Origin: Marinomonas colpomeniae
GTDB taxonomy: Bacteria > Pseudomonadota > Gammaproteobacteria > Pseudomonadales > Marinomonadaceae
Length of the DNA stretch: 64,000 nt
Reading direction: 5' to 3'
Assembly: GCF_014803385.1 (NCBI RefSeq)
Contig: NZ_JACYFC010000001.1
Span: 330,136-394,135, forward strand
In this document: positions 1-64,000 of the stretch, in pieces
Layout: the number at the start of each line of letters is the position of its first letter
Numbering within the stretch: position 1 is the stretch's first letter
Translations under genes and position numbers: made by a program
Notes under the pieces: generated by a model
What the model was told of the DNA's origin: nothing
Database searches by the model: none
The model's input: only the letters and a program-made list of their open reading frames with translations

Positions 1-137
1 GTGAGATTTCCGCCATGATTACACGGCTTCCTACTCGTATCCAAGGTGTCACTATTAATGGTGAAAATGGAACGGTTTTAAACGTGGAAAATCACGGAAA
101 AATCAAACTTACAAATGAATTAGAAATATTAGGTTAA
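1..137 (+). CDS. flgD: Flagellar hook assembly/scaffolding protein FlgD (C-terminal fragment)
   Basis: Only the last 44 codons are present. The frame starts at base 3 and stops with TAA at 135-137; the 5' part lies outside the window. The tail ends in KLTNELEILG, a short beta-rich end of the kind seen in FlgD. FlgD caps the growing hook and guides FlgE polymerisation. The assignment rests mainly on position, directly upstream of flgE (12 nt gap) in the conserved flgDEFGHIJKL order; the fragment alone would not be diagnostic. Confidence 0.75.
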   Translation, partial: EISAMITRLPTRIQGVTINGENGTVLNVENHGKIKLTNELEILG

Positions 138-149
138 CTGGAGAGTATT

Positions 150-1847
150 ATGGGATTCAATACTGCGCTATCGGGTATTAAAGCTTCTGCCGATTATTTA
201 AGTGTTGCGGGTAATAATATTGCCAATGCCGATACAACAGGCTTTAAAAAGTCACGTATTGAATTTGATGATATCTACAATACGAGTGTGCTTGGTGCTG
301 GAAGTGGAAACAGTATTGGTTCTGGTGTCAGTGTAAGTAAGGTATCTCAGGAGTTTGCATCTGGAAACCTATCCTATACAGACAACAATTTAGATGTTGC
401 GATCGATGGTAGCGGCTTTTTTGTGTTGGATGCTGGTATTGCTCAATCTTATACTCGTGCTGGTAACTTTAAGCTGGATGAAGATGGTTTCTTGATAACT
501 AATTCAGGTAGTCACCTTCAGGGGTTTAATGCCGTTAACGGTGTTATTGGTGGTAATTTGGAAAATATGTTTATTCCAACTGATAGGATCTCACCAGAGC
601 CAACGACTGAAATGGAGCTTAAGGTTAATCTCAATTCAAAAAGTGAAGATATTCCGCCATTTATCAAGGCAGATTTTGATCCATATGATCCTGATACGTA
701 TAACTACACTCAAACCCAGGGTGTTGTAGATGCCAACGGTAAAACAAATATAGTGACGTATTATTATTCTAAAAGTGAGCTTCCTAACACATATAAAGTA
801 AATGCTACTGTTAATGGTAACTTAACAGATGATACGGGGGCTGCATTTTTAGGTGAAACTTTTGCGACTTACAATTCTGCGGATGGTGACACTGATCATA
901 ATGGTGACGGCACTAATGAGCAGCCATTTGAATTGCTTTATCTTGGCGAGAATGAGCCGGGAGTGTCTGATATAGCGGCTGGTACGAAGGCCGCTTTAAC
1001 GGTTTCTGGTACGTTGGGTGGAGTAGCTGTTACATCGACACTTGCTCCTGAAGAGGTTCGTGATTCAAGCTCTGTTGCTCGAGAGTCTTTTGATGCTCTT
1101 AACCCTGAAACCTACACTTATGGTAATACCAGAAGTGTTTATGATTCCTTAGGTGAGACCCACACAATGGGTTATTACTTTATTAAACAGGGTGAAAATA
1201 ACACCTACGAGTTACGTATAACAATGGATGGTGAAGAAACTTTTAGCGATCCTTTAACCGGTGAAGATACCCGTTTCCTAGAAGAAAAAACTGCGGTTTC
1301 TTTTGATGCTGCGGGTAATTTGTTAGGTACATATCGTGGTATGCCTCCATATGATGTTGCCCAGCCTATCGCATTAGAAATAAAAGGTGTAGATCCTACT
1401 AATCGAGGTCGTATTACGCCTCTTGATTTTACTGGATCAACACAGTTTGCTTTAGAGAATACTGACAACTTTGAACAGGATGGTTTCTCTGCTGGTGAGT
1501 TGCAGGGCGTTTCTTTTGACCGTGATGGTTTCTTGGTTGCTAACTATACAAATCAACAAACGGCAACACTTGGCCAGATCGCATTAGCGACATTTGATAG
1601 TACTGACGGTCTTCTGCCGGCAGGGCACACTTCCTGGTTGGCAAGCAAAGGTTCGGGCCCGGCTGATATTGGTCGTCCTAATAGCGGAACTTTTGGTAAG
1701 ATAGAAGGAGGGTCGCTGGAAGAGTCTAACGTTGATTTAACGTCTGAACTCGTTGCCCTTATTGAGGCACAGCGTAATTATCAAGCAAACAGTAAAACAT
1801 TAGAAACAGAAAATACTGTGACGCAGACGATAATTAACCTTCGTTAA
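150..1847 (+). CDS. flgE: Flagellar hook protein FlgE
   Basis: FlgE is the structural subunit of the flexible hook joining the rod to the filament. The 565-residue product has the rod/hook N-terminal signature (ALSGIKASADYLSVAGNN, then NIANADTTGFKKSR, about residues 7-37) and the C-terminal FlgE helix (LEESNVDLTSELVALIEAQ followed by RNYQANSKTLET). It is much longer than the roughly 400-residue enteric FlgE, so the surface-exposed middle domains (about residues 140-430) are expanded, as in many marine polar flagella. A GGAGAG ribosome site precedes the ATG at 150. A strong terminator follows, so flgF probably starts a new transcription unit. Confidence 0.97.
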   Translation: MGFNTALSGIKASADYLSVAGNNIANADTTGFKKSRIEFDDIYNTSVLGAGSGNSIGSGVSVSKVSQEFASGNLSYTDNNLDVAIDGSGFFVLDAGIAQSYTRAGNFKLDEDGFLITNSGSHLQGFNAVNGVIGGNLENMFIPTDRISPEPTTEMELKVNLNSKSEDIPPFIKADFDPYDPDTYNYTQTQGVVDANGKTNIVTYYYSKSELPNTYKVNATVNGNLTDDTGAAFLGETFATYNSADGDTDHNGDGTNEQPFELLYLGENEPGVSDIAAGTKAALTVSGTLGGVAVTSTLAPEEVRDSSSVARESFDALNPETYTYGNTRSVYDSLGETHTMGYYFIKQGENNTYELRITMDGEETFSDPLTGEDTRFLEEKTAVSFDAAGNLLGTYRGMPPYDVAQPIALEIKGVDPTNRGRITPLDFTGSTQFALENTDNFEQDGFSAGELQGVSFDRDGFLVANYTNQQTATLGQIALATFDSTDGLLPAGHTSWLASKGSGPADIGRPNSGTFGKIEGGSLEESNVDLTSELVALIEAQRNYQANSKTLETENTVTQTIINLR

Positions 1848-1869
1848 TTTTCTGGAGAGAGAAGATTTC

Positions 1870-1906
1870 AAGCCGAAGCAACTTTTGTTGTTTCGGCTTT
1901 TTTTTA
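1870..1906 (+). terminator. Rho-independent terminator after flgE
   Basis: A stem of AGCCGAAGCAAC pairs with GTTGTTTCGGCT around a short T-rich loop and is followed by a run of eight T. It lies 23 nt after the flgE stop, separating the flgDE part of the cluster from flgF onward. Confidence 0.9.
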
Positions 1907-1918
1907 CCTTTTTTTAAG

Positions 1919-1935
1919 TTGGTACGATTCTTGAT
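1919..1935 (+). promoter_or_regulatory. Sigma-54-like promoter for flgF operon
   Basis: TTGGTACG-ATTC-TTGAT has the sigma-54 layout (TTGGCACG-N4-TTGCW): the -24 GG is present, but the -12 GC reads GA. It sits between the flgE terminator and flgF, where a promoter is needed. Class II flagellar genes of polar-flagellated gammaproteobacteria are commonly RpoN/FleQ dependent. The imperfect -12 element keeps confidence moderate. Confidence 0.5.
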
Positions 1936-1988
1936 AGATACTTATTAACTAATCATTTAATTATGTGAATTTTTCTAGGGGTATCGTT

Positions 1989-2732
1989 GTGGATAAGGCC
2001 TTATATTTGGCAATGAGTGGTGGTGTACAGACCATGAATGCTCAAACAATACACGCTAATAACCTTGCAAACGTCAGTACAACCGGCTTCCGTTCTGACT
2101 TTGAGCAAGCACGTTCAATGCAAGTGTATGGCGATCATCATCCTAGTCGAGTGTACGCTATGACTGAAAACCCAGCGACGCGTTATACACAGGGAGATAT
2201 GATTCAAACAGGCAGGAATTTGGATGTAGCTGTTGCTGGTGAAGGCTTTATTGCTGTTTATGATGATAAAGGCCAAGAAGCTTATACTCGTGCGGGTGAC
2301 TTGCAAATTAATGCCGCAGGGCAGCTTGTTACAGGACGAGGTTTGCCTATAGCAGGCGTTGCAGGGCCTATATTTTTACCACCTCTCGACAGTATAAATA
2401 TTACAGCTGACGGTTCTATTTCTATTGTTCCTCAAGGTGGTGCTGGTAATGAAGTGGCAGTCTTGAATCAAATTAAATTGGTTAATCCTGATATTCAAAA
2501 TTTACGCAAAGAAGAAGATGGCTTAATTCATCCGCGTGATGGTCAAGAGTTTGAACAAGACTTAAATGTCCAGCTTGCTTCAGGTTTTGTGGAAGGTAGT
2601 AATGTTAATGCGGTAGAGGAAATGACTCATATTATGAACCTCTCTCGCCGTTTTGAGATGAATGTAAAAATGATGGATACGATACGAGAAAATGCAGATT
2701 CGTCTGCTCGAATATTACAGCGTACATCTTAA
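1989..2732 (+). CDS. flgF: Flagellar basal-body rod protein FlgF
   Basis: FlgF is a proximal rod subunit of the drive shaft in the periplasm. The 247-residue product starts MDKALYLAMSGGVQTMNAQ and carries the rod motif NNLANVSTTGFRSDF and the C-terminal EGSNVNAVEEMTHIMNLSRR-type helix. I chose the GTG start at 1989 rather than the in-frame GTG at 1965: AGGGG lies at suitable distance before it, and MDKALYLAM is the usual FlgF N-terminus. It is first in an flgF-flgG-flgH-flgI-flgJ run with short gaps, probably one operon. Confidence 0.96.
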   Translation: MDKALYLAMSGGVQTMNAQTIHANNLANVSTTGFRSDFEQARSMQVYGDHHPSRVYAMTENPATRYTQGDMIQTGRNLDVAVAGEGFIAVYDDKGQEAYTRAGDLQINAAGQLVTGRGLPIAGVAGPIFLPPLDSINITADGSISIVPQGGAGNEVAVLNQIKLVNPDIQNLRKEEDGLIHPRDGQEFEQDLNVQLASGFVEGSNVNAVEEMTHIMNLSRRFEMNVKMMDTIRENADSSARILQRTS

Positions 2733-2804
2733 ATATAGCCCATAAATTAAAAGGCTAATAAATTAAGCCGTGGCAACAGATTAATAGAATTAGAAGAGGC
2801 TCTT

Positions 2805-3590
2805 ATGAATTCAGCATTATGGGTAAGTAAAACCGGTTTAAGCGCAATGGATAAGCAGTTGAATGTTGTTGCCAATAACTTGGCAAACGTTTCGACAACA
2901 GCGTTTAAGAAAGACAGAGCGGTATTTGAAGATCTGATGTACAAAACAGTACGAGCACCAGGTGGAGTGAGCGCTCAGAATGCTGAGTTACCATCTGGTC
3001 TGCAATTAGGTACAGGTGTAAAAGTTGGAGCGACACAAAAAGACTTTTCGAATGGCGATTATAATATGACGGATAGGCAGCTTGATGTTGCTATTCAAGG
3101 AAAGGGTTTTTTACAGGTTTTACAGCCAGATGGTACGATAGGCTATACAAGAGATGGTAGCTTACAGCTAAATAGTGAAGGGCAGATATCTACTTCTGGT
3201 GGACTAATTGTTGAGCCAGGGATTGAAATTGACCCTAACGCTATTGAAATTATGATAGCGGAAGATGGGATAGTATCTGTTCGAATGAGTGGTGAAGCCG
3301 ATGCTCAAGAGGTCGGTGCAATTAATATTGCAGGCTTTATTAATCCAGCAGGATTAAGTTCAGCAGGGCAAAATATTTTCACAGAAACGAATGCCAGTGG
3401 CCCACCTTTGGTAGGTGTTCCTGGAACGGACTCGTTAGGTACTCTTGCTCAAGGTATGTTAGAAGCATCTAATGTAAATTCGATTGAAGAACTTGTTAAT
3501 ATGATTACCACTCAAAGGGCATATGAGATGAATTCAAAAGTTATCTCCGCAGCTGATGGTATGATGAGTTTTGCAATACAGCAGTTATAG
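2805..3590 (+). CDS. flgG: Flagellar distal rod protein FlgG
   Basis: FlgG polymerises into the distal rod that crosses the peptidoglycan and outer membrane through the P and L rings. The 261-residue length is normal. The N-terminus ALWVSKTGLSAMDKQLNVVA with NNLANVSTTAFKKDRA and the C-terminal EASNVNSIEELVNMITTQRA helix are classic FlgG. An AGAGG ribosome site precedes the ATG. The gene lies 72 nt after flgF and 16 nt before flgH, consistent with cotranscription. Confidence 0.98.
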   Translation: MNSALWVSKTGLSAMDKQLNVVANNLANVSTTAFKKDRAVFEDLMYKTVRAPGGVSAQNAELPSGLQLGTGVKVGATQKDFSNGDYNMTDRQLDVAIQGKGFLQVLQPDGTIGYTRDGSLQLNSEGQISTSGGLIVEPGIEIDPNAIEIMIAEDGIVSVRMSGEADAQEVGAINIAGFINPAGLSSAGQNIFTETNASGPPLVGVPGTDSLGTLAQGMLEASNVNSIEELVNMITTQRAYEMNSKVISAADGMMSFAIQQL

Positions 3591-3606
3591 TAGCGTGCGG
3601 AATATT

Positions 3607-4458
3607 ATGAAAATAAAATTTACTCTCTTAGTATTATTTAGTGTTTTTTTGACTGGCTGTTTATCTTTTGATGTTGATGAACAGGCAGTGGCTAATGCTG
3701 CAGCGGCTGGTGCTGCAGGAGTTGTTGCGGACGCTGTGGTTGACGCAATAACAGAAGAGGGTGAAGAGGAAGTAGATGAAGAAGTACCGGATGAAGTTGT
3801 ACGTAAAGGTTATGTTCCTGACGGAGCTGATCCATTAAATGGGCCGGAAATTAGTCAATCTATTCGGTCTGATGACCCTTATTATACACCTGTATATCCA
3901 AACGGTATGAGCCCTTCACAAGCGCCAACGGGTGGTATTTATCAGGTTAGTATGGGGGATGTGTTTTTCGGTGATCAAAAAGCCAGTAAAGTAGGTGATA
4001 TATTAACGATAAACTTAAATGAGACGACGACATCAACGAAAGCCAATGCCGCTACAGTGTCTAAGTCATCTTCGGCTACTATTGAAAACCCTACAGTATT
4101 GGGGGAAGAGCTCAAAATAGACACCACTCTTCCTCAGCAAGGAACAGACTTTACCGGAAATGCATCTGCGAATCAGAATAATAGTTTGAACGGTACAATC
4201 TCAGTTACAGTATATAAGGAATATCCGAATGGCTTATTGGCTATTCGCGGTGAAAAATGGTTAACCCTAAATCAAGGTGATGAATATATTCGTTTCTCAG
4301 GCATCGTTCGGAAACAGGATATTTCGCCAGAGAATACAGTAGAATCTGAACGTGTTGCAGATGCGCGAATTGTTTATTCGGGTACAGGTGAAGTTGCCGC
4401 AGGAAGTGAGCAGGGTTGGGTGAGTCGTTTGCTTAACTCTAGTGATATGCCTTATTAA
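3607..4458 (+). CDS. flgH: Flagellar L-ring lipoprotein FlgH
   Basis: FlgH forms the L-ring bushing in the outer membrane. The 283-residue product starts with a lipoprotein signal peptide ending in the lipobox LTGC (residues about 16-19), and its conserved FlgH core begins near [15 protein letters not shown] chose ATG 3607 because it places the signal peptide at the N-terminus; an upstream in-frame start would overlap flgG. Enteric FlgH is about 230 residues. The extra length is an Ala-rich then highly acidic linker (residues about 25-65, including [15 protein letters not shown]) between lipid anchor and ring domain. Confidence 0.96.
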
Positions 4459-4510
4459 TTTAATGATAAAAACATATGAGAGAAGCGTATTTCTCTCAAT
4501 AGGTGATGTG

Positions 4511-5599
4511 ATGAAATACATAGCGTTAGTTGTCTTATACATTTTGTCTTTTTCGGTACAGGCAGAACGCCTGAAGGACATCACCAGCGTTCAAGGTGTT
4601 CGTGAAAACCAATTGTTTGGCTATGGTCTAGTCATCGGTTTGAATGGTACTGGAGACAATACAGATTTTACCAGTCAAAGCTTTGCTAGCATGCTGTCAC
4701 GTTTTGGTGTGACGTTGCCTGCAGGTGTTAGTGCAACATCTAAAAATGTCGCTGCGGTTTCTCTTACGGCAACGCTGCCTGCGTTTTCTAAGCCTGGTCA
4801 AAAAATTGATGTGACTGCATCTTCTATTGGTAATGCCAGTACATTACGTGGTGGTACATTGCTATTATCTACTCTTAAAGGTGCTGATGGAGCTGTGTAT
4901 GCTATTGCACAAGGTAATTTAGTGATTGGTGGCTTAGGTACTAATGGCACTGATGGATCACGGACATCATTAAACATTCCAACGGTTGGTCGTATCCCTA
5001 ACGGTGCCAGTGTAGAGCGTACGGTTCCTAGTAGCTTCAATACCGGCGATACATTAACCTTTAATCTAAATCGACCAGACTTCACAACGGCTAAGCAAGT
5101 TTCTGACAAAATTAATGACCTTTTAGGGCCGGGTGTCGCAACGACATTGGATGCAACTTCTATTCGAGTGTCTGCACCAAGAGACCCAAGTCAGCGTGTA
5201 ACCTTTTTATCTATACTTGAAAACCTCGAAGTGGAAATGGGTGAAGAGAGGGCTCGTATTGTTATTAATTCTCGTACAGGAACTATTATTATTGGTCAGC
5301 ACGTGAAAGTATCACCTGCTGCTATCACGCATGGCAGCCTAACCGTAACAATCAAAGATGTGCCGCCAGTGGTAGGTCAAGATGGAACGGTTACGGGAGG
5401 AGAAACTATAGTATCTCCTCGTGAAGGGATTGAAATTAGCAATAACAGCGGTCATATGTTTGTGTTTGATCCGGGTGCTTCATTGAATGATATTGTTCGA
5501 GCTGTGAACCAAGTCGGCGCTGCACCAGGTGATGTGATGGCAATTTTAGAAGGCCTGAAGCAAGCCGGTGCAATTAATGCTGATTTAGTCGTTATATAG
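4511..5599 (+). CDS. flgI: Flagellar P-ring protein FlgI
   Basis: FlgI forms the periplasmic P-ring around the rod. The 362-residue product has a Sec signal peptide ([18 protein letters not shown]) followed by the highly conserved mature start [17 protein letters not shown] and [13 protein letters not shown]. The ATG at 4511 is preceded by AGGTGA and gives the correct signal peptide; the further-upstream in-frame ATG at 4442 would overlap flgH and add a non-signal extension. The protein is exported by Sec rather than by the flagellar secretion system. Confidence 0.98.
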
Positions 5600-5607
5600 G
5601 CCGTATT

Positions 5608-6594
5608 ATGAACTCCGTTTCTACAAAAGATGACTTTTTTGCCGATTTTTCTGCACTTACCGCGTTAAAGACGAAAGCACAAAAAGACCCAGATGCCGCA
5701 TTAAAAGAAGTAGCTCAGCAGTTTGAATCCATCTTTATCAATATGATGTTTAAAACAATGCGAGCTACCAATGAAACGATTGGTAGTGATTTATTTTCTA
5801 GTCCTCAAACGAAACAATACCAAGATATGATGGACTCGCAAATGTCTCAGAGTCTTGCGACAACAGGCGGTATTGGTCTGTCAGAAGCCTTGATTAGGCA
5901 GTATCAAGCTCAGCAGCAGGGTCGCGTTAGCTCGGCAGAAGCAAAAGAACGAGGGGATACGGATTTTCTGAATCAAGTTGCAAAACAAGATTTGGTTAGA
6001 ATTCAAACATTGGCTAACAGGGCTTCCACCGATTTTATTCAATCCGTGCAAAAAGAAGCGAGTCAAAGTGCTCAAAGCATTTCCGGTGATAGTCTGGTTT
6101 CTGCACCATCGGCACTTTCCGTGGTATTTGATTCTCCTGATGAGTTTGTCGAGTACCTTTGGCCTCATGCGCAGCAAGCAGGTGAAAAACTGGGAGTGAA
6201 CCCTAAAGCAATATTAGCCCAAGCCGCATTAGAGACCGGTTGGGGGAAATACCCGATTGCTAAAGAAGATGGCGCGGCTAGCTTCAATCTGTTTGGTATA
6301 AAAGCAGACAGTAGATGGCAAGGTGATAGAGCTGTTGTGAATACTTTGGAATTTCGTGATGGTGTTGCCAAACGAGAAAAAGCAGCTTTTAGGGCTTATG
6401 ATTCCTTTGGACAAAGCTTTGATGATTACGCAAATTTTTTAAATTCTAGCGAGCGGTATAAAGATGCCTTGGAGTCTGGAGACGACGCGTCAATGTTTGC
6501 CGCCTCTCTCCAACAAGGTGGTTATGCTACGGATCCTAAGTACTCAGAAAAAATTGAGAGTATCCTCTCAAGTCAATGGTTTCAAAGCCTGTAG
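5608..6594 (+). CDS. flgJ: Flagellar rod cap / peptidoglycan hydrolase FlgJ
   Basis: FlgJ is bifunctional. The N-terminal domain (residues about 20-105, FESIFINMMFKTMRATNET) caps and assembles the rod. The C-terminal glucosaminidase domain (about 170-328, AQAALETGWGKYP with the catalytic Glu, then FNLFGIKAD) cuts peptidoglycan to let the rod through. The 328-residue length is typical for the two-domain beta/gammaproteobacterial form. It starts 8 nt after flgI and ends the flgF-J run; a sigma-54-like site follows it. Confidence 0.97.
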   Translation: MNSVSTKDDFFADFSALTALKTKAQKDPDAALKEVAQQFESIFINMMFKTMRATNETIGSDLFSSPQTKQYQDMMDSQMSQSLATTGGIGLSEALIRQYQAQQQGRVSSAEAKERGDTDFLNQVAKQDLVRIQTLANRASTDFIQSVQKEASQSAQSISGDSLVSAPSALSVVFDSPDEFVEYLWPHAQQAGEKLGVNPKAILAQAALETGWGKYPIAKEDGAASFNLFGIKADSRWQGDRAVVNTLEFRDGVAKREKAAFRAYDSFGQSFDDYANFLNSSERYKDALESGDDASMFAASLQQGGYATDPKYSEKIESILSSQWFQSL

Positions 6595-6618
6595 GTTTTT
6601 TTCAGAAAAAAAACAACA

Positions 6619-6635
6619 TTGGTAAACTTCTTGCA
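6619..6635 (+). promoter_or_regulatory. Sigma-54-type promoter upstream of flgK
   Basis: TTGGTAAA-CTTC-TTGCA matches the sigma-54 consensus TTGGCACG-N4-TTGCW in both the -24 GG and -12 GC elements with exact spacing. It lies 67 nt before the flgK start and after flgJ, so it probably drives flgK-flgL and possibly the HD-GYP gene. The match is visible; use in vivo is inferred. Confidence 0.65.
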
Positions 6636-6701
6636 TTGATTGTCTATAGAGTTAAAAAAAGACATCAAGTTATTCTTTGAACAACACGCTAGAGGTGAGC
6701 A

Positions 6702-8681
6702 ATGGGCTCAGCAAGTTTATATTCAGTTGGTTTGTCTGGACTACAATCCAGTAATGCTCGTATTAATACTACAGGGCAAAATACAACTAATGTGGATACT
6801 GAGGGCTACAGCCGTCAGAGAACTGATACCACGAGTTCGCCAATTGGCGGCGTTATTCTTCGTGATACCTCTCGTCTTGTCGATAATTTCGTCAGTACGC
6901 AAATGCGATCTGATAAGTCCAATTTTGCTTATTACGATACTTACCATTCTATGATGACAGTGGCTGATAATTTACTTGCAGAAGACAGTGTGTCTTTGAC
7001 AGGTTATTTAAACGAAGCCTTTAACGCATTACAGACAGCTAATAATGATCCGACTTCTACATCATTAAGACAACTTGCACACTCTAGTCTAAATAATTTA
7101 GTCGAACAGTATAAAACACTGTCTAGTATTGTAACGCGCCAAGAAAAGTTAGTTGATGAGCAGCTATCAGCCTCGTTGATAGATTTGAATGCAATTACAA
7201 CAAAAATTTCTGATTTAAATAACAAGATATTAAGAGAAGAGAGTTTATCTATTTCACCTGCTAATGAATTGCGAGACCAGCAAGAACTTTTAGCGAAAGA
7301 ACTTTCTGAGTATTTAGATATCAAGGTGCAATTTAGTACAAAGGGTTTAATGTCTGTTCAATTAGACAACGGTCAACCACTGGTTATGGATCAAAAGCCT
7401 ACAGAGCTAAAAGTGATTTCAGACCCGTTGGATCCAAAGAAAATAAGTTTAATCGTAGATTTTGGTGATTATGATGTTGGTTTAAAAACGGATGGTCTTG
7501 GTGGAAATATTGGTGGACTGGTTGATTTTCGTTCTGAATTTAGTGTCAATGCAGATCGAACATTAGGGCAGCATGCTATTTCTATTGCCGATGCGATGAA
7601 CGTGCAAAATGCTAAAGGTCTTGATGGTAACGGTGTATTTGGTCGTGATTTATTTTCATTAGATGATGTGAATATTTATTCGACTAAAGATAATATACAT
7701 AAACTGTCTGATATCTCAGTGAAAGTGTCTGCTGGCAGCGCAGAAAAGATAACTAAAGATAATTATGAATTAACTAGGACTGACGCGAACCGTTTTGCAA
7801 TTACACGCTATGATGAAAATGGCAATGCAAATGGACAGCCGGTTTTATTTGATCCGTCTAGCATGACCCCAGATAATAGTGGTTACTATTCGATTGAAGA
7901 GCTAGGCTTAGATGTTCGGATCTCTGATTTGAGTGATATTGATGATAATGATGTTTTTCGCTTTGCTCCGACGGAAGGTGCTGCAGCGCATTTAAAACTT
8001 CAGGCAAAAAATGGTGATGCTATTGCATTAAGTGCACCATTAGGTGTGAGTACAAATTCAGATAATCTATCTGATGCTAAAATTTCTTTAGAGTCGGTTA
8101 CAAATACAAACCCTGAAACGTCGGCTTTTACACCAGACGGCTCACTTTATCCAAGTGCGCCGCATAAAATTTATTTCACATCACCTAGCTCTTATGTTGT
8201 TCAGGATGCATCTGGTGTTGAGCTTGCTACTGTTAAAGATGTGTTTCATTACAGTAATTTATTGGAACAAGCGGGTCTGTCTGAAGAAGCGGGATTTGAT
8301 GTTTCTATTTCTTCTATGCCGCAATTAGGTGATGAATTTTCTATCAGTACAGATATAGTTGGGCCTGCCGATAACTTTAATGGATTGGCATTGCTCGACT
8401 TACAAAATCAATCTTTGGTGGAAGGTAAATCGAGCTTAACTAAAGCATTCGCAGGCTTTATTTCTTATGTTGGTAGTAAAACAAATGAAGTGGCAGGTCA
8501 TGCAGAATCGAGTGAAATAATTATGAATGACAGCATGGCTCGCCGTGACAGATTATCGGCGGTTAGCCTTGATGAAGAGGCAGTAAATTTATTGAAATAT
8601 CAGCAATCTTATTCCGCTTCTGCGCAAGTAATAACGGCGGCTCGTACGACGTTTGAAACCTTGCTTGGGATAATGAGGTAA
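6702..8681 (+). CDS. flgK: Flagellar hook-associated protein 1 FlgK
   Basis: FlgK is the first junction protein between hook and filament. The 659-residue product starts MGSASLYSVGLSGLQSSNAR with the rod/hook motif TTGQNTTNVDTEGYSRQR. It has a coiled-coil segment near residues 130-210 and ends with the FlgK C-terminal helix (SLDEEAVNLLKYQQSYSASA then QVITAARTTFETLLGIM). Enteric FlgK is about 547 residues, so the central exposed domain is enlarged. The ATG at 6702 is preceded by AGAGGTGAGC. The gene is followed after 4 nt by flgL. Confidence 0.97.
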   Translation: MGSASLYSVGLSGLQSSNARINTTGQNTTNVDTEGYSRQRTDTTSSPIGGVILRDTSRLVDNFVSTQMRSDKSNFAYYDTYHSMMTVADNLLAEDSVSLTGYLNEAFNALQTANNDPTSTSLRQLAHSSLNNLVEQYKTLSSIVTRQEKLVDEQLSASLIDLNAITTKISDLNNKILREESLSISPANELRDQQELLAKELSEYLDIKVQFSTKGLMSVQLDNGQPLVMDQKPTELKVISDPLDPKKISLIVDFGDYDVGLKTDGLGGNIGGLVDFRSEFSVNADRTLGQHAISIADAMNVQNAKGLDGNGVFGRDLFSLDDVNIYSTKDNIHKLSDISVKVSAGSAEKITKDNYELTRTDANRFAITRYDENGNANGQPVLFDPSSMTPDNSGYYSIEELGLDVRISDLSDIDDNDVFRFAPTEGAAAHLKLQAKNGDAIALSAPLGVSTNSDNLSDAKISLESVTNTNPETSAFTPDGSLYPSAPHKIYFTSPSSYVVQDASGVELATVKDVFHYSNLLEQAGLSEEAGFDVSISSMPQLGDEFSISTDIVGPADNFNGLALLDLQNQSLVEGKSSLTKAFAGFISYVGSKTNEVAGHAESSEIIMNDSMARRDRLSAVSLDEEAVNLLKYQQSYSASAQVITAARTTFETLLGIMR

Positions 8682-8685
8682 GTTT

Positions 8686-9996
8686 ATGCGAGTAACAAAT
8701 AATCTAATTTATGGGCAGTCAAGCAGGGCAATTAGTCAGGCCAATGAGAAAATACTGCATGTCCAAGAAAAAATTGCAGCACAAACTGACATTGTAAAAC
8801 CAAGCGATAACCCAGTGGGTGCAAGTCAGGTTTTAATGTATCAAAGTAGTAGCCATCAATTGGAACTTTTTGATGATGCAATGAAAATGGCAACCAGTAA
8901 TCTTGAATATCAAGAGGTCGCTTTAGATAGCTTAAATGCCTTTATGGACGATGTTCGAACGCTTTTTATTCAGGCTCAGAATGACATTAATACGCAAGAT
9001 GATATAGATGCAATTGTACAAGAAATAACCATGATTACAGAATCTATGGCTGAGTTAATGAACTCAAGAAGTGCTGATGGAAGCTACATTTTTGCGGGCA
9101 CTGATACACTTTCTCCTGCATTTGTATTAAACAGTCAAGGTCGTTATGAATGGGCTGGTAATGAGGGTCAGAAATACGCACAAATTTCTGAAAATATGAA
9201 AATTCCAGTAACTGATTCTGGAAAAAAACTGTTTCAAGATATTTGGACAAACCGTTCATTTACACCTGAGTTAATCATTGGTGATGTCTCTCTTTCTGCA
9301 AAAGTTCAAAACCAAGGTGACTTTGATACGTTCATGGAAGACTTTTATGATCCAGAGAATGCATCTTCTAATATGTATTATTTAACTACCTCCCCTGTAC
9401 TTGCTGAAGGTGAGGCAGCTAAACCTCTTGATTCAACTTATATCGGATCAGATACAAGGGAAGATCAATATAGACGCAGAGCTTTTGATGGTACGCCAGG
9501 GACTTACCGTATTATGAATAATTCTGGTGAAGAAGTTTCTTCTGGTTCTTATACCGCAGGTAAACCTATCGCCTTTGGTGGTATGTCATTTCTTGTGAGA
9601 GGAGAGCCAGGTGCTGCTATAGATTTTTCTTTGGATAAACCTAGACGTGATAATGTACTTAACGAAATAAATGACACATTAGCGGTTTTAAGTAATGAGT
9701 TCTCTACTCATGAAGAGAGGGAAGAGGCTTTCTTTGATGCGACTACTAGTGTTAATAACGCTCAGCGCATGGTTGGTGAAGGTCGCTCAGCTGTAGGCGC
9801 TCGATTGAATATTCTTCGAGAGAGAGAGGATTTTAGCTCTGCAAATCAACTCTCAAACTCAGTGGCTCAAGATAGAATCGGTGGTTTAAGCATAGCTGAA
9901 GCCGCAACAGAACTATCTATGAAAGAAGCCGCGTTAGATGCTTCTCAGAAAGTGTTTAATCGAATTAGTAATCTTTCTTTATTCAATAAAATGTAA
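8686..9996 (+). CDS. flgL: Flagellar hook-associated protein 3 FlgL
   Basis: FlgL is the second hook-filament junction protein, contacting flagellin. The 436-residue product begins MRVTNNLIYGQSSRAISQAN and contains KIAAQTDIVKPSDNPVGASQ and SADGSYIFAGT, characteristic of the flagellin/FlgL N-terminal domain. The C-terminus ends in LSMKEAALDASQKVFNRIS. It is longer than enteric FlgL (about 317), with the extra residues in the middle. The 4-nt gap to flgK implies translational coupling. Confidence 0.96.
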   Translation: MRVTNNLIYGQSSRAISQANEKILHVQEKIAAQTDIVKPSDNPVGASQVLMYQSSSHQLELFDDAMKMATSNLEYQEVALDSLNAFMDDVRTLFIQAQNDINTQDDIDAIVQEITMITESMAELMNSRSADGSYIFAGTDTLSPAFVLNSQGRYEWAGNEGQKYAQISENMKIPVTDSGKKLFQDIWTNRSFTPELIIGDVSLSAKVQNQGDFDTFMEDFYDPENASSNMYYLTTSPVLAEGEAAKPLDSTYIGSDTREDQYRRRAFDGTPGTYRIMNNSGEEVSSGSYTAGKPIAFGGMSFLVRGEPGAAIDFSLDKPRRDNVLNEINDTLAVLSNEFSTHEEREEAFFDATTSVNNAQRMVGEGRSAVGARLNILREREDFSSANQLSNSVAQDRIGGLSIAEAATELSMKEAALDASQKVFNRISNLSLFNKM

Positions 9997-10018
9997 GTTT
10001 TGGGAGATTGGTTAAAAA

Positions 10019-11575
10019 ATGTCAGCATTTAAAATAGAATCTTGTTTTGGGGCTGATATCAATGTCGGGTATTTCAATTTAGACGAGATACTCGATATTA
10101 TGCAAATAAAAAAAGCAGTGCTAGATAGTAAGCGAGTTAAGAGTTTAATTGCTCTTAATGGTCGAAAAGACCGCATAGTAAGTATTGCTATGAGGCAGGT
10201 TGCTTTTGATATCCTTCGCCCTACTCTTGAATCTGCCTTCCTTCCTTATGACTCTTATCATGTTAATGATTATAAACTTTTAAATACTCGCCGAGAGCGC
10301 TTATACGATGCGCAAGAGCGATGCCTTATATTATGTATGTCTATAGCGAGTGGCCGATCGGTAAAAAGCCTTAGAAAGCTCAACCTCGAATTAAACACTA
10401 AAGAGTTGCGCAGTAAATATTCTAAAAATCAGAGTCTTTTTCGCTATTTTAGAGAAGAGCTCAATGAGCAGACAAGAGAGCACATCCTTACGTATAAATC
10501 TCGTATGGATAAGGAATCTGGAGGAGAAGGCGTTAAAAACGCTATCGATGTTGATACCTCAGAAGTAATAACAGAACAAGATGTTCCCAAAACGTCTATT
10601 GCTAAAAGGCCTCATTTAGAAAATAAACTCATTCCAACGTCATTCGATGATGAAACAGCTACAGCGCTTAAGTTATTTCAAGATGGACACTTGCTGTTGT
10701 CAGTTCAAGTAGAAAGATTCAAGCGCGGCGATCAATTAGAAGTAGTTGAGTTGATGAAGTTTTGTCGTCGTTTGGTTGAATCTCATACTCGTAATAATTT
10801 TTCCCTTATGGCAATTCGACATATTAAAGATGCGTCTTCTTATTTAGAGCAGCACGCGATGGGAATGGCTGTACTTGGGATACATTTTGCTAAAGCAATG
10901 AAATTATCGAGTGCTTATGTCGAGGTTATTTCTCTTGGTGCTTTGTTATTTGATCTAGGTAGGTTCCGATTGCCTATGGCAATGGTTACGAAAACGACCA
11001 AAATGACATCAGGCGAGTTTGATTTGTTTCGAAAACACATACAGTTTGGGGAGCAAATTTTACAAAAATGTGAAGGCATACCTAAAGCTGTGTATCAAAT
11101 GCTCTATGACCATCATGAAAAAATAGATGGATCAGGTTATCCAGAAGGTAAGCAAGATCAAGAGATATCTGTTTATGGGAAAATTGCTGCAATTGTTGAT
11201 GCTTATGATGCCATCACATCTGAGCAATCACATAAACCTTCTATAGGGCCAATATTAGCTTGTGTAAAACTCAAAAAAGAGTCAGGTTTAGCGTTTGATA
11301 AGGAACTTCTAAGTATTTTCCTTAAAAGCATTGGAACTATACCTGTTGGCTCTTGTGTTGCTTTATCTAATGGTAGAGTTGGTTTTGTATTGACTCTTAA
11401 TAAGTCTTTTCAGCCGTCTTTAATTAGACAAGTATATAGTATAACGAATAAAGCCTTTATAGAGGCCTCAGATATCGAGTTGAATAAGTCGGCAGCGTTA
11501 AGATCGGAAGTTTTTATTGAGAAAGAAATAAATCCACAGACTCTTAAGTTGCAATTTATCGATCATATTTCATAG
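10019..11575 (+). CDS. HD-GYP-type protein with a degenerate HD motif
   Basis: The 518-residue soluble protein has an unrecognised N-terminal half (about 1-200) and a C-terminal HD-GYP-like domain (about 210-440). The GYP part is intact (HHEKIDGSGYPEG, residues 365-377). The position where active phosphodiesterases have HDIGK reads FDLGR (residues 311-315), so the metal-binding His is missing while Asp remains. HD-GYP enzymes hydrolyse cyclic di-GMP; this protein may bind it without cleaving it. It starts 22 nt after flgL, suggesting cotranscription and a link between c-di-GMP and filament assembly. Its TAG stop lies at the start of a perfect octamer array. Confidence 0.8.
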   Translation: MSAFKIESCFGADINVGYFNLDEILDIMQIKKAVLDSKRVKSLIALNGRKDRIVSIAMRQVAFDILRPTLESAFLPYDSYHVNDYKLLNTRRERLYDAQERCLILCMSIASGRSVKSLRKLNLELNTKELRSKYSKNQSLFRYFREELNEQTREHILTYKSRMDKESGGEGVKNAIDVDTSEVITEQDVPKTSIAKRPHLENKLIPTSFDDETATALKLFQDGHLLLSVQVERFKRGDQLEVVELMKFCRRLVESHTRNNFSLMAIRHIKDASSYLEQHAMGMAVLGIHFAKAMKLSSAYVEVISLGALLFDLGRFRLPMAMVTKTTKMTSGEFDLFRKHIQFGEQILQKCEGIPKAVYQMLYDHHEKIDGSGYPEGKQDQEISVYGKIAAIVDAYDAITSEQSHKPSIGPILACVKLKKESGLAFDKELLSIFLKSIGTIPVGSCVALSNGRVGFVLTLNKSFQPSLIRQVYSITNKAFIEASDIELNKSAALRSEVFIEKEINPQTLKLQFIDHIS

Positions 11576-11685
11576 TTCACCAGTTCACCAGTTCACCAGT
11601 TCACCAGTTCACCAGTTCACCAGTTCACCAGTTCACCAGTTCACCAGTTCACCAGTTCACCAGTTCACCAGTTCACCAGTTCACC
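11574..11685 (+). repeat. Perfect tandem octamer array (AGTTCACC)14
   Basis: Fourteen uninterrupted identical copies of AGTTCACC occupy exactly 112 bp. The first copy begins with the AG of the TAG stop codon of the HD-GYP gene. A perfect microsatellite of this unit length is expected to slip during replication. Because it lies after the stop codon, copy-number change would alter the spacer and 3' RNA rather than the reading frame. After the array, 11686-11940 is AT-rich with no supportable gene. Confidence 0.97.
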
Positions 11686-11943
11686 TTTATCTACTTATTA
11701 ATTTCTGATTTTTACACAAAGGTGCTGCTTAATTTACTTCATTTGCTAATTAAGTTGCTTAATTCTATTTTTGAAGTGTGATTAATTTTATTTTTTTGCT
11801 TTTTTCAGAGCGAATAAAACCTCATTTCTCCCCGTTATTTGATGCGGCTTTTTTGAAAACTTTAGCGTTTCATTCAATATTTTTACTTTATTTTATTAAT
11901 ATCAATTTTTTAGGTTTTTTTGCCATTTTTTTCTCTTTTTTTT

Positions 11944-11970
11944 TAAAGTTTTTTGGCCTTAGTACGATAA
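11944..11970 (+). promoter_or_regulatory. Sigma-28 (FliA) promoter P1 of flagellin 1
   Basis: TAAAGTTT, 11 nt, then TACGATAA matches the FliA consensus TAAAGTTT-N11-GCCGATAA, with a perfect -35 and six of eight bases in the -10. It is the distal of two similar sites upstream of the flagellin gene, 90 bp before the proximal one. Confidence 0.65.
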
Positions 11971-12033
11971 CTTTGAGTAACGTTTTTTTGAGTGATTAAA
12001 AAATTAAAATCTCAAAAAATCATAAAAAAATAT

Positions 12034-12060
12034 TAAAGATAATCACATTTATGTCGATAA
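12034..12060 (+). promoter_or_regulatory. Sigma-28 (FliA) promoter P2 of flagellin 1
   Basis: TAAAG, 14 nt, then GTCGATAA reproduces the FliA geometry with seven of eight -10 bases. It leaves a 5' leader of about 70 nt before the flagellin ATG at 12140. The sequence just downstream (CGATAACTTT) is identical to that in P1, which suggests a local duplication. Confidence 0.75.
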
Positions 12061-12139
12061 CTTTAATAAGAGACAAAAACCAAATAATCAATTAAATCAA
12101 AAGGTTGTCTCGTTAAAAAACATTCTTAGGAGAGAAAAA

Positions 12140-13024
12140 ATGGCTTTATACGTAAATACTAATGTGTCCTCGCTGAATGCTCAGCGTATGCTAAATAACT
12201 CTAGTCGAGAGCTAGATACATCCTTCCAACGTTTGTCTTCTGGTAAGCGTATTAACAGCGCAGCAGATGACGCCGCAGGTCTTCAAATTTCCGACCGCTT
12301 GACCTCGCAAATTAATGGTTTGAACCAATCAGTACGAAATGCAAATGATGGTATTTCATTAGCTCAAACAGCTGAAGGTGCGTTGGATGAAACGACAAGT
12401 ATGTTGCAGCGTATGCGTACTTTATCTATTCAGTCTGCTAACGGATCAAATTCAGCGAAAGATCGGGTTGCCCTACAACAAGAAATGGCACAACTATCTC
12501 AAGAGATTAACCGTATTGCAGATACAACGACATTTGGTGGCGCTAATTTATTAGATGGTACTTACCAAGGCATTTTCCAGGTAGGTGCGGATGCTAACCA
12601 AACCATCAGTTTTACTATGGAATTTGGTGGTGCGAATAATTCTATTGATTATCAGGCGAATAATGGCTTTACCATGTCGGGTTTATCGAATCAGGCCTCA
12701 TCTCAAGTAAGTGAAACGACAGCCTCCGTGTCAACAGCTGTTAATGCACAGAGTATGATTGCGATTATCGACTCTATGATTGCCGCAGTGGATTATAAAC
12801 GGGCTGAGTTGGGTGCAATACAAAACCGTTTCAGCTCCACTATTACTAACTTGAGTAATATCTCTGAAAACGTATCTGCCGCTCGAGCGCGAGTGCGTGA
12901 TGCCGATTTTGCGCAAGAGACGGCTAACCTGACTAGTACGCAAATTTTGCAACAGGCGAGTAGTACTATTCTTTCGCAAGCGAATCAGCGTCCACAGACG
13001 GCACTGTCTCTATTAGGTAATTAA
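12140..13024 (+). CDS. fliC: Flagellin (first copy)
   Basis: This is a filament subunit of 294 residues. The conserved N-terminal D0/D1 domain ([20 protein letters not shown], then [20 protein letters not shown]) and C-terminal domain ([20 protein letters not shown], then [16 protein letters not shown]) are both complete. The central variable region is short (about residues 140-210), so the outer D2/D3 domains are minimal. A GGAGAG ribosome site precedes the ATG. The gene has its own sigma-28 promoters and terminator and is probably transcribed alone. A second, closely related flagellin lies 3 kb downstream; which one is the major filament protein cannot be told from sequence. Confidence 0.98.
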
Positions 13025-13130
13025 TTTAAAAACAGAATGATGTAAAGCAGTGGCAGACAGCTGCTTATTCAAACTCTTCGAGTGTTTCTCGGAATATAGG
13101 CTACTTCTCTCTCCTAGAGGTGCCTTTTCA

Positions 13131-13162
13131 GCCGGGTGGATTTTTTCACCCGGCATTTTTTT
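13131..13162 (+). terminator. Rho-independent terminator after flagellin 1
   Basis: A perfect stem GCCGGGTG / CACCCGGC with a T-rich loop is followed by ATTTTTTT. It is GC-rich in an AT-rich setting, about 105 nt after the flagellin stop, and should end the monocistronic flagellin mRNA. Confidence 0.93.
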
Positions 13163-13246
13163 ACCTAAATATTGGTTTTCAACCGTTTTAGGGCGTTTTT
13201 TAGGAGAAAAATTTTGTTCGAGGCTTATATCAAAGGGGGTTATAGG

Positions 13247-13639
13247 ATGAATGTAATAAGTATTAGTAGTCGTATTTTATCTCTGACTGACTTTGATAGT
13301 GGCTTTTTTTCTGTAGCTAAAAAAGCTCCGATTTTAAAGCTTCGTATGCAAAGACAAAATGCTTTATCTAATGTCGTATTTTTATTTCAATTCTTGTTCC
13401 TTTCTCAATTTTCGAACCGAGTCTTTAGGTTGGATAAAAACCACATCTTATTACAGTGGCAGTTTTTTGCTACTCCTAGTCTTTTTGTTAACAACATTAA
13501 TGTAAAGGTGTCTGGTAAAAAAAATCTTGGTTTGAAGAGGGGGGCGTTTTTGAATAGAGGAAGCCTCAGCCCTGAACGATTGAATTCAGACGATATACAT
13601 GTACTTCAAAACTACTTGAGTTTCTATACAGAAGTTTAA
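13247..13639 (+). CDS. Hypothetical protein, unrecognised
   Basis: This is an open frame of about 130 codons from ATG 13247, preceded by AAGGGGG at about 9 nt. The product is basic with a hydrophobic stretch (VVFLFQFLFLSQF, about residues 42-54) and no motif I recognise. An alternative in-frame start at 13172 would add 25 residues with no obvious ribosome site. It lies just after the flagellin 1 terminator and before the decayed repeat array, in DNA with few other open frames, so it may be a chance or decaying frame. No function is proposed. Confidence 0.3.
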   Translation: MNVISISSRILSLTDFDSGFFSVAKKAPILKLRMQRQNALSNVVFLFQFLFLSQFSNRVFRLDKNHILLQWQFFATPSLFVNNINVKVSGKKNLGLKRGAFLNRGSLSPERLNSDDIHVLQNYLSFYTEV

Positions 13640-13731
13640 TACGTAGTTTTTTATGCATTGACGAAAAATTTTTGATTTCCGGCCATGTTCTTAGTCGAGA
13701 TCCTTTTCATTGAGAAATAAAGATTTGGAAT

Positions 13732-15700
13732 GACAAATTATTAATAGCTTATTGATGGATAACCCAAGTAGAAAAACGATAACTGTATGTTTTTCTTTGG
13801 ATTAAAGAGCGTCGTATTAGAGTTTTTTTACATTGTTTCGAAGAACATGTGTATTGGGATGGATTATTGCGTTTAGAAAAAATTTCTGTTTATACGGGAC
13901 GTACCTTGATACCTCATATTTTTTCTTGGGTCTCTACTGTGTATAGGTGTTGGGTTATCGCTTATGGTTTCGAATTTGTTCGACAGATATGGATCATGAC
14001 GACGATTCGAACTGATTTTTAAGGTGACAGATTTTACAAACTAGAAGAGGTTTTTGGGAACACATTCCTATCGAAATGCTATTTGTTATTAAGGGGCGTG
14101 GATCAGAAATCAAATGGTCGAAATATAAAATAATTTAGAAAGCGAAGTGATTCGGAGTAGATGCTATCAGCAGAGTATTGATGGATAAACAAAACAGTAA
14201 AACAGTAAAACAGTAAAACGGTAAAACGGTAAAGGCATGTTTGTCTTTGGTCTAAAACGCATTGCATATGTGAGTTCTCAGGCATATTTGAAAAATATGT
14301 GTATTGGGGTGAATCAATGTACTTAGAAGAATCTGTTGTTTATACGGAGCGAACTTTGACGTCTTATTTTTTTACATCACTACAAAGTATAGGTATTGGA
14401 TTGGAGTTTATTCGTTGGACATGAGTCATTGTGGCGACTCAAGAAAATTATGTGTAGTGATGGAACTTATAACAGGACGAAGTATTTTTGCGTGCTTTTT
14501 TATCGAAGTGTTATTGATCGGTAGACACTGAGTGTTAGAGGCCAGGTACCTGAAATACATAAATGATTTAGAAATTAAGTGATTGGAGTGCGGATTATCA
14601 ATAGCGCATTTGTGGATAAGCGAAATAGTAGAGCGTTAATAACATATTTGGCTTTGGACTAAAGTCTAATTTATGCGTGATTACTCAAAAACGTTCGAAA
14701 AATATACGAATTCGAGTGAATTAATCTGTTTAGAAAAAGCTGCCTGTTGTACAGGGGGCTCTTGGGCATTATTTTCTGTTTTTTGAATAGCTACAAAGTA
14801 TCGACGTCGTAGTTATTTATGTTTTGGAATTTATTTATCGGTTTAAGAATGCCGTGACTTAGAAATTAGGTGGTTTGAAATATGGGCGATCAGCCAAGTA
14901 TTGATGCATAAGCAAAACAGTAAAGTGCTAAGAGTGTATGTAGCTCTGGACGAAAGTGCAGTTTATGCATGGTTACTTAAGTGCGTTTGAAAAATATATG
15001 TACTTGAATGAATCGATAAGTTGAGACAAGTCTGTTGTTTATACGGAGCGAATCTTGGTGCTTTTTACATCGCTAAATATAACAAGTTTAAGTTGTTGCT
15101 TATGGTTTGGGGTTTATTTATTGGTTTAAAAACGCAAAGACTTTGAAGCTGAGTAATTGAGCTTAGGTGAATTTGGACGGATGAATGTATTCAAAAAAAT
15201 TGTTTTTTTTGTAGTGGACGACTTTTAGCATCTGATTTTTTGCTTTTCGAATAGCCATAAAACGCAGATGTACGATTGCTTATTATGATTTGGAAATTCT
15301 CAAATGAGTTATGTCTCATGATGAAGGTGCTAATTAATAGTATTCAGGTCATGCAATTTTTCAAAAGAAGAGACTGAATTTGGTTAGCGCTTCTTTTTCT
15401 TGAAGTGTTACGGATTAGAAATTAAGTGTTTTAAACGTCGGTTTGTAGTTGAAATTTGTGTTGGGAAATAGGTTTCTATTTTGGAAATGATTTTAGCTCA
15501 GCATTTGTTGACTCTTAAGGCCTGTTTTATGTCGACTGCTTTGCAGTTTATTTTTTAGTTTAGAGCGCTTAATTGTCATTAAAGCTACGTGGCATTTTTT
15601 TAAAGAATTGAGGCAAAAAGCGGATGTTTTTTGCTGTGAGGAAGGCTTTGTTTTGCCTTTTTGGGGTATATGAATTTAAGAGCTGTATTTGATTTGTTGG
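13732..15700 (+). repeat. Array of about six degenerate direct repeats between the flagellin genes
   Basis: Unit starts, recognised by variants of TTTAGAAATTAAGTGATTGG, fall near 13732, 14134, 14567, 14858, 15142 and 15414. Most units keep the same order of diverged blocks: TATTGATGGATAA, then CTTTGGACTAAAG, then AATATGTGTATTGGG with GAATCAAT, then TGTTGTTTATACGGAGCGAA, then CTTATGGTTTGG, then TTTATTTATCGG. Units are about 400-430 bp in the first two copies and about 270-290 bp later, largely because a distal block ending in TATCGAAGTGTTA is missing from the third and fourth units. No long open frame runs through any unit. The last unit fades out before the flagellin 2 promoter. Confidence 0.75.
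14191..14230 (+). repeat. Short tandem octamer array AAAAC(A/G)GT x5
   Basis: Three copies of AAAACAGT are followed by two copies of AAAACGGT. The array lies inside the second unit of the larger repeat array. The fourth unit has a single AAAACAGT-like element at the matching place, so the octamer seems to have expanded locally. Confidence 0.9.
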
Positions 15701-15943
15701 TGAGGTTGTTTATTCGGTCAGTTGTTTGTCTATTTAATGTGACCATTTAGCAAATTTGAAGCAGTATTCTCTATTTTTTATGCTTAATAAGTGTTGGTTT
15801 AACGGAAATAAGCACTTTTTAGTAAAAAAAGTAGAAAAAAATTTAATTGTTTTAAATTTAATTAAAACAATTACTTAGGCAATTATTTGCCATATAAAAG
15901 GAAGGTTTTTTCCGACTGTCGGTAATTATTTTCCTTAATTGAC

Positions 15944-15970
15944 TAAAGGTTTTCAAATTCTTGTCGAAAA
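15944..15970 (+). promoter_or_regulatory. Sigma-28 (FliA) promoter of flagellin 2
   Basis: TAAAG, 14 nt, then GTCGAAAA has the same spacing as the two sites before flagellin 1. It lies 54 nt before the flagellin 2 ATG. Upstream, 15701-15943 holds only AT-rich sequence in which I see no gene. Confidence 0.7.
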
Positions 15971-16023
15971 CCTTAATACGATCTGCTTACTTGCAGGATT
16001 TAATGAAAATTTAGGAGGCTATG

Positions 16024-16908
16024 ATGGCTCTTTACGTAAATACAAATACTTCATCTTTAAACGCACAGCGCTCTTTGATGAACTCTAGTAATGATTTGGA
16101 TACCTCTTACCAGCGTTTGTCTTCTGGTCAGCGTATTAATAGCGCTAGAGATGATGCTGCAGGTCTTCAAATTTCGGATCGATTAACATCTCAGGTTAAT
16201 GGCCTTAACCAATCAGTACGTAACGCCAATGATGGTATTTCTGTAGCTCAAACTGCAGAGGGTGCTTTGGATGAAACAACAAGTATGTTGCAACGTATGC
16301 GTACTTTGTCTATCCAGTCTGCTAACGGATCGAACTCTGATAGTGACCGTGTTGCGCTACAACAAGAAATTAAACAGTTATCTACAGAGATTAACCGTAT
16401 TGCTGATATCACGACTTTTGGTGGTGAAAAACTATTAGCAGGTGAATATGAAGGTATTTTCCAAGTAGGTGCTGATTCAAACCAGACAATCAGTTTCAGT
16501 ATGACTACTGGTGGTGCGTCTAACTCAATTGATTTTGCTGGTAATGCTGGTTTCACAATGTCTGGTCTGTCAAGTAGTTCAGCAACAGCTCAAGTGAGTG
16601 TAACAAGTGCTTCAGTATCTTCTGTTGCTAACGCTCAGAGCATGATTGATATTATTGATACTATGATTAGCGCAGTTGACTCTAAACGTGCTGATTTGGG
16701 TGCGATTCAAAACCGTTTTGGTTCTTCTATCAGTAACTTGAGTAACATTTCTGAAAACGTATCTGCTGCACGTTCTCGTGTTCGTGATGCTGACTTTGCT
16801 GAAGAAACTGCGAAACTAACAAGTACGCAAATTCTTCAACAAGCAAGTTCATCTATTTTGTCTCAAGCAAACCAACGTCCACAAACCGCTTTGTCTCTAC
16901 TAGGCTAA
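16024..16908 (+). CDS. fliC: Flagellin (second copy)
   Basis: This second filament subunit has 294 residues and is closely similar along its length to the first. The N-terminus is [20 protein letters not shown] and the C-terminus [16 protein letters not shown]. Differences concentrate in the central region (about 120-200). Two ATGs are adjacent; I chose 16024 because AGGAGG is 5 nt before it but only 2 nt before 16021, and because flagellins start MALYVN. It leads a fliC-flaG-fliD-fliS-fliT-maf run, whereas the first copy stands alone. Confidence 0.98.
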
Positions 16909-16931
16909 GCACTATAGTGGTCAGGAATTAG

Positions 16932-16964
16932 AGCTGGGGCTTACTTTTGTAGTCTCAGCTTTTG
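16932..16964 (+). terminator. Terminator or attenuator after flagellin 2
   Basis: The stem AGCTGGGGCT / AGTCTCAGCT (two G-T pairs) around a 10-nt-class loop is followed by a weak T-rich tract. It lies between flagellin 2 and flaG, so partial read-through would give excess flagellin mRNA over the accessory genes. Confidence 0.6.
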
Positions 16965-16985
16965 TTTATTCGGAGGGAATTTTGG

Positions 16986-17408
16986 ATGTCTATTAATACA
17001 AATGATTTTTCTAAACAAAACATAAACTATTCTGTAAACACAGATCATAGAACTGCTGAAGAATTTACTGCATTACGTCAAGCGAATGCTAAAGTTGTTC
17101 AAAATATGACCGATACGGCTAAGTCAGATTCAGAGAATAAAGACTCTCGATCTTTTGCTTCTTCAGTCAAAATTGAACCTCGTGAAATTGAGGCGGCAAA
17201 TGAAAAAATGTCTCAGCTAAATGTTCAGTTAACCTTTGAAATGACAGAAGAACGAGAGCAGAATATAGTAAAAGTTTTAGATCAGACTACAGGTGATGTT
17301 GTTCGTCAAATTCCGACGGAAGACTTTCTTAAAATGTCTGAGAGAATTGATGCTATTATGGATCAGCTTACTGATATCAAAGGAACTTTGGTAAATAGCG
17401 AGGCTTGA
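16986..17408 (+). CDS. flaG: FlaG family protein
   Basis: This small protein (140 residues) of the FlaG/YvyC family affects filament length in polar flagella. The family core is at residues about 75-135: NEKMSQLNVQLTFEMTEERE, then VKVLDQTTGDVVRQIPTEDF with LKMSERIDAI. The N-terminal half is polar and probably disordered. I chose ATG 16986 with GGAGG 9 nt upstream; an in-frame TTG at 16962 overlaps the terminator stem. It lies between flagellin and fliD, as in Vibrio and Pseudomonas. Confidence 0.9.
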   Translation: MSINTNDFSKQNINYSVNTDHRTAEEFTALRQANAKVVQNMTDTAKSDSENKDSRSFASSVKIEPREIEAANEKMSQLNVQLTFEMTEEREQNIVKVLDQTTGDVVRQIPTEDFLKMSERIDAIMDQLTDIKGTLVNSEA

Positions 17409-17448
17409 TTAGTTAATAGGTAATGTAGAAACTCTAGGAGATAAAGTT

Positions 17449-19053
17449 ATGTCTATAGGCTCATTAGGTATCGGATCTGGAATGGATCTCGAATCCCTTG
17501 TTAAAGAAATGGTGAGCGCACAAAAAGACGCAAAAGTTAGACTTTATCAAACCCAAATTAATGAGTACGAAGCAGAATTATCTGCATTAGGTCAAGTTGG
17601 GTCGGCCATAGATAATTTTAAGTACTCTGTTCAATCGTTGAATGACGAAGACCTTTTTACTGGGCGTGATGCAAAAATTGCCCAAAAAGAAGGTGAAGAG
17701 GTTATGTCTATTAACACGGACAATACAGCTTCAAATGGCTCTTATTCTATTGATATTAATCAAATAGCAAAAGGCAGCCGTGTTATGTCCGCACCTGGTG
17801 TATTTTCCTCTGCAGACGATGTCATAACAAAAAAAAATGACACTCTTATCTTCAAAGCAGGCGACAATGAATTTTCAATAGACGTTACTGCTGGTACCAC
17901 CTTATCCGAACTTCGCAACTTAATTAATACGTCAGAAGACAATTTTGGTGTATCTGCTAATTTAGTTGATGATGGTAGCGGAAATTTATTTTTCACGGCA
18001 ACATCTTCTATTGAAGGCGCGGGAAATACACTAAGAATTATCAACTCTTCTCCAATCGACAAAACTGATGAACTTCTTGATGATAAAGAAGAAACACCCA
18101 TCGAAGATACCCTTGCAGTTGATGAGTCAGAAGAAATAGATGAATTAGATTTGGCCGGTGACGATGTTGATTTTGCTAATGATGGCCCAATACCTGAAGA
18201 TGATGTTAAAGAAGCGGCAGAAGCAGCCGTTAAAGAAACAATAGCAGACGAAGATGATTCTTCAGATGAAGAAAATGAAAGTGCTGCTTTTAATGGTAGC
18301 GCTACAGGTTTAAACAGTGTTTCAACCGAGGGTATGTTTGCTGGACTATATACACCACTAGGTGAGCAAGCCCGTGATGCTGTTATCACAGTGGATGGTA
18401 TTCAAATTCGAAATGAAACCAACACATTTGATAATGCGGTAGCTGGGTTATCTATTGAAGCATTGGCTGTTACGGACAAAACGACAAAAGTTGATGTCAG
18501 TTTTGATCAAAAAACTGTGCAGGAAACTATTAAAGAATTTATTGGATCATACAATGATCTGCTTAACACGTTTCAACAAAGTACAGGTAAGAACTCTGCG
18601 TTAAGCGGCAATAGTATGATTCGTAACTTACAGTCATCTTTGTCTAGCCAGCTTATGGCTGGTCGCAGTGATACTGGCGTTTTCACCTCTGTTTTTGATC
18701 TTGGAGTAAAGATGGATAACAAAGGTGTATTGAGTTTTGATAGTGCTAAATTTGATAATGCTATGAAAAAGGGTTATAGCGATGTTGTTTCTCTAATGAC
18801 TGGCGAAAAAGGTTTAGCTCAGTCTTTAGAAGATTTATTGGATAACTATACAGGTTCTTCAGGAATGACGAATTCATTAAGGGACTCTGTTAGTGGCTCG
18901 ATAGATAGTACAGAATTAAGATTAGAAGCCTATGAAGACCGTATGGCGCGTTATGAGGAATCTCTTCGAGATAAGTTCACGGGATTAGATTCTCGTTTGG
19001 CGAATATGAATGCTCAAGGCAATTATTTAAATACAGTATTATCACGACTGTAA
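17449..19053 (+). CDS. fliD: Flagellar filament cap protein FliD (HAP2) with an acidic insertion
   Basis: FliD forms the cap that inserts flagellin at the filament tip. The 534-residue product starts SLGIGSGMDLESLVKEMV, the standard FliD N-terminus, and has the FliD C-terminal coiled-coil domain (about 320-534). It is longer than typical (about 450-480). The surplus is an extremely acidic, low-complexity stretch at residues about 203-279, in which about 34 of roughly 75 residues are Asp or Glu. It interrupts the exposed middle domain. GGAG precedes the ATG. The neighbours flaG upstream and fliS downstream are the usual ones. Confidence 0.96.
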   Translation: MSIGSLGIGSGMDLESLVKEMVSAQKDAKVRLYQTQINEYEAELSALGQVGSAIDNFKYSVQSLNDEDLFTGRDAKIAQKEGEEVMSINTDNTASNGSYSIDINQIAKGSRVMSAPGVFSSADDVITKKNDTLIFKAGDNEFSIDVTAGTTLSELRNLINTSEDNFGVSANLVDDGSGNLFFTATSSIEGAGNTLRIINSSPIDKTDELLDDKEETPIEDTLAVDESEEIDELDLAGDDVDFANDGPIPEDDVKEAAEAAVKETIADEDDSSDEENESAAFNGSATGLNSVSTEGMFAGLYTPLGEQARDAVITVDGIQIRNETNTFDNAVAGLSIEALAVTDKTTKVDVSFDQKTVQETIKEFIGSYNDLLNTFQQSTGKNSALSGNSMIRNLQSSLSSQLMAGRSDTGVFTSVFDLGVKMDNKGVLSFDSAKFDNAMKKGYSDVVSLMTGEKGLAQSLEDLLDNYTGSSGMTNSLRDSVSGSIDSTELRLEAYEDRMARYEESLRDKFTGLDSRLANMNAQGNYLNTVLSRL

Positions 19054-19092
19054 ATTATCGTAATTGAAATATAGAAGTTAATGGGGTTGTTT

Positions 19093-19527
19093 ATGTACAA
19101 GAGTAAAGGGATTCAAGCTTATAGAAAGGACTCTTTAAAGTCCGATTTAGCTTCAGCTGACCCTCACCGTATTATTCAACTACTTATGCAAGGGGCTCTT
19201 GAAAAGCTTGCTTTGGGAAAGGGTTGCATTGAACGCTCTGATTGGGAAGGAAAGTCCGCTTCTTTAACCCGTGCTGTTGAGATTATTAATGCATTAAGAG
19301 ATGCATTAGACAGAGATGTGAATCCAGAATTAGTAGATAATCTTGAATCATTATATGAATATATGACAGTCCGTATTACAGAGGCTAGTGCCAGTAAAGA
19401 TATTTCCATTATCGACCAAGTTATAGGTCTTATTTTACAAATTAAGGGCGCTTGGGATCAAATTTCTCCAGCAGATAAACAAACAGCTTACGAAGAAAGA
19501 AATGAAGCTCTTGTTGGAGCCATTTGA
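19093..19527 (+). CDS. fliS: Flagellin export chaperone FliS
   Basis: FliS binds the C-terminus of flagellin in the cytoplasm, prevents early polymerisation and delivers it to the export gate. The start MYKSKGIQAYRKDSL and the helix DPHRIIQLLMQGALEKLA are typical. Length from ATG 19093 is 144 residues, slightly above the usual 125-135. An ATG at 19081 in frame would add four residues; the ribosome site is weak for both, and family alignment favours 19093. The stop overlaps the next gene by 1 nt (TGATG). Confidence 0.95.
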   Translation: MYKSKGIQAYRKDSLKSDLASADPHRIIQLLMQGALEKLALGKGCIERSDWEGKSASLTRAVEIINALRDALDRDVNPELVDNLESLYEYMTVRITEASASKDISIIDQVIGLILQIKGAWDQISPADKQTAYEERNEALVGAI

Positions 19528-19820
19528 TGTTTGATATGCCACACTTAACAGAGTTAAGTGCCGCATTACAAAAGGGTGTGGCGAATAAAGATATTGAAAG
19601 TATTCAGACTTTATGTGAAGAAAATGATGCTTTTATTCGTACAATTAAGCCTTTTTCAAATGATATAGAAAGTAATGAAAAGATAAAAAATTTTATTATT
19701 GCGCACCAGTCTGCTACACAGCTTATTAGTGATGTACATGTAGAAATGCAACGACAGCTTTATTTAGTGAATAAAACCCGTAAAGGGGTTAGTAAATACA
19801 AAGGCGTAAAAAATGCGTGA
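19527..19820 (+). CDS. fliT: FliT-like flagellar chaperone
   Basis: This 97-residue, all-helical small protein lies directly downstream of fliS, where FliT-like export chaperones for FliD are found. Sequence identity to enteric FliT is not obvious by eye, so the call rests on size, helical character (LTELSAALQKGVANKDIESI) and position. The start ATG overlaps the fliS stop (TGATG), indicating translational coupling, and its end overlaps the following maf gene by 8 nt. Confidence 0.75.
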   Translation: MFDMPHLTELSAALQKGVANKDIESIQTLCEENDAFIRTIKPFSNDIESNEKIKNFIIAHQSATQLISDVHVEMQRQLYLVNKTRKGVSKYKGVKNA

Positions 19821-21921
19821 TGAGGAAACGACATCCTCGCTTAAGGATGCTGAAGCGTTTGCTTCCTTATTTGAAGAAGGTGTTAAACGTCTCAAAGAAA
19901 ATGATAAAGAGTTAACTGAACGATACATCAGAAACATGACTGTTTTTTCACAGGTCATGCCACATATATCCGAATCTTTTCAAGGTTATCAACCTAAAAA
20001 ACGTCATATTTACATGGAAGAGTGTGGTGATCTTAACCTCTATCGTGATGATGCTAATATTCCTTTTTTTACTAATACTCCTAAAGATAAAGCGGCTGAA
20101 AAAGTAGCTCAGGCTTTTAAAAAGCCTAATAAAACGGTATTAAATTTAGAGCGTACGGATAATCACCCTAGTCGTCATGTTTACTATAGTAATAAAATAT
20201 TAGATCAAATAACCGTCCAGTCTGAAGGACTTAAAGAGCAAGAAGGTTGGCCAGATTTTGTGGGGTCTGCCATTTTATTTGGTCTTGAATTTGGTTATCA
20301 ATTAGAAATCATTCTTGCCCAACGATCTATTAAACACCTTTATATATATGAACGAGACTTAGATCTTTTTTATTATTCGTTATTTGCTATCGAGTGGCGA
20401 GATGTTTTAGAAACGTTCAATAGTGATGGTCGTACTATTCATTTTTTCTTAGGTACGAATCCTGAGGATTTCACAGAAAATTATATTCTTCAGTTGGCAG
20501 AGAATGGCTACTTCATGGCGCCAGAAACGTATCTCTACGTTTCTTATTCCAGCGAAGAAAATAATTTAGCAATAGATTACTTTAAAAAACATTATGCTCG
20601 CCAGATCATGGGGTGGGGCTTTTTTGATGATGCCCTTATTGGTATCGCCCAAGGACTTACATCATCGACTAAAACTAAAATAGCCCACTTCCAAGGACGA
20701 GAGGCGCTGCCTAAGTGGGTAGTAAATACTCCTGTCTTTATTTTAGGTAATGGTCCTTCGCTCGACCAAGGTATTGAACTAGTTAAAGAAGTGCGCGATC
20801 AGGTGATTGTGGTTTGTTGCGGCTCCACTATTAATACATTGAAGAAACTGGGCGTTACGCCAGATATTCATGTTGATATCGAACGGCTTAAACAAACGGT
20901 CGATAAGTTTTCATTTTTAGATCAAGACTATTTAGATAAAATCTGGGGTTTATCTGTAAATGTAATGCATCCAGGTTTTTTTGACTGTTTTAAACGCTCT
21001 GGTATGGGAATGAAACCAGGTGAAGCGATTACTTCATTAATGTTGAGTCAGGCTCGCTCGCATGGTGATGAAACTGAATATGTTCAGTTGAATTATTGCA
21101 ACCCTATTGTTGCTAACTTGGCATTGTCTTATGTACATCTTTTCGGCTTTAATAATGTTTATTACATGGGCGTAGATAACGGCTTTAAAGACAAAGGTAG
21201 CCATCATTCCGTGCATAGTGGTTATTATAAAGACGGTAAAGAAACAGGTTTTCAGACGTTTCAAGAAGCTAAACTTGTCGAACGAGAAGGTAATTTTGGC
21301 GGTACAATTCATGCCACAGGTATTATGGATACATCAAGAGTACAGCTTGAGTCTTTGACGAAACAACTCAATAAACGCCGTAATTTTACAAGTTATAACT
21401 TATCTGACGGTGCAAGAATAGAAGGCGTAACTCCACTGCATGTTGAAGATGTGCTAATCATGGATCCTAAGATAAACCACGCTAAAGTGATTGATATTTT
21501 AGAAAATGTGTTTTTTACTGAACCTCCTGCTTCGCTATTAAATCAATCTGCTGAAACGCTTATTTCTGTAGATGATTTTAGAACAATCAGCAAAATGCTT
21601 CAGCAAGGTTGGGATGAAACCATAGTGACGCGAGAGCAAGTATGTGATCTTTTGTGGTCTCATCATAGAAAAATTTATTTCTTAAAAGGTAGTGTCCACC
21701 GTCATATTCATGATTTATTAATTGGCTCTTTTACTTATTCTGCATTTCTTATCGTACAGTTCCTATTTAAGCATGAAAATGAGGCCGAAGTGGTTTCTCG
21801 CGCTCATCACCTATTTTTACCTTGGTGTGAATTTCTTAATGAAATGCCTGATATGCTTCAGCAGGCATCAGAATATGTTGATCAAGGTAATGATCATCTA
21901 ATTAATTTTTATAATGGCTAA
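19813..21921 (+). CDS. Maf-type motility accessory factor (flagellin glycosyltransferase, DUF115)
   Basis: The 702-residue soluble protein contains the 6-hydroxymethylpterin pyrophosphokinase MptE-like/DUF115 domain at about residues 290-480: VFILGNGPSLDQGIELVKE, then VVCCGSTINTLKKLGVTPDI and YYMGVDNGFKDKGSHHSVH. Maf proteins transfer nonulosonic acids such as pseudaminic or legionaminic acid to flagellin Ser/Thr. It overlaps fliT by 8 nt and follows two flagellins, so filament glycosylation is the likely job. No sugar-synthesis genes lie in this window, so the donor sugar is unknown. Confidence 0.85.
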   Translation: MRDEETTSSLKDAEAFASLFEEGVKRLKENDKELTERYIRNMTVFSQVMPHISESFQGYQPKKRHIYMEECGDLNLYRDDANIPFFTNTPKDKAAEKVAQAFKKPNKTVLNLERTDNHPSRHVYYSNKILDQITVQSEGLKEQEGWPDFVGSAILFGLEFGYQLEIILAQRSIKHLYIYERDLDLFYYSLFAIEWRDVLETFNSDGRTIHFFLGTNPEDFTENYILQLAENGYFMAPETYLYVSYSSEENNLAIDYFKKHYARQIMGWGFFDDALIGIAQGLTSSTKTKIAHFQGREALPKWVVNTPVFILGNGPSLDQGIELVKEVRDQVIVVCCGSTINTLKKLGVTPDIHVDIERLKQTVDKFSFLDQDYLDKIWGLSVNVMHPGFFDCFKRSGMGMKPGEAITSLMLSQARSHGDETEYVQLNYCNPIVANLALSYVHLFGFNNVYYMGVDNGFKDKGSHHSVHSGYYKDGKETGFQTFQEAKLVEREGNFGGTIHATGIMDTSRVQLESLTKQLNKRRNFTSYNLSDGARIEGVTPLHVEDVLIMDPKINHAKVIDILENVFFTEPPASLLNQSAETLISVDDFRTISKMLQQGWDETIVTREQVCDLLWSHHRKIYFLKGSVHRHIHDLLIGSFTYSAFLIVQFLFKHENEAEVVSRAHHLFLPWCEFLNEMPDMLQQASEYVDQGNDHLINFYNG

Positions 21922-22012
21922 ATGTTTTTGAAAGCCAAAATTTTAGGTGTAGCTCATATGTATGTAAGACCTTGTCAGAAGAATACGCTTAAACTGTTTA
22001 TATCTTGCTAAA

Positions 22013-22576
22013 TTAAGAGTTTTTACGTGCTATACAATCAGCAATATGATCGTTCACCATGCCAGTTGCTTGCATAAAAGCGTAGCATGTTGTTCCGCCT
22101 AAGAATTTAAATCCTCTCTTTTTTAGATCTTTTGCTAATTGTGTAGAAAGCTCTGTTACAGCTGGTACATCTGTTACGCTATTTACTATGTTGTTAATAA
22201 TTTTGTTATCACTGAATGCCCAATAATATCGGCTAAAAGAACCAAATTCTTCTATGATTTTCAGAAATGCATTGGCGTTATTAATAGTCGCTTCTATTTT
22301 GCCTCGGTGGCGAATAATACTAGCGTCTAGAACCAATTCGTCAACATCTTGTGTTGTCATTTTGGCGACTACTGTCGGGTCAAAATTATGAAATGCTGAA
22401 CGATAGCCTTCGCGCTTACGTAAAATAGTAAGCCAACTTAGGCCCGCTTGAGCACTTTCGAGTACAATACATTCAAATAGTGATTGATCGTCATAAATAG
22501 GAATGCCCCATTCTGTATCATGATAATGGATGTATTCAGGCGAACCTAAACACCAAGAACAACGAATATTTTCCAT
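22013..22576 (-). CDS. tag: DNA-3-methyladenine glycosylase I
   Basis: This base-excision repair enzyme removes 3-methyladenine from alkylated DNA. The 187-residue product starts MENIRCSWCLGSPEYIHYHD, with the zinc-binding Cys/His pattern of Tag, then TEWGIPIYDDQSLFE and LESAQAGLSWLTILRKR. The C-terminal Cys/His zinc ligands (CYAFMQATGMVNDH) are present. I chose ATG 22576 with GGAG upstream over an in-frame TTG five codons earlier. It is transcribed towards maf and is a stand-alone gene. Confidence 0.96.
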   Translation of the reverse strand: MENIRCSWCLGSPEYIHYHDTEWGIPIYDDQSLFECIVLESAQAGLSWLTILRKREGYRSAFHNFDPTVVAKMTTQDVDELVLDASIIRHRGKIEATINNANAFLKIIEEFGSFSRYYWAFSDNKIINNIVNSVTDVPAVTELSTQLAKDLKKRGFKFLGGTTCYAFMQATGMVNDHIADCIARKNS

Positions 22577-22693
22577 TAAATAACACTCCAATATGTATGC
22601 TTTTTTGAAAGTAGGGAAGATCTTTCTCCACTTTTATGTGTTAATCATATCAGACACTAATTAAAAATAGTGGACTGCGTAGGGCAAGATAAT

Positions 22694-23314
22694 ATGAAAT
22701 TTAAGCCAGTATATGGACGTAAAGATGTTGAGATAATAAAAGACGAATGTCTTTATAAAGGTTTTTTTGAAATGCGTAAGCTCACCTTGAAACATAAGAA
22801 GTTCAATGGTGATTGGAGCGCCCCCATGGCGCGCGAAATGATGGTGCGTGATGACGCTGTTTGTGTATTCTTATTCGACCCCGTAGCAGATAAAGTATTA
22901 CTCATTGAACAATTTCGTCCTACAGTATTAAAAAGCGAATCACCTTGGCTATTGGAATTAGTGGCTGGCATGGTAGAAGAGGGAGAAGAAGACGAAGAAG
23001 TGGCGCGACGTGAAGCATTAGAAGAAGCGGGGGTGAGTATAAAACGTTTAGAATACATGTTTAAGTTTGTGCCTTCACCAGGTGGATTGGTTGAATATCT
23101 ACGCATGTTTGTTGGTGAGTTTGACTCAAGTGCAGTGGATGTAACAAAGACTCACGGTTTAGATGAAGAAAATGAAGATATAAAACTACATTTAATCTCA
23201 TCTATGGACGCCATTGATTTACTTAGAAATGATGTGGAAAATGCTAGTACTATTATGGGACTGCAGTGGTTTGCACTTAATAGAGCTGATCTAATGGCTC
23301 GCTGGAGTATTTAA
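22694..23314 (+). CDS. nudF: ADP-ribose pyrophosphatase (Nudix hydrolase)
   Basis: It hydrolyses ADP-ribose to AMP and ribose-5-phosphate. The Nudix box is complete: a Gly in GMVEEGEEDEEVA, then REALEEAG (about residues 96-117 of 206). The downstream SPGGLVEYL segment is typical of ADP-ribose pyrophosphatases. I took ATG 22694 (AGGG upstream) instead of the GTG at 22670. It is first in the conserved order nudF-yqiB-yqiA-parE. Confidence 0.92.
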   Translation: MKFKPVYGRKDVEIIKDECLYKGFFEMRKLTLKHKKFNGDWSAPMAREMMVRDDAVCVFLFDPVADKVLLIEQFRPTVLKSESPWLLELVAGMVEEGEEDEEVARREALEEAGVSIKRLEYMFKFVPSPGGLVEYLRMFVGEFDSSAVDVTKTHGLDEENEDIKLHLISSMDAIDLLRNDVENASTIMGLQWFALNRADLMARWSI

Positions 23315-23385
23315 TTTATACCGGCGTCAGATCCGTTAATTGTTTATCAGAGATACCGTTTTCCTAAAGGGGATATTTTACAAAA

Positions 23386-23862
23386 ATGACGTATGTTATG
23401 AAAAAAACATCGAAACAGTATGTTCCTGATTTGGTCAGTTTGCAGATGCTTGGTGAGCTGAATTACCGTCGTTTGGGTAAACTAATGCGAGGCCAAGAAG
23501 ACTTAGACGCATGGCAGTTTTCTATTCATAGCGTAGGTGATCAAGAAAGCCGCCTTAGATTAGCGTTAGGTAAAGAGAGCCGTTTTACATCTGAAATAAC
23601 ATTAGAGTTTGGTCCTGAGATTAAAAAAGAATTACTTTTCAAAACGACATTATCGATGACGGTTCGTTTGTATCATGATGTTAAGCTTGCTGAAATTACA
23701 GATGGTCACCGACAATATAGTGGCGTTTATCCTTATCCGAATGATGCGATGTTACATCGGGACGAAAAATTTCGATTGAATCAACAGTTGGCAGATTTAT
23801 TAGAGTTGTGTTTAAAACACGGGCACAGATTAACTGAAACATTACCTTTTCAATTTTCTTAA
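23386..23862 (+). CDS. yqiB: DUF1249 family protein YqiB
   Basis: This 158-residue protein of the DUF1249/YqiB family has no established biochemical function. The family features are YVPDLVSLQMLGELNYRRL near the start and VRLYHDVKLAEI in the middle. AAGGGG lies about 13 nt before the ATG; a second in-frame ATG four codons on is possible. The same neighbour order is known in E. coli, where cpdA lies between yqiB and yqiA; here cpdA is absent from that slot. Confidence 0.88.
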   Translation: MTYVMKKTSKQYVPDLVSLQMLGELNYRRLGKLMRGQEDLDAWQFSIHSVGDQESRLRLALGKESRFTSEITLEFGPEIKKELLFKTTLSMTVRLYHDVKLAEITDGHRQYSGVYPYPNDAMLHRDEKFRLNQQLADLLELCLKHGHRLTETLPFQFS

Positions 23863-23893
23863 GGTTAATTTAATTGAAACAACGAGGGGGCTT

Positions 23894-24475
23894 GTGAATA
23901 CCTTACTATACATTCATGGTTTCAACAGTTCGGAGCTTTCCCATAAAGCGACTGTTTTGATGAAAGCGGCAAAACGTTTTAATAAATCAGGCGCTATTAT
24001 TTCTCCGCGTTTATCTTGGCAGCCAGCGCAAGCTATTAAACAATTAGAAGCGATTATTGAAGAAAAAAAATCACAAGGAATTACATTGATTGGTAGCTCT
24101 TTGGGTGGTTTCTACGCAACATACCTTGCTGAAAAATATAAAATTAAAGCGATTTTAGTGAACCCAGCAGTGCAAGCGCCAGAATTATTGAAAGAGCACA
24201 TTGGTACACAATATAACCCTTATACAGAAGAAAGTTACGAACTAACCCAGAATCAAATGATAGAACTACAAGAGCTTGTCGTAAAAGATCCTACGAAAGA
24301 CTTATATTGGTTAATGATTCAAGAAGGAGATGAGGTATTAGATTACCGAGCAGCGCTTCAGGCTTTTCCGAATGTCGCACGACTTACTCATGAAAAAGGT
24401 GGCGATCATCGATTTATCGAATTTGAGCGATTTGAAGAAGAAATACTTCGCTTTGCTGAGATAATTACCTATTAA
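23894..24475 (+). CDS. yqiA: YqiA-family alpha/beta-hydrolase (esterase)
   Basis: This 193-residue small esterase has the alpha/beta hydrolase fold. It has LLYIHGFNSSELSHKA at the start (oxyanion region), the nucleophile elbow GSSLGG (Ser at about residue 75), an Asp in QEGDEVLDY and His in GGDHRF near the C-terminus. YqiA proteins hydrolyse short acyl or thioester substrates; the physiological substrate is unclear. A GTG start follows GAGGGG. It lies just upstream of parE. Confidence 0.9.
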   Translation: MNTLLYIHGFNSSELSHKATVLMKAAKRFNKSGAIISPRLSWQPAQAIKQLEAIIEEKKSQGITLIGSSLGGFYATYLAEKYKIKAILVNPAVQAPELLKEHIGTQYNPYTEESYELTQNQMIELQELVVKDPTKDLYWLMIQEGDEVLDYRAALQAFPNVARLTHEKGGDHRFIEFERFEEEILRFAEIITY

Positions 24476-24636
24476 ATTCAGTAACTAAGCGTCTGGTTTG
24501 ACTGGATAGTTTCCCACTACGCAAAACCAGTGATAAACTCTAGATCCTTTTTAAATATAGATAACAAGCAAAATACTCGACTGTAATAGAATAGAGACAC
24601 ACTGCATTACACAATCAACTTGGAAGAAAAACACGC

Positions 24637-26535
24637 ATGTCTGCAAAAGAATATAACGCCGGATCGATAGAAGTTCTTAGTGGTTTAGAACCTGTTCAAA
24701 AGCGCCCAGGAATGTACACAGATACTTCACGTCCTAACCATCTTGGACAAGAAGTTATCGATAACTCAGTTGATGAAGCGTTAGCAGGGCATGCCGATCG
24801 TATTGAAGTGATTCTTTATAAAGATGGTTCTTTAAGTGTTGAAGATAACGGTCGGGGTATGCCTGTTGATATTCACCCTGAAGAAGGTGTATCCGGGGTA
24901 GAATTGATTCTTACCAAGCTACATGCTGGCGGTAAATTTTCTGGTGATAATTATCAATTCTCCGGTGGTTTGCATGGTGTCGGTGTATCAGTTGTAAATG
25001 CCTTGTCGACCTCACTTGAAGTCTGGGTAAGACGTAATGGTATTCAGTACCACATTGGTTTTGAAAATGGTTTTAAAACCTCAGAATTAAAAGAAATTGG
25101 TACTGTTGGCAAGAAAAATACAGGTACAAAAGTAAAATTTACTGCAGACACCAGTTATTTTGATACTCCAAAATTCTCAATTTCTCGCTTAAAACACCTC
25201 TTAAAAGCCAAAGCGGTATTATGCTCTGGTTTACACGTTGTCTTTATTGATCAAAGCGGCAGCGAAGATGTCCGTGAAGAATGGTTCTATCAAGACGGAT
25301 TAAAAGACTATCTTGCTTTAGCCAATACAGGTTTTGTTCTATTACCTGAAGCGCCTTTTGTGGGCGGATTAACGGAAAAAACACAAGGTGTAGATTGGGC
25401 CGTACAGTGGCTACCAGAAGGTGGTGAACTGGTCACAGAAAGTTATGTTAACTTGATTCCAACAGCACAAGGGGGAACTCACGTTAACGGATTGCGAACA
25501 GGCTTGCTTGAAGCTATCCGAGAATTTTGTGATTTTCATAACTTACTGCCACGAGGTATTAAACTGACCGCAGAAGATGTGTGGGATCGTTGTAGTTATG
25601 TTCTATCTGCTAAAATACAAGAACCGCAATTTTCAGGACAAACGAAAGAGCGTTTGTCTTCTCGTCAAGTGGTCGCCTTTATTGCTGCGACAGTAAAAGA
25701 TTCTTTTAGCCTTTGGCTAAACAAACACGTTGAAGACGGCAAAAAAATTGCTGATATCGTAATCAATAGTGCTCAAAAGCGCCTAAAAGACAGCAAAAAA
25801 GTAGTGCGTAAAAAAATCACTCAAGGACCTGCATTACCGGGTAAATTGGCGGATTGTTCTGGTCAAGATTCCACACGAAGCGAGTTGTTTCTTGTAGAAG
25901 GGGATTCGGCAGGTGGCTCTGCCAAGCAAGCGCGTGAAAAAGACTTCCAAGCAATTTTACCATTACGAGGTAAAATCTTAAATACGTGGGAAGTGGATTC
26001 GAACCAAGTACTCGGCTCTCAAGAAATTCATGATATGTCTGTCGCTATCGGTGTCGATCCAGGTGATGATGACCTTAGTGGTCTTCGTTACGGAAAAATT
26101 TGTATTTTGGCTGATGCAGACTCCGATGGCTTGCACATCGCGACTTTGATTTGTGCCTTGTTTGTTAAGCATTTTCCAGCCTTGGTAAACAATGGACATG
26201 TTTTTGTTGCCATGCCTCCTTTGTATCGTATCGATATTGGCAAAGAAGTGTATTACGCTTTGGATGATGAAGAAAAAGACATTACCCTTCATAAAATTGC
26301 TTCAGAAAATAAACGCGGTACACCTAATGTACAGCGATTTAAAGGTCTGGGTGAGATGAACCCATCTCAACTACGCGAAACAACTATGGCCCCTGATACA
26401 CGCCGCTTGATCCAGTTAACGATGGAAGACAAGCCAGACACAGATGAGCTCCTTGATAAATTATTATCGAAGAAACGTGCAGGCGATCGTAAGAGTTGGT
26501 TAGAGACCTATGGTAACTTGGCTATAGTTGATTAA
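24637..26535 (+). CDS. parE: DNA topoisomerase IV subunit B
   Basis: This is the ATPase subunit of topoisomerase IV, which decatenates daughter chromosomes with ParC. The 632-residue length matches ParE. The order is GHKL ATPase domain (VIDNSVDEALAGHAD, DNGRGMPVD, GLHGVGVSVVNALS), transducer domain, TOPRIM domain (EGDSAGGSAKQ and DADSDG) and a C-terminal segment. The ATG at 24637 is preceded by GGAAG. The 160 bp upstream hold its promoter region. parC is not in this window. Confidence 0.98.
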   Translation: MSAKEYNAGSIEVLSGLEPVQKRPGMYTDTSRPNHLGQEVIDNSVDEALAGHADRIEVILYKDGSLSVEDNGRGMPVDIHPEEGVSGVELILTKLHAGGKFSGDNYQFSGGLHGVGVSVVNALSTSLEVWVRRNGIQYHIGFENGFKTSELKEIGTVGKKNTGTKVKFTADTSYFDTPKFSISRLKHLLKAKAVLCSGLHVVFIDQSGSEDVREEWFYQDGLKDYLALANTGFVLLPEAPFVGGLTEKTQGVDWAVQWLPEGGELVTESYVNLIPTAQGGTHVNGLRTGLLEAIREFCDFHNLLPRGIKLTAEDVWDRCSYVLSAKIQEPQFSGQTKERLSSRQVVAFIAATVKDSFSLWLNKHVEDGKKIADIVINSAQKRLKDSKKVVRKKITQGPALPGKLADCSGQDSTRSELFLVEGDSAGGSAKQAREKDFQAILPLRGKILNTWEVDSNQVLGSQEIHDMSVAIGVDPGDDDLSGLRYGKICILADADSDGLHIATLICALFVKHFPALVNNGHVFVAMPPLYRIDIGKEVYYALDDEEKDITLHKIASENKRGTPNVQRFKGLGEMNPSQLRETTMAPDTRRLIQLTMEDKPDTDELLDKLLSKKRAGDRKSWLETYGNLAIVD

Positions 26536-26603
26536 AAATACTGATACCTTCTCCAAGGTAGACTAAAATAGACTGTATAGCTCAATCAAATGGAAACGAA
26601 TGG

Positions 26604-27218
26604 ATGTCTGAGAAAAGCGGTGATGACGTAATAAGTGAAGAAATTCTTTATGAAAAGATTGACCACTATTTACTAACGTTTGGATGCGACCGCTCACTAC
26701 TTTGCGTGTCGGAACTAGATGGTTTTTTAACAGCGTTAGGATGTTCAATACAAGAACTAGAGCCAGACCTTTGGTTAAACGCAATCTGGGGAACAGACGA
26801 AGACCAGCCTGTTTGGGAAAATACTGAGCAAGAAGATGAGTTTTTAAGCCTTGTTCTAATTATGTACATGGAAACCATGAATAGTTTATTGTTTGGTGAC
26901 TTCTATCCAGTCTACCTAGAGCAAGAAGTCGATGGTGAATATAAAATAATTGTTGAAGAATGGTGTGTCGGATTTATTCGTGGTGCAAAACTCATAGGTA
27001 TAGGCATCGGAGGCGATAAAGAGTTCTTTGATGAAGCTTTGGCACCAGCACGCTTGTTTGGTACTGAATTAGGTTGGGAAAAACAACAAAGTATGGTTGA
27101 AGAAGAGATTTCTTTTTGGCGAGATAATTTAGAGCCATCGGTACTTCGACTGGCGCATCATTTCCATCCTGAGATGCAAGCTGGTACCCATAGTGCTGAG
27201 ACTAGAATACTGCACTGA
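26604..27218 (+). CDS. UPF0149 / YecA-family protein
   Basis: This 204-residue acidic protein has the UPF0149 signature: SELDGFLTALGCSIQELEPD near residues 36-55 and a conserved aromatic/acidic helix (WCVGFIRGAKL, about residues 123-133). The C-terminal SEC-C zinc motif found in YecA itself is absent, so it is nearer the YgfB-like half. YgfB-type proteins have been linked to regulation in Pseudomonas, but no function can be assigned here. It ends before a bidirectional terminator shared with the aminotransferase. Confidence 0.8.
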   Translation: MSEKSGDDVISEEILYEKIDHYLLTFGCDRSLLCVSELDGFLTALGCSIQELEPDLWLNAIWGTDEDQPVWENTEQEDEFLSLVLIMYMETMNSLLFGDFYPVYLEQEVDGEYKIIVEEWCVGFIRGAKLIGIGIGGDKEFFDEALAPARLFGTELGWEKQQSMVEEEISFWRDNLEPSVLRLAHHFHPEMQAGTHSAETRILH

Positions 27219-27283
27219 TTTTTATTGACTCGTCTTATTCTCGTTCCTATTTAAATAATACGAAGCTAAACAGTATGAAACAC

Positions 27284-27320
27284 AAAAAAACCGTGACCAG
27301 TTAACTGATCACGGTTTTTT
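27284..27320. terminator. Bidirectional terminator
   Basis: The stem CCGTGACCAGTT / AACTGATCACGG (one mismatch) is flanked by a run of A on the left and a run of T on the right. It serves the converging YecA-family gene and aminotransferase gene. Confidence 0.93.
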
Positions 27321-27340
27321 AATAGATATATTGTACAGTA

Positions 27341-28537
27341 TTAACCAACGACTTTTGCGATACTCTCACAAAGGTAATCGATGTTGTCGTCACTCACTCC
27401 AGCAACACTCATACGACCTGTATCGGCAATATAAATAGAGTATTCACTGCGAAGTTTTCGAACTTGTTCTAGTGTTAAACCAGAATAAGAGAACATACCG
27501 CGCTGATCCTTAATGAAAGAAAAGTCTTTACTGACGCCCGATGCTGCCAATTTTGCAACAAGTTTATGGCGCAAGCCATTAATACGATCACGCATTCCAG
27601 TAACTTCCAATTCCCACTCTGCTTTCAACTCTGGGTCATTCATAATGGTATAAACAACCGCAGCACCGTGCGCTGGTGGCATTGAATAGTTTGCGCGGAT
27701 TGCTTGTCCAATAATTGAAAAAGCCGCATTTGCTTCATCAGCAGAAGCGGCAATAACACTCAAACCACCGCAACGCTCGCGATAGATACCAAAGTTCTTC
27801 GAGAAAGAGTTGGCAATCAACATGTCTTGTACATTCGCAGCCATGTGACGTAAGCCAGCCAGATCTTCGTCTAAACCATCACCAAAGCCTTGGTAAGCTG
27901 CATCAACCAAAGGTAAAAGGCCACGTTTATTGACAAAGTCAGTGAGGACTTTCCAGTGATCAAGTTGTAGATCGATACCTGTTGGGTTATGACAGCAAGC
28001 GTGTACTAACAAGACATCGCCCTGTTTTGCTTCAGCTTCAAGTTTTGCCATCATATCGTCAAAACGAAGACCGTTTGTCGCAGAATCGTAATAAGGGTAA
28101 TCAACAACCTCGACACCAGCAGAATCAAAAATAGATTTATGGTTACCCCATGTTGGGTCACTTACCCAAAGGCGCGCACCACTCAAGTTAGCGCTAATAA
28201 AATCAGCTGCGACTTTTAATGCACCGGTTCCGCCAGGTGTTTGCGTAGAACGAACATGACCCGATTGAATCAATGGGTTGTTTTCGCCAAGAACAAGACC
28301 CTTGATAAGACCTTCAAATTCAAGCGCACCATAAACACCTTGATAACTTTTAGAATCTTCTTGTTCAAGCAAAATAGCTTCGGCTTTTTTAACACTGTTT
28401 AAAATAGGCGTATGACCATTATCGTCTTTATAAACTCCCACACCCAGATCAATTTTCTTTGGGTTTGGATCTTGTTGATGGGCGACAATAAGAGCTAAAA
28501 GAGGGTCGCCAGGAACGACTTGAAGATGCTTAAACAT
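27341..28537 (-). CDS. Aspartate/aromatic amino acid aminotransferase (PLP)
   Basis: This class I aminotransferase of 398 residues belongs to the AspC/TyrB family and moves amino groups between aspartate or aromatic amino acids and 2-oxoglutarate. Features are VDLGVGVYKDDNGHTPIL-type N-terminus (here IDLGVGVYKDD), VHACCHNPTGID, YQGFGDGLDED and the PLP lysine in ANSFSKNFGIYRERCG (about residue 250). Sequence alone does not separate aspartate from tyrosine preference, so I give no symbol. Upstream, 28538-28908 holds promoter DNA for this gene and its divergent neighbour; the only distinct structure seen is a 19-bp palindrome near 28830. Confidence 0.93.
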   Translation of the reverse strand: MFKHLQVVPGDPLLALIVAHQQDPNPKKIDLGVGVYKDDNGHTPILNSVKKAEAILLEQEDSKSYQGVYGALEFEGLIKGLVLGENNPLIQSGHVRSTQTPGGTGALKVAADFISANLSGARLWVSDPTWGNHKSIFDSAGVEVVDYPYYDSATNGLRFDDMMAKLEAEAKQGDVLLVHACCHNPTGIDLQLDHWKVLTDFVNKRGLLPLVDAAYQGFGDGLDEDLAGLRHMAANVQDMLIANSFSKNFGIYRERCGGLSVIAASADEANAAFSIIGQAIRANYSMPPAHGAAVVYTIMNDPELKAEWELEVTGMRDRINGLRHKLVAKLAASGVSKDFSFIKDQRGMFSYSGLTLEQVRKLRSEYSIYIADTGRMSVAGVSDDNIDYLCESIAKVVG

Positions 28538-28821
28538 AATAGTTACGAAGTCCTATTTTAAGGTGGTTGCTAAAGTAAATATTGAGACGGTACGATTTTA
28601 AACAATCATGTCATTTTGCCGTATTTACAACAAAATACAATCAAAGTAAGCGGTAAACTTTCTTCTAACTGTAAAGAAAAGAAGACACTGTGCTTTTCTC
28701 TCTAAGAATTATTCTATTAATTCTATTTAGCTGCGGATTGGCGACATTATGAATTCACTCTACACTTCTAAGCTTAACCAAATACATAACAATTTTAGCC
28801 AGTATAAATAGGATCAAATAA

Positions 28822-28840
28822 TTATTGTTTTAAACAATAA
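28822..28840. promoter_or_regulatory. Palindromic operator candidate upstream of the siderophore-interacting gene
   Basis: TTATTGTTT-T-AAACAATAA is a perfect 9-bp inverted repeat around one base. Just beyond it, GCATTATCG on the right gives a partial resemblance to a Fur box on the other strand. It lies 69 bp before the siderophore-interacting reductase. Iron control is plausible but not shown. Confidence 0.4.
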
Positions 28841-28908
28841 GCATTATCGTTTATATTTGTCATTTCTAATTTTCCGCGTTTGGTGGATGATGCTTTGTAT
28901 GAGGGTTT

Positions 28909-29718
28909 ATGACGTCGATTTTGAAAAACGAACGTGTTGAAGTGCCGCTGAAACAGCGTGTTGCAACCGTTGTTGAGGTAACGGATTTATCTAAAACATT
29001 ACGGAGAATTAAGTTACAAGGAGACGATTTAGAAGGGTTTGGGTTTCACCCTTTGGCACCGGAAGCGCACGTAAAACTTTTTTTTCCAGAAGAATCGAGA
29101 GATGAACTTTGTTTACCTAAGGTGTTAAGTAATGGTCAAGCAGATTGGAAAGGCGCGGCGAGGGGGCGTTTTTCACCCTTTCGTGAATACACTATTCGTG
29201 CTTATGATGCGGATTTATTAACAGTCGATATTGATTTTGTTCTGCATGATGAAGGGGTTGGTGGGCCTTGGGCAAAACAAGTTGAAGTAGGTCAAACGCT
29301 TGGCATATTTGGGCCAAGGTCTGTTAAGTTGCCTCCATTTGGCGCATCTAATTATGTATTTTTTGCTGATGAAACAAGCCTTCCTGCATTGGTTCGTTGG
29401 TTAGAAATTCTACCAAAAACGGCGAAGATTGATGCTTGGGTTGAAGTGCAATCTGCTGAAAATGAAATACCCTTACCACAGCACAGTTGCGCAAATATTC
29501 GTTGGCTTTATCGTAATGACCGTTTAAATAAGGTGGCTTATGGTGCTTTACAGCTTCAAGCTTTAGCAAGTCTGCCAGAGGATTTGTTATCTAAAAATAC
29601 TTGGATCTGGGCCGCAACAGAAGCCCATACAATCGGTCAAATGAAGCGTGAATTGATTAAGAACAGCAAAATAAATACGGCTCACTTAGATCTGACTTCT
29701 TATTGGAAGCATGAGTAA
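28909..29718 (+). CDS. Siderophore-interacting protein (FAD/NAD(P)H ferric-siderophore reductase)
   Basis: This 269-residue protein of the SIP/ViuB family reduces ferric siderophores in the cytoplasm to release iron. The N-terminal FAD-binding barrel carries FREYTIRAYD (R-x-Y-T flavin motif, about residues 93-102) and GVGGPWAKQVEVGQTLGIFG. The C-terminal NAD(P)H half has the FFADETSLPALVRWLE motif and IWAATEAHTIGQMKREL. The ATG at 28909 follows GAGGG. No siderophore uptake genes are adjacent. A terminator follows. Confidence 0.92.
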   Translation: MTSILKNERVEVPLKQRVATVVEVTDLSKTLRRIKLQGDDLEGFGFHPLAPEAHVKLFFPEESRDELCLPKVLSNGQADWKGAARGRFSPFREYTIRAYDADLLTVDIDFVLHDEGVGGPWAKQVEVGQTLGIFGPRSVKLPPFGASNYVFFADETSLPALVRWLEILPKTAKIDAWVEVQSAENEIPLPQHSCANIRWLYRNDRLNKVAYGALQLQALASLPEDLLSKNTWIWAATEAHTIGQMKRELIKNSKINTAHLDLTSYWKHE

Positions 29719-29722
29719 AATG

Positions 29723-29758
29723 AAGTGCAAGGAACTGAGTGTTCAGCTCTTTGCACTT
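29723..29758. terminator. Terminator between SIP gene and pirin
   Basis: AAGTGCAA ... TTGCACTT with inner CTGA/TCAG pairing makes a long hairpin just after the SIP stop codon, followed by a T-containing tail (ATTAGTTT). It lies between converging genes. Confidence 0.7.
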
Positions 29759-29807
29759 ATTAGTTTACTGTGCATTTATCTAAAAACGACTAACGATTAA
29801 TTACTTA

Positions 29808-30506
29808 TCAGATAAGGTCGAAAAGCAGTGCTTTACTACGTTGTTGGCCGACTTTTTTGAAATGAATATCCGTTTGATCTTCTATTTTTGCACCGTCACC
29901 TGCTTTTAATATCACGCCATTACCTAGAGATAATTCACCCTCTATAACGTGAACATAATAATGACGGTATTTATCGGCTTGCCATGTAACTTCTGTTTCG
30001 CTTTCTAATATTAATTGAATAAGCTGCATGTCTTGCTTAACTTGCAAGGTGTCATTTTTTCCATCTGGTGTGATCACAGTGGTGAAACCTTGAGTTTCAC
30101 CAAACGTTTTTTGTTGGTAGTCAGGTGCTCCACCTAGTTTATTCGGCTGTATCCAGATTTGCAGAAACTTAAGCGGATCTGTTTTTGACGCATTAAATTC
30201 ACTATGGAAAATACCTTTACCCGCTGACATCAATTGATATTCACCGACTGGTAGTTCTTCAATATTGCCAGCACTGTCTTTATGAGAAATTCTGCCTTCT
30301 AATACTAAACTTATAATTTCCATGTCTTTGTGACCATGGGTTTCAAAGCCTGCGTCAGGGGACACTGAATCATCATTAATGACGCGTAGATGTGAAAAAC
30401 CCATGTGCTGAGGGTCATAATAGTTACCGAATGAAAAACTGTGATGGCTGTTTAACCAGCCGAAGTTTGCGTGTCCACGGTCTTGAGCGTGACGAAGAGT
30501 AATCAT
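29808..30506 (-). CDS. Pirin family protein (YhhW/YhaK-like)
   Basis: This bicupin pirin of 232 residues starts MITLRHAQDRGHANFGWLNS, with the conserved HSFSFGNYYDPQHMGFSHLR and ETHGHKDMEIISLVLEG metal-binding His/Glu cluster (about residues 20-75). Some family members act as quercetin 2,3-dioxygenases; others are redox sensors. It is divergent from a YhaJ-like LysR gene, the same pairing as E. coli yhaK-yhaJ, so the regulator probably controls it. Confidence 0.93.
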   Translation of the reverse strand: MITLRHAQDRGHANFGWLNSHHSFSFGNYYDPQHMGFSHLRVINDDSVSPDAGFETHGHKDMEIISLVLEGRISHKDSAGNIEELPVGEYQLMSAGKGIFHSEFNASKTDPLKFLQIWIQPNKLGGAPDYQQKTFGETQGFTTVITPDGKNDTLQVKQDMQLIQLILESETEVTWQADKYRHYYVHVIEGELSLGNGVILKAGDGAKIEDQTDIHFKKVGQQRSKALLFDLI

Positions 30507-30638
30507 AGAATGTCTCCAAATTTTTCTATAAATCTTGATGATTTATTCTTGATGAATTCAGTGTATGAGCTTGAGAAAAGAAAGAAAACCGGAAGCTTTT
30601 GAGATACTATTTCAAAAAAATTGAATAAAGGTTATTCC

Positions 30639-31547
30639 ATGGCTCATGCCGTTACGTTAGAAGCACTACGAGTACTGGAAGCGATTCATAAACTGGGCAG
30701 TTTTGCCGCCGCCGCAGACGCTTTGTTTAAGGTACCATCGGCATTAACTTACACCGTCAAAAAATTGGAAGATGATTTAGGTGTGCCTCTATTCGATCGT
30801 TCACGCCAAAAAGCCGTATTAACGCCAGCAGGCCATCTGGTACTAGATCAGGGACGAGCGATTCTAGATGCCGCCACACGATTAGAAGATTCAATAAAGC
30901 AATTTGAGTCAGGCTGGGAGCCTAAGCTGAGAATTGCTCGTGATACGGTGTTACTTGAATCACCTTTAATGGAGACTGTTGGGGACTTCTTGGTGCAGAA
31001 TCGCCCATTAGAATTGACTCTATCTGAAGAATCCGTTGGTGGTGGATGGGATGCTTTACATGATGATCGCGTAGACTTGGTGATTGGTGCAACAGGTGAA
31101 TTACCAAAAGGGAACTTTCATACTCGAGCGATTGGTGAATTAGAATTTGTGTTTGCTGTCGCGCCAACGCATCCTTTAGCATTGATTGAAGGTGTCGTTA
31201 CCGCTGCACAATTACGACAATATCCAGCGATTGTGGTTGCTGATAGTTCAAAAGTTTTGCCAGCTCGAAATATCGGTATTTTTGAAAGTCGTCAGGTGCT
31301 TAGGGTCGATACCATGCGCAGTAAAATACAGGCGCAATGTCTTGGGCTAGGAGTAGGGTATTTGCCTAAACATCGAATCATCGATGAATTAAATTCGGGC
31401 CGTTTGGTAATGAGACAATGTGAGTTCCCAAGACCTAATATCATAGCGTATTTAGCATGGCGGAAAGACAGCCCTGGTCGAGGATTATCTTGGTTTGTTG
31501 ATCGTTTGAGTAAGCAAGATTGGCAGCTTATTAGTGTTTCAGAGTAA
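30639..31547 (+). CDS. LysR-family regulator, YhaJ-like
   Basis: This 302-residue LysR regulator has an N-terminal winged helix-turn-helix (LEAIHKLGSFAAAADALFKV then PSALTYTVKKLEDDLGVPLF, residues about 10-50) and a C-terminal effector domain (about 90-295). ATG 30639 has AAAGG 7 nt upstream; an in-frame TTG at 30621 is less likely. E. coli YhaJ, which responds to nitroaromatics and quinone-like compounds, is divergent from a pirin gene in the same way. That function is known only for YhaJ and is inferred here. Confidence 0.9.
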   Translation: MAHAVTLEALRVLEAIHKLGSFAAAADALFKVPSALTYTVKKLEDDLGVPLFDRSRQKAVLTPAGHLVLDQGRAILDAATRLEDSIKQFESGWEPKLRIARDTVLLESPLMETVGDFLVQNRPLELTLSEESVGGGWDALHDDRVDLVIGATGELPKGNFHTRAIGELEFVFAVAPTHPLALIEGVVTAAQLRQYPAIVVADSSKVLPARNIGIFESRQVLRVDTMRSKIQAQCLGLGVGYLPKHRIIDELNSGRLVMRQCEFPRPNIIAYLAWRKDSPGRGLSWFVDRLSKQDWQLISVSE

Positions 31548-31634
31548 TGGTTTTTATTTGTTAGGCGATCATGTATTAATGATTTGATTGAAGCCTTGTA
31601 TTTAACGTCGTTTATGACGTCATAAGGAGTATTG

Positions 31635-32579
31635 GTGTTTTCTCTTTCTCTTTCCGTATTGCCCGTATTTTTATTATTGGTGGCTGGTGCTGCTTGTCAG
31701 CGTTTTCGCTTCCCTATGGGCGGCTTTTGGCCTGGTGTAGACAAGCTGGCTTATTGGGTGTTGTTTCCCTCTTTGTTATTCCATAAGACATCGCAAATTG
31801 ACTTCTCAAACCCTATGTTGCCAAAGTATGCATTTATTCTTTTGTGCGCTTTGTTTATCACGGCAATTTTTGTCTTTATCAGTGCGTGGTTTTTGAAAAT
31901 ACAACCACCGATTGCATCGTCGATGCTGCAAGCTGGTGTTCGTTTTAATACTTTTATTGTCTTGGCACTGGCTGGTAGTTTATATGGCGATGAAGGTTTG
32001 GTATTAGCTGCGCTGGGCGCATCTGTTTTAATCCCTTCGGTTAATGTGTTCTTGGTGGTGTCTATGGTATTGATGCATCGTCCGCCGGCAAAGAACGGTG
32101 TGGTGGTGACTTTACCTAGGTTGCTTAGTGGTGCCTTGGTTCGAAATCCTTTGATCGTCTCCATTGTGTTAGGTAGTGGTTTAAATCTACTAGGATTAAC
32201 GCCAATTGTTTTAATTTCCGACGTAATTGGTATGTTGTCTCAATCTGCCTTGCCGTTAGTCTTATTAGCCGTGGGAGCCAGTGTGCGGTTAGAAGCGATT
32301 CGCACTGTCGGTATGACGTTTGTCTTGTCTTCGGTAGCTCGTTTTGTGGTGTTTCCTCTAGTAATTGGCATCCTGTGCTGGTGGCTTGATGTTCGCGGTT
32401 TGCCTGCCTTGGTTGCGGTGTTGTTTGGCATGGTGCCAACGGCTACATCCGCCTATGCGCTAGCTCGTCAGCTCGGTGGAGATGCAGATAGAATGTCGGC
32501 TTACATCACAATACAGACGTTGATGTCAGTATTAACTGTTCCGGTTAGTGTTTGGTTAAGTCAGTTGTATTTGTCTTAA
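31635..32579 (+). CDS. AEC (auxin efflux carrier) family transporter
   Basis: This 314-residue inner-membrane protein has about ten hydrophobic segments in the AEC/MleP-like arrangement: start MFSLSLSVLPVFLLLVAGAA, internal AGVRFNTFIVLALAGSLYGD, C-terminal GMVPTATSAYALARQLGGDA. Members export or import organic anions such as malate. I chose GTG 31635 with AAGGAG 5 nt upstream rather than TTG 31632. An inverted ACGTC/GACGT repeat lies just upstream (31600-31620), perhaps a LysR-type site. It ends in a terminator shared with galU. Confidence 0.9.
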   Translation: MFSLSLSVLPVFLLLVAGAACQRFRFPMGGFWPGVDKLAYWVLFPSLLFHKTSQIDFSNPMLPKYAFILLCALFITAIFVFISAWFLKIQPPIASSMLQAGVRFNTFIVLALAGSLYGDEGLVLAALGASVLIPSVNVFLVVSMVLMHRPPAKNGVVVTLPRLLSGALVRNPLIVSIVLGSGLNLLGLTPIVLISDVIGMLSQSALPLVLLAVGASVRLEAIRTVGMTFVLSSVARFVVFPLVIGILCWWLDVRGLPALVAVLFGMVPTATSAYALARQLGGDADRMSAYITIQTLMSVLTVPVSVWLSQLYLS

Positions 32580-32596
32580 TCGACAGAATTTAAAAT

Positions 32597-32650
32597 AAAA
32601 AAACCACGCCTATTACTTTAGTTTGCCTCTAAGCAATAGGCGTGGTTTTT
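32597..32650. terminator. Bidirectional terminator between AEC transporter and galU
   Basis: An 11-bp perfect stem CCACGCCTATT / AATAGGCGTGG with a 20-nt loop is flanked by a run of A before it and T after it. It serves both converging genes. Confidence 0.93.
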
Positions 32651-32677
32651 ATCGTTATGGCAATTTAGTGTAAAAAG

Positions 32678-33511
32678 TTAACTTTCTTTGTAAATGTGCT
32701 TATAACAGTAATTTGTCGCTTCAACAAAGCCATCAACACTGCCGCAGTCAAAACGTTTGCCTTTGAATTTATAGGCGATGACACAGCCTTCTTGTGCTTG
32801 TTGTAAAATAGCATCAGTAATTTGAACTTCACCATTACGTCCAGGCGGTGTATTTCGGATTTTGTCGAAGATGTCTGGTGTAAGGATATAACGGCCAATA
32901 ATAGCGAGATTTGAAGGTGCCTCTTCTTTACTCGGTTTCTCTACCATGTCTGTAACACGATATAGACCATCGTTCATTGACTCACCTTTTATCACACCAT
33001 ATTTGTGCACTTCATCTTCAGGTACTTCTTCGATAGCAACAATGGTGCAACGAAACTGGTTATACAGTTTAACCATTTGCGCCATAACACCGTCGCCATC
33101 ATCTTCGCCGAAGCAAAGGTCATCGGCTAGTACGACGCCAAAGGCTTCGTCGCCAATAATTGGTTCGCTGCTTAGTATGGCATGACCTAAGCCGAGCATA
33201 TTGTTTTGACGAATATATGAGAAGTTTACATTGTCAATTAGGTGACGGATGCCTTCTAAATATTGCTCTTTACTGGTGCCAGAAATTTGGTGTTCTAACT
33301 CATAGCTGATGTCGAAGTGATCTGCTATAGCGCGTTTGCCACGACCAGTCACGAAAGTTACATTGTTTAGGCCTGCGGCTTCTGCTTCTTCTACACCATA
33401 CTGAACGAGAGGCTTGTTCACGATAGGAAGCATTTCTTTTGGCATGGACTTAGTGGCAGGTAAAAAACGAGTACCGTAGCCAGCAACAGGGAATAGACAT
33501 TTACGAATCAT
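32678..33511 (-). CDS. galU: UTP-glucose-1-phosphate uridylyltransferase
   Basis: It makes UDP-glucose from UTP and glucose-1-phosphate, feeding cell-surface polysaccharide and trehalose synthesis. The 277-residue product begins MIRKCLFPVAGYGTRFLPAT with KSMPKEMLPIVNKPLVQYGV, the nucleotide-binding signature. Later landmarks are VLADDLCFGEDDG and MVEKPSKEEAPSNLAIIGRY. Length is normal for GalU. It is transcribed alone between terminators. Confidence 0.97.
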   Translation of the reverse strand: MIRKCLFPVAGYGTRFLPATKSMPKEMLPIVNKPLVQYGVEEAEAAGLNNVTFVTGRGKRAIADHFDISYELEHQISGTSKEQYLEGIRHLIDNVNFSYIRQNNMLGLGHAILSSEPIIGDEAFGVVLADDLCFGEDDGDGVMAQMVKLYNQFRCTIVAIEEVPEDEVHKYGVIKGESMNDGLYRVTDMVEKPSKEEAPSNLAIIGRYILTPDIFDKIRNTPPGRNGEVQITDAILQQAQEGCVIAYKFKGKRFDCGSVDGFVEATNYCYKHIYKES

Positions 33512-33589
33512 AACTTTTCCTTTTAATAATGGCTTATATCATGGCTGTCAAAAAAAGTGGTAGCCAGCCAGTTCCAGTGGATATCTATA

Positions 33590-34468
33590 TTATAGAACAT
33601 CTCGTGTGACAGTTAATATTACCTTGGTTAACCGATCTAATACAGGGGCATTCAGTTTGTACCAGTGCCAATACAGTGGCAGCGTCAGCGGTTTGTCAGG
33701 AAATAAAGAGACTAGTTGCTTATTCCTTAACTGATCTTTAATTTGTACACTAGGAACTAAAGCACAGACTGTGCCACTCATAGCGAGTTCAACAAAGCCG
33801 TGAGACGAGGGATACCAGTGACTGTTTCGAGTATCCGCTTTTATATTTAAGCATTCGTCTTGATAACGGGTCCAAAGCTCGTCCCGTTCGTCATAAATTA
33901 AAGATGGGGAACATAAGACGGCTTCAGGACTAACATCTCCTTTCAAATGTGTTTTGATAAACTCCTGTGTCGCTACCAATTCATAATTCATATAGCCTAA
34001 AAATACCGAATCCCCACCTGTTACAGGGGTTCCAGTTTGACTAAGGCAGGCGATCACTTCTCCTGTTTGAAGCAAGGTTCGTGTATGTCCTTCGTCTGCA
34101 GATTTTATATGTAATTTGGTGCTGCTCGTGGAAGAGAATTGACTAAGCACTTCTGTAAACCAAGTCGCCAAGGCATCGTTATTCACTGCGATACTAAGTG
34201 GATGATTCGATGTTGTTCCTTGTATGTCTTCCTGTAGACCTTCTTCTAGCATGGTAACTCGGTTGAAGTGTGCGAGCATTTTTTCACCGAGTGGTGTTGC
34301 CGTTACAGGGCGTGCGCGAATTAACAGAGGTCGACCGCAGTCTTGCTCAAGGCGTTTTATGTTTTGAGATACCGCGGATTGGGTCAGGCTTAAGTGTTTC
34401 GCTGCCTTATCAAAACTCTGAAATCTTAATACTGCATTCAGGCTTACTAGCGCTTTATAATCCATCAT
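33590..34468 (-). CDS. LysR-family regulator, ArgP (IciA)-like
   Basis: This 292-residue LysR regulator has an HTH at residues about 18-50 (FDKAAKHLSLTQSAVSQNIK) and a C-terminal effector domain. It lies divergent from an ArgO/LysE-type exporter with a 123-bp gap, the classic argP-argO layout, in which ArgP with arginine or lysine controls export. Two adjacent ATGs (34468, 34465) are possible starts. Orthology to ArgP is inferred from context and the HTH region. Confidence 0.88.
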   Translation of the reverse strand: MMDYKALVSLNAVLRFQSFDKAAKHLSLTQSAVSQNIKRLEQDCGRPLLIRARPVTATPLGEKMLAHFNRVTMLEEGLQEDIQGTTSNHPLSIAVNNDALATWFTEVLSQFSSTSSTKLHIKSADEGHTRTLLQTGEVIACLSQTGTPVTGGDSVFLGYMNYELVATQEFIKTHLKGDVSPEAVLCSPSLIYDERDELWTRYQDECLNIKADTRNSHWYPSSHGFVELAMSGTVCALVPSVQIKDQLRNKQLVSLFPDKPLTLPLYWHWYKLNAPVLDRLTKVILTVTRDVL

Positions 34469-34591
34469 AATTTTTATTACCTAGTATTAAATAGCTAAAT
34501 ATTAAATTTTCTAATGTGGTTTTAGTTTAATTAATTTTAATTTAAGCGCTGCTTTCCGTAAGATCAAGCGAAATTTAAGGAGAGTGACAAT

Positions 34592-35200
34592 ATGTTGGCA
34601 TTAATAAGCGGTGCGATTACCGGTGGTGGTTTGATTGTAGCGGTAGGCGCACAAAATAGTTTCTTATTAGAGCAGGCCTTAAAACGACATTATGCGTTTC
34701 CGATCGCGTTACTCTTTATTTTGAGTGATGCTCTTTCAATCGCCTTGGGGGCATTTGGCTTAGGCTTGATTCTGCAAAGTCACGATTGGTTATTAACCGT
34801 TTCACGCTGGGGTGGTGTGGCTTTTCTAGTTTGGTTTGCACTGGGGAAATGGCGATCTTCTTTCCAAGAAGAACATTTGATTTTAGAGCGGTACATTAAG
34901 CGTCTCGCGATTTGGCCTTTATTTTTGATGGGCTTTGCAGTGACTTGGCTTAATCCACACTTTTATTTGGATACTATGATTTTAATGGGCAGCTTGGCAA
35001 ACCAATGGCAAGATGAGAAATGGCAGTTTGTTTTAGGTGGCGTGTTAGCTTCTGTCGTGTGGTTTTTGATGTTGGCTTTCATTGGTAGGTTGTGTGCTAA
35101 ATGGTTAGAAAAAGCGGCATTTTGGCGCTGGTTTAATCGTATAAATGCCATCTTGATTTGGAGTATCGCATTCAAAATCGCCACACAGCCTTTATCCTAA
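34592..35200 (+). CDS. argO: LysE/ArgO family amino acid exporter
   Basis: This 202-residue inner-membrane exporter has about six hydrophobic segments. LysE-family landmarks include GGGLIVAVGAQNSFLLEQAL near the N-terminus and FAVTWLNPHFYLDTMILMGS in the middle. It exports basic amino acids, probably arginine or lysine. A GGAGAG site precedes the ATG. The divergent ArgP-like regulator supports the call. An IS5-type MITE begins 50 bp after the stop. Confidence 0.88.
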   Translation: MLALISGAITGGGLIVAVGAQNSFLLEQALKRHYAFPIALLFILSDALSIALGAFGLGLILQSHDWLLTVSRWGGVAFLVWFALGKWRSSFQEEHLILERYIKRLAIWPLFLMGFAVTWLNPHFYLDTMILMGSLANQWQDEKWQFVLGGVLASVVWFLMLAFIGRLCAKWLEKAAFWRWFNRINAILIWSIAFKIATQPLS

Positions 35201-35249
35201 TGGAATAAAAACTGTGTGAAGACAATGGCGTAATAAAAGATGAAGAAAG

Positions 35250-35519
35250 CTAGGGAAGGTGCGAATAAGTCTCCTGTTCTCAGTCTTACCAGAAAAAGCG
35301 TCACACAAGGCGTCACTTTGAAGTAATGTAGGTACCTTTCAAGAAGGGACAACACAGGGTGACGTTTTTTCTGAAAGACCCGAAGGGCGTGGCCTAAAAG
35401 CCTTATCTGTAAGTTGACAAGCTGATCAATAGAATGACTATTAAGTTGCGCTTCTCGCCTTAAATCTCAGACTTTTATCCACACGCTGAGGCGGGAGGAC
35501 TTATTCGTACCTTCCCTAG
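35250..35519. mobile_element. IS5-type MITE (non-autonomous element) with CTAG target duplication
   Basis: Terminal inverted repeats start GGAAGGTGCGAATAAGTC on the left (35254) and GGAAGGTACGAATAAGTC on the complement at the right (ending 35515), differing at one base. The ends closely resemble those of IS5 (GGAAGGTGCGAACAAG). Both sides are flanked by CTAG (35250-35253 and 35516-35519), fitting the 4-bp YTAR duplication of IS5 elements. The 262-bp interior has no transposase and contains a second inverted repeat (35290-35304 with 35359-35373, one mismatch), so the RNA would fold strongly. It is probably mobilised by an IS5-family transposase elsewhere. Confidence 0.88.
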
Positions 35520-36799
35520 AGTTTGATCTCAACCTCATGGCTTTCTTCAACGGGAGTGATAGACGAATCGGCGTCGACCAACATTTCTGCGGTTGCTACA
35601 GAGGATACTGTTAATGCCACAGGGATCTGATCGCCCTGATCTTCGATGATCATCGCTGGCTGGTAATGTATTCGATACAAGGCAACAAGAGACACTACGA
35701 TATTGAGTGCCGCGACAAACCAAAATAAAGCATCAATTCGAATGGTATCCATTAGTGCGGCAGCAGCAAGAGGTCCAATCATACCGCCAACACCATTGAG
35801 TAAAATCATACCGCTACTAGCGGAAAGAATTTGCTCAGGACGTAATTGGTCATTCATGTGAGAAGAGGCTAAAGAATACATAGGGAAGACAAACGCACCG
35901 ACAGCAAACATGCCCATCATCATCACTAATTGATTATTAAGACTGCCACCGAGCGGAACAATAAACGCAGATAATGCGCCAACAATACTTACCCAAAGAA
36001 TGGTTACTCGTCGATCTTGTCGATCAGATAGCTTACCTATTGGCCATTGTAATAACATTCCACCTACGTAACTGGCACCAATGAAAAGTGATATTTCAGC
36101 GACGTTCATACCGATACTTTTGGCATAAAGTGCGCCAAGACCCAATAAAGCACCCGAAGTAACCCCAGCAATGGTGACGCCTGTGACACCAAGTGGTGCG
36201 GTTTTGACTAGGCTAAGGATGTTGAGCTTTTCAGGTATATGAATCGTAGGGGATGGCGTACGTACTAGCAGCAGAGGTACAAGGGCTAATGAAATCAAAA
36301 CTGATGTCAAAATAAACAAGCCATAACCACTAGGAGGCGAAAGGTTTAGTAAAAACTGGCCAAGTGTTTGACTGGCCCATATTTCAATAATGTATATAGA
36401 AAACAAACGACCGCGAGTTTTGTTTGTCGCGATCTCGTTAAGCCAGCTCTCAGTGACGATAAATAGAGCGGCATAACATAAGCCTGTTCCCATTCGCATC
36501 AACATCCAAAACCATGGATTGACGACTACAGATTGCATAAGAATCGTGATAGAAGCCAAAGATGCAACCGCGGCAAACACTCGAATATGCCCCACGTTCT
36601 TAACCCAGTTTGGAACCAATAAGGAACCAATCACGAAGCCAAGATAATAAGACGACATGATCAAACCTGTGGCCGTCGTATTAAAGTCTTCGATGGAGGC
36701 TCGAATACCGATCAGAGAGCTTTGTAAAGCACTCGCCATGGTTAAGATGGCAATACCAAAGAGCAAGCTCCAGATGGGAAATAGGGTTTGTTTTAACAT
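35516..36799 (-). CDS. Major facilitator superfamily transporter (YcaD-like)
   Basis: This 427-residue MFS protein has 12 predicted membrane segments: FGIAILTMASALQSSLIGIR at the start and the loop motif IGKLSDRQDRRVTILWVSIV between segments 8 and 9. The substrate is unknown. The last 45 or so residues are a polar cytoplasmic tail. The TAG stop lies within the CTAG target duplication of the adjacent MITE. The reading frame therefore ends exactly at the element border and was preserved by the duplication, or possibly created by it. Confidence 0.9.
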   Translation of the reverse strand: MLKQTLFPIWSLLFGIAILTMASALQSSLIGIRASIEDFNTTATGLIMSSYYLGFVIGSLLVPNWVKNVGHIRVFAAVASLASITILMQSVVVNPWFWMLMRMGTGLCYAALFIVTESWLNEIATNKTRGRLFSIYIIEIWASQTLGQFLLNLSPPSGYGLFILTSVLISLALVPLLLVRTPSPTIHIPEKLNILSLVKTAPLGVTGVTIAGVTSGALLGLGALYAKSIGMNVAEISLFIGASYVGGMLLQWPIGKLSDRQDRRVTILWVSIVGALSAFIVPLGGSLNNQLVMMMGMFAVGAFVFPMYSLASSHMNDQLRPEQILSASSGMILLNGVGGMIGPLAAAALMDTIRIDALFWFVAALNIVVSLVALYRIHYQPAMIIEDQGDQIPVALTVSSVATAEMLVDADSSITPVEESHEVEIKL

Positions 36800-37027
36800 G
36801 CAATATCCTTGAGCTAGCTGCGTATTAAAAATGAAATGCGAAACGGTTCGAATTGGTCATTATTTCGGCAGACTATACCGATTGAAATTCTGAATGCAAT
36901 CACTATCGACGAGTTAAAAGATAGTAAAGAAAAACATACGTTTTTGAGAAAAAGCAGCTCGCCAATAATTGATAGGTTGACACTATTAATTCTTTATTTG
37001 ATTTGTCTTTTCACTTTGACTCCATAT

Positions 37028-37058
37028 AAAAAAGGCGAACTTTGGTAAGTTCACCTTT
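37028..37058. terminator. Terminator at the end of the choline transport operon
   Basis: AAAAGGCGAACTT / AAGTTCACCTTTT with a TGGT loop (one bulge) is flanked by A and T runs. It lies 38 nt beyond the choV stop on the minus strand. The rest of 36800-37095 is short AT-rich DNA with no supported gene. Confidence 0.8.
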
Positions 37059-37095
37059 TGGGTATTAAGAGTTAATGCTCAAGTATCGTTAAGAA

Positions 37096-38286
37096 TTACG
37101 CCGCTTCTGTATCGCGTCCAAAATGCTTACCAAGCAAGGCATGGTAAAAATTGTGATCGTTTAAGATGCCTACGCATTTTTCATTCTCTTCCAACACCAT
37201 AAAATGTTTCGAATAGTAGCGAATTTCGACTGCATCACGCATGGCGATATTGGCTGGCACAATGAAGATGGCGTTATCCGGAATGTTGTCTAAAACCATA
37301 TTCGGTGTCCAAGAGACGGTCGGAACTTCACCTTCAAGGTTTTGTATAGACGTTAATTTTCCATCGCTTAGTTCCAGCCACATGCCATTTTCCATCACCA
37401 CTTTACTGTCTTGTACTGCCAGTTCAGACAGTGGCGTCATTAATGAATTACCACGTAAAACATTCAATGGATTGGTGTGAGCAACAAAGTTTTCGACGTA
37501 TTCTGTCGCGGGGTTCAAAACGATTTGCTCAGGTGTGTCTTCTTGAATAATTTTCGCAGATTCCATGATTGCGATTTTAGTACCGATTTTTAGCGCTTCG
37601 TCTAGATCATGGCTTACGAAAATAATGGTTTTATTTAAACGCTTTTGCAGTTCAATCAGCTCGTCTTGTAGCTGAGTACGAATCAATGGATCCAACGCTG
37701 AGAAAGGCTCATCCATTAACAAGACATCTGTGTCCATTGCAAAAGCACGAGCAAGGCCAACACGTTGACGCATACCGCCAGATAATTCATCTGGTTTCTT
37801 ATCTGCCCACTGATCTAAGCTAACCATCTTGAGCTGTTCACGAGCTTTTATAAAACGCTCTGTTTTTGGCATGCCTTGCATTTCTAAACCAAAGGCAACG
37901 TTTTCTAAAACCGTTAACCAAGGCATTAATGCAAAGCTTTGAAACACCATAGATACTCGGTGTGTACGCATGTGGCGCAAAGTGGCTTCGTCACACTTGG
38001 CCATGTCGACCATATTGTCGCCGTCTCTAACAAGGCAGCGTCCACGAGCGATTTTATTTAAACCATTGATGGCGCGAAGTAAGGTAGATTTACCTGATCC
38101 AGATAAACCCATTAAGACGCAAATTTCGCCTTCGTTAACTTCAATGCTGGCGTTTTGTACGCCAACCACGTCACCTGTCATACCTATGATTTGATCTCGG
38201 CTATGACCTTTATCCATAAGAGGAAGTGTTTGAGCTTTATTGTCACCAAAGACAATATCGACGTTTTCAATTGTTACAACAGCCAT
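37096..38286 (-). CDS. choV: Choline/glycine betaine ABC transporter ATP-binding protein
   Basis: This is the ATPase of a ProU-type osmoprotectant importer, 396 residues. It has Walker A GLSGSGKST (about residues 59-67), signature LSGGMRQRVGLARAF, Walker B DVLLMDEPFSALDP and a C-terminal CBS-like region (about 280-390) typical of ProV/ChoV. It is last in betI-choX-choW-choV with a 3-nt gap to choW. Choline preference is inferred from BetI linkage and ChoX; glycine betaine uptake is possible. Confidence 0.93.
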   Translation of the reverse strand: MAVVTIENVDIVFGDNKAQTLPLMDKGHSRDQIIGMTGDVVGVQNASIEVNEGEICVLMGLSGSGKSTLLRAINGLNKIARGRCLVRDGDNMVDMAKCDEATLRHMRTHRVSMVFQSFALMPWLTVLENVAFGLEMQGMPKTERFIKAREQLKMVSLDQWADKKPDELSGGMRQRVGLARAFAMDTDVLLMDEPFSALDPLIRTQLQDELIELQKRLNKTIIFVSHDLDEALKIGTKIAIMESAKIIQEDTPEQIVLNPATEYVENFVAHTNPLNVLRGNSLMTPLSELAVQDSKVVMENGMWLELSDGKLTSIQNLEGEVPTVSWTPNMVLDNIPDNAIFIVPANIAMRDAVEIRYYSKHFMVLEENEKCVGILNDHNFYHALLGKHFGRDTEAA

Positions 38287-38289
38287 AAA

Positions 38290-39135
38290 TTATCCTTCGC
38301 TCTTCGCGGATGGTGACTTACAAATACGATCTAGCATGATGGCAACCAATACAATGGCGATTCCAGCTTCAAAACCTTGGGAAATATTGACGGTATTCAA
38401 AGCACGTACAACGGGCTTTCCTAGGCCATCAGCACCAACAAGAGCAGCGATAACCACCATAGATAAAGACAACATAATACATTGAGTCACACCTGCCATA
38501 ATGTTTGGCATAGCAGCAGGCAATTCAACTTTGTAGAGTAATTTTGATTTTGTACAACCAAATGCCAAACCCGCTTCAAGTAGCTCGTTAGGCACTTTAC
38601 TGACGCCTAAGTACGTTAAACGTATTGGTGCGGCAATGGCGAAAATAATGGTTGAAATTAGGCCGGGAACATAGCCCAATCCAAATAAAATAAGGGTGGG
38701 AATGAGATAAACAAACGTGGGAATGGTCTGCATCAAATCCAAAATCGGGCGCAAGATTGTGTATAGCCAAGGACGATGCGCTGCCGCAATACCGATAGGC
38801 ACACCAATTAACACGCTAATAGCGGTAGCAGATACCACAAGTACGAGAGTTTGAATGGTTTCTACCCAATAACCCATATTAATAATGAATAGCAGTGCGG
38901 CGGTAATGAAAATTAATAAGCCAATGCTGCGGTGGAGAAACCAAACACCTAATAAAACGATACCTATAACAATAAGAGGGTGAACCGATTCAATGGTATC
39001 GACCATAGAAACAATCATTGTTTCTAAAACGATAGAAATTAGATCAAAAAAACCGGAAGCCGCACTCACTAGCCAATCAACAAAGTTTTCCATCCAAGCG
39101 CCAAGAGGGATCTTGTTATCCGTCAGCCAATTCAT
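38290..39135 (-). CDS. choW: Choline ABC transporter permease
   Basis: This 281-residue ProW-type permease has about six or seven membrane segments. The conserved binding-protein-dependent transport loop reads KVPNELLEAGLAFGCTKSKL (the EAA-type motif contacting the ATPase). The N-terminal soluble stretch WLTDNKIPLGAWMENFVDWL is typical of the family. It lies between choX and choV, and choV starts 3 nt later, so the two are translationally coupled. Confidence 0.93.
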   Translation of the reverse strand: MNWLTDNKIPLGAWMENFVDWLVSAASGFFDLISIVLETMIVSMVDTIESVHPLIVIGIVLLGVWFLHRSIGLLIFITAALLFIINMGYWVETIQTLVLVVSATAISVLIGVPIGIAAAHRPWLYTILRPILDLMQTIPTFVYLIPTLILFGLGYVPGLISTIIFAIAAPIRLTYLGVSKVPNELLEAGLAFGCTKSKLLYKVELPAAMPNIMAGVTQCIMLSLSMVVIAALVGADGLGKPVVRALNTVNISQGFEAGIAIVLVAIMLDRICKSPSAKSEG

Positions 39136-39162
39136 ATGTGTTCTCCCGATATTTAAAATAAT

Positions 39163-39194
39163 ACACCCTAAGTGGTGTATGCCACGAAGGGTGT
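39163..39194 (-). promoter_or_regulatory. Intercistronic hairpin between choX and choW
   Basis: ACACCCT and AGGGTGT form a stem enclosing an inner TGGTGTA/TGCCA region in the choX-choW gap. Read on the minus strand it is followed by ATTATTTT. Such hairpins after a binding-protein gene often protect the upstream message or terminate part of transcription, giving more binding protein than permease. The role is inferred. Confidence 0.5.
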
Positions 39195-39256
39195 GTTTTT
39201 TGTTAGTAACTAATGTTACTAAGAGTACTGATTAAGTCTTTGTTATCGATCTAGTA

Positions 39257-40192
39257 TTAAAGGCCTAAATGTGATTTGACAGCACTAAGACCATTGTCAC
39301 CAGATGCAGTTGTTACGCCTGCAAGCCATTTATCAAGAACTCCTGGGTTTGCTTTTAACCAAGCTTTAGCGGCAAGGCTTGGCTTCTGACCATCATCAAG
39401 AATGGCGCCCATGATTTCGTTTTCCATTGGCAAAGAGAACGTTAGGTTTGTTAGTAACGCACCTACGTTAGAGCATTCTTGAATATAGCCTTTACGTACG
39501 TTGGTATGTACATTGGCACCACCAAAATCTGGGCCGAAAAAATCGTCGCCACCAGATAGGTATTCCATTTCAAAGTTGGCGTTCATTGGGTGTGGAGCCC
39601 AACCAAGGAAGGCAATCCACTTATCGCGACGAGCATTACGGCTTACTTGTGAAAGCATGCCAGCTTCGCTTGATTCAACCAGTTGGAAGTCGCTTAAGTC
39701 GAAAGCATTTGAGTCGATCATGCTTTGTATAATACGGTTGCCATCATTACCAGGTTCGATGCCGTAAATGCGACCAGAAAATTCTTTACGGTGTTTTGCA
39801 ATATCGGCAAAATCAGTAACACCAGCATCATAAGCAGGTTTGCTAACCGCTAGAGTGTACTTGGCACCGACTAAGTTAGGACCTAGGTCTTCAACCGTAC
39901 CTGCTTTTAGATAAGGGTCTATATCAGCTTGCATCGTTGGCATCCAGTTTCCTAGAAATACATCGATGTCGCCATTAGCAAGTGATGTATAAGTAACAGG
40001 AACAGATAATAACTGTGTTTTTGTTTTGTAGCCTAAGCCTTCAGCAATTTCACTAACAACTGCTGTTGTTGCAGTAATGTCCGTCCAACCAACATCAGAA
40101 AAACGTACCGTTGAACAATCTGCAGCCATAGTTAAGCCAGAAACACTTGCCATACTAATGGCTATCGCGGTTTTCTTTGCCTTGTTTAACAT
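39257..40192 (-). CDS. choX: Choline ABC transporter substrate-binding protein
   Basis: This periplasmic binding protein of 311 residues has a Sec signal peptide (KKTAIAISMASVSGLTMAA) cleaved before DCSTVRFSDVGWTD. The ChoX/ProX-type fold carries the aromatic cage residues expected for a quaternary ammonium ligand (VGWTD, LGNWMP, FLGWAPHPMN). The start codon lies within the last codons of betI (7-nt overlap), coupling regulator and transporter expression. A hairpin follows before choW. Confidence 0.93.
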   Translation of the reverse strand: MLNKAKKTAIAISMASVSGLTMAADCSTVRFSDVGWTDITATTAVVSEIAEGLGYKTKTQLLSVPVTYTSLANGDIDVFLGNWMPTMQADIDPYLKAGTVEDLGPNLVGAKYTLAVSKPAYDAGVTDFADIAKHRKEFSGRIYGIEPGNDGNRIIQSMIDSNAFDLSDFQLVESSEAGMLSQVSRNARRDKWIAFLGWAPHPMNANFEMEYLSGGDDFFGPDFGGANVHTNVRKGYIQECSNVGALLTNLTFSLPMENEIMGAILDDGQKPSLAAKAWLKANPGVLDKWLAGVTTASGDNGLSAVKSHLGL

Positions 40193-40785
40193 ACTTTACC
40201 CTCTTTATTATTGAACACTAAATTTAAATAATGCTGTATTTGTTGTGCTGATATTTCCTTATCAATACCGCCTGCCAATGAGCCTCGTAACCACATACCA
40301 TCAATGAGTGCTGCGACAGTTAGTGCGATATTTCGTGCTGTTTCAGTTTCAAATTCTTCTTTTAGTACACACACTAGCGATGTTTGTAATCGCTTAGAGT
40401 AGACATTTTGTAATCGATATAATGACGGCTTGTGCATAGCCGATGCCCAAAACCCCATCCAAGCCTTTACCACTTGAGGGTGTGTTTGGGACTGACTAAA
40501 ACTGGCTTTTACAATCGCCATTACTTTAGTTTTAGCAGGTTTGTTTTTCGTTTTTATGACTTCTTCGGACAAAATTTCAAAGAATTCACGAATTAGGCTC
40601 TTCATTGTTTCTTCGTAGAGACCATCTTTACCGCCAAAGTAGTGATTAATTATGGCAGGAGATACTCCAGCTTTTTTACCTATTACACTAACTGTTGCAC
40701 CAGCAAAGCCATGTTTGTCTATAGCTCTTATTGCGGCCTCGATGAGCTGAGGCTTTCTTATTTCGGGCATTCCGATTTTTGGCAT
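40186..40785 (-). CDS. betI: TetR-family repressor BetI
   Basis: This 199-residue regulator of choline uptake and glycine betaine synthesis is relieved by choline in characterised BetI proteins. The N-terminus reads MPKIGMPEIRKPQLIEAAIR, followed by the HTH GFAGATVSVIGKKAGVSPAI. The C-terminal ligand domain contains VKAWMGFWASAMH and ALIDGMWLRGSLAGG, typical of BetI. It is first in the operon and overlaps choX. betA and betB are not in this window. A promoter with a palindromic operator lies just upstream. Confidence 0.94.
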   Translation of the reverse strand: MPKIGMPEIRKPQLIEAAIRAIDKHGFAGATVSVIGKKAGVSPAIINHYFGGKDGLYEETMKSLIREFFEILSEEVIKTKNKPAKTKVMAIVKASFSQSQTHPQVVKAWMGFWASAMHKPSLYRLQNVYSKRLQTSLVCVLKEEFETETARNIALTVAALIDGMWLRGSLAGGIDKEISAQQIQHYLNLVFNNKEGKVC

Positions 40786-40800
40786 TATGGTCTCTTTTTA

Positions 40801-40854
40801 TTAAACAAGCGTTTAACTAAAACTATACTAGGCTGATTGTGTGATTTAGGTCAA
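40801..40854 (-). promoter_or_regulatory. Promoter and probable BetI operator of the betI-choXWV operon
   Basis: Read on the minus strand, TTGACC (40854-40849), an 18-nt spacer and TAGTAT (40830-40825) form a sigma-70-like promoter. Directly downstream is the palindrome TTAAAC-GCTT-GTTTAA (40801-40816), placed to block initiation. This suggests autoregulation by BetI. Confidence 0.65.
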
Positions 40855-40995
40855 CCCTTGACAATTCTAAATATTAGTACTCTAAGTAAATTAAGCAATT
40901 GATTTATAAGGATATTGTTGTCCTTTTAAAAAAACTTGTCTCTTTTAGTGATTACTTTTGTCGGTTTAAGATAAAAAATAAGGATTTTTGTCTAC

Positions 40996-41029
40996 GTTAA
41001 TCTAAATAACCTAGGTTATTTAGATTAAC
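40996..41029. repeat. Perfect 34-bp palindrome upstream of the C-S lyase gene
   Basis: GTTAATCTAAATAACCT is followed at once by its exact reverse complement, with no spacer and no mismatch. No T-run follows, so it is not a standard terminator. It lies 90 bp before the PatB-like gene. Possible roles are an operator for a dimeric regulator, a cruciform, or a tiny repeat element. The rest of 40855-41118 shows no gene. Confidence 0.9.
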
Positions 41030-41118
41030 TCCCTTGCTTTAAATATCGCTAGAACTGGAGTTTATTACTAAGATCATGGTAATTATAAAGGTAAATTTAT
41101 GTTTGGAGCTTTAATTAA

Positions 41119-42273
41119 ATGAATACCTCTTCTTCCGTATTTGACACTTTAATAGACCGATCTGGAATGTGCAGTGATAAATGGTCTAAATACCCTGATA
41201 ATGTCATTCCAATGTGGGTTGCAGATATGGACTTCGATTCTCCTGACTGCATTAAAAAAGCATTACACCAACGAGTTGATGAAGGTGTATATGGATATAC
41301 TCATACTCCGAAGGCCCTAGTCGCAGCAATTCAATCACATCTCAAAACTCGTTATAGCTGGGAAGTATCCGCTACAAACTTAGTGCATTTACCTGGATTA
41401 GTTTGTGCGTTGCACTTAAGCGTCAGAATTTTTTCTGATGAAGGTGATGGTATCGTTGTACCTGGTCCTGTTTATTATCATTTAACCAAAGCACCTTTAT
41501 TAGCTGGTCGCGATTTAACCAGTGTAGATATGGTAATCGAGAAGGATCGTTGGGTACCAGATATGGCACAATTCGAAGCGGCTTGTGCTAAGTCGAATAG
41601 TAAAATGATCCTTTTATGCAACCCCCATAACCCTGGTGGAACGGTATATACAAAAGCTGAGCTGATAAGTATTCATGCTTTAGCGGAAAAATATAACCTA
41701 ATTGTAGTGAGCGATGAAATACATTGTGACTTGGTTTTAGATGGCTTGCCTCATGTGCCTTTTGCTAGTTTGAATCATGATGCCGCTAATCGCACGATTA
41801 CCTTAATGGCCCCAAGTAAAACCTTTAATGTTGCCGGATTAGGCTATGCTTTTGCGGTAATTGAAAATGCAGAATTGCGTGCTGAGTTTAATCAAGGAAA
41901 AACAGGACTGGTGGCTTCTCCTAATATGTTAGGTTTAACGGCAGCGATAGCTGCCTATGAACATGGCCAAGAATGGCATAAAGAGTTATTGGTTTATTTA
42001 GCAAAAAATCGTGATTTTTTAGAAGAAAGATTAGCGCCTACACCAATGAAAATGTTACATCTGGAAGCTACTTATCTTGCGTGGATTGACGTGTCTGGAT
42101 TGTCTTTGGAAGACCCTTATCAATTCTTTTTGGACGCTGGTGTGGGGGTATCAAACGGTAAAGACTTTGGCAATTCTAATTATCTTCGCCTAAACTTTGG
42201 GTGCCCTAAAACCACTCTTGAACAAGCCATAATTCGTATTGAAGATGCTTTAAAAAAACATGGTCTGATGTGA
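41119..42273 (+). CDS. MalY/PatB-family C-S lyase or aminotransferase (PLP)
   Basis: This 384-residue PLP enzyme of the MalY/PatB subgroup of class I/II aminotransferases starts VFDTLIDRSGMCSDKWSKYP and has VIPMWVADMDFDSP, the hallmark of the subgroup. The PLP lysine is in APSKTFNVAGL (about residue 234), with CNPHNPGGTVY and VVSDEIHCDLVLDG upstream. Members cleave cystathionine or cysteine-S-conjugates, and some act as aminotransferases. It is probably monocistronic, with the palindrome upstream. Confidence 0.92.
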   Translation: MNTSSSVFDTLIDRSGMCSDKWSKYPDNVIPMWVADMDFDSPDCIKKALHQRVDEGVYGYTHTPKALVAAIQSHLKTRYSWEVSATNLVHLPGLVCALHLSVRIFSDEGDGIVVPGPVYYHLTKAPLLAGRDLTSVDMVIEKDRWVPDMAQFEAACAKSNSKMILLCNPHNPGGTVYTKAELISIHALAEKYNLIVVSDEIHCDLVLDGLPHVPFASLNHDAANRTITLMAPSKTFNVAGLGYAFAVIENAELRAEFNQGKTGLVASPNMLGLTAAIAAYEHGQEWHKELLVYLAKNRDFLEERLAPTPMKMLHLEATYLAWIDVSGLSLEDPYQFFLDAGVGVSNGKDFGNSNYLRLNFGCPKTTLEQAIIRIEDALKKHGLM

Positions 42274-42370
42274 TTTACTTTATTCAAATAAAGTATGTTG
42301 TCGAATTAGTGGGTTTTTAATAGATATAAAAAAAACCGGAGCGTTGAGCTCTACTGCAGAGGTTATTATT

Positions 42371-42751
42371 TTGACTGTAATATCAGATGATTTTGTTGAA
42401 CATTATGTTCAAAGTACTTCTTTAGAAATGCGTTCGGATTTATTAGAAATTATTGAAATGATGAAATCTATTGCTCCAGATGCCGAATTGACCAGCGACT
42501 TGGGTATTCCATATTTCCAGTTAGATTCTAGCTGGTTGTATGGTGTGGCTGCGAGAGAAGATCATTTACATGTGTATTTTTCAGATCTTAGTTTGTTGCA
42601 CGCCTTTGAAAAACGATTACGTCATGCTCAATTCGGTAATAACTGCTTAATTATTCATCGTTTAAGTGATATTAACCGGAATGTTTTTGTCGAACTGCTT
42701 GGACAAATGAAAGTCCATTTTGATAACAGTATTGAAAAAATAAAACGCTAA
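42371..42751 (+). CDS. DUF1801/YdhG-like protein
   Basis: This small protein of about 126 residues has the DUF1801-like arrangement: an N-terminal helix (RSDLLEIIEMMKSIAPDAEL), then a short beta sheet with LGIPYFQLDSSWLYGVAARE and a C-terminal helix. No enzymatic function is known. There is no ATG near the start. I prefer TTG 42371 with GAGG 8 nt upstream; TTG 42344 in frame has a poorly spaced site. Start and family are both moderately certain. Confidence 0.65.
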   Translation: MTVISDDFVEHYVQSTSLEMRSDLLEIIEMMKSIAPDAELTSDLGIPYFQLDSSWLYGVAAREDHLHVYFSDLSLLHAFEKRLRHAQFGNNCLIIHRLSDINRNVFVELLGQMKVHFDNSIEKIKR

Positions 42752-42943
42752 TCGAATATATAAGCACTCCTTAATACTATGCTTAATTTAAAGGTCTACT
42801 GACAAAAATTAGTGAAGTCCTTTAACTGTTTAAATGCCAGTAGACTATATTCTTATTTGACGTCAAACTTAGTGCGTTTTTACGTCCTTCATATGTTGGG
42901 TGTTGATGCTTTTATTCATATTTGTGGCTGTAAGGAGAATCCT

Positions 42944-43990
42944 ATGAAGAATTTACGCTGGGGAATTATTGGAACAGGTCATATTGCGCATTCGTTTGCT
43001 AGTGATTTTTCTCACGTCAAATCAGGTGAACTTCGTGCTGTTGCTTCTCGTAATAAAGCATCTGCAGACCAATTTTCTGCTAAGTTTGATATTGAATTGT
43101 CATTCGTTGATTATTTTTCTCTTATCAATAGTCAAGAGGTGGATGTCATCTACATAGCTACGCCCCATGTTTACCATTATGATCTAACAAAAGCCTGTAT
43201 TTTGGCTGGTAAGGCTGTGTTATGTGAAAAGCCTTTTACTCTTAATGAGCATCAGTCTAAAGAGCTGTATGACCTTGCAGAAAAGCATAATATTTTTGTC
43301 ATGGAGGCCATGTGGACACGTTTCAATCCAGTTATTGAACAAGTACTTGAATGGGTTGAAGAAGGTGAAATTGGTACTTTGAGTAGTATTCAAGCGAACT
43401 TCAATTTTCTTGCGCCAACGGATCCAAGCCATCGCTTGATGAATATTGAATTGGGTGGTGGTGCCTTATTAGACATTGGTATTTATCCTGTGTTTTTAGC
43501 GCAACTATTTTTTGGTAAACCAGACTTTATACAAAACCAAGCTGTCATCGGAGACACGGATGTAGATTTGTTTGAACAGATTTTATTAGGTTGGGAGAAT
43601 GGTCAGCTTGCGTCTTTAGAGGCGTCTTTAATTTCTTGTAATCCTAATCGTGCTGTTTTATCTGGATCTAATGGCTACATTGAAATTGATTCAGAGTGGT
43701 TTAGAGCCAAATCTTGCCGTATTGTGAATGTGGATAATACAGAGCATGCAATAGAATTTGATTTTCCTGGACAGGGTTATCAGTTTGAAGTGGATGAAGT
43801 AAACCGCTGTTTAGAAGAGGGCCTTCTGCAGAGCCCAAATTATAGTTGGAAAGATAGTCTGGAGTTGATAGCGACATTAGATGAAATCCGTCAAGACATG
43901 GGGCTCTACTATCCAAATGAAGGGCTACCAGCTGAAGAGGTGTGTGATATTCATGATCATCATCACGAACATGGGCATCATAAACACTAG
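42944..43990 (+). CDS. Gfo/Idh/MocA-family oxidoreductase with His-rich tail
   Basis: This 348-residue NAD(P)-dependent oxidoreductase begins MKNLRWGIIGTGHIAHSFAS, a Rossmann GxGxxA motif. It continues with YIATPHVYHYDLTKACILAG and CEKPFTLNEHQSKEL, the family EKP signature (about residues 96-98). The C-terminal domain resembles dehydrogenases of sugars or trans-dihydrodiols; the substrate is unknown. ATG 42944 has AAGGAG at the right distance. The last 14 residues (DIHDHHHEHGHHKH) are mostly His, a likely metal-binding tail unusual for the family. A terminator follows. Confidence 0.9.
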   Translation: MKNLRWGIIGTGHIAHSFASDFSHVKSGELRAVASRNKASADQFSAKFDIELSFVDYFSLINSQEVDVIYIATPHVYHYDLTKACILAGKAVLCEKPFTLNEHQSKELYDLAEKHNIFVMEAMWTRFNPVIEQVLEWVEEGEIGTLSSIQANFNFLAPTDPSHRLMNIELGGGALLDIGIYPVFLAQLFFGKPDFIQNQAVIGDTDVDLFEQILLGWENGQLASLEASLISCNPNRAVLSGSNGYIEIDSEWFRAKSCRIVNVDNTEHAIEFDFPGQGYQFEVDEVNRCLEEGLLQSPNYSWKDSLELIATLDEIRQDMGLYYPNEGLPAEEVCDIHDHHHEHGHHKH

Positions 43991-44040
43991 AATATATATT
44001 TATTAAGGGGCCTTGTTAAAGCCTCATAATTTTTTCAATA

Positions 44041-44078
44041 AAAAGCCGCTATACAATATGTTGTATAGCGGCTTTTTT
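44041..44078. terminator. Bidirectional terminator
   Basis: A perfect 16-bp stem AAAAGCCGCTATACAA / TTGTATAGCGGCTTTT with a TATG loop and further T. It lies between the converging oxidoreductase and suhB genes. Confidence 0.95.
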
Positions 44079-44125
44079 ATATCGAATACTTACTTATACG
44101 AGCGTAAGCGTTCTAAATAAATATC

Positions 44126-44914
44126 TTAGCTAAGGTGCTTGTTCAGAAGTGGTAGCAATGTTTTGAATAATCGTGGTGCTGCACATAACACATTGCCTTT
44201 TTCTAGGCTTGGTGAGCCATCAAAAGCAGCAAATAAACAGCCTGATTCTGTCGCGATAAACAAAGGTGCTTGCATTTCCCACTCTTGAAGTTTAATACCC
44301 CAAGCACCATCAAGGCGACCTGCAGCAGCATTGGCTAACATCAAAGCTGGGGCGTCTTGCATTACAACGCGTGCACCTTGTTCGGCCACTTCTTTAAGGA
44401 TAGAAAATTGGCCTGCTAAATAAGGGGCAGTGCGATCTGTTGCTGGGAATTGTGCTGCTAGAGTTGTTTTATCTAGATCGCGAGCAGTACTGCTACGAAT
44501 ACGAGAGTTGTTCAGATAAGCACCACGACCTTTACTTGCGTAAAACTCGTCTTTGGTGTGAGGGTTTAGCACGAGAGCGTGCTCCACTTTACCGGCAACT
44601 AGGTAGCTCATAGTAATGACGTGGCCAGTTAAGCCGCGAGAGAACAAATGTTGTCCTTGGATCGCATCAATAATCCATTCACCTTCTGGACCGTTTTGAA
44701 CGGAACCTTGCAGACGAGTCGTAATAGTGTCTGCTGGGTAGGCTTTTTCTAGATGGTAAACAATACTACGCTCTGCACCAGAACATACTGTGTTGTAAAC
44801 TTCTTCCGCTGTTTGACCTTGTTCTTTGTCAAAAAGTAATTTTTCTTGAGAGTGAACAATGTATTCTGCAGCGGAACGAGCTGCTTTAAGTGCGATATTG
44901 ATTCTAGGTTGCAT
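44126..44914 (-). CDS. suhB: SuhB homologue of the inositol monophosphatase family, catalytic residues lost
   Basis: This 262-residue protein aligns end to end with SuhB (start MQPRINIALKAARSAAEYIV; SSTARDLDKTTLAAQFPATD; ANAAAGRLDGAWGIKL). The metal-binding catalytic motifs are changed. The Glu-Glu motif before residue 70 reads TTRLQG. The DPxDGTxN motif (residues 83-90) reads DAIQGQHL, keeping the first Asp and losing the second. The WDxAAG motif reads WEMQAP (residues 212-217). Phosphatase activity is therefore unlikely. E. coli SuhB also works as a Nus factor in rRNA transcription independent of catalysis. The divergent trmJ neighbour confirms the locus. Confidence 0.88.
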   Translation of the reverse strand: MQPRINIALKAARSAAEYIVHSQEKLLFDKEQGQTAEEVYNTVCSGAERSIVYHLEKAYPADTITTRLQGSVQNGPEGEWIIDAIQGQHLFSRGLTGHVITMSYLVAGKVEHALVLNPHTKDEFYASKGRGAYLNNSRIRSSTARDLDKTTLAAQFPATDRTAPYLAGQFSILKEVAEQGARVVMQDAPALMLANAAAGRLDGAWGIKLQEWEMQAPLFIATESGCLFAAFDGSPSLEKGNVLCAAPRLFKTLLPLLNKHLS

Positions 44915-45196
44915 AATTTACCGTCGATTATTTCGTCAATTAGATGCACGTATCGCCATATAGACGACAAGTTGCCAGTTAAAGTGTTAAAGAGCGGGTA
45001 CACAGTTCATTTCGCTTTGCAGTCAAATATTTAACAAGTGTGAACTGAATGCCTAAATTAAGAGCGCGAATTCTAGCGTAATGACAAACCTTTTACTAGT
45101 CAGAGTTTGATGAAAAATTGATCGATTTACAGTTTTGTAAAAAATATCTGTTAAGATACTCATCATTATCTGACCGTTATAATTGGTGTTAATACA

Positions 45197-45919
45197 ATGC
45201 AAAATAAAGTAAGAATCGTCCTCGTTAACACATCGCACCCTGGCAACATTGGTGGGGCTGCGCGTGCCATGAAAAATATGGGGTTAGCGGATTTGTATCT
45301 TGTAGCCCCAAAACAATACCCAAGCGATGAGGCAGTTAGTCGTGCATCCGGCGCCACAGACATATTAGACAATGCTGTAGTGGTAGATACATTGGAAGAG
45401 GCGCTTGCTGATTGTCAACTCGTGATAGGAACCAGTGCCCGTGAACGTAATATACCTTGGCCTTTGGTTGATCCTAGACAAGCGGCTGATCTAGTGTTTG
45501 ATGAAAAACTAGAAACCGCATTTGTATTTGGCCGTGAAGACCGAGGCTTGACGAATGAAGAGTTACAGCGCTGTCATTATCATGTGCACATTCCTTCTGT
45601 TGAAACTTTTAGTTCATTGAATCTTGGTGCAGCGGTTCAGGTTATTTCCTATGAATTACGTATGAAGTCTTTGTTAATAAAAGATGGTCCTGTTGTAGCA
45701 AGCAAATGGGATGTGCCTGCGGCAACGGTAGAGCAAACAGATTATCTACTTGAGCACCTTGAAAAAGTATTGGTACAGACTGAATTTTTAGACCCTGACA
45801 TGCCAATGCAGGTGATGACTCGCTTTCGTCGTTTGTTTCAACGTGCGAGATTAGATCAGCAAGAATTAGGTATGCTTAGAGGCATGTTGACCTCAATGGA
45901 AAAGCAGATGAAAGATTAA
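45197..45919 (+). CDS. trmJ: tRNA (cytidine/uridine-2'-O-)-methyltransferase TrmJ
   Basis: This SPOUT methyltransferase modifies the ribose at tRNA position 32. The 240-residue product has VRIVLVNTSHPGNIGGAARA with MKNMGLADLYLVAPKQYPSD at the start. The SAM-binding knot is AFVFGREDRGLTNEELQRCH and IPSVETFSSLNLGAAVQVIS. The C-terminal extension (about 170-240) is helical and typical of TrmJ. The divergent suhB-trmJ arrangement is conserved in gammaproteobacteria; iscR does not follow here. Confidence 0.96.
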   Translation: MQNKVRIVLVNTSHPGNIGGAARAMKNMGLADLYLVAPKQYPSDEAVSRASGATDILDNAVVVDTLEEALADCQLVIGTSARERNIPWPLVDPRQAADLVFDEKLETAFVFGREDRGLTNEELQRCHYHVHIPSVETFSSLNLGAAVQVISYELRMKSLLIKDGPVVASKWDVPAATVEQTDYLLEHLEKVLVQTEFLDPDMPMQVMTRFRRLFQRARLDQQELGMLRGMLTSMEKQMKD

Positions 45920-45971
45920 TGTCTTGTTTTGAATGTGTGGTTTGAGTAGACAGCGTTAGTGATTAAAACAC

Positions 45972-46013
45972 AAAAAAAAACCGCAAACTGATTATTCAAT
46001 TTGCGGTTTTTTT
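45972..46013. terminator. Bidirectional terminator between trmJ and gnd
   Basis: The stem CCGCAAA / TTTGCGG with a 12-nt loop has nine A before it and seven T after it. It serves both converging genes. Confidence 0.93.
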
Positions 46014-46029
46014 ATGCAGCGAATTTAGA

Positions 46030-47553
46030 TCAAGCTTTACGCTCTGGACGACCTTCTTCCTGCCAGTAAGTATGGAATTTCTGTCCCGCTTCAGCGTCTA
46101 CTCTTTCGTATGTGTGTGCGCCAAAATAATCACGTTGTGCTTGCAATAAATTGGCTGGTAATACTTCAGAGCGATAGCCATCAAAGTAAGCTAGTGCAGA
46201 GAAAATTGATGGAGCAGGGATGCCTGACTGTGCAGCAAGAACAACAGCTTTACGAAGACCTGCTTGCTTGTCTGCCATTACGTCAGCGAAATAATCGCTT
46301 AGTAATAAATTTTCTAGTTGTGGATTTTCAACAAAAGCATCAGCAATTTTTTGTAGGAAAGAAGCTCTGATAATACAGCCTCCGCGCCAAATTTTTGCAA
46401 TATCACTGAAGTTAAAAATCCAATCATATTCTTTTTGCGCAGCGCGCATCAGCTGGAAGCCTTGAGCGTAAGCGCAAATTTTTGCACAGTATAGAGCCTC
46501 TTCAATGGCCTTTTCAACTTCTTCTGCTTCGATTTCACCGCTTTCAACATCAGCTGTTAATTTTCCCGCTGCATGTTCGCGCTCAACGGTTAGAGTGCTC
46601 AATGCTCGTGCGTAAACAGATTCACTGATGATACCTGCAGGAACACCCATTTGAGTTGCGCTAATTGAAGTCCAGCGACCTGTACCTTTTTGTCCCGCAC
46701 TGTCTAGAATCATATCGACTAAAGGTGCGCCAGTGGCATGATCGTATTGCTGTAAAATATCTGCTGTGATTTCAACAAGATAGCTGTTTAAAACACCGTC
46801 ATTCCATTTTTCAAATAATTTGCCTATTTCTGCAGGCTCGTAGCCCAGTAAAGAGCGCAATAGGTGATAGGCTTCACAAATAAGTTGCATGTCGGCATAT
46901 TCAATGCCGTTGTGTACCATTTTAACATAGTGTCCGGCACCGTTTGGTCCTAGATACGCCGTACATGGTTCACCTTCAGTGACAGGTTTCCCTGGAGTGT
47001 TGCTAACGATTGGTTTGCCATCTTTATCGACTTTGGCAGCTACCGCTTCCCACATAGGCTGTAGGTACTTCCAAGAGTCAGCATCGCCACCAGGCATTAG
47101 AGATGGCCCAAAGCGTGCGCCAACTTCACCGCCAGAAACTGCAGTACCGAAGAATTTGAATTTTTCTTTGTATTCTGACTCGCGACGAATAGTGTCTGTC
47201 CATTGGCTATTGCCACAGTCTACAACAATATCATCTGCTTCTAATCCCGCTTTTATAAGGTTTTTACAAACCGCATCAACAGGATTTCCTGCAGGTACTA
47301 AAACGACAATGACACGAGGCTTTACTAGATTATTAAGCATGTCTTCCATGCTAGAACAACCAATGATTCGAGGTTCTGTAGAGGACTCTGGGCGTTCAGA
47401 TGCTTCAGTAGTAAGAACGTCTTGAATTTTATGTTCATCAAGATCAAAACCAGCAACTCGGTAGCCGTGATCGGCTAAGTTCAAGGCCAAGTTTTTACCC
47501 ATGACGCCTAGGCCGACAAATCCAATATTGCAGTTCTGATTTGTTTTTAACAT
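46030..47553 (-). CDS. gnd: 6-phosphogluconate dehydrogenase (decarboxylating)
   Basis: This oxidative pentose-phosphate enzyme converts 6-phosphogluconate and NADP to ribulose-5-phosphate and NADPH. The 507-residue product has the N-terminal Rossmann motif GFVGLGVMGKNLALNLADHG, the substrate motifs VSGGEVGARFGPSLMPGG and YVKMVHNGIEYADMQLI (catalytic Lys), and the C-terminal AQRDYFGAHTYERVD. It is slightly longer than the enteric 468-residue enzyme, with extra residues near 45-65. It appears monocistronic. The upstream region 47554-48064 is AT-rich and shared with pckA; the only clear structure in it is an inverted repeat near 47990. Confidence 0.97.
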   Translation of the reverse strand: MLKTNQNCNIGFVGLGVMGKNLALNLADHGYRVAGFDLDEHKIQDVLTTEASERPESSTEPRIIGCSSMEDMLNNLVKPRVIVVLVPAGNPVDAVCKNLIKAGLEADDIVVDCGNSQWTDTIRRESEYKEKFKFFGTAVSGGEVGARFGPSLMPGGDADSWKYLQPMWEAVAAKVDKDGKPIVSNTPGKPVTEGEPCTAYLGPNGAGHYVKMVHNGIEYADMQLICEAYHLLRSLLGYEPAEIGKLFEKWNDGVLNSYLVEITADILQQYDHATGAPLVDMILDSAGQKGTGRWTSISATQMGVPAGIISESVYARALSTLTVEREHAAGKLTADVESGEIEAEEVEKAIEEALYCAKICAYAQGFQLMRAAQKEYDWIFNFSDIAKIWRGGCIIRASFLQKIADAFVENPQLENLLLSDYFADVMADKQAGLRKAVVLAAQSGIPAPSIFSALAYFDGYRSEVLPANLLQAQRDYFGAHTYERVDAEAGQKFHTYWQEEGRPERKA

Positions 47554-47968
47554 AAATATCGATCAACCTTTCGAAGAGTTAAGGGGGTATTCGAGAACGA
47601 ATCTTACCATGAAGCGTGGCTATTCAGGGTAGATTGAAGGTGAGAAAAACTGAAATAATTGAGATTTTTTAATAAGAATTTTATATATAAAGTAGTTTTT
47701 ATTATTAGATAGATCAAAAATATACTTTTTTTATATTCTTATATATTTTTTGAGACTGTAAAAAGTGATATATCGCGTAGTAGGGCAACGATAAAGAAAG
47801 AAAACTACAAGGTAAAAGTTGTTGAAGTTGTAAATAGTATTAGTCTTTCGCAAATATGATTAAAATACTCTGAGTTTTGTTATTTTGTCATACAAATCAA
47901 GGCGTTAAATTGTTTATTATTCTTTCATAATGGTAATAAAATAACATTTCGTTGTGAGTGTGTGATTA

Positions 47969-48016
47969 TTTAGATTGCTTTGTTAGTATCAATTTAGACT
48001 AACAAAGCAATCTAAA
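47969..48016. promoter_or_regulatory. Perfect 19-bp inverted repeat in the pckA leader
   Basis: TTTAGATTGCTTTGTTAGT (47969-47987) and its exact reverse complement (47998-48016) flank a 10-nt spacer, 48 bp before the pckA ATG. No T-run follows, so simple termination is unlikely. It could be a large operator or an mRNA stem controlling pckA. Confidence 0.85.
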
Positions 48017-48064
48017 ATTACAGTAATAATCAAACAATCTTGATCGTTCAGAGGATTTAGCGAC

Positions 48065-49621
48065 ATGAACTCCGCACTAAACATGACCACGAAAAGAACA
48101 AACCTAACAACGGCACAATTGGTTGAGAAAGCCTTAAAAAATAATGAAGGTGTACTTGCTGATAATGGTGCACTCGTTGTTGAGACTGGCGATCGTACTG
48201 GTCGCTCTCCTATGGATCGTTTTATCGTAGAGGAAGAATCTAGTAAAAATAATATCCATTGGAGTGCGGTTAATCGTCCGTTCCCAGAGGAAAAGTTTGC
48301 ACCGTTATGGGCTAGAGTAACTGCTTATTTAGATGGTAGAGAGTCGTTTGAGTCTAATGTTCATGTCGGTGCTGGTGATGACTATTATTTGCCTGTAATA
48401 ATGCGGACAGAAACTGCATGGCATCAGTTATTTGGTCACAATCTGTTTATTCGCCCTGATACGTATAACCCATCAGTTAAAGGTGAGTGGCAGATTTTAA
48501 ATGCCCCAGGTTTCATTTGTGAACCAGATCGTGATGGTACAAATTCTAATGGGTGTGTGGTTTTAAATTTTGCTGAGCGTAAAGTTTTACTTGCTGGTAT
48601 GCGTTATGCGGGTGAAATGAAAAAAGCAATGTTCTCTGTTCAAAACTACTTATTACCTGCGCATGATGTTTTACCAATGCACTGTGCTGCCAATGTAGGT
48701 TCTGAGGATGACGTTACTTTATTCTTTGGGTTGTCGGGAACGGGTAAAACCACCTTATCAGCAGATCCAGAGCGTTTTTTAATTGGTGATGATGAGCATG
48801 GTTGGGGTAGAGGTACAGTATTTAATATAGAGGGTGGTTGTTACGCAAAAACAATTGATCTGTCTCAAAAAAATGAGCCAATAATCTGGGATGCTATTAA
48901 ATTTGGCGCAATTGTTGAAAACGTTGTGCTTGATGAAAAAACACGTCAGGCAGACTATGCAAATATCTCTTTGACTCAAAATGGACGTGCTGCTTACCCT
49001 CGTGAACATATAGAAAAGCGTGCCGCTGGAAATCGTGCCGGTGAGCCTAATGCTATTATCTTTTTAACTTGTGATTTAACTGGTGTTTTGCCTCCTGTGT
49101 CTATTTTGACCAAAGAAGCTGCCGCCTATCACTTTTTGAGTGGTTATACTGCTTTAGTTGGGTCAACAGAGATGGGTGCAGGTAGTGGAATTAAGTCTAC
49201 CTTTTCTACTTGTTTTGGGGCGCCTTTTTTCCCTCGTGCTGCTGATGTCTATGCTAATCTGCTTATTAAACGTATTGAAGAGTTTGGCAGTAAGGTTTAT
49301 CTCGTTAATACGGGCTGGACTGGTGGCGCGCATGGTAAAGGCGGTAAGCGTTTTAGTATTCCAACAACTCGTGCGGTCATAGCAGCTATTCAATCCGGTG
49401 TATTGGTTGGTGCAAAAACGGAACATTTAGATGACGTCAATTTAGATGTGCCTGTCCAAGTACCTGGTATAGACAGTATTTTATTAAATCCACGTAAAAC
49501 TTGGTCAGATCAATCTGCTTATGAAGCTCAGGCCAAAAATCTAATTTCTCAGTTTGTGGAAAACTTTAAGAAGTTTGACACTGTATCTAATGATATTAGG
49601 AACGCTGGTCCGACACTTTAA
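48065..49621 (+). CDS. pckA: Phosphoenolpyruvate carboxykinase (ATP)
   Basis: This gluconeogenic enzyme converts oxaloacetate and ATP to phosphoenolpyruvate, ADP and CO2. The 518-residue product has the kinase P-loop [20 protein letters not shown], the metal/substrate motif [26 protein letters not shown] near the N-terminus and [15 protein letters not shown] in the C-terminal half. Length is slightly below E. coli PckA (540). The ATG follows GAGGATTTAGCG and the large leader hairpin. Confidence 0.97.
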
Positions 49622-49643
49622 ACGATTTTTGGTGTTTTCTAAA

Positions 49644-49672
49644 AACCGTGCATGTATGCGCGGTTTTTTTTT
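49644..49672 (+). terminator. Terminator after pckA
   Basis: The stem AACCGTGCAT / ATGCGCGGTT (one T-G pair) with a GT loop is followed by eight or more T, 23 nt after the pckA stop. Confidence 0.9.
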
Positions 49673-49721
49673 GATTTTTATAAGCTAGCGTTCAGCACCA
49701 TAAATCATATAATCTTTATGC

Positions 49722-50501
49722 ATGCTTATAGATAGCCATTGTCACCTTGATTTTGATTTATTTGATGACCAGAGAGACGCATTGATGGCCAATTGCCTCA
49801 ATAGCGGAGTGCTGGGTTTTCTTGTGCCTGCAACAACTTATGCTAGTTGGTCGAAATTAGAAATGCTCGTAAAAAAATATCCACAGTGGCGCGCTGCTTA
49901 TGGTCTACACCCGTATTTTTTGCAAGAAGCCTCTTTGAGTCAGGTTGATTTACTAGGTGAGCAATGTGAAGCAGATCGAGTGGTTGCTGTAGGCGAAATT
50001 GGCCTAGACTATTGGCCTGATTCTGTTGATATGACGCTTCAAATAGAATTTTTCTCTCGTCAGTTGATGGTTGCTAAACTGTTAAAATTGCCTGTAATTT
50101 TACACGCAAGAAAAAGTTACGATTTAGTTTTAAAGTGTTTACGCGATGCTCGTTTTGATGAAGGAGGTGTGGTTCATGCTTTTAACGGTAGTTTTGAACA
50201 GGCAAAACGATTTTTAGATATGGGTTTTGTTCTAGGTATAGGCGGCACCATTTCTTATCCAAGAGCGAAGAAAGCACATAAAACATTGAGCCTTTTAAAT
50301 CCTAACGAATTCGTACTGGAGACGGATTCTCCAGATATGCCCTTGAGTGGCTTTCAAGGTAGAATTAATACACCACTTTCTGTTCTGGCTATTGCTAAGC
50401 ATGTCTCCATGATAAGAAATGAGAGTATAGAGCAGATTGCTACACAGACGTATGCTAATCTACTTAGAATTTTCCCTAAGTGGTATGAGGACTTGCTTTG
50501 A
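49722..50501 (+). CDS. TatD-family metal-dependent hydrolase
   Basis: This 259-residue TIM-barrel metal hydrolase of the TatD DNase family has the N-terminal metal motif LIDSHCHLDFD, then AVGEIGLDYW (Glu ligand), VILHARKSYD (His), GVVHAFNGSFEQAKRFLDMG and LETDSPDMPL (Asp), all in the expected order. Family members act as 3'-5' exonucleases or repair nucleases. Its stop overlaps the next gene's TTG start by 4 nt. Confidence 0.93.
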   Translation: MLIDSHCHLDFDLFDDQRDALMANCLNSGVLGFLVPATTYASWSKLEMLVKKYPQWRAAYGLHPYFLQEASLSQVDLLGEQCEADRVVAVGEIGLDYWPDSVDMTLQIEFFSRQLMVAKLLKLPVILHARKSYDLVLKCLRDARFDEGGVVHAFNGSFEQAKRFLDMGFVLGIGGTISYPRAKKAHKTLSLLNPNEFVLETDSPDMPLSGFQGRINTPLSVLAIAKHVSMIRNESIEQIATQTYANLLRIFPKWYEDLL

Positions 50502-51376
50502 ATACAGTACAAGATATTAATGCCCCTATTCGTATTCTTCTTTTGGGGAGTAACACTGAGGTTGGTTCGTCTTTATTGCAGCTGTCGAAAGAGAATAGTG
50601 CATTTGAATGGCTGTGTCCGAAAGAATCCGTTTTACTAGGATCTGATGCGCAAGCTGAGTTAAAGGAAATGAAGTTCGATGTTGTTATTGATGCCTTGAG
50701 TTTACGTTATTCTTTACAGAGTGATTATGGGAATTTTCAATCTATCTTAACGTATTTGAGTGAAAAGCTCAGCGCGCCGCTTATTATGATTAGTAGTGCC
50801 CGAGTTTTTTCCGGTAATAAAGAGATTCCTTATGCCGAAACAGATGAACCTGATAGCACAGACCCTTATGCATTAGCTTTGATTGAAGCCGAGTCTATTG
50901 TATTAAAAAATTCTAAAAATATTGTACTGCGTACTGGTTGGTTGTTTAGTGGGCAAGGTGATGATTTTGTTTGTAGGACATTAGGGCTTATTCAAGATGG
51001 CGTTAATCTTGCTTACAAAGATGACTTGATTGGTAGTCCAACACCTATATCAGATCTTGTACGTGTTGTTTTATCAATGGTTAATCAAGGCCATTATGGG
51101 TCTAAAAATAAAGGTATCTACCATTATTGCTGCGCCGAAGAGATTAGCTGGATTGGCTTGGTAGAAGCTATTCTTGCTACGTCTGGCCAATTTGATCCAA
51201 AAGCACAAGTGGAGGTCGAAGCCATTGGTAATGCATTTCCTGAGGCTCCAGAAAGTACTATGCTTAGGCAGTCGTTGTCTTGTCGAAAAATTTTTAATAA
51301 CTTTGGTATTAAGCAAAGACCATGGCGCTTGAAATTAAGAAATCTCGTTAAAGAATTGTATCAAACCGGTTTGTGA
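50498..51376 (+). CDS. RmlD-like NAD(P)-binding reductase, active-site lysine missing
   Basis: This 292-residue extended SDR resembles dTDP-4-dehydrorhamnose reductase RmlD: a Rossmann start RILLLGSNTEVGSSLLQLS, ISSARVFSG, the Tyr-containing segment DPYALALIEAE and VLRTGWLFSGQGDDFVCRTL. The glycine motif is reduced (GSNTEVG), and the YxxxK catalytic pair reads YALAL, so the lysine is absent. Dehydrogenase activity is therefore doubtful. The TTG start overlaps tatD by 4 nt, indicating a two-gene operon. No other rhamnose genes are nearby. Confidence 0.8.
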   Translation: MNTVQDINAPIRILLLGSNTEVGSSLLQLSKENSAFEWLCPKESVLLGSDAQAELKEMKFDVVIDALSLRYSLQSDYGNFQSILTYLSEKLSAPLIMISSARVFSGNKEIPYAETDEPDSTDPYALALIEAESIVLKNSKNIVLRTGWLFSGQGDDFVCRTLGLIQDGVNLAYKDDLIGSPTPISDLVRVVLSMVNQGHYGSKNKGIYHYCCAEEISWIGLVEAILATSGQFDPKAQVEVEAIGNAFPEAPESTMLRQSLSCRKIFNNFGIKQRPWRLKLRNLVKELYQTGL

Positions 51377-51417
51377 GTATGGCATATCGTTTATAAATCA
51401 AGATAGCAGGGATTGAT

Positions 51418-51834
51418 GTGTATAGAATGAATTACAAAGCAATAATGTTGGCTTTTTTACTTCAAATAATCGCTGGGGTGGTCTGGTATGCTTCGACACC
51501 TGTTTCATTTTTAGGACGCTACTTTTCAGAAGGTATAAGCATACTTCCTTCTATAGAATTAGCTCTTACGTTTATTTTATCAGTATTTATATATTTGTTG
51601 TTTATCGCTTGGCTTTTATCAAAAGTGCGAATTCCATCATGGTTTGGGCAATTCTTTTTGGTGATTGGCATATGGCTATTCATTGTTATGCCTAACTATG
51701 TCTTTGTGAGCCTATATCTTGATATTAGTGAGCCAGATGCTATTTATATTTTATCTTATGGCGTCGTGAATTGCGTTATAGCAGCTGTTATTTTACCGTT
51801 ATGGCGGTCTTCTCGGTCTATATTTAAAAGTTAA
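51418..51834 (+). CDS. Small membrane protein, unrecognised (DUF1761-like)
   Basis: This 138-residue protein has four predicted membrane helices (about residues 7-27, 42-66, 74-96, 108-130). The first part, YKAIMLAFLLQIIAGVVWYA, resembles the DUF1761-type small membrane proteins, with weak support. I chose GTG 51418 with AGGG 7 nt upstream; ATG 51427 in frame is the alternative. It lies 41 nt after the RmlD-like gene and ends in a terminator, so it may belong to the same operon. Function unknown. Confidence 0.7.
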   Translation: MYRMNYKAIMLAFLLQIIAGVVWYASTPVSFLGRYFSEGISILPSIELALTFILSVFIYLLFIAWLLSKVRIPSWFGQFFLVIGIWLFIVMPNYVFVSLYLDISEPDAIYILSYGVVNCVIAAVILPLWRSSRSIFKS

Positions 51835-51889
51835 TTTTGAATAGTGCGGCGGGTAGGTAAAAAATCTAGAGATGTTTTTTAGGAAAACA

Positions 51890-51929
51890 AATCAGTACAA
51901 CATTTTAGCCTGTTGTACTGATTTTTTAT
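51890..51929. terminator. Bidirectional terminator
   Basis: A perfect 12-bp stem AATCAGTACAAC / GTTGTACTGATT is followed by TTTTATTTTATTTT on the plus strand. It lies between the small membrane protein gene and the converging fabY gene. Confidence 0.9.
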
Positions 51930-51930
51930 T

Positions 51931-53850
51931 TTATTTTAGATCACTGTATTCGTTTTCTATATTACTAAGGTCAACGGCAATGTCGTAGCCAGGTAAATGT
52001 ATTGCTTGGTTTGTGATATCTAGATCTTCACCTCCCAACACATTGAATCCAAATTTATAAATAGGCAGAGATTCTCCTCGAATAGCCGCCTGGTTGTAAG
52101 CTTCAGCTGCTTCCACAACGATTGCATTTTTCTTTTTATAGCTCTTTATTTCTTCTTCATTATAGCGTTTTTTTAGCATTTTCATTGTTTGGTGGGGCGA
52201 GAGTAAAACTGCTGTGGCGTTGTTACCGCCAAAGCCTTTCGAATTCAATAGCGCCGCCTCAAAGTAACCCTTTCCATACGCTTCATGTTTAAGCTGAAAC
52301 TTTAGACCTTCTTGATACACATCATCAGCAATAGCGTCTGATGTTGTAATACCAGGTAGGATACCGTCCTTCCAAACACCTAAAGATAAGTGAAGCTGGT
52401 CTCCGCCAGCAGTACCTTGTGAATGCCCTAAAAAGGCTTTCATTGCAACAACGGGGATACTTTTTGCACCAAAGCTGGTAGCGGCTTTACTCAGTACATG
52501 AGACTCAGTAACTCTATTTTGCGGAGTACTTGTACCATGAGCCTGAATGAAGGTGCGTTGAGTCAGACCTTCATTTCCTATGACATTTTCCAAATAAGCC
52601 ATGGCTTTACTCATGGTTAGATAGTTGCCAATGCCAGGTGCTGAAATGGATTTTTTATACCCATCTGCATGAGAAAAAACGGCAGGAATAGCGCCGAAAA
52701 TTTCGGCACCTAGCTCAATTGCTAGTTCATCATCCATCAACAAAGTCCACTGACTTGATTCACCTATAGTGAAACCACAGTTTTGAGCAAATGGACGACA
52801 GCTACGTGAGTGGTCAGGTTCTGCCTGGTTATTTATTTGGTCAAGAGCCAGTAATGCAGTATCCTCTGCAAGGGCTCCCATAGTTCTAAACCCTTCAATG
52901 ATCTCTGGTGTAATTGGTGCATCGCTCCCGCCGACCATAGTGACACGAAACTTACCAGATTTTATCCCGTCGATCGCTTTTTCTAAATTGAAAAAATAGG
53001 TCGCACAAGCACCCATGGAGGTGCCTACATTACCGACACTACCCAGAATATAGGCGTTCACAAAATCCGCTGGCATTTGAGCATAACCAAGAGGAAGGTG
53101 TTTCGATGTTGTACGCTTTCCCATGAGAGCCGATTTCAGCATGCCGCCAAAACCAAGATCATCCATCTGTCCAATAGAGTTCGCTGCATAAACAGCCATT
53201 TGATCGGGAGCAACTTTGCTGCGGATGACTTCCCAATCAATACCGCTACTTTTTACGGCGTCTGATGCACCATAAACTGTCATTTGTAGGCCGCGAGGGT
53301 GATTTCGGCTCTGGTATAACTTCGAAGGGTCAAACCCTGTAGGTAGCTGGCCTGCTGATTTTACAGACAGAGCTTTAGTATCTTTAATGAATGTCTCTAG
53401 ATTGCCGTCAACGACTACTTCACTTAGGGTGTCTGATATTTCAGTTACTTGCCAATTCGTAGGGCGGTTTAATGGTAGCGATCTTGTTTTCGTTGTGAAG
53501 CTAAGTTTTTCTTCTGTGTTGCTAGAGCTTAAAACAGTCGATTTATGTAAAACGACGTGATCAGCATCAAATAAGCTTGGGTGGATACGGCGAATCAATG
53601 TTCGTGCGAGTAACGATTCGCCAATGCTATCAATTAATGCGGCTGCATCTAGCGCTTCGCCGCTGTCTGTATACCAAACATCATTCTTACATTTTGCCAT
53701 GTTGGTTAGAGTGGCAAGATCAAGTAAAACGTCCTGCTGGATCGAACTTGGTAGAAGATCAAAAACAATTCGACGATATGCTTGATGTGAAGATGTACGA
53801 CCAGCCGAATTGATTCCGCCAAAGCCAACAATAACAGGTAAACGGGCCAA
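51931..53850 (-). CDS. fabY: Beta-ketoacyl-ACP synthase FabY
   Basis: This is a large (639 residues) ketoacyl synthase of the FabY class. In Pseudomonas aeruginosa FabY condenses acetyl-CoA with malonyl-ACP to start fatty acid synthesis, in place of FabH. The thiolase-fold triad is visible: Cys in GTSMGACATYFFNLEKA (about residue 282), His in QAHGTSTPQNRVTE and His in KAFLGHSQGTAGG. The N-terminal MARLPVIVGFGGINSAGRTS and length of about 640 distinguish it from FabB/FabF (about 410). It is transcribed alone. Confidence 0.92.
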   Translation of the reverse strand: MARLPVIVGFGGINSAGRTSSHQAYRRIVFDLLPSSIQQDVLLDLATLTNMAKCKNDVWYTDSGEALDAAALIDSIGESLLARTLIRRIHPSLFDADHVVLHKSTVLSSSNTEEKLSFTTKTRSLPLNRPTNWQVTEISDTLSEVVVDGNLETFIKDTKALSVKSAGQLPTGFDPSKLYQSRNHPRGLQMTVYGASDAVKSSGIDWEVIRSKVAPDQMAVYAANSIGQMDDLGFGGMLKSALMGKRTTSKHLPLGYAQMPADFVNAYILGSVGNVGTSMGACATYFFNLEKAIDGIKSGKFRVTMVGGSDAPITPEIIEGFRTMGALAEDTALLALDQINNQAEPDHSRSCRPFAQNCGFTIGESSQWTLLMDDELAIELGAEIFGAIPAVFSHADGYKKSISAPGIGNYLTMSKAMAYLENVIGNEGLTQRTFIQAHGTSTPQNRVTESHVLSKAATSFGAKSIPVVAMKAFLGHSQGTAGGDQLHLSLGVWKDGILPGITTSDAIADDVYQEGLKFQLKHEAYGKGYFEAALLNSKGFGGNNATAVLLSPHQTMKMLKKRYNEEEIKSYKKKNAIVVEAAEAYNQAAIRGESLPIYKFGFNVLGGEDLDITNQAIHLPGYDIAVDLSNIENEYSDLK

Positions 53851-54011
53851 TTGAATTTCCTCGTTTTAGGAGTGGGTAAAATATTAGGGTATTGTAAAGG
53901 AGGGGAGGGCCTTTTAGCCACCCCCTATAAAGTGATTTAGCTACACTAATGTGGGTTTATCATGTTTTCGATTAGCTTTTATTACCTACAAATCGAAGTT
54001 AACTGCCATTT

Positions 54012-54854
54012 TTAGTTTTCTTCATGGTTATTAAAGCGCCATAACTTGTTGTAGTTAATTAGACCTTCTATTTCTTCTATGTAGGCTAAGCCACGTTCAG
54101 AGTAGTTTATTAATCCATTAGTAAGGCTAAGACCCGTTATAGACTCTTGGTTTTGCCTAAGGTTTGAACGTGAAGCGCGGAGAGTTTTGTAGGCGTTATT
54201 GCTATTCAAATTGTCTATATAAGCAAAAACAGACTCTCGAACATCGTGAAATTTACGAACTTCATGATCCGCATCGATGTCTCTTGATTCAGGCACTAAA
54301 CCACAGCCTTTTTTGAAGCACCATTGGCCAAAAAAATTATTACCTTTGGTTGCAAAGCGAGAAGTCCCCCAAGCAGACTCATTTGCCGCTTGAGCTAATG
54401 CAAGGGAAGCAGGAACAACGTCAACATGATCTAATAACTCTCTTAAATCGTCTTTTGAGTAGTTATTAAGTGTCTTTAACTTATGTGATTTTCTAAGCGT
54501 TGAAATCCATACTTTATTTTTCTTAGACAATTTTTTATTGTTGTCTATTAGGGCTAATATGCGCTCACGATCTTTAAGGATAAGAGTATTTTTCTCATAT
54601 ACGAATTGTGCTAAATAGTTAAAAAACGTTTTCTTCCGTTCTTTTATATCTGTTATGGATTTAAAGTTAGGAGGCGTTGCATCAATAGGATGAGACTTGA
54701 AGTAGCTTTTCTCATAAGGGCTTGCTTCATTTTCACTTTGGTAGTCATCAATTGAGTTATTGTCCTGATTTTTTTCGGACTGATAGCTAATGAATGAACT
54801 CAATATAATGAGTATCAGTATGGGATAGACTGTCCAGAGTATTTTCTTTTTCAT
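54012..54854 (-). CDS. Bax-like membrane-anchored glucosaminidase
   Basis: This 280-residue protein has an N-terminal membrane anchor (ILWTVYPILILIILSSFI, residues 4-21), a Lys/Asn/Glu-rich linker and a C-terminal glucosaminidase domain (about 130-275). That domain carries ALAQAANESAWGTSRFATKG (catalytic Glu) and NNFFGQWCFKKGCG. It resembles E. coli Bax and the hydrolase domain of FlgJ, so it probably cuts peptidoglycan in the periplasm. Upstream, 54855-55237 contains a 12-bp direct duplication (TAAGTAATTACC-like, near 54900) and a 44-codon frame described separately. Confidence 0.85.
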   Translation of the reverse strand: MKKKILWTVYPILILIILSSFISYQSEKNQDNNSIDDYQSENEASPYEKSYFKSHPIDATPPNFKSITDIKERKKTFFNYLAQFVYEKNTLILKDRERILALIDNNKKLSKKNKVWISTLRKSHKLKTLNNYSKDDLRELLDHVDVVPASLALAQAANESAWGTSRFATKGNNFFGQWCFKKGCGLVPESRDIDADHEVRKFHDVRESVFAYIDNLNSNNAYKTLRASRSNLRQNQESITGLSLTNGLINYSERGLAYIEEIEGLINYNKLWRFNNHEEN

Positions 54855-55095
54855 AAGAGTACGATTCTCAAATATATATTATTTCAGGTTTGCTCTTCAT
54901 TAAGTAATTACCTAAGTAATTAGCTAGAGTTCCTTGATAAAAAGTTTCTCATTATCCTCATTATAGACTTACTTTAATAGGTTTGAACGAAAGCTTTCAC
55001 AATTTCCCTTACTGCTTCCTTACAATTTTAGGGCTTGAATATGACCTCATTAAGTATAGAAAGAGTATCAATCACATTAATATTACGGGATTGTT

Positions 55096-55230
55096 ATGTG
55101 GCTTCTATCGCTAACTCATCAGTTCTCTCTTTGGTTTTTAACTCATATTATTGTGAATGAATTAATGAAAAATAATCTTTTTCGAGGCAATATGTCGTTT
55201 ATATTTAATCGAATGGTTCGATGGGTTTAA
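55096..55230 (+). CDS. Possible 44-residue small protein upstream of the diguanylate cyclase
   Basis: An ATG frame of 44 codons ends 7 nt before the cyclase start. The product is hydrophobic and Trp/Phe-rich in its first 23 residues (MWLLSLTHQFSLWFLTHIIV) and basic at the end, like a single-span membrane peptide. A weak GGGA lies 6 nt before the ATG. The tight spacing suggests coupling or a leader peptide, but it may be chance. No homologue is recognised. Confidence 0.3.
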   Translation: MWLLSLTHQFSLWFLTHIIVNELMKNNLFRGNMSFIFNRMVRWV

Positions 55231-55237
55231 GGTTTTT

Positions 55238-56398
55238 ATGTCTGAGCGTTTAAGTTCATTGTTAATTCCGTGTTTAATTTTAATAGTGAGTGTCTACGCG
55301 AGCTTACACGTTAGTCAGTTACCGCCGTTATGGTTCAGTCTGTTACCTTTATTACCGCTTATCTTAGCTAGTGTCGCTATTTTACTTGCTTGGCACTTCA
55401 ATAAAGGTCGAGTATTTATTCTTGTATTATTACTTTTGATTCCAAAACTGTATGGAGACTTCGATCAGGGTGCGTCATTAACTGCATACTTAGTTGTATC
55501 TTGTTTTTGTGTCGCGTTATTAGGTTTTGTGTCTGAGAGAGGTTTTTTCAACAGATTTGCAGTTAATCGAATACTGTTTGTGTTGATGTTGGTTTGTTGG
55601 TGCTATGCAATTGAACGTAGTTGGGTGTCGTTTGCTTTCTTAGACAGTGCCTTTCTTTACACCTCTACTAGTTGGTCTACTGTTTTACTTTGGTTTATTT
55701 TAGTTGTTAGTTCATCTGCGTTAGGTATTGCGTGGTGGCTGAGTAGTGACATATTCAGAGCATGTGGATTAATTAGTATTGTTAGTCTGTTAATTGTCAG
55801 CCATTTTGCTATTTCTGGTGTTCAATTTGATACGCTTTTATCTGCACAACTTTTACTGTGGATTTGGTTTTTGTTGATGGAAAGTCACCGAATGGCCTAT
55901 CTCGACGATATGACTAAGCTTCCGGGAAGGCGGGCATTAAACGAAAAATTGGTGGGATTGCCTAGGCAATACGCTATTGCTATGGTTGATGTTGATCATT
56001 TTAAAAAATTTAATGACACTTATGGCCATGATATGGGAGATAAAGTACTTAAAAGTGTGGCGGCTCAACTGAAACGTTTTTCTAACCCTGGTGTGGCTTT
56101 TCGATATGGTGGTGAAGAGTTTACGATTGTATTTCGTAATAATAAACATCTTGATGATGTAGTTAATGTGCTAGAGCTTGTTAGGGAAAGTATATCTGAT
56201 GCACTAGTAGAAGTGTTTGATCCAAAAAAGAAGAAAGAAATCGACGTGAGTGTTACCGTTAGTATTGGTGTTGCTTTTGCCTCTCTTGGTGAGCTTCCTG
56301 ATTCTGTATTGAAACGGTCAGATGAAGCCTTGTATGAATCGAAAAAGAAGGGACGGAACCGCGTTTCAAAATCTCCAATGCCTAAAAAACTGCAATAA
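55238..56398 (+). CDS. Membrane-bound diguanylate cyclase (GGDEF)
   Basis: It makes cyclic di-GMP from two GTP. The 386-residue product has about six to seven N-terminal membrane helices (residues 5-215) and a C-terminal GGDEF domain (about 220-380) with DDMTKLPGRRALNEKL, VDVDHFKKFNDTYGHDMGD and the active-site loop RYGGEEFTIVF. No allosteric RxxD is evident four residues before GGEEF. The membrane domain resembles MASE-type sensors, but the signal is unknown. The stop codon abuts a 36-bp near-perfect palindrome. Confidence 0.93.
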   Translation: MSERLSSLLIPCLILIVSVYASLHVSQLPPLWFSLLPLLPLILASVAILLAWHFNKGRVFILVLLLLIPKLYGDFDQGASLTAYLVVSCFCVALLGFVSERGFFNRFAVNRILFVLMLVCWCYAIERSWVSFAFLDSAFLYTSTSWSTVLLWFILVVSSSALGIAWWLSSDIFRACGLISIVSLLIVSHFAISGVQFDTLLSAQLLLWIWFLLMESHRMAYLDDMTKLPGRRALNEKLVGLPRQYAIAMVDVDHFKKFNDTYGHDMGDKVLKSVAAQLKRFSNPGVAFRYGGEEFTIVFRNNKHLDDVVNVLELVRESISDALVEVFDPKKKKEIDVSVTVSIGVAFASLGELPDSVLKRSDEALYESKKKGRNRVSKSPMPKKLQ

Positions 56399-56434
56399 AT
56401 GTAAATAATTGATCGATCGGTCAATTATTTACAT
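56399..56434. promoter_or_regulatory. 36-bp near-perfect palindrome with a RutR-like core
   Basis: ATGTAAATAATTGA (56399-56412) and its exact reverse complement (56421-56434) flank TCGATCGG. The core TTGATCGATCGGTCAA resembles the RutR operator consensus TTGACCANNTGGTCAA. It starts directly after the cyclase stop codon and lies 432 bp before a RutR-like gene. It could be an operator or a 3' mRNA stem; there is no T-run. The interval 56435-56650 also holds the hairpin CAATGG/CCATTG (56575-56592) and an imperfect palindrome at 56603-56633. Confidence 0.55.
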
Positions 56435-56650
56435 CCAAACTATTGCACTGAAATATCACCTGTCTATAATCAATGCATCATTTTTATAAGTGTCTGTGCT
56501 GTATGGTTTATTTTAATCGTTTTTAATAACCACAAATTAGCATGGCTCCTCCGGCTTGTAATCTTCGTTGCCGGCAATGGGTTCTTCCATTGATTCAAGA
56601 ACATTGATTTAGCAATGGTATATTGCAATCAATTACAGCGCCAACGTGGT

Positions 56651-56735
56651 GTAGCAGTTAGCCTAGTGACGAATGCCTATAGTCACTAACGTCTCTGCTA
56701 CGAGGGGAAATGGGGAGCTTCGGCTCCCTTTTTTT
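56651..56735 (+). ncRNA. Candidate small structured RNA with terminator
   Basis: GTAGCAG (56651-56657) pairs with CTGCTAC (56695-56701). Inside this, TAGTGAC (56664-56670) pairs with GTCACTA (56682-56688). After a purine-rich single strand (GAGGGGAAATG) comes the terminator hairpin GGGAGC-TTCG-GCTCCC with seven T (56713-56735). This stem plus UUCG terminator layout, in a 467-bp gap without genes, fits a trans-acting small RNA. The alternative is the 3' end of a longer cyclase transcript. Family not recognised; start uncertain. Confidence 0.45.
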
Positions 56736-56865
56736 ATGCTGATTTTTTGTTATCACTTCGTGCCTATTCTAAAAAATGCTATTCTTATGACGTATTGCTA
56801 GGGATGATAATGCAATATGAGAATATCCCCCTTTTTAGTAGATATTTGATCAGCGAGGCTAATCC

Positions 56866-57516
56866 TTGAGTGAAGTTAAACGACCAAAAGATCAGTTGAA
56901 ATCTCATATTCGAGCACAAAACCAAGAGCTTATTTTAGAAACCTCAGAGCGTGTTTTTGCTCGCCAAGGCTTGGCCAAAACCACAACGCAGATGATTGCT
57001 AATGAAGCAGGTCTTCCCAAGGCTAATATTCATTACTACTACCGTTCTAAAAAAGATTTATTAGAAGCGGTATTAGGGCGAATTCTTCATCTTTGGCTGA
57101 GTTCTGTTAGCGAATTTAATGTTGATGATGGACCACAAAAGAACTTATCACGTTATATTAGTGAAAAAATAGAACAATCTCGTCTTAATAAAAACGCATC
57201 AAAAGTTTTTGCCATGGCTCTGATTGGCGAAGAAGATTTCGTTTTGGATTATTTGAGGCGATTATTTGTCACTGAATTAGCACGAGAGAAAGCCACGATA
57301 CAAATATGGGTAGATAAAGGGTTAATGGCTCCGGTTTCTACTGAGCATCTTTTTATCAGTATTTGGGCAATGACTCAGACTTATGCGGATTTTGATGCAC
57401 AAGTTAAAATCATGTTACAAAAAGAAAATTTGGAAGAATCGGACTACGAGGATGCTAAGCAATTTATTACGCGTATGGTGTTGGCTGGTTGTCGAGTAAT
57501 AGAGGATGAGATATGA
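56866..57516 (+). CDS. TetR-family regulator, RutR (YcdC)-like
   Basis: This 216-residue TetR regulator has its HTH at residues about 35-60 (TTTQMIANEAGLPKANIHYY). The C-terminal ligand domain is of the YcdC/RutR type, with the conserved WAMTQTYADFDAQVKIML. E. coli RutR senses uracil and thymine. The TTG start at 56866 has GAGG 7 nt upstream. The stop overlaps the ATG of the LysE-type exporter (ATGA), so the two are coupled. The nearby upp gene (uracil salvage) fits a pyrimidine theme, but this is inference. Confidence 0.88.
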   Translation: MSEVKRPKDQLKSHIRAQNQELILETSERVFARQGLAKTTTQMIANEAGLPKANIHYYYRSKKDLLEAVLGRILHLWLSSVSEFNVDDGPQKNLSRYISEKIEQSRLNKNASKVFAMALIGEEDFVLDYLRRLFVTELAREKATIQIWVDKGLMAPVSTEHLFISIWAMTQTYADFDAQVKIMLQKENLEESDYEDAKQFITRMVLAGCRVIEDEI

Positions 57517-58133
57517 CATTAGAAAGTGGTATTACTTTTTTCTTCGCAATTTTGATTTTTGCTGTAACGCCAGGTCCTGGAGTCTTTGCTGTTATTGCGA
57601 AAAGTATGACGAAGGGTGCCCGTGCTAGTGTTTCTCTTTGCGTTGGCATGGTGATGAGTGACATTGTTTATTTAGTTATGGCGTGTTTTGGATTGGCTGC
57701 GATTGCATCTGCTTGGGAAGGCGTTTTCTTAGTGATTCGTTATGTTGGTGCAGCGTACCTTATCTATTTAGGTTGGAAAATGTGGGTGTCGCCAGTATCA
57801 ACATCTACCGCAGATTTCGCACAGCTTGAGTCAAAAAGTGAAGTGGCGAGCTTTATTCAAGGCTTTATGATTTCAGCATCGAACCCTAAGGTCATTCTTT
57901 TCTATGTTGCATTTCTGCCGACCTTTATGGATTTAACCGTATTAAGTGGGTTTGATATTGTCATAGCGTCTGTTCTTGCTTTTACAGCACTTATGTTAGG
58001 CATTAACCTTATTTCTGTGTGTGCTTCTCAAGCGAGGCGTTTGATGAAATCTGAGCGTTCTATGAAAACGTTAAATCGTGCATCGGGTGGAATTATGGCA
58101 AGTGCTGGGGCTTTTTTAGCATTGAAGAGTTAG
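57513..58133 (+). CDS. LysE/RhtB-family exporter
   Basis: This 206-residue inner-membrane exporter of the LysE/RhtB family has five to six hydrophobic segments. The N-terminus contains ILIFAVTPGPGVFAVIAKSM (the conserved PGP motif), the middle has YVGAAYLIYLGWKMW, and MISASNPKVILFYVAFLPTF follows. RhtB-type proteins export homoserine, threonine or related compounds. Its ATG overlaps the stop of the RutR-like gene by 4 nt. A terminator follows. Confidence 0.92.
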   Translation: MTLESGITFFFAILIFAVTPGPGVFAVIAKSMTKGARASVSLCVGMVMSDIVYLVMACFGLAAIASAWEGVFLVIRYVGAAYLIYLGWKMWVSPVSTSTADFAQLESKSEVASFIQGFMISASNPKVILFYVAFLPTFMDLTVLSGFDIVIASVLAFTALMLGINLISVCASQARRLMKSERSMKTLNRASGGIMASAGAFLALKS

Positions 58134-58148
58134 CCTGAAATAGCTTTT

Positions 58149-58184
58149 AAAAAGCCACTTTTTCTTAATGAAAAAGTGGCTTTT
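58149..58184. terminator. Bidirectional terminator
   Basis: A perfect stem AAAAGCCACTTTTTC / GAAAAAGTGGCTTTT around a TTAAT loop lies between the converging exporter gene and upp. Confidence 0.93.
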
Positions 58185-58201
58185 CACTTAAATTAATCAG
58201 C

Positions 58202-58858
58202 TTATCGGGTACCGTAAATACGGTCTCCAGCATCACCAACACCTGGACGAATATAAGCGTTTTCGTCTAATTCTCGGTCAATTGCGCCAATATACATAGC
58301 CACATCTGAATGTGCTTTTTTGAATGCTTCAATGCCTTCAGGAGCGGCAAAAAGACAGATAAAACGAATATCAGTAGCACCCATTTCTTTCATTTTATCG
58401 ATTGCCATAATGGCAGAATTACCTGTCGCAAGCATTGGATCAACGACGATAATGGTACGTTCGTTTACCGAATGAGGCATTTTTAGGTAATACTCAACTG
58501 GTTGTTTTGTTTCAGGGTCACGGTATAAGCCAACATGACCAACACGTGCTGAAGGAGATAATTTTAGTACACCTTCCGCTAAACCATTACCTGCTCGCAT
58601 GATGGTCACGATACAAAGCTTTTTACCTTTTAGTGCTGGGCACATAGCTTTTTCTAATGGCGTTTCTATTTCAATATCTGCCGTTTCTAAGTCTCTAGTG
58701 GCTTCATAGCCAATAAGAGTACCTAGCTCTTCAACTAGCATGCGAAATTCACGTGTACTGGTATTTTTATCGCGAAGACTTGTTAGTTTATGTTGTACAA
58801 AAGGGTGCTTGATCACAAATATGTCTTTGTAGGTATTAAGCAGTTCGTCGCGGGTCAT
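58202..58858 (-). CDS. upp: Uracil phosphoribosyltransferase
   Basis: This salvage enzyme makes UMP from uracil and PRPP. The 218-residue product has [20 protein letters not shown], the PRPP-binding loop [20 protein letters not shown], and the C-terminal uracil-binding segment [18 protein letters not shown] chose ATG 58858 with AAGGAAAGG just upstream; a longer in-frame start 29 codons earlier would be atypical for the family (usually 208-210 residues). A uraA permease gene is not adjacent. Confidence 0.96.
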
Positions 58859-59119
58859 TGGCCTTTCCTTTATATCGCTTGGGGCGTTGATTGATGAGTG
58901 TCTTGCTCTCTGTTTATATAATAGCATTAAGTGTATATCGACCAAATAGTTAATCTTGTCCTTTTGGTTGGTATTTTAGAGGTAAGTAAGAAGCTTAAAA
59001 GACTTAGTTTAGTGTTGTTTTCGCTAAGATCGTCATTACATAGAGGGTAACCTAATAGAAAATCACATCGCGGCTTCATGCTTTGAAATAAGTAAGATGG
59101 ATTTATTGAGATATTTATT

Positions 59120-61549
59120 ATGAACGATGACGAACAATATATTGATATAGAAAATGATGAAGGTGTAATGCCAGAGGAAGGGGTTATTAGTGACCCTAAA
59201 GGGTTAGCACTACCTGATGATGTTCTACCGGAAACTTTATTTATACTCCCGCTTTCTAGCCGTCCATTTTTTCCTGCACAAGTCCAACCTGTTATGGTGG
59301 ATGCAGATAAATGGGAAGACACATTAGAACGCATAGCTGAGCATCCACAAGCTGTTGTTGGTTTGGTGTACGCTGAAAAAGCCGGTAGTAAAGCGCCTTC
59401 TGTTGGATCGTTCCGTTCAATTGGTTGTGTGGCTAGAATGCACAAAGCTGAGAAACAAAACGATAAGCTTACTTTTTTAGCGCAAGGTGTTAAGCGTTTT
59501 GAGGTTGTTGAGTGGTTGAGTGATACGGCTCCATATCTGGCCCGAGTTCGCTATATAAGTGATGTAAAGTCTAATGACGATGAGTCCAAGGCTTATTCCA
59601 TTGGTATCTTAGACGCGATTAAAGAATTGATTCGCCTAAATCCTTTATTCAGTGAAGATCTAAAGCAGTATTTAGGACGTTTTTCGTTTAATGAATCTGG
59701 TTTACTAGCCGACTTCGCCGCTTCAATTACGTCTGCAGAGCCAGATAAATTATACGAGGTGTTAGCGACGATACCGGTGAAAACCCGCATGCATTTGTCT
59801 CTTATATTATTAAGAAAAGAGTTAGAGATAGCTCGGCTACACAATGAAATCAGTGCAGAAGTAAACGACAAAATTAGTCAGCATCAACGAGATTTTTTTC
59901 TTAAAGAGCAGCTTAAAATCATTCAGAAAGAACTCGGTATTTCTAAAGATGACCGCACGTCAGATGTAGAAATGTTTGAGTCCCGTCTAGAGGGGAAAAC
60001 TTTAACAACAGCCGTGAGTGAAAAAATTCAAGATGAACTACATAAATTAAGTATTCTTGAAACGGGTTCGCCAGAATATGGCGTAACACGTAATTATTTG
60101 GATTGGGCGACGTCGTTACCTTGGGGTGTTCATTCTAAAGATAACTTAGATATTGCATTAGCTCGTGATGTTCTCGAATCTCATCATGCAGGACTGGGAG
60201 ATATCAAAGATCGCATCGTCGAGTTTTTGGCACTGGGTGCACACCGAGGCGAAATGGGTGGAAGTATTTTGCTACTCGTAGGTCCCCCTGGCGTCGGTAA
60301 AACTTCGATTGGTAAGTCGGTTGCTGAATCTTTAAATCGTAAGTTTTACCGTTTTAGTTTAGGCGGAATGAGAGACGAAGCTGAAATTAAAGGTCATAGA
60401 CGAACCTACATAGGTGCTTTACCAGGTAAGTTTGTACAAGCGTTAAAAGATGTTGAAGTAGAAAACCCCGTCATTATGCTTGATGAGATAGATAAAATTG
60501 GCAACTCTTTTCAGGGTGACCCTGCGTCTGCATTACTGGAAGCGTTAGACCCTGAACAGAATAGCGAGTTTTTAGATCACTACTTAGATATGCGTATTGA
60601 TTTATCAAAAGCTTTATTCATCTGTACGGCAAACCAATTAGACACGATTCCTTCTCCTTTGTTGGATCGGATGGATGTTATTCGTTTGTCTGGCTACATT
60701 GGTGATGAAAAACTGGCCATAGCGAAGCAGCATTTGTGGCCGAAGTTGCTCAAGAAAAATAAGTTACTGAAAAAACAGTTGAACATTACAGATGCGGCAT
60801 TGCGTCATATTATCGAGCACTATGCTCGTGAAGCAGGTGTGCGAGGTTTAGATAAACTCTTGCAGAAAGTTTTACGCAAATCTGTTGTTACCTTGATGAC
60901 AGGTGAAAAAGACCACATCAATGTAGGAATTAAAGATGTTGAAGTTTTGTTAGGTATGCCTTACTTCCGTCCTGAAAAAACCTTACAAGGGGTTGGTGTT
61001 GTTACTGGTTTAGCTTGGACATCAATGGGAGGAGCCACTTTGCCGATTGAAGCAAATAAGGTGCATGAATTAACTCGCGGCCTAAAACTCACAGGTAAGT
61101 TAGGTGACGTAATGAAAGAGTCTGCTGAAATTGCTTATTCTTATGTGTTTTCACATACGAAGAGTTATCAAAAATCACCAGAATTTTTTGATAAAAGTTT
61201 GATTCATTTACATGTTCCTGAAGGGGCGACACCTAAAGATGGGCCAAGTGCAGGTGTAACTATGGCGACGGCATTAATGTCTTTGGCTCGAAACGAACCT
61301 ATTCGTAGAGGGTTAGCTATGACAGGGGAGCTGACATTAACGGGTCAGGTGCTTGCCGTTGGAGGCATTAGAGAAAAACTGATTGCTGCGAAACGAAGTA
61401 AAATAAGTGAAATTATATTACCTGAACCTAATCGTCGAGACTTTGAAGAATTACCAGACTCAGTGAAGGAGGGGATGACTATTCATTTCGCGGAACGTTT
61501 TTTGGATGTGGAGAAAATAGTTTTTAATCGAGATAATAATCTTCACTAG
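59120..61549 (+). CDS. lon: ATP-dependent protease Lon
   Basis: This cytoplasmic AAA+ protease degrades damaged and regulatory proteins, with a normal 809-residue length. The order is N-terminal substrate domain (about 30-235), coiled coil, AAA+ module (Walker A GPPGVGKTSIGKS, Walker B VIMLDEIDKIG, RRTYIGALPGK) and C-terminal protease domain with the Ser-Lys dyad (Ser in PKDGPSAGVT, about 710; Lys in GGIREKLIAAK, about 753). It is monocistronic, with a terminator 50 nt after the stop. Confidence 0.97.
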   Translation: MNDDEQYIDIENDEGVMPEEGVISDPKGLALPDDVLPETLFILPLSSRPFFPAQVQPVMVDADKWEDTLERIAEHPQAVVGLVYAEKAGSKAPSVGSFRSIGCVARMHKAEKQNDKLTFLAQGVKRFEVVEWLSDTAPYLARVRYISDVKSNDDESKAYSIGILDAIKELIRLNPLFSEDLKQYLGRFSFNESGLLADFAASITSAEPDKLYEVLATIPVKTRMHLSLILLRKELEIARLHNEISAEVNDKISQHQRDFFLKEQLKIIQKELGISKDDRTSDVEMFESRLEGKTLTTAVSEKIQDELHKLSILETGSPEYGVTRNYLDWATSLPWGVHSKDNLDIALARDVLESHHAGLGDIKDRIVEFLALGAHRGEMGGSILLLVGPPGVGKTSIGKSVAESLNRKFYRFSLGGMRDEAEIKGHRRTYIGALPGKFVQALKDVEVENPVIMLDEIDKIGNSFQGDPASALLEALDPEQNSEFLDHYLDMRIDLSKALFICTANQLDTIPSPLLDRMDVIRLSGYIGDEKLAIAKQHLWPKLLKKNKLLKKQLNITDAALRHIIEHYAREAGVRGLDKLLQKVLRKSVVTLMTGEKDHINVGIKDVEVLLGMPYFRPEKTLQGVGVVTGLAWTSMGGATLPIEANKVHELTRGLKLTGKLGDVMKESAEIAYSYVFSHTKSYQKSPEFFDKSLIHLHVPEGATPKDGPSAGVTMATALMSLARNEPIRRGLAMTGELTLTGQVLAVGGIREKLIAAKRSKISEIILPEPNRRDFEELPDSVKEGMTIHFAERFLDVEKIVFNRDNNLH

Positions 61550-61598
61550 ATTTATCCTCAAAGTAGGCATTCTCTCAATAGCCTATACATGAGAAAAT

Positions 61599-61635
61599 AA
61601 AAAAACCGGACAAGCAATGGCTTGTCCGGTTTTTT
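61599..61635 (+). terminator. Terminator after lon
   Basis: A perfect stem AACCGGACAAGC / GCTTGTCCGGTT with an AATG loop is followed by TTTT. A and T runs on both sides would allow use in either direction. Confidence 0.94.
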
Positions 61636-61679
61636 GCATTTTTCAACGCTTGGTTACACATAATATTCAAAGGGGTTTC

Positions 61680-63059
61680 ATGTCCAACTCAGCAAAACTT
61701 ACACAAGGCTCAACCTTTAAGCATGTTGTCAGCATGTCTTTAATGGGGGCGCTTGGTTTGATGTGCATGTTCGTTGTTGATCTTGTTGATATGTTGTTTC
61801 TTTCTATGTTGGGTGAAAAAGAAGCTGTTGCGGCTGTTGGCTTTTCTAGTGCGATTCTTTTTTTCACTATCTCTTTAAGTATTGCTGTTTCTATTGCAGC
61901 TACGGCGTTGGTTTCTAAGGCGATAGGAGAAGGCGATATTGAATTGGCAAAGCGCCGTGCTGTAAATGTGTTGGCGTTTGGCATATTTTTTTCTTCAGCG
62001 GTCGTTTGGCTAATGTGGCCTAAAATTCCAAATATTCTTTTATTTGTTGGTGCGACAGGCCGAACACTCGATTTAGCAACAGGGTATTTACAAATTCTAG
62101 TGCTCGGTATGCCTGCTGTTATGATCAGTATGATTGGCTCGGGTATTATGCGTGCTCTAGGAGATGCCCGTCGTGCTATGTATGCCACACTTATTGGTGG
62201 GTTGATTAATGCTGTATTAGACCCAATTTTTATTTTTGCTTTTGGTTTAGGCGTACAGGGTGCAGCTATTGCGTCACTGCTGGCGCGTTTTTCTATGATT
62301 GCGGTGTCCTATTATGGCGTTGTTTATGTTCATAAAATGCTAGGCGAGTTTGATTTAATGGACTTTTTTAAAGATGCTAAGTCCATTACTGTCGTTGCGG
62401 TTCCTGTCATGCTGACTAATATGTCTTCGCCTCTGGCTAATGCCATTGTGATGGCACACACGTCGACTTTTGGTGATGATGCGGTTGCTGCGGTCGCTGT
62501 GATTGGGCGAATTATTCCTGTGGTATTTGGTGGTGTCTTCGCTTTATCTGGGGCAGTTGGCCCTATTTTAGGCCAAAACTATGGTGCAGGGCGTTTTGAT
62601 CGTATGCATAGCACAATAAGTAGCGCTGTGATTTATGCTTTTGGTTATTGTATGGTGTTGTGCATTATTTTGTATCAAATGCAGGATTGGCTGGTGGACG
62701 TTTTTAATGCCACTCAAGGTAGTGCGGATTTGATTCGATTCTTTGCCACTTTTGTTTCTTTTAGTTTCTTTTTTCAAAGTCTTTTGTTTATTTCGATTGC
62801 AGCTTTTAACAATCTAGGTAAACCATTGAATAGTACTTTGCTTAATTTTGGTCGCGCTACGTTTGGAACATGGCCTTTAATTGTTGTGTTTTCTTTATTC
62901 ATGGGTGCTGAAGGTATACTTTTTGGCCAAGCGATAGGCTCAGTAATATTTGGATGCTTAGGGCTTTATATGGCGAGAAACTACATTACCCAATTGGAGA
63001 AAAAGGAAACGAAAGACATGGTATCAAGTCGGCCTATTAATTTTGATGAGTTGATTTAA
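61680..63059 (+). CDS. MATE-family multidrug efflux protein
   Basis: This 459-residue MATE transporter has 12 predicted membrane helices in two related halves. It begins near GSTFKHVVSMSLMGALGLMC and contains DLVDMLFLSMLGEKEAVAAV, typical of the first half. Substrates are unknown; the family exports cationic drugs with Na+ or H+. I chose ATG 61680 with AAGGGG 5 nt upstream; a longer frame from 61617 would start inside the lon terminator. Confidence 0.93.
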   Translation: MSNSAKLTQGSTFKHVVSMSLMGALGLMCMFVVDLVDMLFLSMLGEKEAVAAVGFSSAILFFTISLSIAVSIAATALVSKAIGEGDIELAKRRAVNVLAFGIFFSSAVVWLMWPKIPNILLFVGATGRTLDLATGYLQILVLGMPAVMISMIGSGIMRALGDARRAMYATLIGGLINAVLDPIFIFAFGLGVQGAAIASLLARFSMIAVSYYGVVYVHKMLGEFDLMDFFKDAKSITVVAVPVMLTNMSSPLANAIVMAHTSTFGDDAVAAVAVIGRIIPVVFGGVFALSGAVGPILGQNYGAGRFDRMHSTISSAVIYAFGYCMVLCIILYQMQDWLVDVFNATQGSADLIRFFATFVSFSFFFQSLLFISIAAFNNLGKPLNSTLLNFGRATFGTWPLIVVFSLFMGAEGILFGQAIGSVIFGCLGLYMARNYITQLEKKETKDMVSSRPINFDELI

Positions 63060-63078
63060 ATAAATCCATAGTCATAGC

Positions 63079-63843
63079 TTATGATTCCCTCTGTGTTGCC
63101 CACAATAAATACTCTTGGTTTCCATCTCCACCCTTAATTGGACTCTCTATATAACATTTCACTTCAAATCCTAATGTTTTAACGAAAGCCTGTATGTCTT
63201 TTGTAAGTTGGCTTACACGTTGCTTGTTTTTTACTATTCCTCCTTTTCCAACGAACTCTTGGCCAACTTCAAATTGAGGTTTGACTAGTGTAATAAGGTG
63301 TCCAGTTGTGTTTAATAAACTTGGAAGTTGGGGAAGTATTTTAGTTTGAGAGATAAAAGAGACATCCATTACTACAAGGTCAAAGCCATTTTCTGGAAAA
63401 TGGCCATTCAAATCTTCAATACAAAGATGACGAGCATTAACGCCTTCTAAACAAGTTACTTTCGGGTTATTACGTAATCTAGAGTCTAGTTGATCATGAC
63501 CGACTTCTACACCGAGAACATGAGCTGCACCGTGCTGAATAGCGCAATCACTAAAGCCTCCTGTAGATTGGCCGATATCTAATACTTGGAAACCTGCAAT
63601 GTTGAGTTGAGTGTGCCGTAATGCCCCCTCAAGTTTCAGTGCTCCACGAGAGACATATTTATCCGCTTCGTCGGGTGTAAGGTCTATTTCTATATCTGCA
63701 GGTAGTTTAAGGCTTGGTTTGTTAACGAGTGTCCATTTTTTATCTTGTTTATACGCTACTCGACCTGCGCTGATAAAGGTTTGTGCCTGTGAACGTGACT
63801 TGGCTATGCCTTGTTCTGTAAGTATTAGGTCGATACGTAACAT
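63079..63843 (-). CDS. tlyA: TlyA-family rRNA methyltransferase / hemolysin-like protein
   Basis: This 254-residue protein has an N-terminal S4 RNA-binding domain (MLRIDLILTEQGIAKSRSQA, residues 1-62) and an FtsJ-type methyltransferase domain: VSRGALKLEGAL, VLDIGQSTGGFSDCAIQHGA (SAM motif), VMDVSFISQTKILPQL and LVKPQFEVGQEFVGKGGIVK. TlyA methylates rRNA 2'-OH groups in other bacteria. I chose ATG 63843 over an in-frame TTG four codons upstream. 63844-64000 is AT-rich upstream DNA with no gene seen. Confidence 0.93.
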   Translation of the reverse strand: MLRIDLILTEQGIAKSRSQAQTFISAGRVAYKQDKKWTLVNKPSLKLPADIEIDLTPDEADKYVSRGALKLEGALRHTQLNIAGFQVLDIGQSTGGFSDCAIQHGAAHVLGVEVGHDQLDSRLRNNPKVTCLEGVNARHLCIEDLNGHFPENGFDLVVMDVSFISQTKILPQLPSLLNTTGHLITLVKPQFEVGQEFVGKGGIVKNKQRVSQLTKDIQAFVKTLGFEVKCYIESPIKGGDGNQEYLLWATQRES

Positions 63844-64000
63844 AAAGAAACTCAATAGTTAGTGTAATAAACACAAATTTTAGCAAAAATTGAATAAGCA
63901 AAATAGATTTATAAGAAAGAAGCAAAGTCTGCTTTAAAATTGTTGACGATTGTCTAAGGAATGCTTGTGTTATTAAAAACACTCATAAATACAAATGAAC

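Follow-up and report, generated by a model that had tools for sequence, protein, structure and literature searches.

In the 64,000-nucleotide stretch of Marinomonas colpomeniae DNA analysed here (the window), two flagellin genes lie on the plus strand, flaA at 12140-13024 (294 aa) and flaB at 16021-16908 (295 aa), both encoding proteins with the Pfam domains Flagellin_N and Flagellin_C, and they are separated by a spacer of 2,996 bp. A strong intrinsic terminator of flaA, consisting of a 10-pair stem followed by a T run, is located on the plus strand at 13131-13164 and is kept in many relatives; the segment containing it shows 75-96% identity in the covering matches from relatives, and the fold z-score of 13025-13175 is -5.2. 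At the other end of the spacer, the region upstream of flaB (15775-16020, plus strand), presumed to hold its promoter and leader, is conserved at 72-85% identity to relatives in the main matches. An open frame of 130 aa was found at 13247-13639, between flaA and the repeats described below; it matches no Pfam family, its best E value in the 28 relative loci searched was 0.44, and it is probably a chance frame, not a gene. Upstream of flaA, fourteen perfect copies of AGTTCACC occupy 11574-11685, beginning at the stop codon of an HD-domain gene (10019-11575). Three exact copies of AGTTCACC in a row were detected in none of the 47 other Marinomonas genomes searched, and the run is probably a fast-changing microsatellite.

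An earlier note on this DNA, made from the letters alone, had described about six direct repeats between the two flagellin genes. Self-comparison of the spacer confirmed the repeats, with off-diagonal blastn matches down to E = 9e-40 and a best self Smith-Waterman score of 104, compared with at most 24 in 12 dinucleotide shuffles. Four copies on the plus strand are solid: unit 1 (13716-14132, 417 bp; delimited by self-blastn and profile alignment), unit 2 (14133-14565, 433 bp), unit 3 (14566-14856, 291 bp), and unit 4 (14857-15140, 284 bp). They are homologous along their length, with a mean pairwise identity of 63% over 259 ungapped aligned columns, and the extra length of units 1 and 2 consists of additional 3' sequence. 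Unit 5 (15141-15412, plus strand) is truncated; it is without roughly the first 130 model positions and matches the second half of the unit only (model positions 134-293, self-blastn E 1.6e-4). A possible unit 6 (15413-15700, plus strand) is doubtful, as it shows short blocks only, its profile match came from a profile that included unit 6, and it has no independent self-blastn match at E < 1e-3. The unit starts are thus spaced by 417, 433, 291, 284, and 272 bp, close to the earlier values of 402, 433, 291, 284, and 272. These results demonstrate that the array is real and consists of several head-to-tail copies above chance likeness. Tandem Repeats Finder (TRF) did not report it as such, the copies being just 63% alike. 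Within unit 2, a microsatellite of AAAACAGT in 5.4 copies was observed at 14191-14233; a 43-base stretch of another Marinomonas genome (G030:C1:237625-237667) is 93% identical to it, probably by chance of simple sequence.

The sequence blocks that the note had singled out as common to every copy did not prove to be special. At up to three mismatches some copies miss some blocks, and the blocks are no better kept than the rest of the unit. The conserved columns of units 1-4 are not clustered (variance in 12-column windows, p = 0.16; longest invariant run 4, p = 0.99), indicating that the blocks are stretches left alike by chance in a repeat that has worn evenly. Divergence of the copies is even along the unit, as expected of unconstrained duplicates.

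The array is non-coding in all six frames: over 13640-15783 each frame contains 31-54 stops in 714 codons, where 46-57 are expected from base composition, and the longest stop-free stretch is 79 codons. A single decayed gene, or decayed extra flagellin copies, might be thought of in a region lying between two neighbouring flagellin genes of the same orientation, but such an origin is scarcely credible. Stops are at or slightly below the composition expectation, no flagellin-like match was found by tblastn in the spacers of relatives among the matches listed (the best four pieces per query and locus), and other non-coding repeats stand at the same place in relatives. Furthermore, a search of the window's own genome with the array DNA gave no strong match elsewhere (best E 0.023) and none to either flagellin gene, and self-comparison gave none to the flaB upstream region, which indicates that the duplicated DNA is spacer. 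The proposal that the array is a fossil of tandem duplication is therefore supported as far as duplication is concerned, with the correction that unconstrained spacer DNA, and not the flagellin genes, was duplicated.

The spacer was then compared across 48 Marinomonas genomes including that of the window (G-numbers label genomes and L-numbers loci). The best 21 named loci with related flagellins all belong to Marinomonas, and flagellin matches were obtained in 47 of the 48 genomes, the remaining one being G041 (77% complete). Both flagellins lie in one locus in 45 genomes, which form the set for spacer length and for the flagellin tree. Twenty of these have short spacers of 348-872 bp, and 25 form a long set with spacers of 881-3,602 bp, apart from G016 at 630 bp. 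All FlaB proteins of the long set fall in one clade (support 96.1/96), so that a spacer of at least 881 bp is found in 24 of the 25 genomes of this clade with G016 as the exception, while the FlaA proteins of the long set are not resolved as one group (41/16). Two further genomes were counted with the long set and are absent from the tree: G030, in which flaB lies near a contig start (at least 952 bp of spacer in the contig) and the second flagellin was not found in the assembly, and G046 (M. ushuaiensis), whose two flagellins lie on two contigs (at least 3,199 bp). M. rhodophyticola (L068), with a spacer of 1,656 bp, is a further long-spacer Marinomonas outside these 27.

Clear internal repeats were detected by self Smith-Waterman comparison against shuffles in 15 of the 27 long-spacer genomes (the window, G001, G006, G012, G017, G018, G024, G028, G030, G031, G032, G038, G039, G040, and G046); the signal was marginal in G034, G045, and G047 and not seen in the other nine. 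None of the 20 short spacers has clear repeats (largest excess over the shuffle maximum, two score units), with only 131-505 bp testable in each and little room for such units. The period measured for eleven arrays in relatives ranges from 147 to 293 bp: 147-148 bp in G018 and G028, 172 bp in G032 and G039, 212-237 bp in G006, G017, G024, G031, and G038, 266 bp in G012, and 293 bp in G046. The repeat of G040 comprises two copies about 1 kb apart. The ten arrays present in one piece are separated from flaA by 359-901 bp and from flaB by 373-606 bp. Short matches aside, the units are common to groups of species only; the close pair G018 and G028 has 7 and 5 copies. Since G028, G032, G039, and G040 are single-contig genomes, assembly faults are unlikely for these repeats. 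In M. ushuaiensis (L052 and L053), 293-bp units have a mean pairwise identity of 94%, and the assembly is interrupted between flaA and flaB by this young array. In six of ten arrays tested in relatives, some parts of the unit are better conserved than others (p < 0.001 in G012 and G018, 0.005 in G028, 0.0095 in G039, 0.014 in G038, and 0.026 in G046); such unevenness was not found in G017, G024, G031, and G032. Open frames with an ATG start reach at most 130 aa in the 26 spacers listed, and stop-free frames of at least 65 aa, the size compared, differ between species.

As a control, 464 kb (400 kb of one relative plus the window) were searched with TRF, and no array of period 80 or more was found; this speaks for younger arrays only, since TRF is blind to arrays as worn as that of the window. 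The 400 kb of the control relative contain eight ORF-free stretches of at least 800 bp. Among 72 loci compared, gaps between neighbouring flagellin genes outside Marinomonas are shorter than 0.9 kb with four exceptions: those of L110, L111, and L113 contain genes, and those of L082, 0.9 and 1.9 kb long, are without open frames of 80 aa. TRF found no array of period 50 or more in nine flagellin gaps tested, M. rhodophyticola L068 included. The 1.9-kb gap of L082 (Anaerobiospirillum sp. NML120449, 8850-10749), likewise without a TRF array, lies between two minus-strand flagellin genes.

We next asked how fast the spacer changes. In six species pairs, the divergence of the middle of the spacer is about that of four-fold sites of neighbouring non-flagellin genes, with spacer and four-fold identities of 0.80 and 0.82 (G024/G038), 0.73 and 0.71 (G005/G036), 0.69 and 0.68 (G024/G017), 0.64 and 0.58 (G012/G001), 0.58 and 0.50 (G024/G031), and 0.49 and 0.40 (G026/G031). 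Reversed partners yield 0.42-0.46 identity from the aligner alone, so that at least some of the spacer excess in the distant pairs is due to the aligner. On this scale, and assuming similar rates, the duplications in the window may be about as old as the split of G012 and G001, the copies being 63% identical and the spacers of that pair 0.64. Searches for the window units in relatives, which the earlier note had proposed along with the own-genome search, gave nothing better than E 0.16 outside the window with nhmmer and nothing clear with Smith-Waterman in 12 sequences, where scores were marginal against the shuffled maximum (22 against 18 in G018, 22 against 21 in G046pB, and 23 against 22 in G005). 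Four-fold identity between the window and the five relatives compared is 0.33-0.43, a level at which neutral units are unrecognisable elsewhere; the failed search was therefore to be expected and is uninformative on the origin of the units.

The note had also offered a set of non-coding RNAs. Tandem genes for small RNAs or peptides, comparable to the Ldr or Sib loci and now decayed in the window, would agree with units of 150-290 bp, which resemble small-RNA genes, and with the young, near-identical units of some relatives. Terminator-like sites are somewhat in excess, with 128 against 94 in shuffles on the plus strand and 13 against 6.5 on the minus strand over 26 sequences, and with 4 against 1.5 expected in 13000-16100 of the window, one of them the flaA terminator. 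In contrast, stable or covarying secondary structure was found neither in single units nor in their consensus. Fold z-scores over 16 units average -0.27 and -0.46 on the two strands, compared with -5.2 for the flaA terminator, the doubtful unit 6 giving -2.8 on the reverse strand. The RNAalifold consensus of units 1-4 reaches -7.4 kcal/mol, an energy matched or bettered by 69 of 100 column shuffles; pair counts on this consensus fold exceed simple shuffles, but the fold is derived from those same four rows. No Rfam gathering score was reached in 11500-17500 or in 11 relative loci, a sub-threshold match to CRISPR-DR2 (E 1.8) lying outside the array, and promoter-like sites show no excess in the window spacer (7 against 10.4 expected). 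Together with the differing open frames and GGA counts at expectation, these results argue against the RNA proposal, and we consider small RNAs or peptides very unlikely.

Two further candidates were considered, of which the first was rejected. A sponge for CsrA through GGA motifs does not agree with the counts in the window (GGA 35 against 35.0 expected, ANGGA 9 against 9.8); across 24 spacers only G033 exceeds the GGA expectation, by about 2 sd, and the ANGGA count lies about 4.5 sd above expectation in G033 and 1-2 sd above it in G028 and G018. A special composition of the spacers was suggested by the GC skew of the window spacer, 0.31, and by a sense-strand skew of at least 0.20 in the middle of the spacer in 23 of 26 sequences (the others being G039 at 0.15, G016 at 0.07, and G025 at -0.12). 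Leading-strand bias may explain the skew, as the four-fold sites of minus-strand genes, read on the strand of the spacer, have the same value, although plus-strand genes (0.11) and other intergenic DNA in the window (0.08) give less. No sigma-28-like or sigma-54-like sites were found within the units of the window; GCCGATA occurs four times on the reverse strand of G031.

In contrast to the evenly worn units of the window, the spacers of some relatives share a 20-bp core, GGCACAGYTGCGTCTTTTTT, which recurs in ten species on the sense strand of the flagellins, about once per unit where units are recognisable. At up to four mismatches, 38 core sites were found in these ten species, and single sites in G018, G028, and G046 bring the number to 41 in 13 of 29 sequences scanned, compared with none in reverse-complement and none in reversed controls. 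The empty controls indicate that the core sites are real. With a leave-one-out position weight matrix (PWM), the sites score 12-39 in the ten species, of which four are close relatives, so that leaving one out does not give full independence; the control maximum is 11.2 (125,054 positions scored with the full PWM). Reverse-strand matches exceed 11.2 in G038 (18.4), G017 (11.8), and G005 (14.2), those in G038 and G017 perhaps from partial palindromy. Exact core sites number 15, in 5 of the 48 genomes, all within the flagellin spacer and in gene orientation, whereas cores with two mismatches outside the spacer are about as frequent as the reversed-pattern control. G026 and G034 have no clearly detectable repeat, yet their cores follow one another at intervals of 163-259 bp; in G001 the intervals are 166-270 bp. 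The persistence of cores without a detectable repeat suggests that the core is probably under constraint in G026 and G034. Flanks of distant pairs are 0.25-0.34 identical except for 0.41 in the bin beside the core, with 0.28 for random sequence; they are about random from ten bases upstream of the core outwards and directly downstream of it. Two such pairs have four-fold identities of 0.35 and 0.37. Identity of the core itself is inflated in this comparison, as the four-mismatch cut-off sets a floor on it.

Judged from these alignments, the spacer is probably not wholly inert, the core being conserved where the flanks have become random. Each unit might deliver one putative protein-bound site, GGCACAGYTGCGTCTTTTTT, with the rest as filler, and in the species of the window the core would have been lost or altered until unrecognisable. 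The site counts, the PWM scores, the confinement of exact cores to the spacer, and the persistence of cores between random flanks all point to such an array of functional DNA. On the other hand, a clear core is absent from 17 of the 27 long-spacer genomes, including the window, where the PWM recognises none; matches in M. ushuaiensis are weak, and G045 reaches 10.1. The inflated core identity and the kinship of four of the ten species also weaken the case, and the imperfect palindrome of the core is kept only slightly better than random changes would keep it (4.38 against 3.78 pairs). A role that depends on sequence is likely in those spacers alone that retain the core, and as an account of the window array this reading is unlikely. 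A nucleoid protein, a topoisomerase, or a flagellar regulator is a conceivable binder; to our knowledge, no protein is known to bind the core. An array of terminators was also considered and rejected: the core resembles a weak hairpin followed by a U run, but the excess of terminator-like sites over shuffles is modest, as given above, and the ten core stretches folded at -1.7 to -7.8 kcal/mol.

The length of the spacer is related to the flagellins themselves. Amino-acid identity of FlaA and FlaB falls with spacer length (Spearman -0.77, 45 genomes), a trend that rests on essentially one evolutionary change, so that the 45 genomes are not 45 tests. Over conserved columns the two proteins are 85-95% alike in short-spacer genomes and 74-86% alike in the long set, and they form an exclusive pair in the tree in 10 of 20 short-spacer genomes and in none of 25 long-spacer genomes. 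Four-fold identity within the own pair is low in both sets and differs little between them, at 0.49 with short and 0.41 with long spacers (Mann-Whitney p = 0.001, kinship ignored). Tandem flagellins of Alteromonadales are reported to evolve in concert, and independent duplication is given there as another possible explanation (PMC6053082). These observations would fit a spacer that acts as a recombination insulator, in which length and non-homology reduce gene conversion or deletion and let FlaA and FlaB specialise, arrays being kept since they keep the gap long. However, the silent-site test of gene conversion speaks largely against this. At silent sites, FlaA and FlaB of one genome are about as alike as unrelated pairs, and this holds for most short-spacer genomes too. 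FlaA is closer at four-fold sites to its own FlaB than to any other in only 5 of 20 short-spacer genomes (0 of 25 with long spacers), and four-fold identity shows no trend with spacer length within either group. Ten short-spacer genomes have non-exclusive pairs, three of them at about 350 bp (G007, G011, and G025), whereas G022 at 872 bp is exclusive. Given one main transition and several exceptions, an insulating role is not claimed, and we regard it as improbable. For the note's third proposal, a recombination spacer, these data give weak support.

Two other features of the flagellins were observed. Ten long-spacer genomes (G001, G006, G012, G018, G027, G028, G032, G039, G040, and G045) have FlaA enlarged to about 440-455 aa, three of these being incomplete at the edge of the locus, and FlaB enlarged to 343-370 aa; in the flagellin tree, the enlarged FlaA and the enlarged FlaB each group together with good support. 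Elsewhere in the genome, 13 of the 20 short-spacer genomes (G003, G004, G008, G009, G010, G013, G014, G015, G019, G020, G021, G022, and G042) encode an additional, distant flagellin (38-43% identity), perhaps belonging to a lateral flagellar system, and none was found in long-spacer genomes at E 1e-30.

Taken together, we favour, with a probability of roughly 0.6, the reading that the window array stems from tandem duplication, long ago, of non-coding DNA within the long spacer that separates the two flagellin genes. Arrays would arise in the spacer by slippage or unequal exchange, be made uniform for a while, and then wear away through point mutations that accumulate at the neutral rate; the succession from young to old arrays suggests that the window represents a late stage of this cycle. 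The spacer itself, rather than its sequence, seems to be kept by the group; it tolerates and may need its length, perhaps because it holds apart two strongly expressed, diverging flagellin genes. Where the core is under constraint, the array probably also does something sequence-specific. Certain data do not sit easily with purely unconstrained decay. Functionless spacers of 1-3 kb are expected to shrink in bacteria, yet long spacers are kept in 24 of 25 genomes of the clade; the core is conserved in ten species, six of ten arrays are unevenly conserved along their units, and the GC skew of the spacer exceeds that of plus-strand genes and other intergenic DNA. A bolder model, which we hold only tentatively and think unlikely as a whole, is that of a locus-bound bacterial satellite: the spacer would repeatedly build arrays to present spaced, orientation-fixed 20-bp cores to a candidate protein between the two strongly expressed genes, everything but core and length would drift and make arrays look unrelated between species, and the lineage of the window would have lost or replaced its core.

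The earlier note knew of no described element of this form. We found no paper that brings together flagellin, intergenic, tandem repeats, and Marinomonas, and in the broader literature no title or beginning of an abstract among the matches listed describes such an array. Bacterial intergenic minisatellite or VNTR loci are likewise head-to-tail non-coding copies at a fixed place, but the Marinomonas units are long (147-293 bp in relatives, 272-433 bp in the window), arrays differing in sequence occupy the same spacer in many species of the genus, and one family of them keeps a core. Eukaryotic ribosomal-DNA spacers also carry fast-changing tandem sub-repeats between tandem, strongly expressed genes, with position kept and sequence not, whereas here the genes are a bacterial protein-gene pair and promoter-like sites are no more frequent than expected. 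Ldr (long direct repeat) and Sib type I toxin-antitoxin arrays are tandem intergenic units of a few hundred bp as well, but the Marinomonas arrays are without structured RNA and without a conserved small frame among the frames of at least 65 aa compared. REP and BIME elements are tandem extragenic units with a short, partly palindromic core, and BIME-2 arrays are reported to bind DNA gyrase (PMC2817692). In contrast to a palindromic core dispersed genome-wide in more than 100 copies, exact Marinomonas cores occur only at the flagellin spacer, the copies run in the same direction, palindromy is weak, and the window units have no strong match elsewhere in their genome. In Shewanella, flaA similarly lies upstream of a neighbouring flaB and the two have separate promoters and are individually regulated; the excerpt of that paper describes no repeat array there (PMC6299084).

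One spacer stayed long across a clade, and repeats were apparently made and lost in it repeatedly beside two diverged flagellins; bacterial intergenic DNA, by comparison, is usually short and purged when useless. Its young, middle-aged, and decayed arrays provide a natural series for how bacterial satellites form and die, and the conserved core offers a handle for seeking a putative binding partner. If the spacer does control flagellin divergence, the length of non-coding DNA would be linked to gene specialisation.
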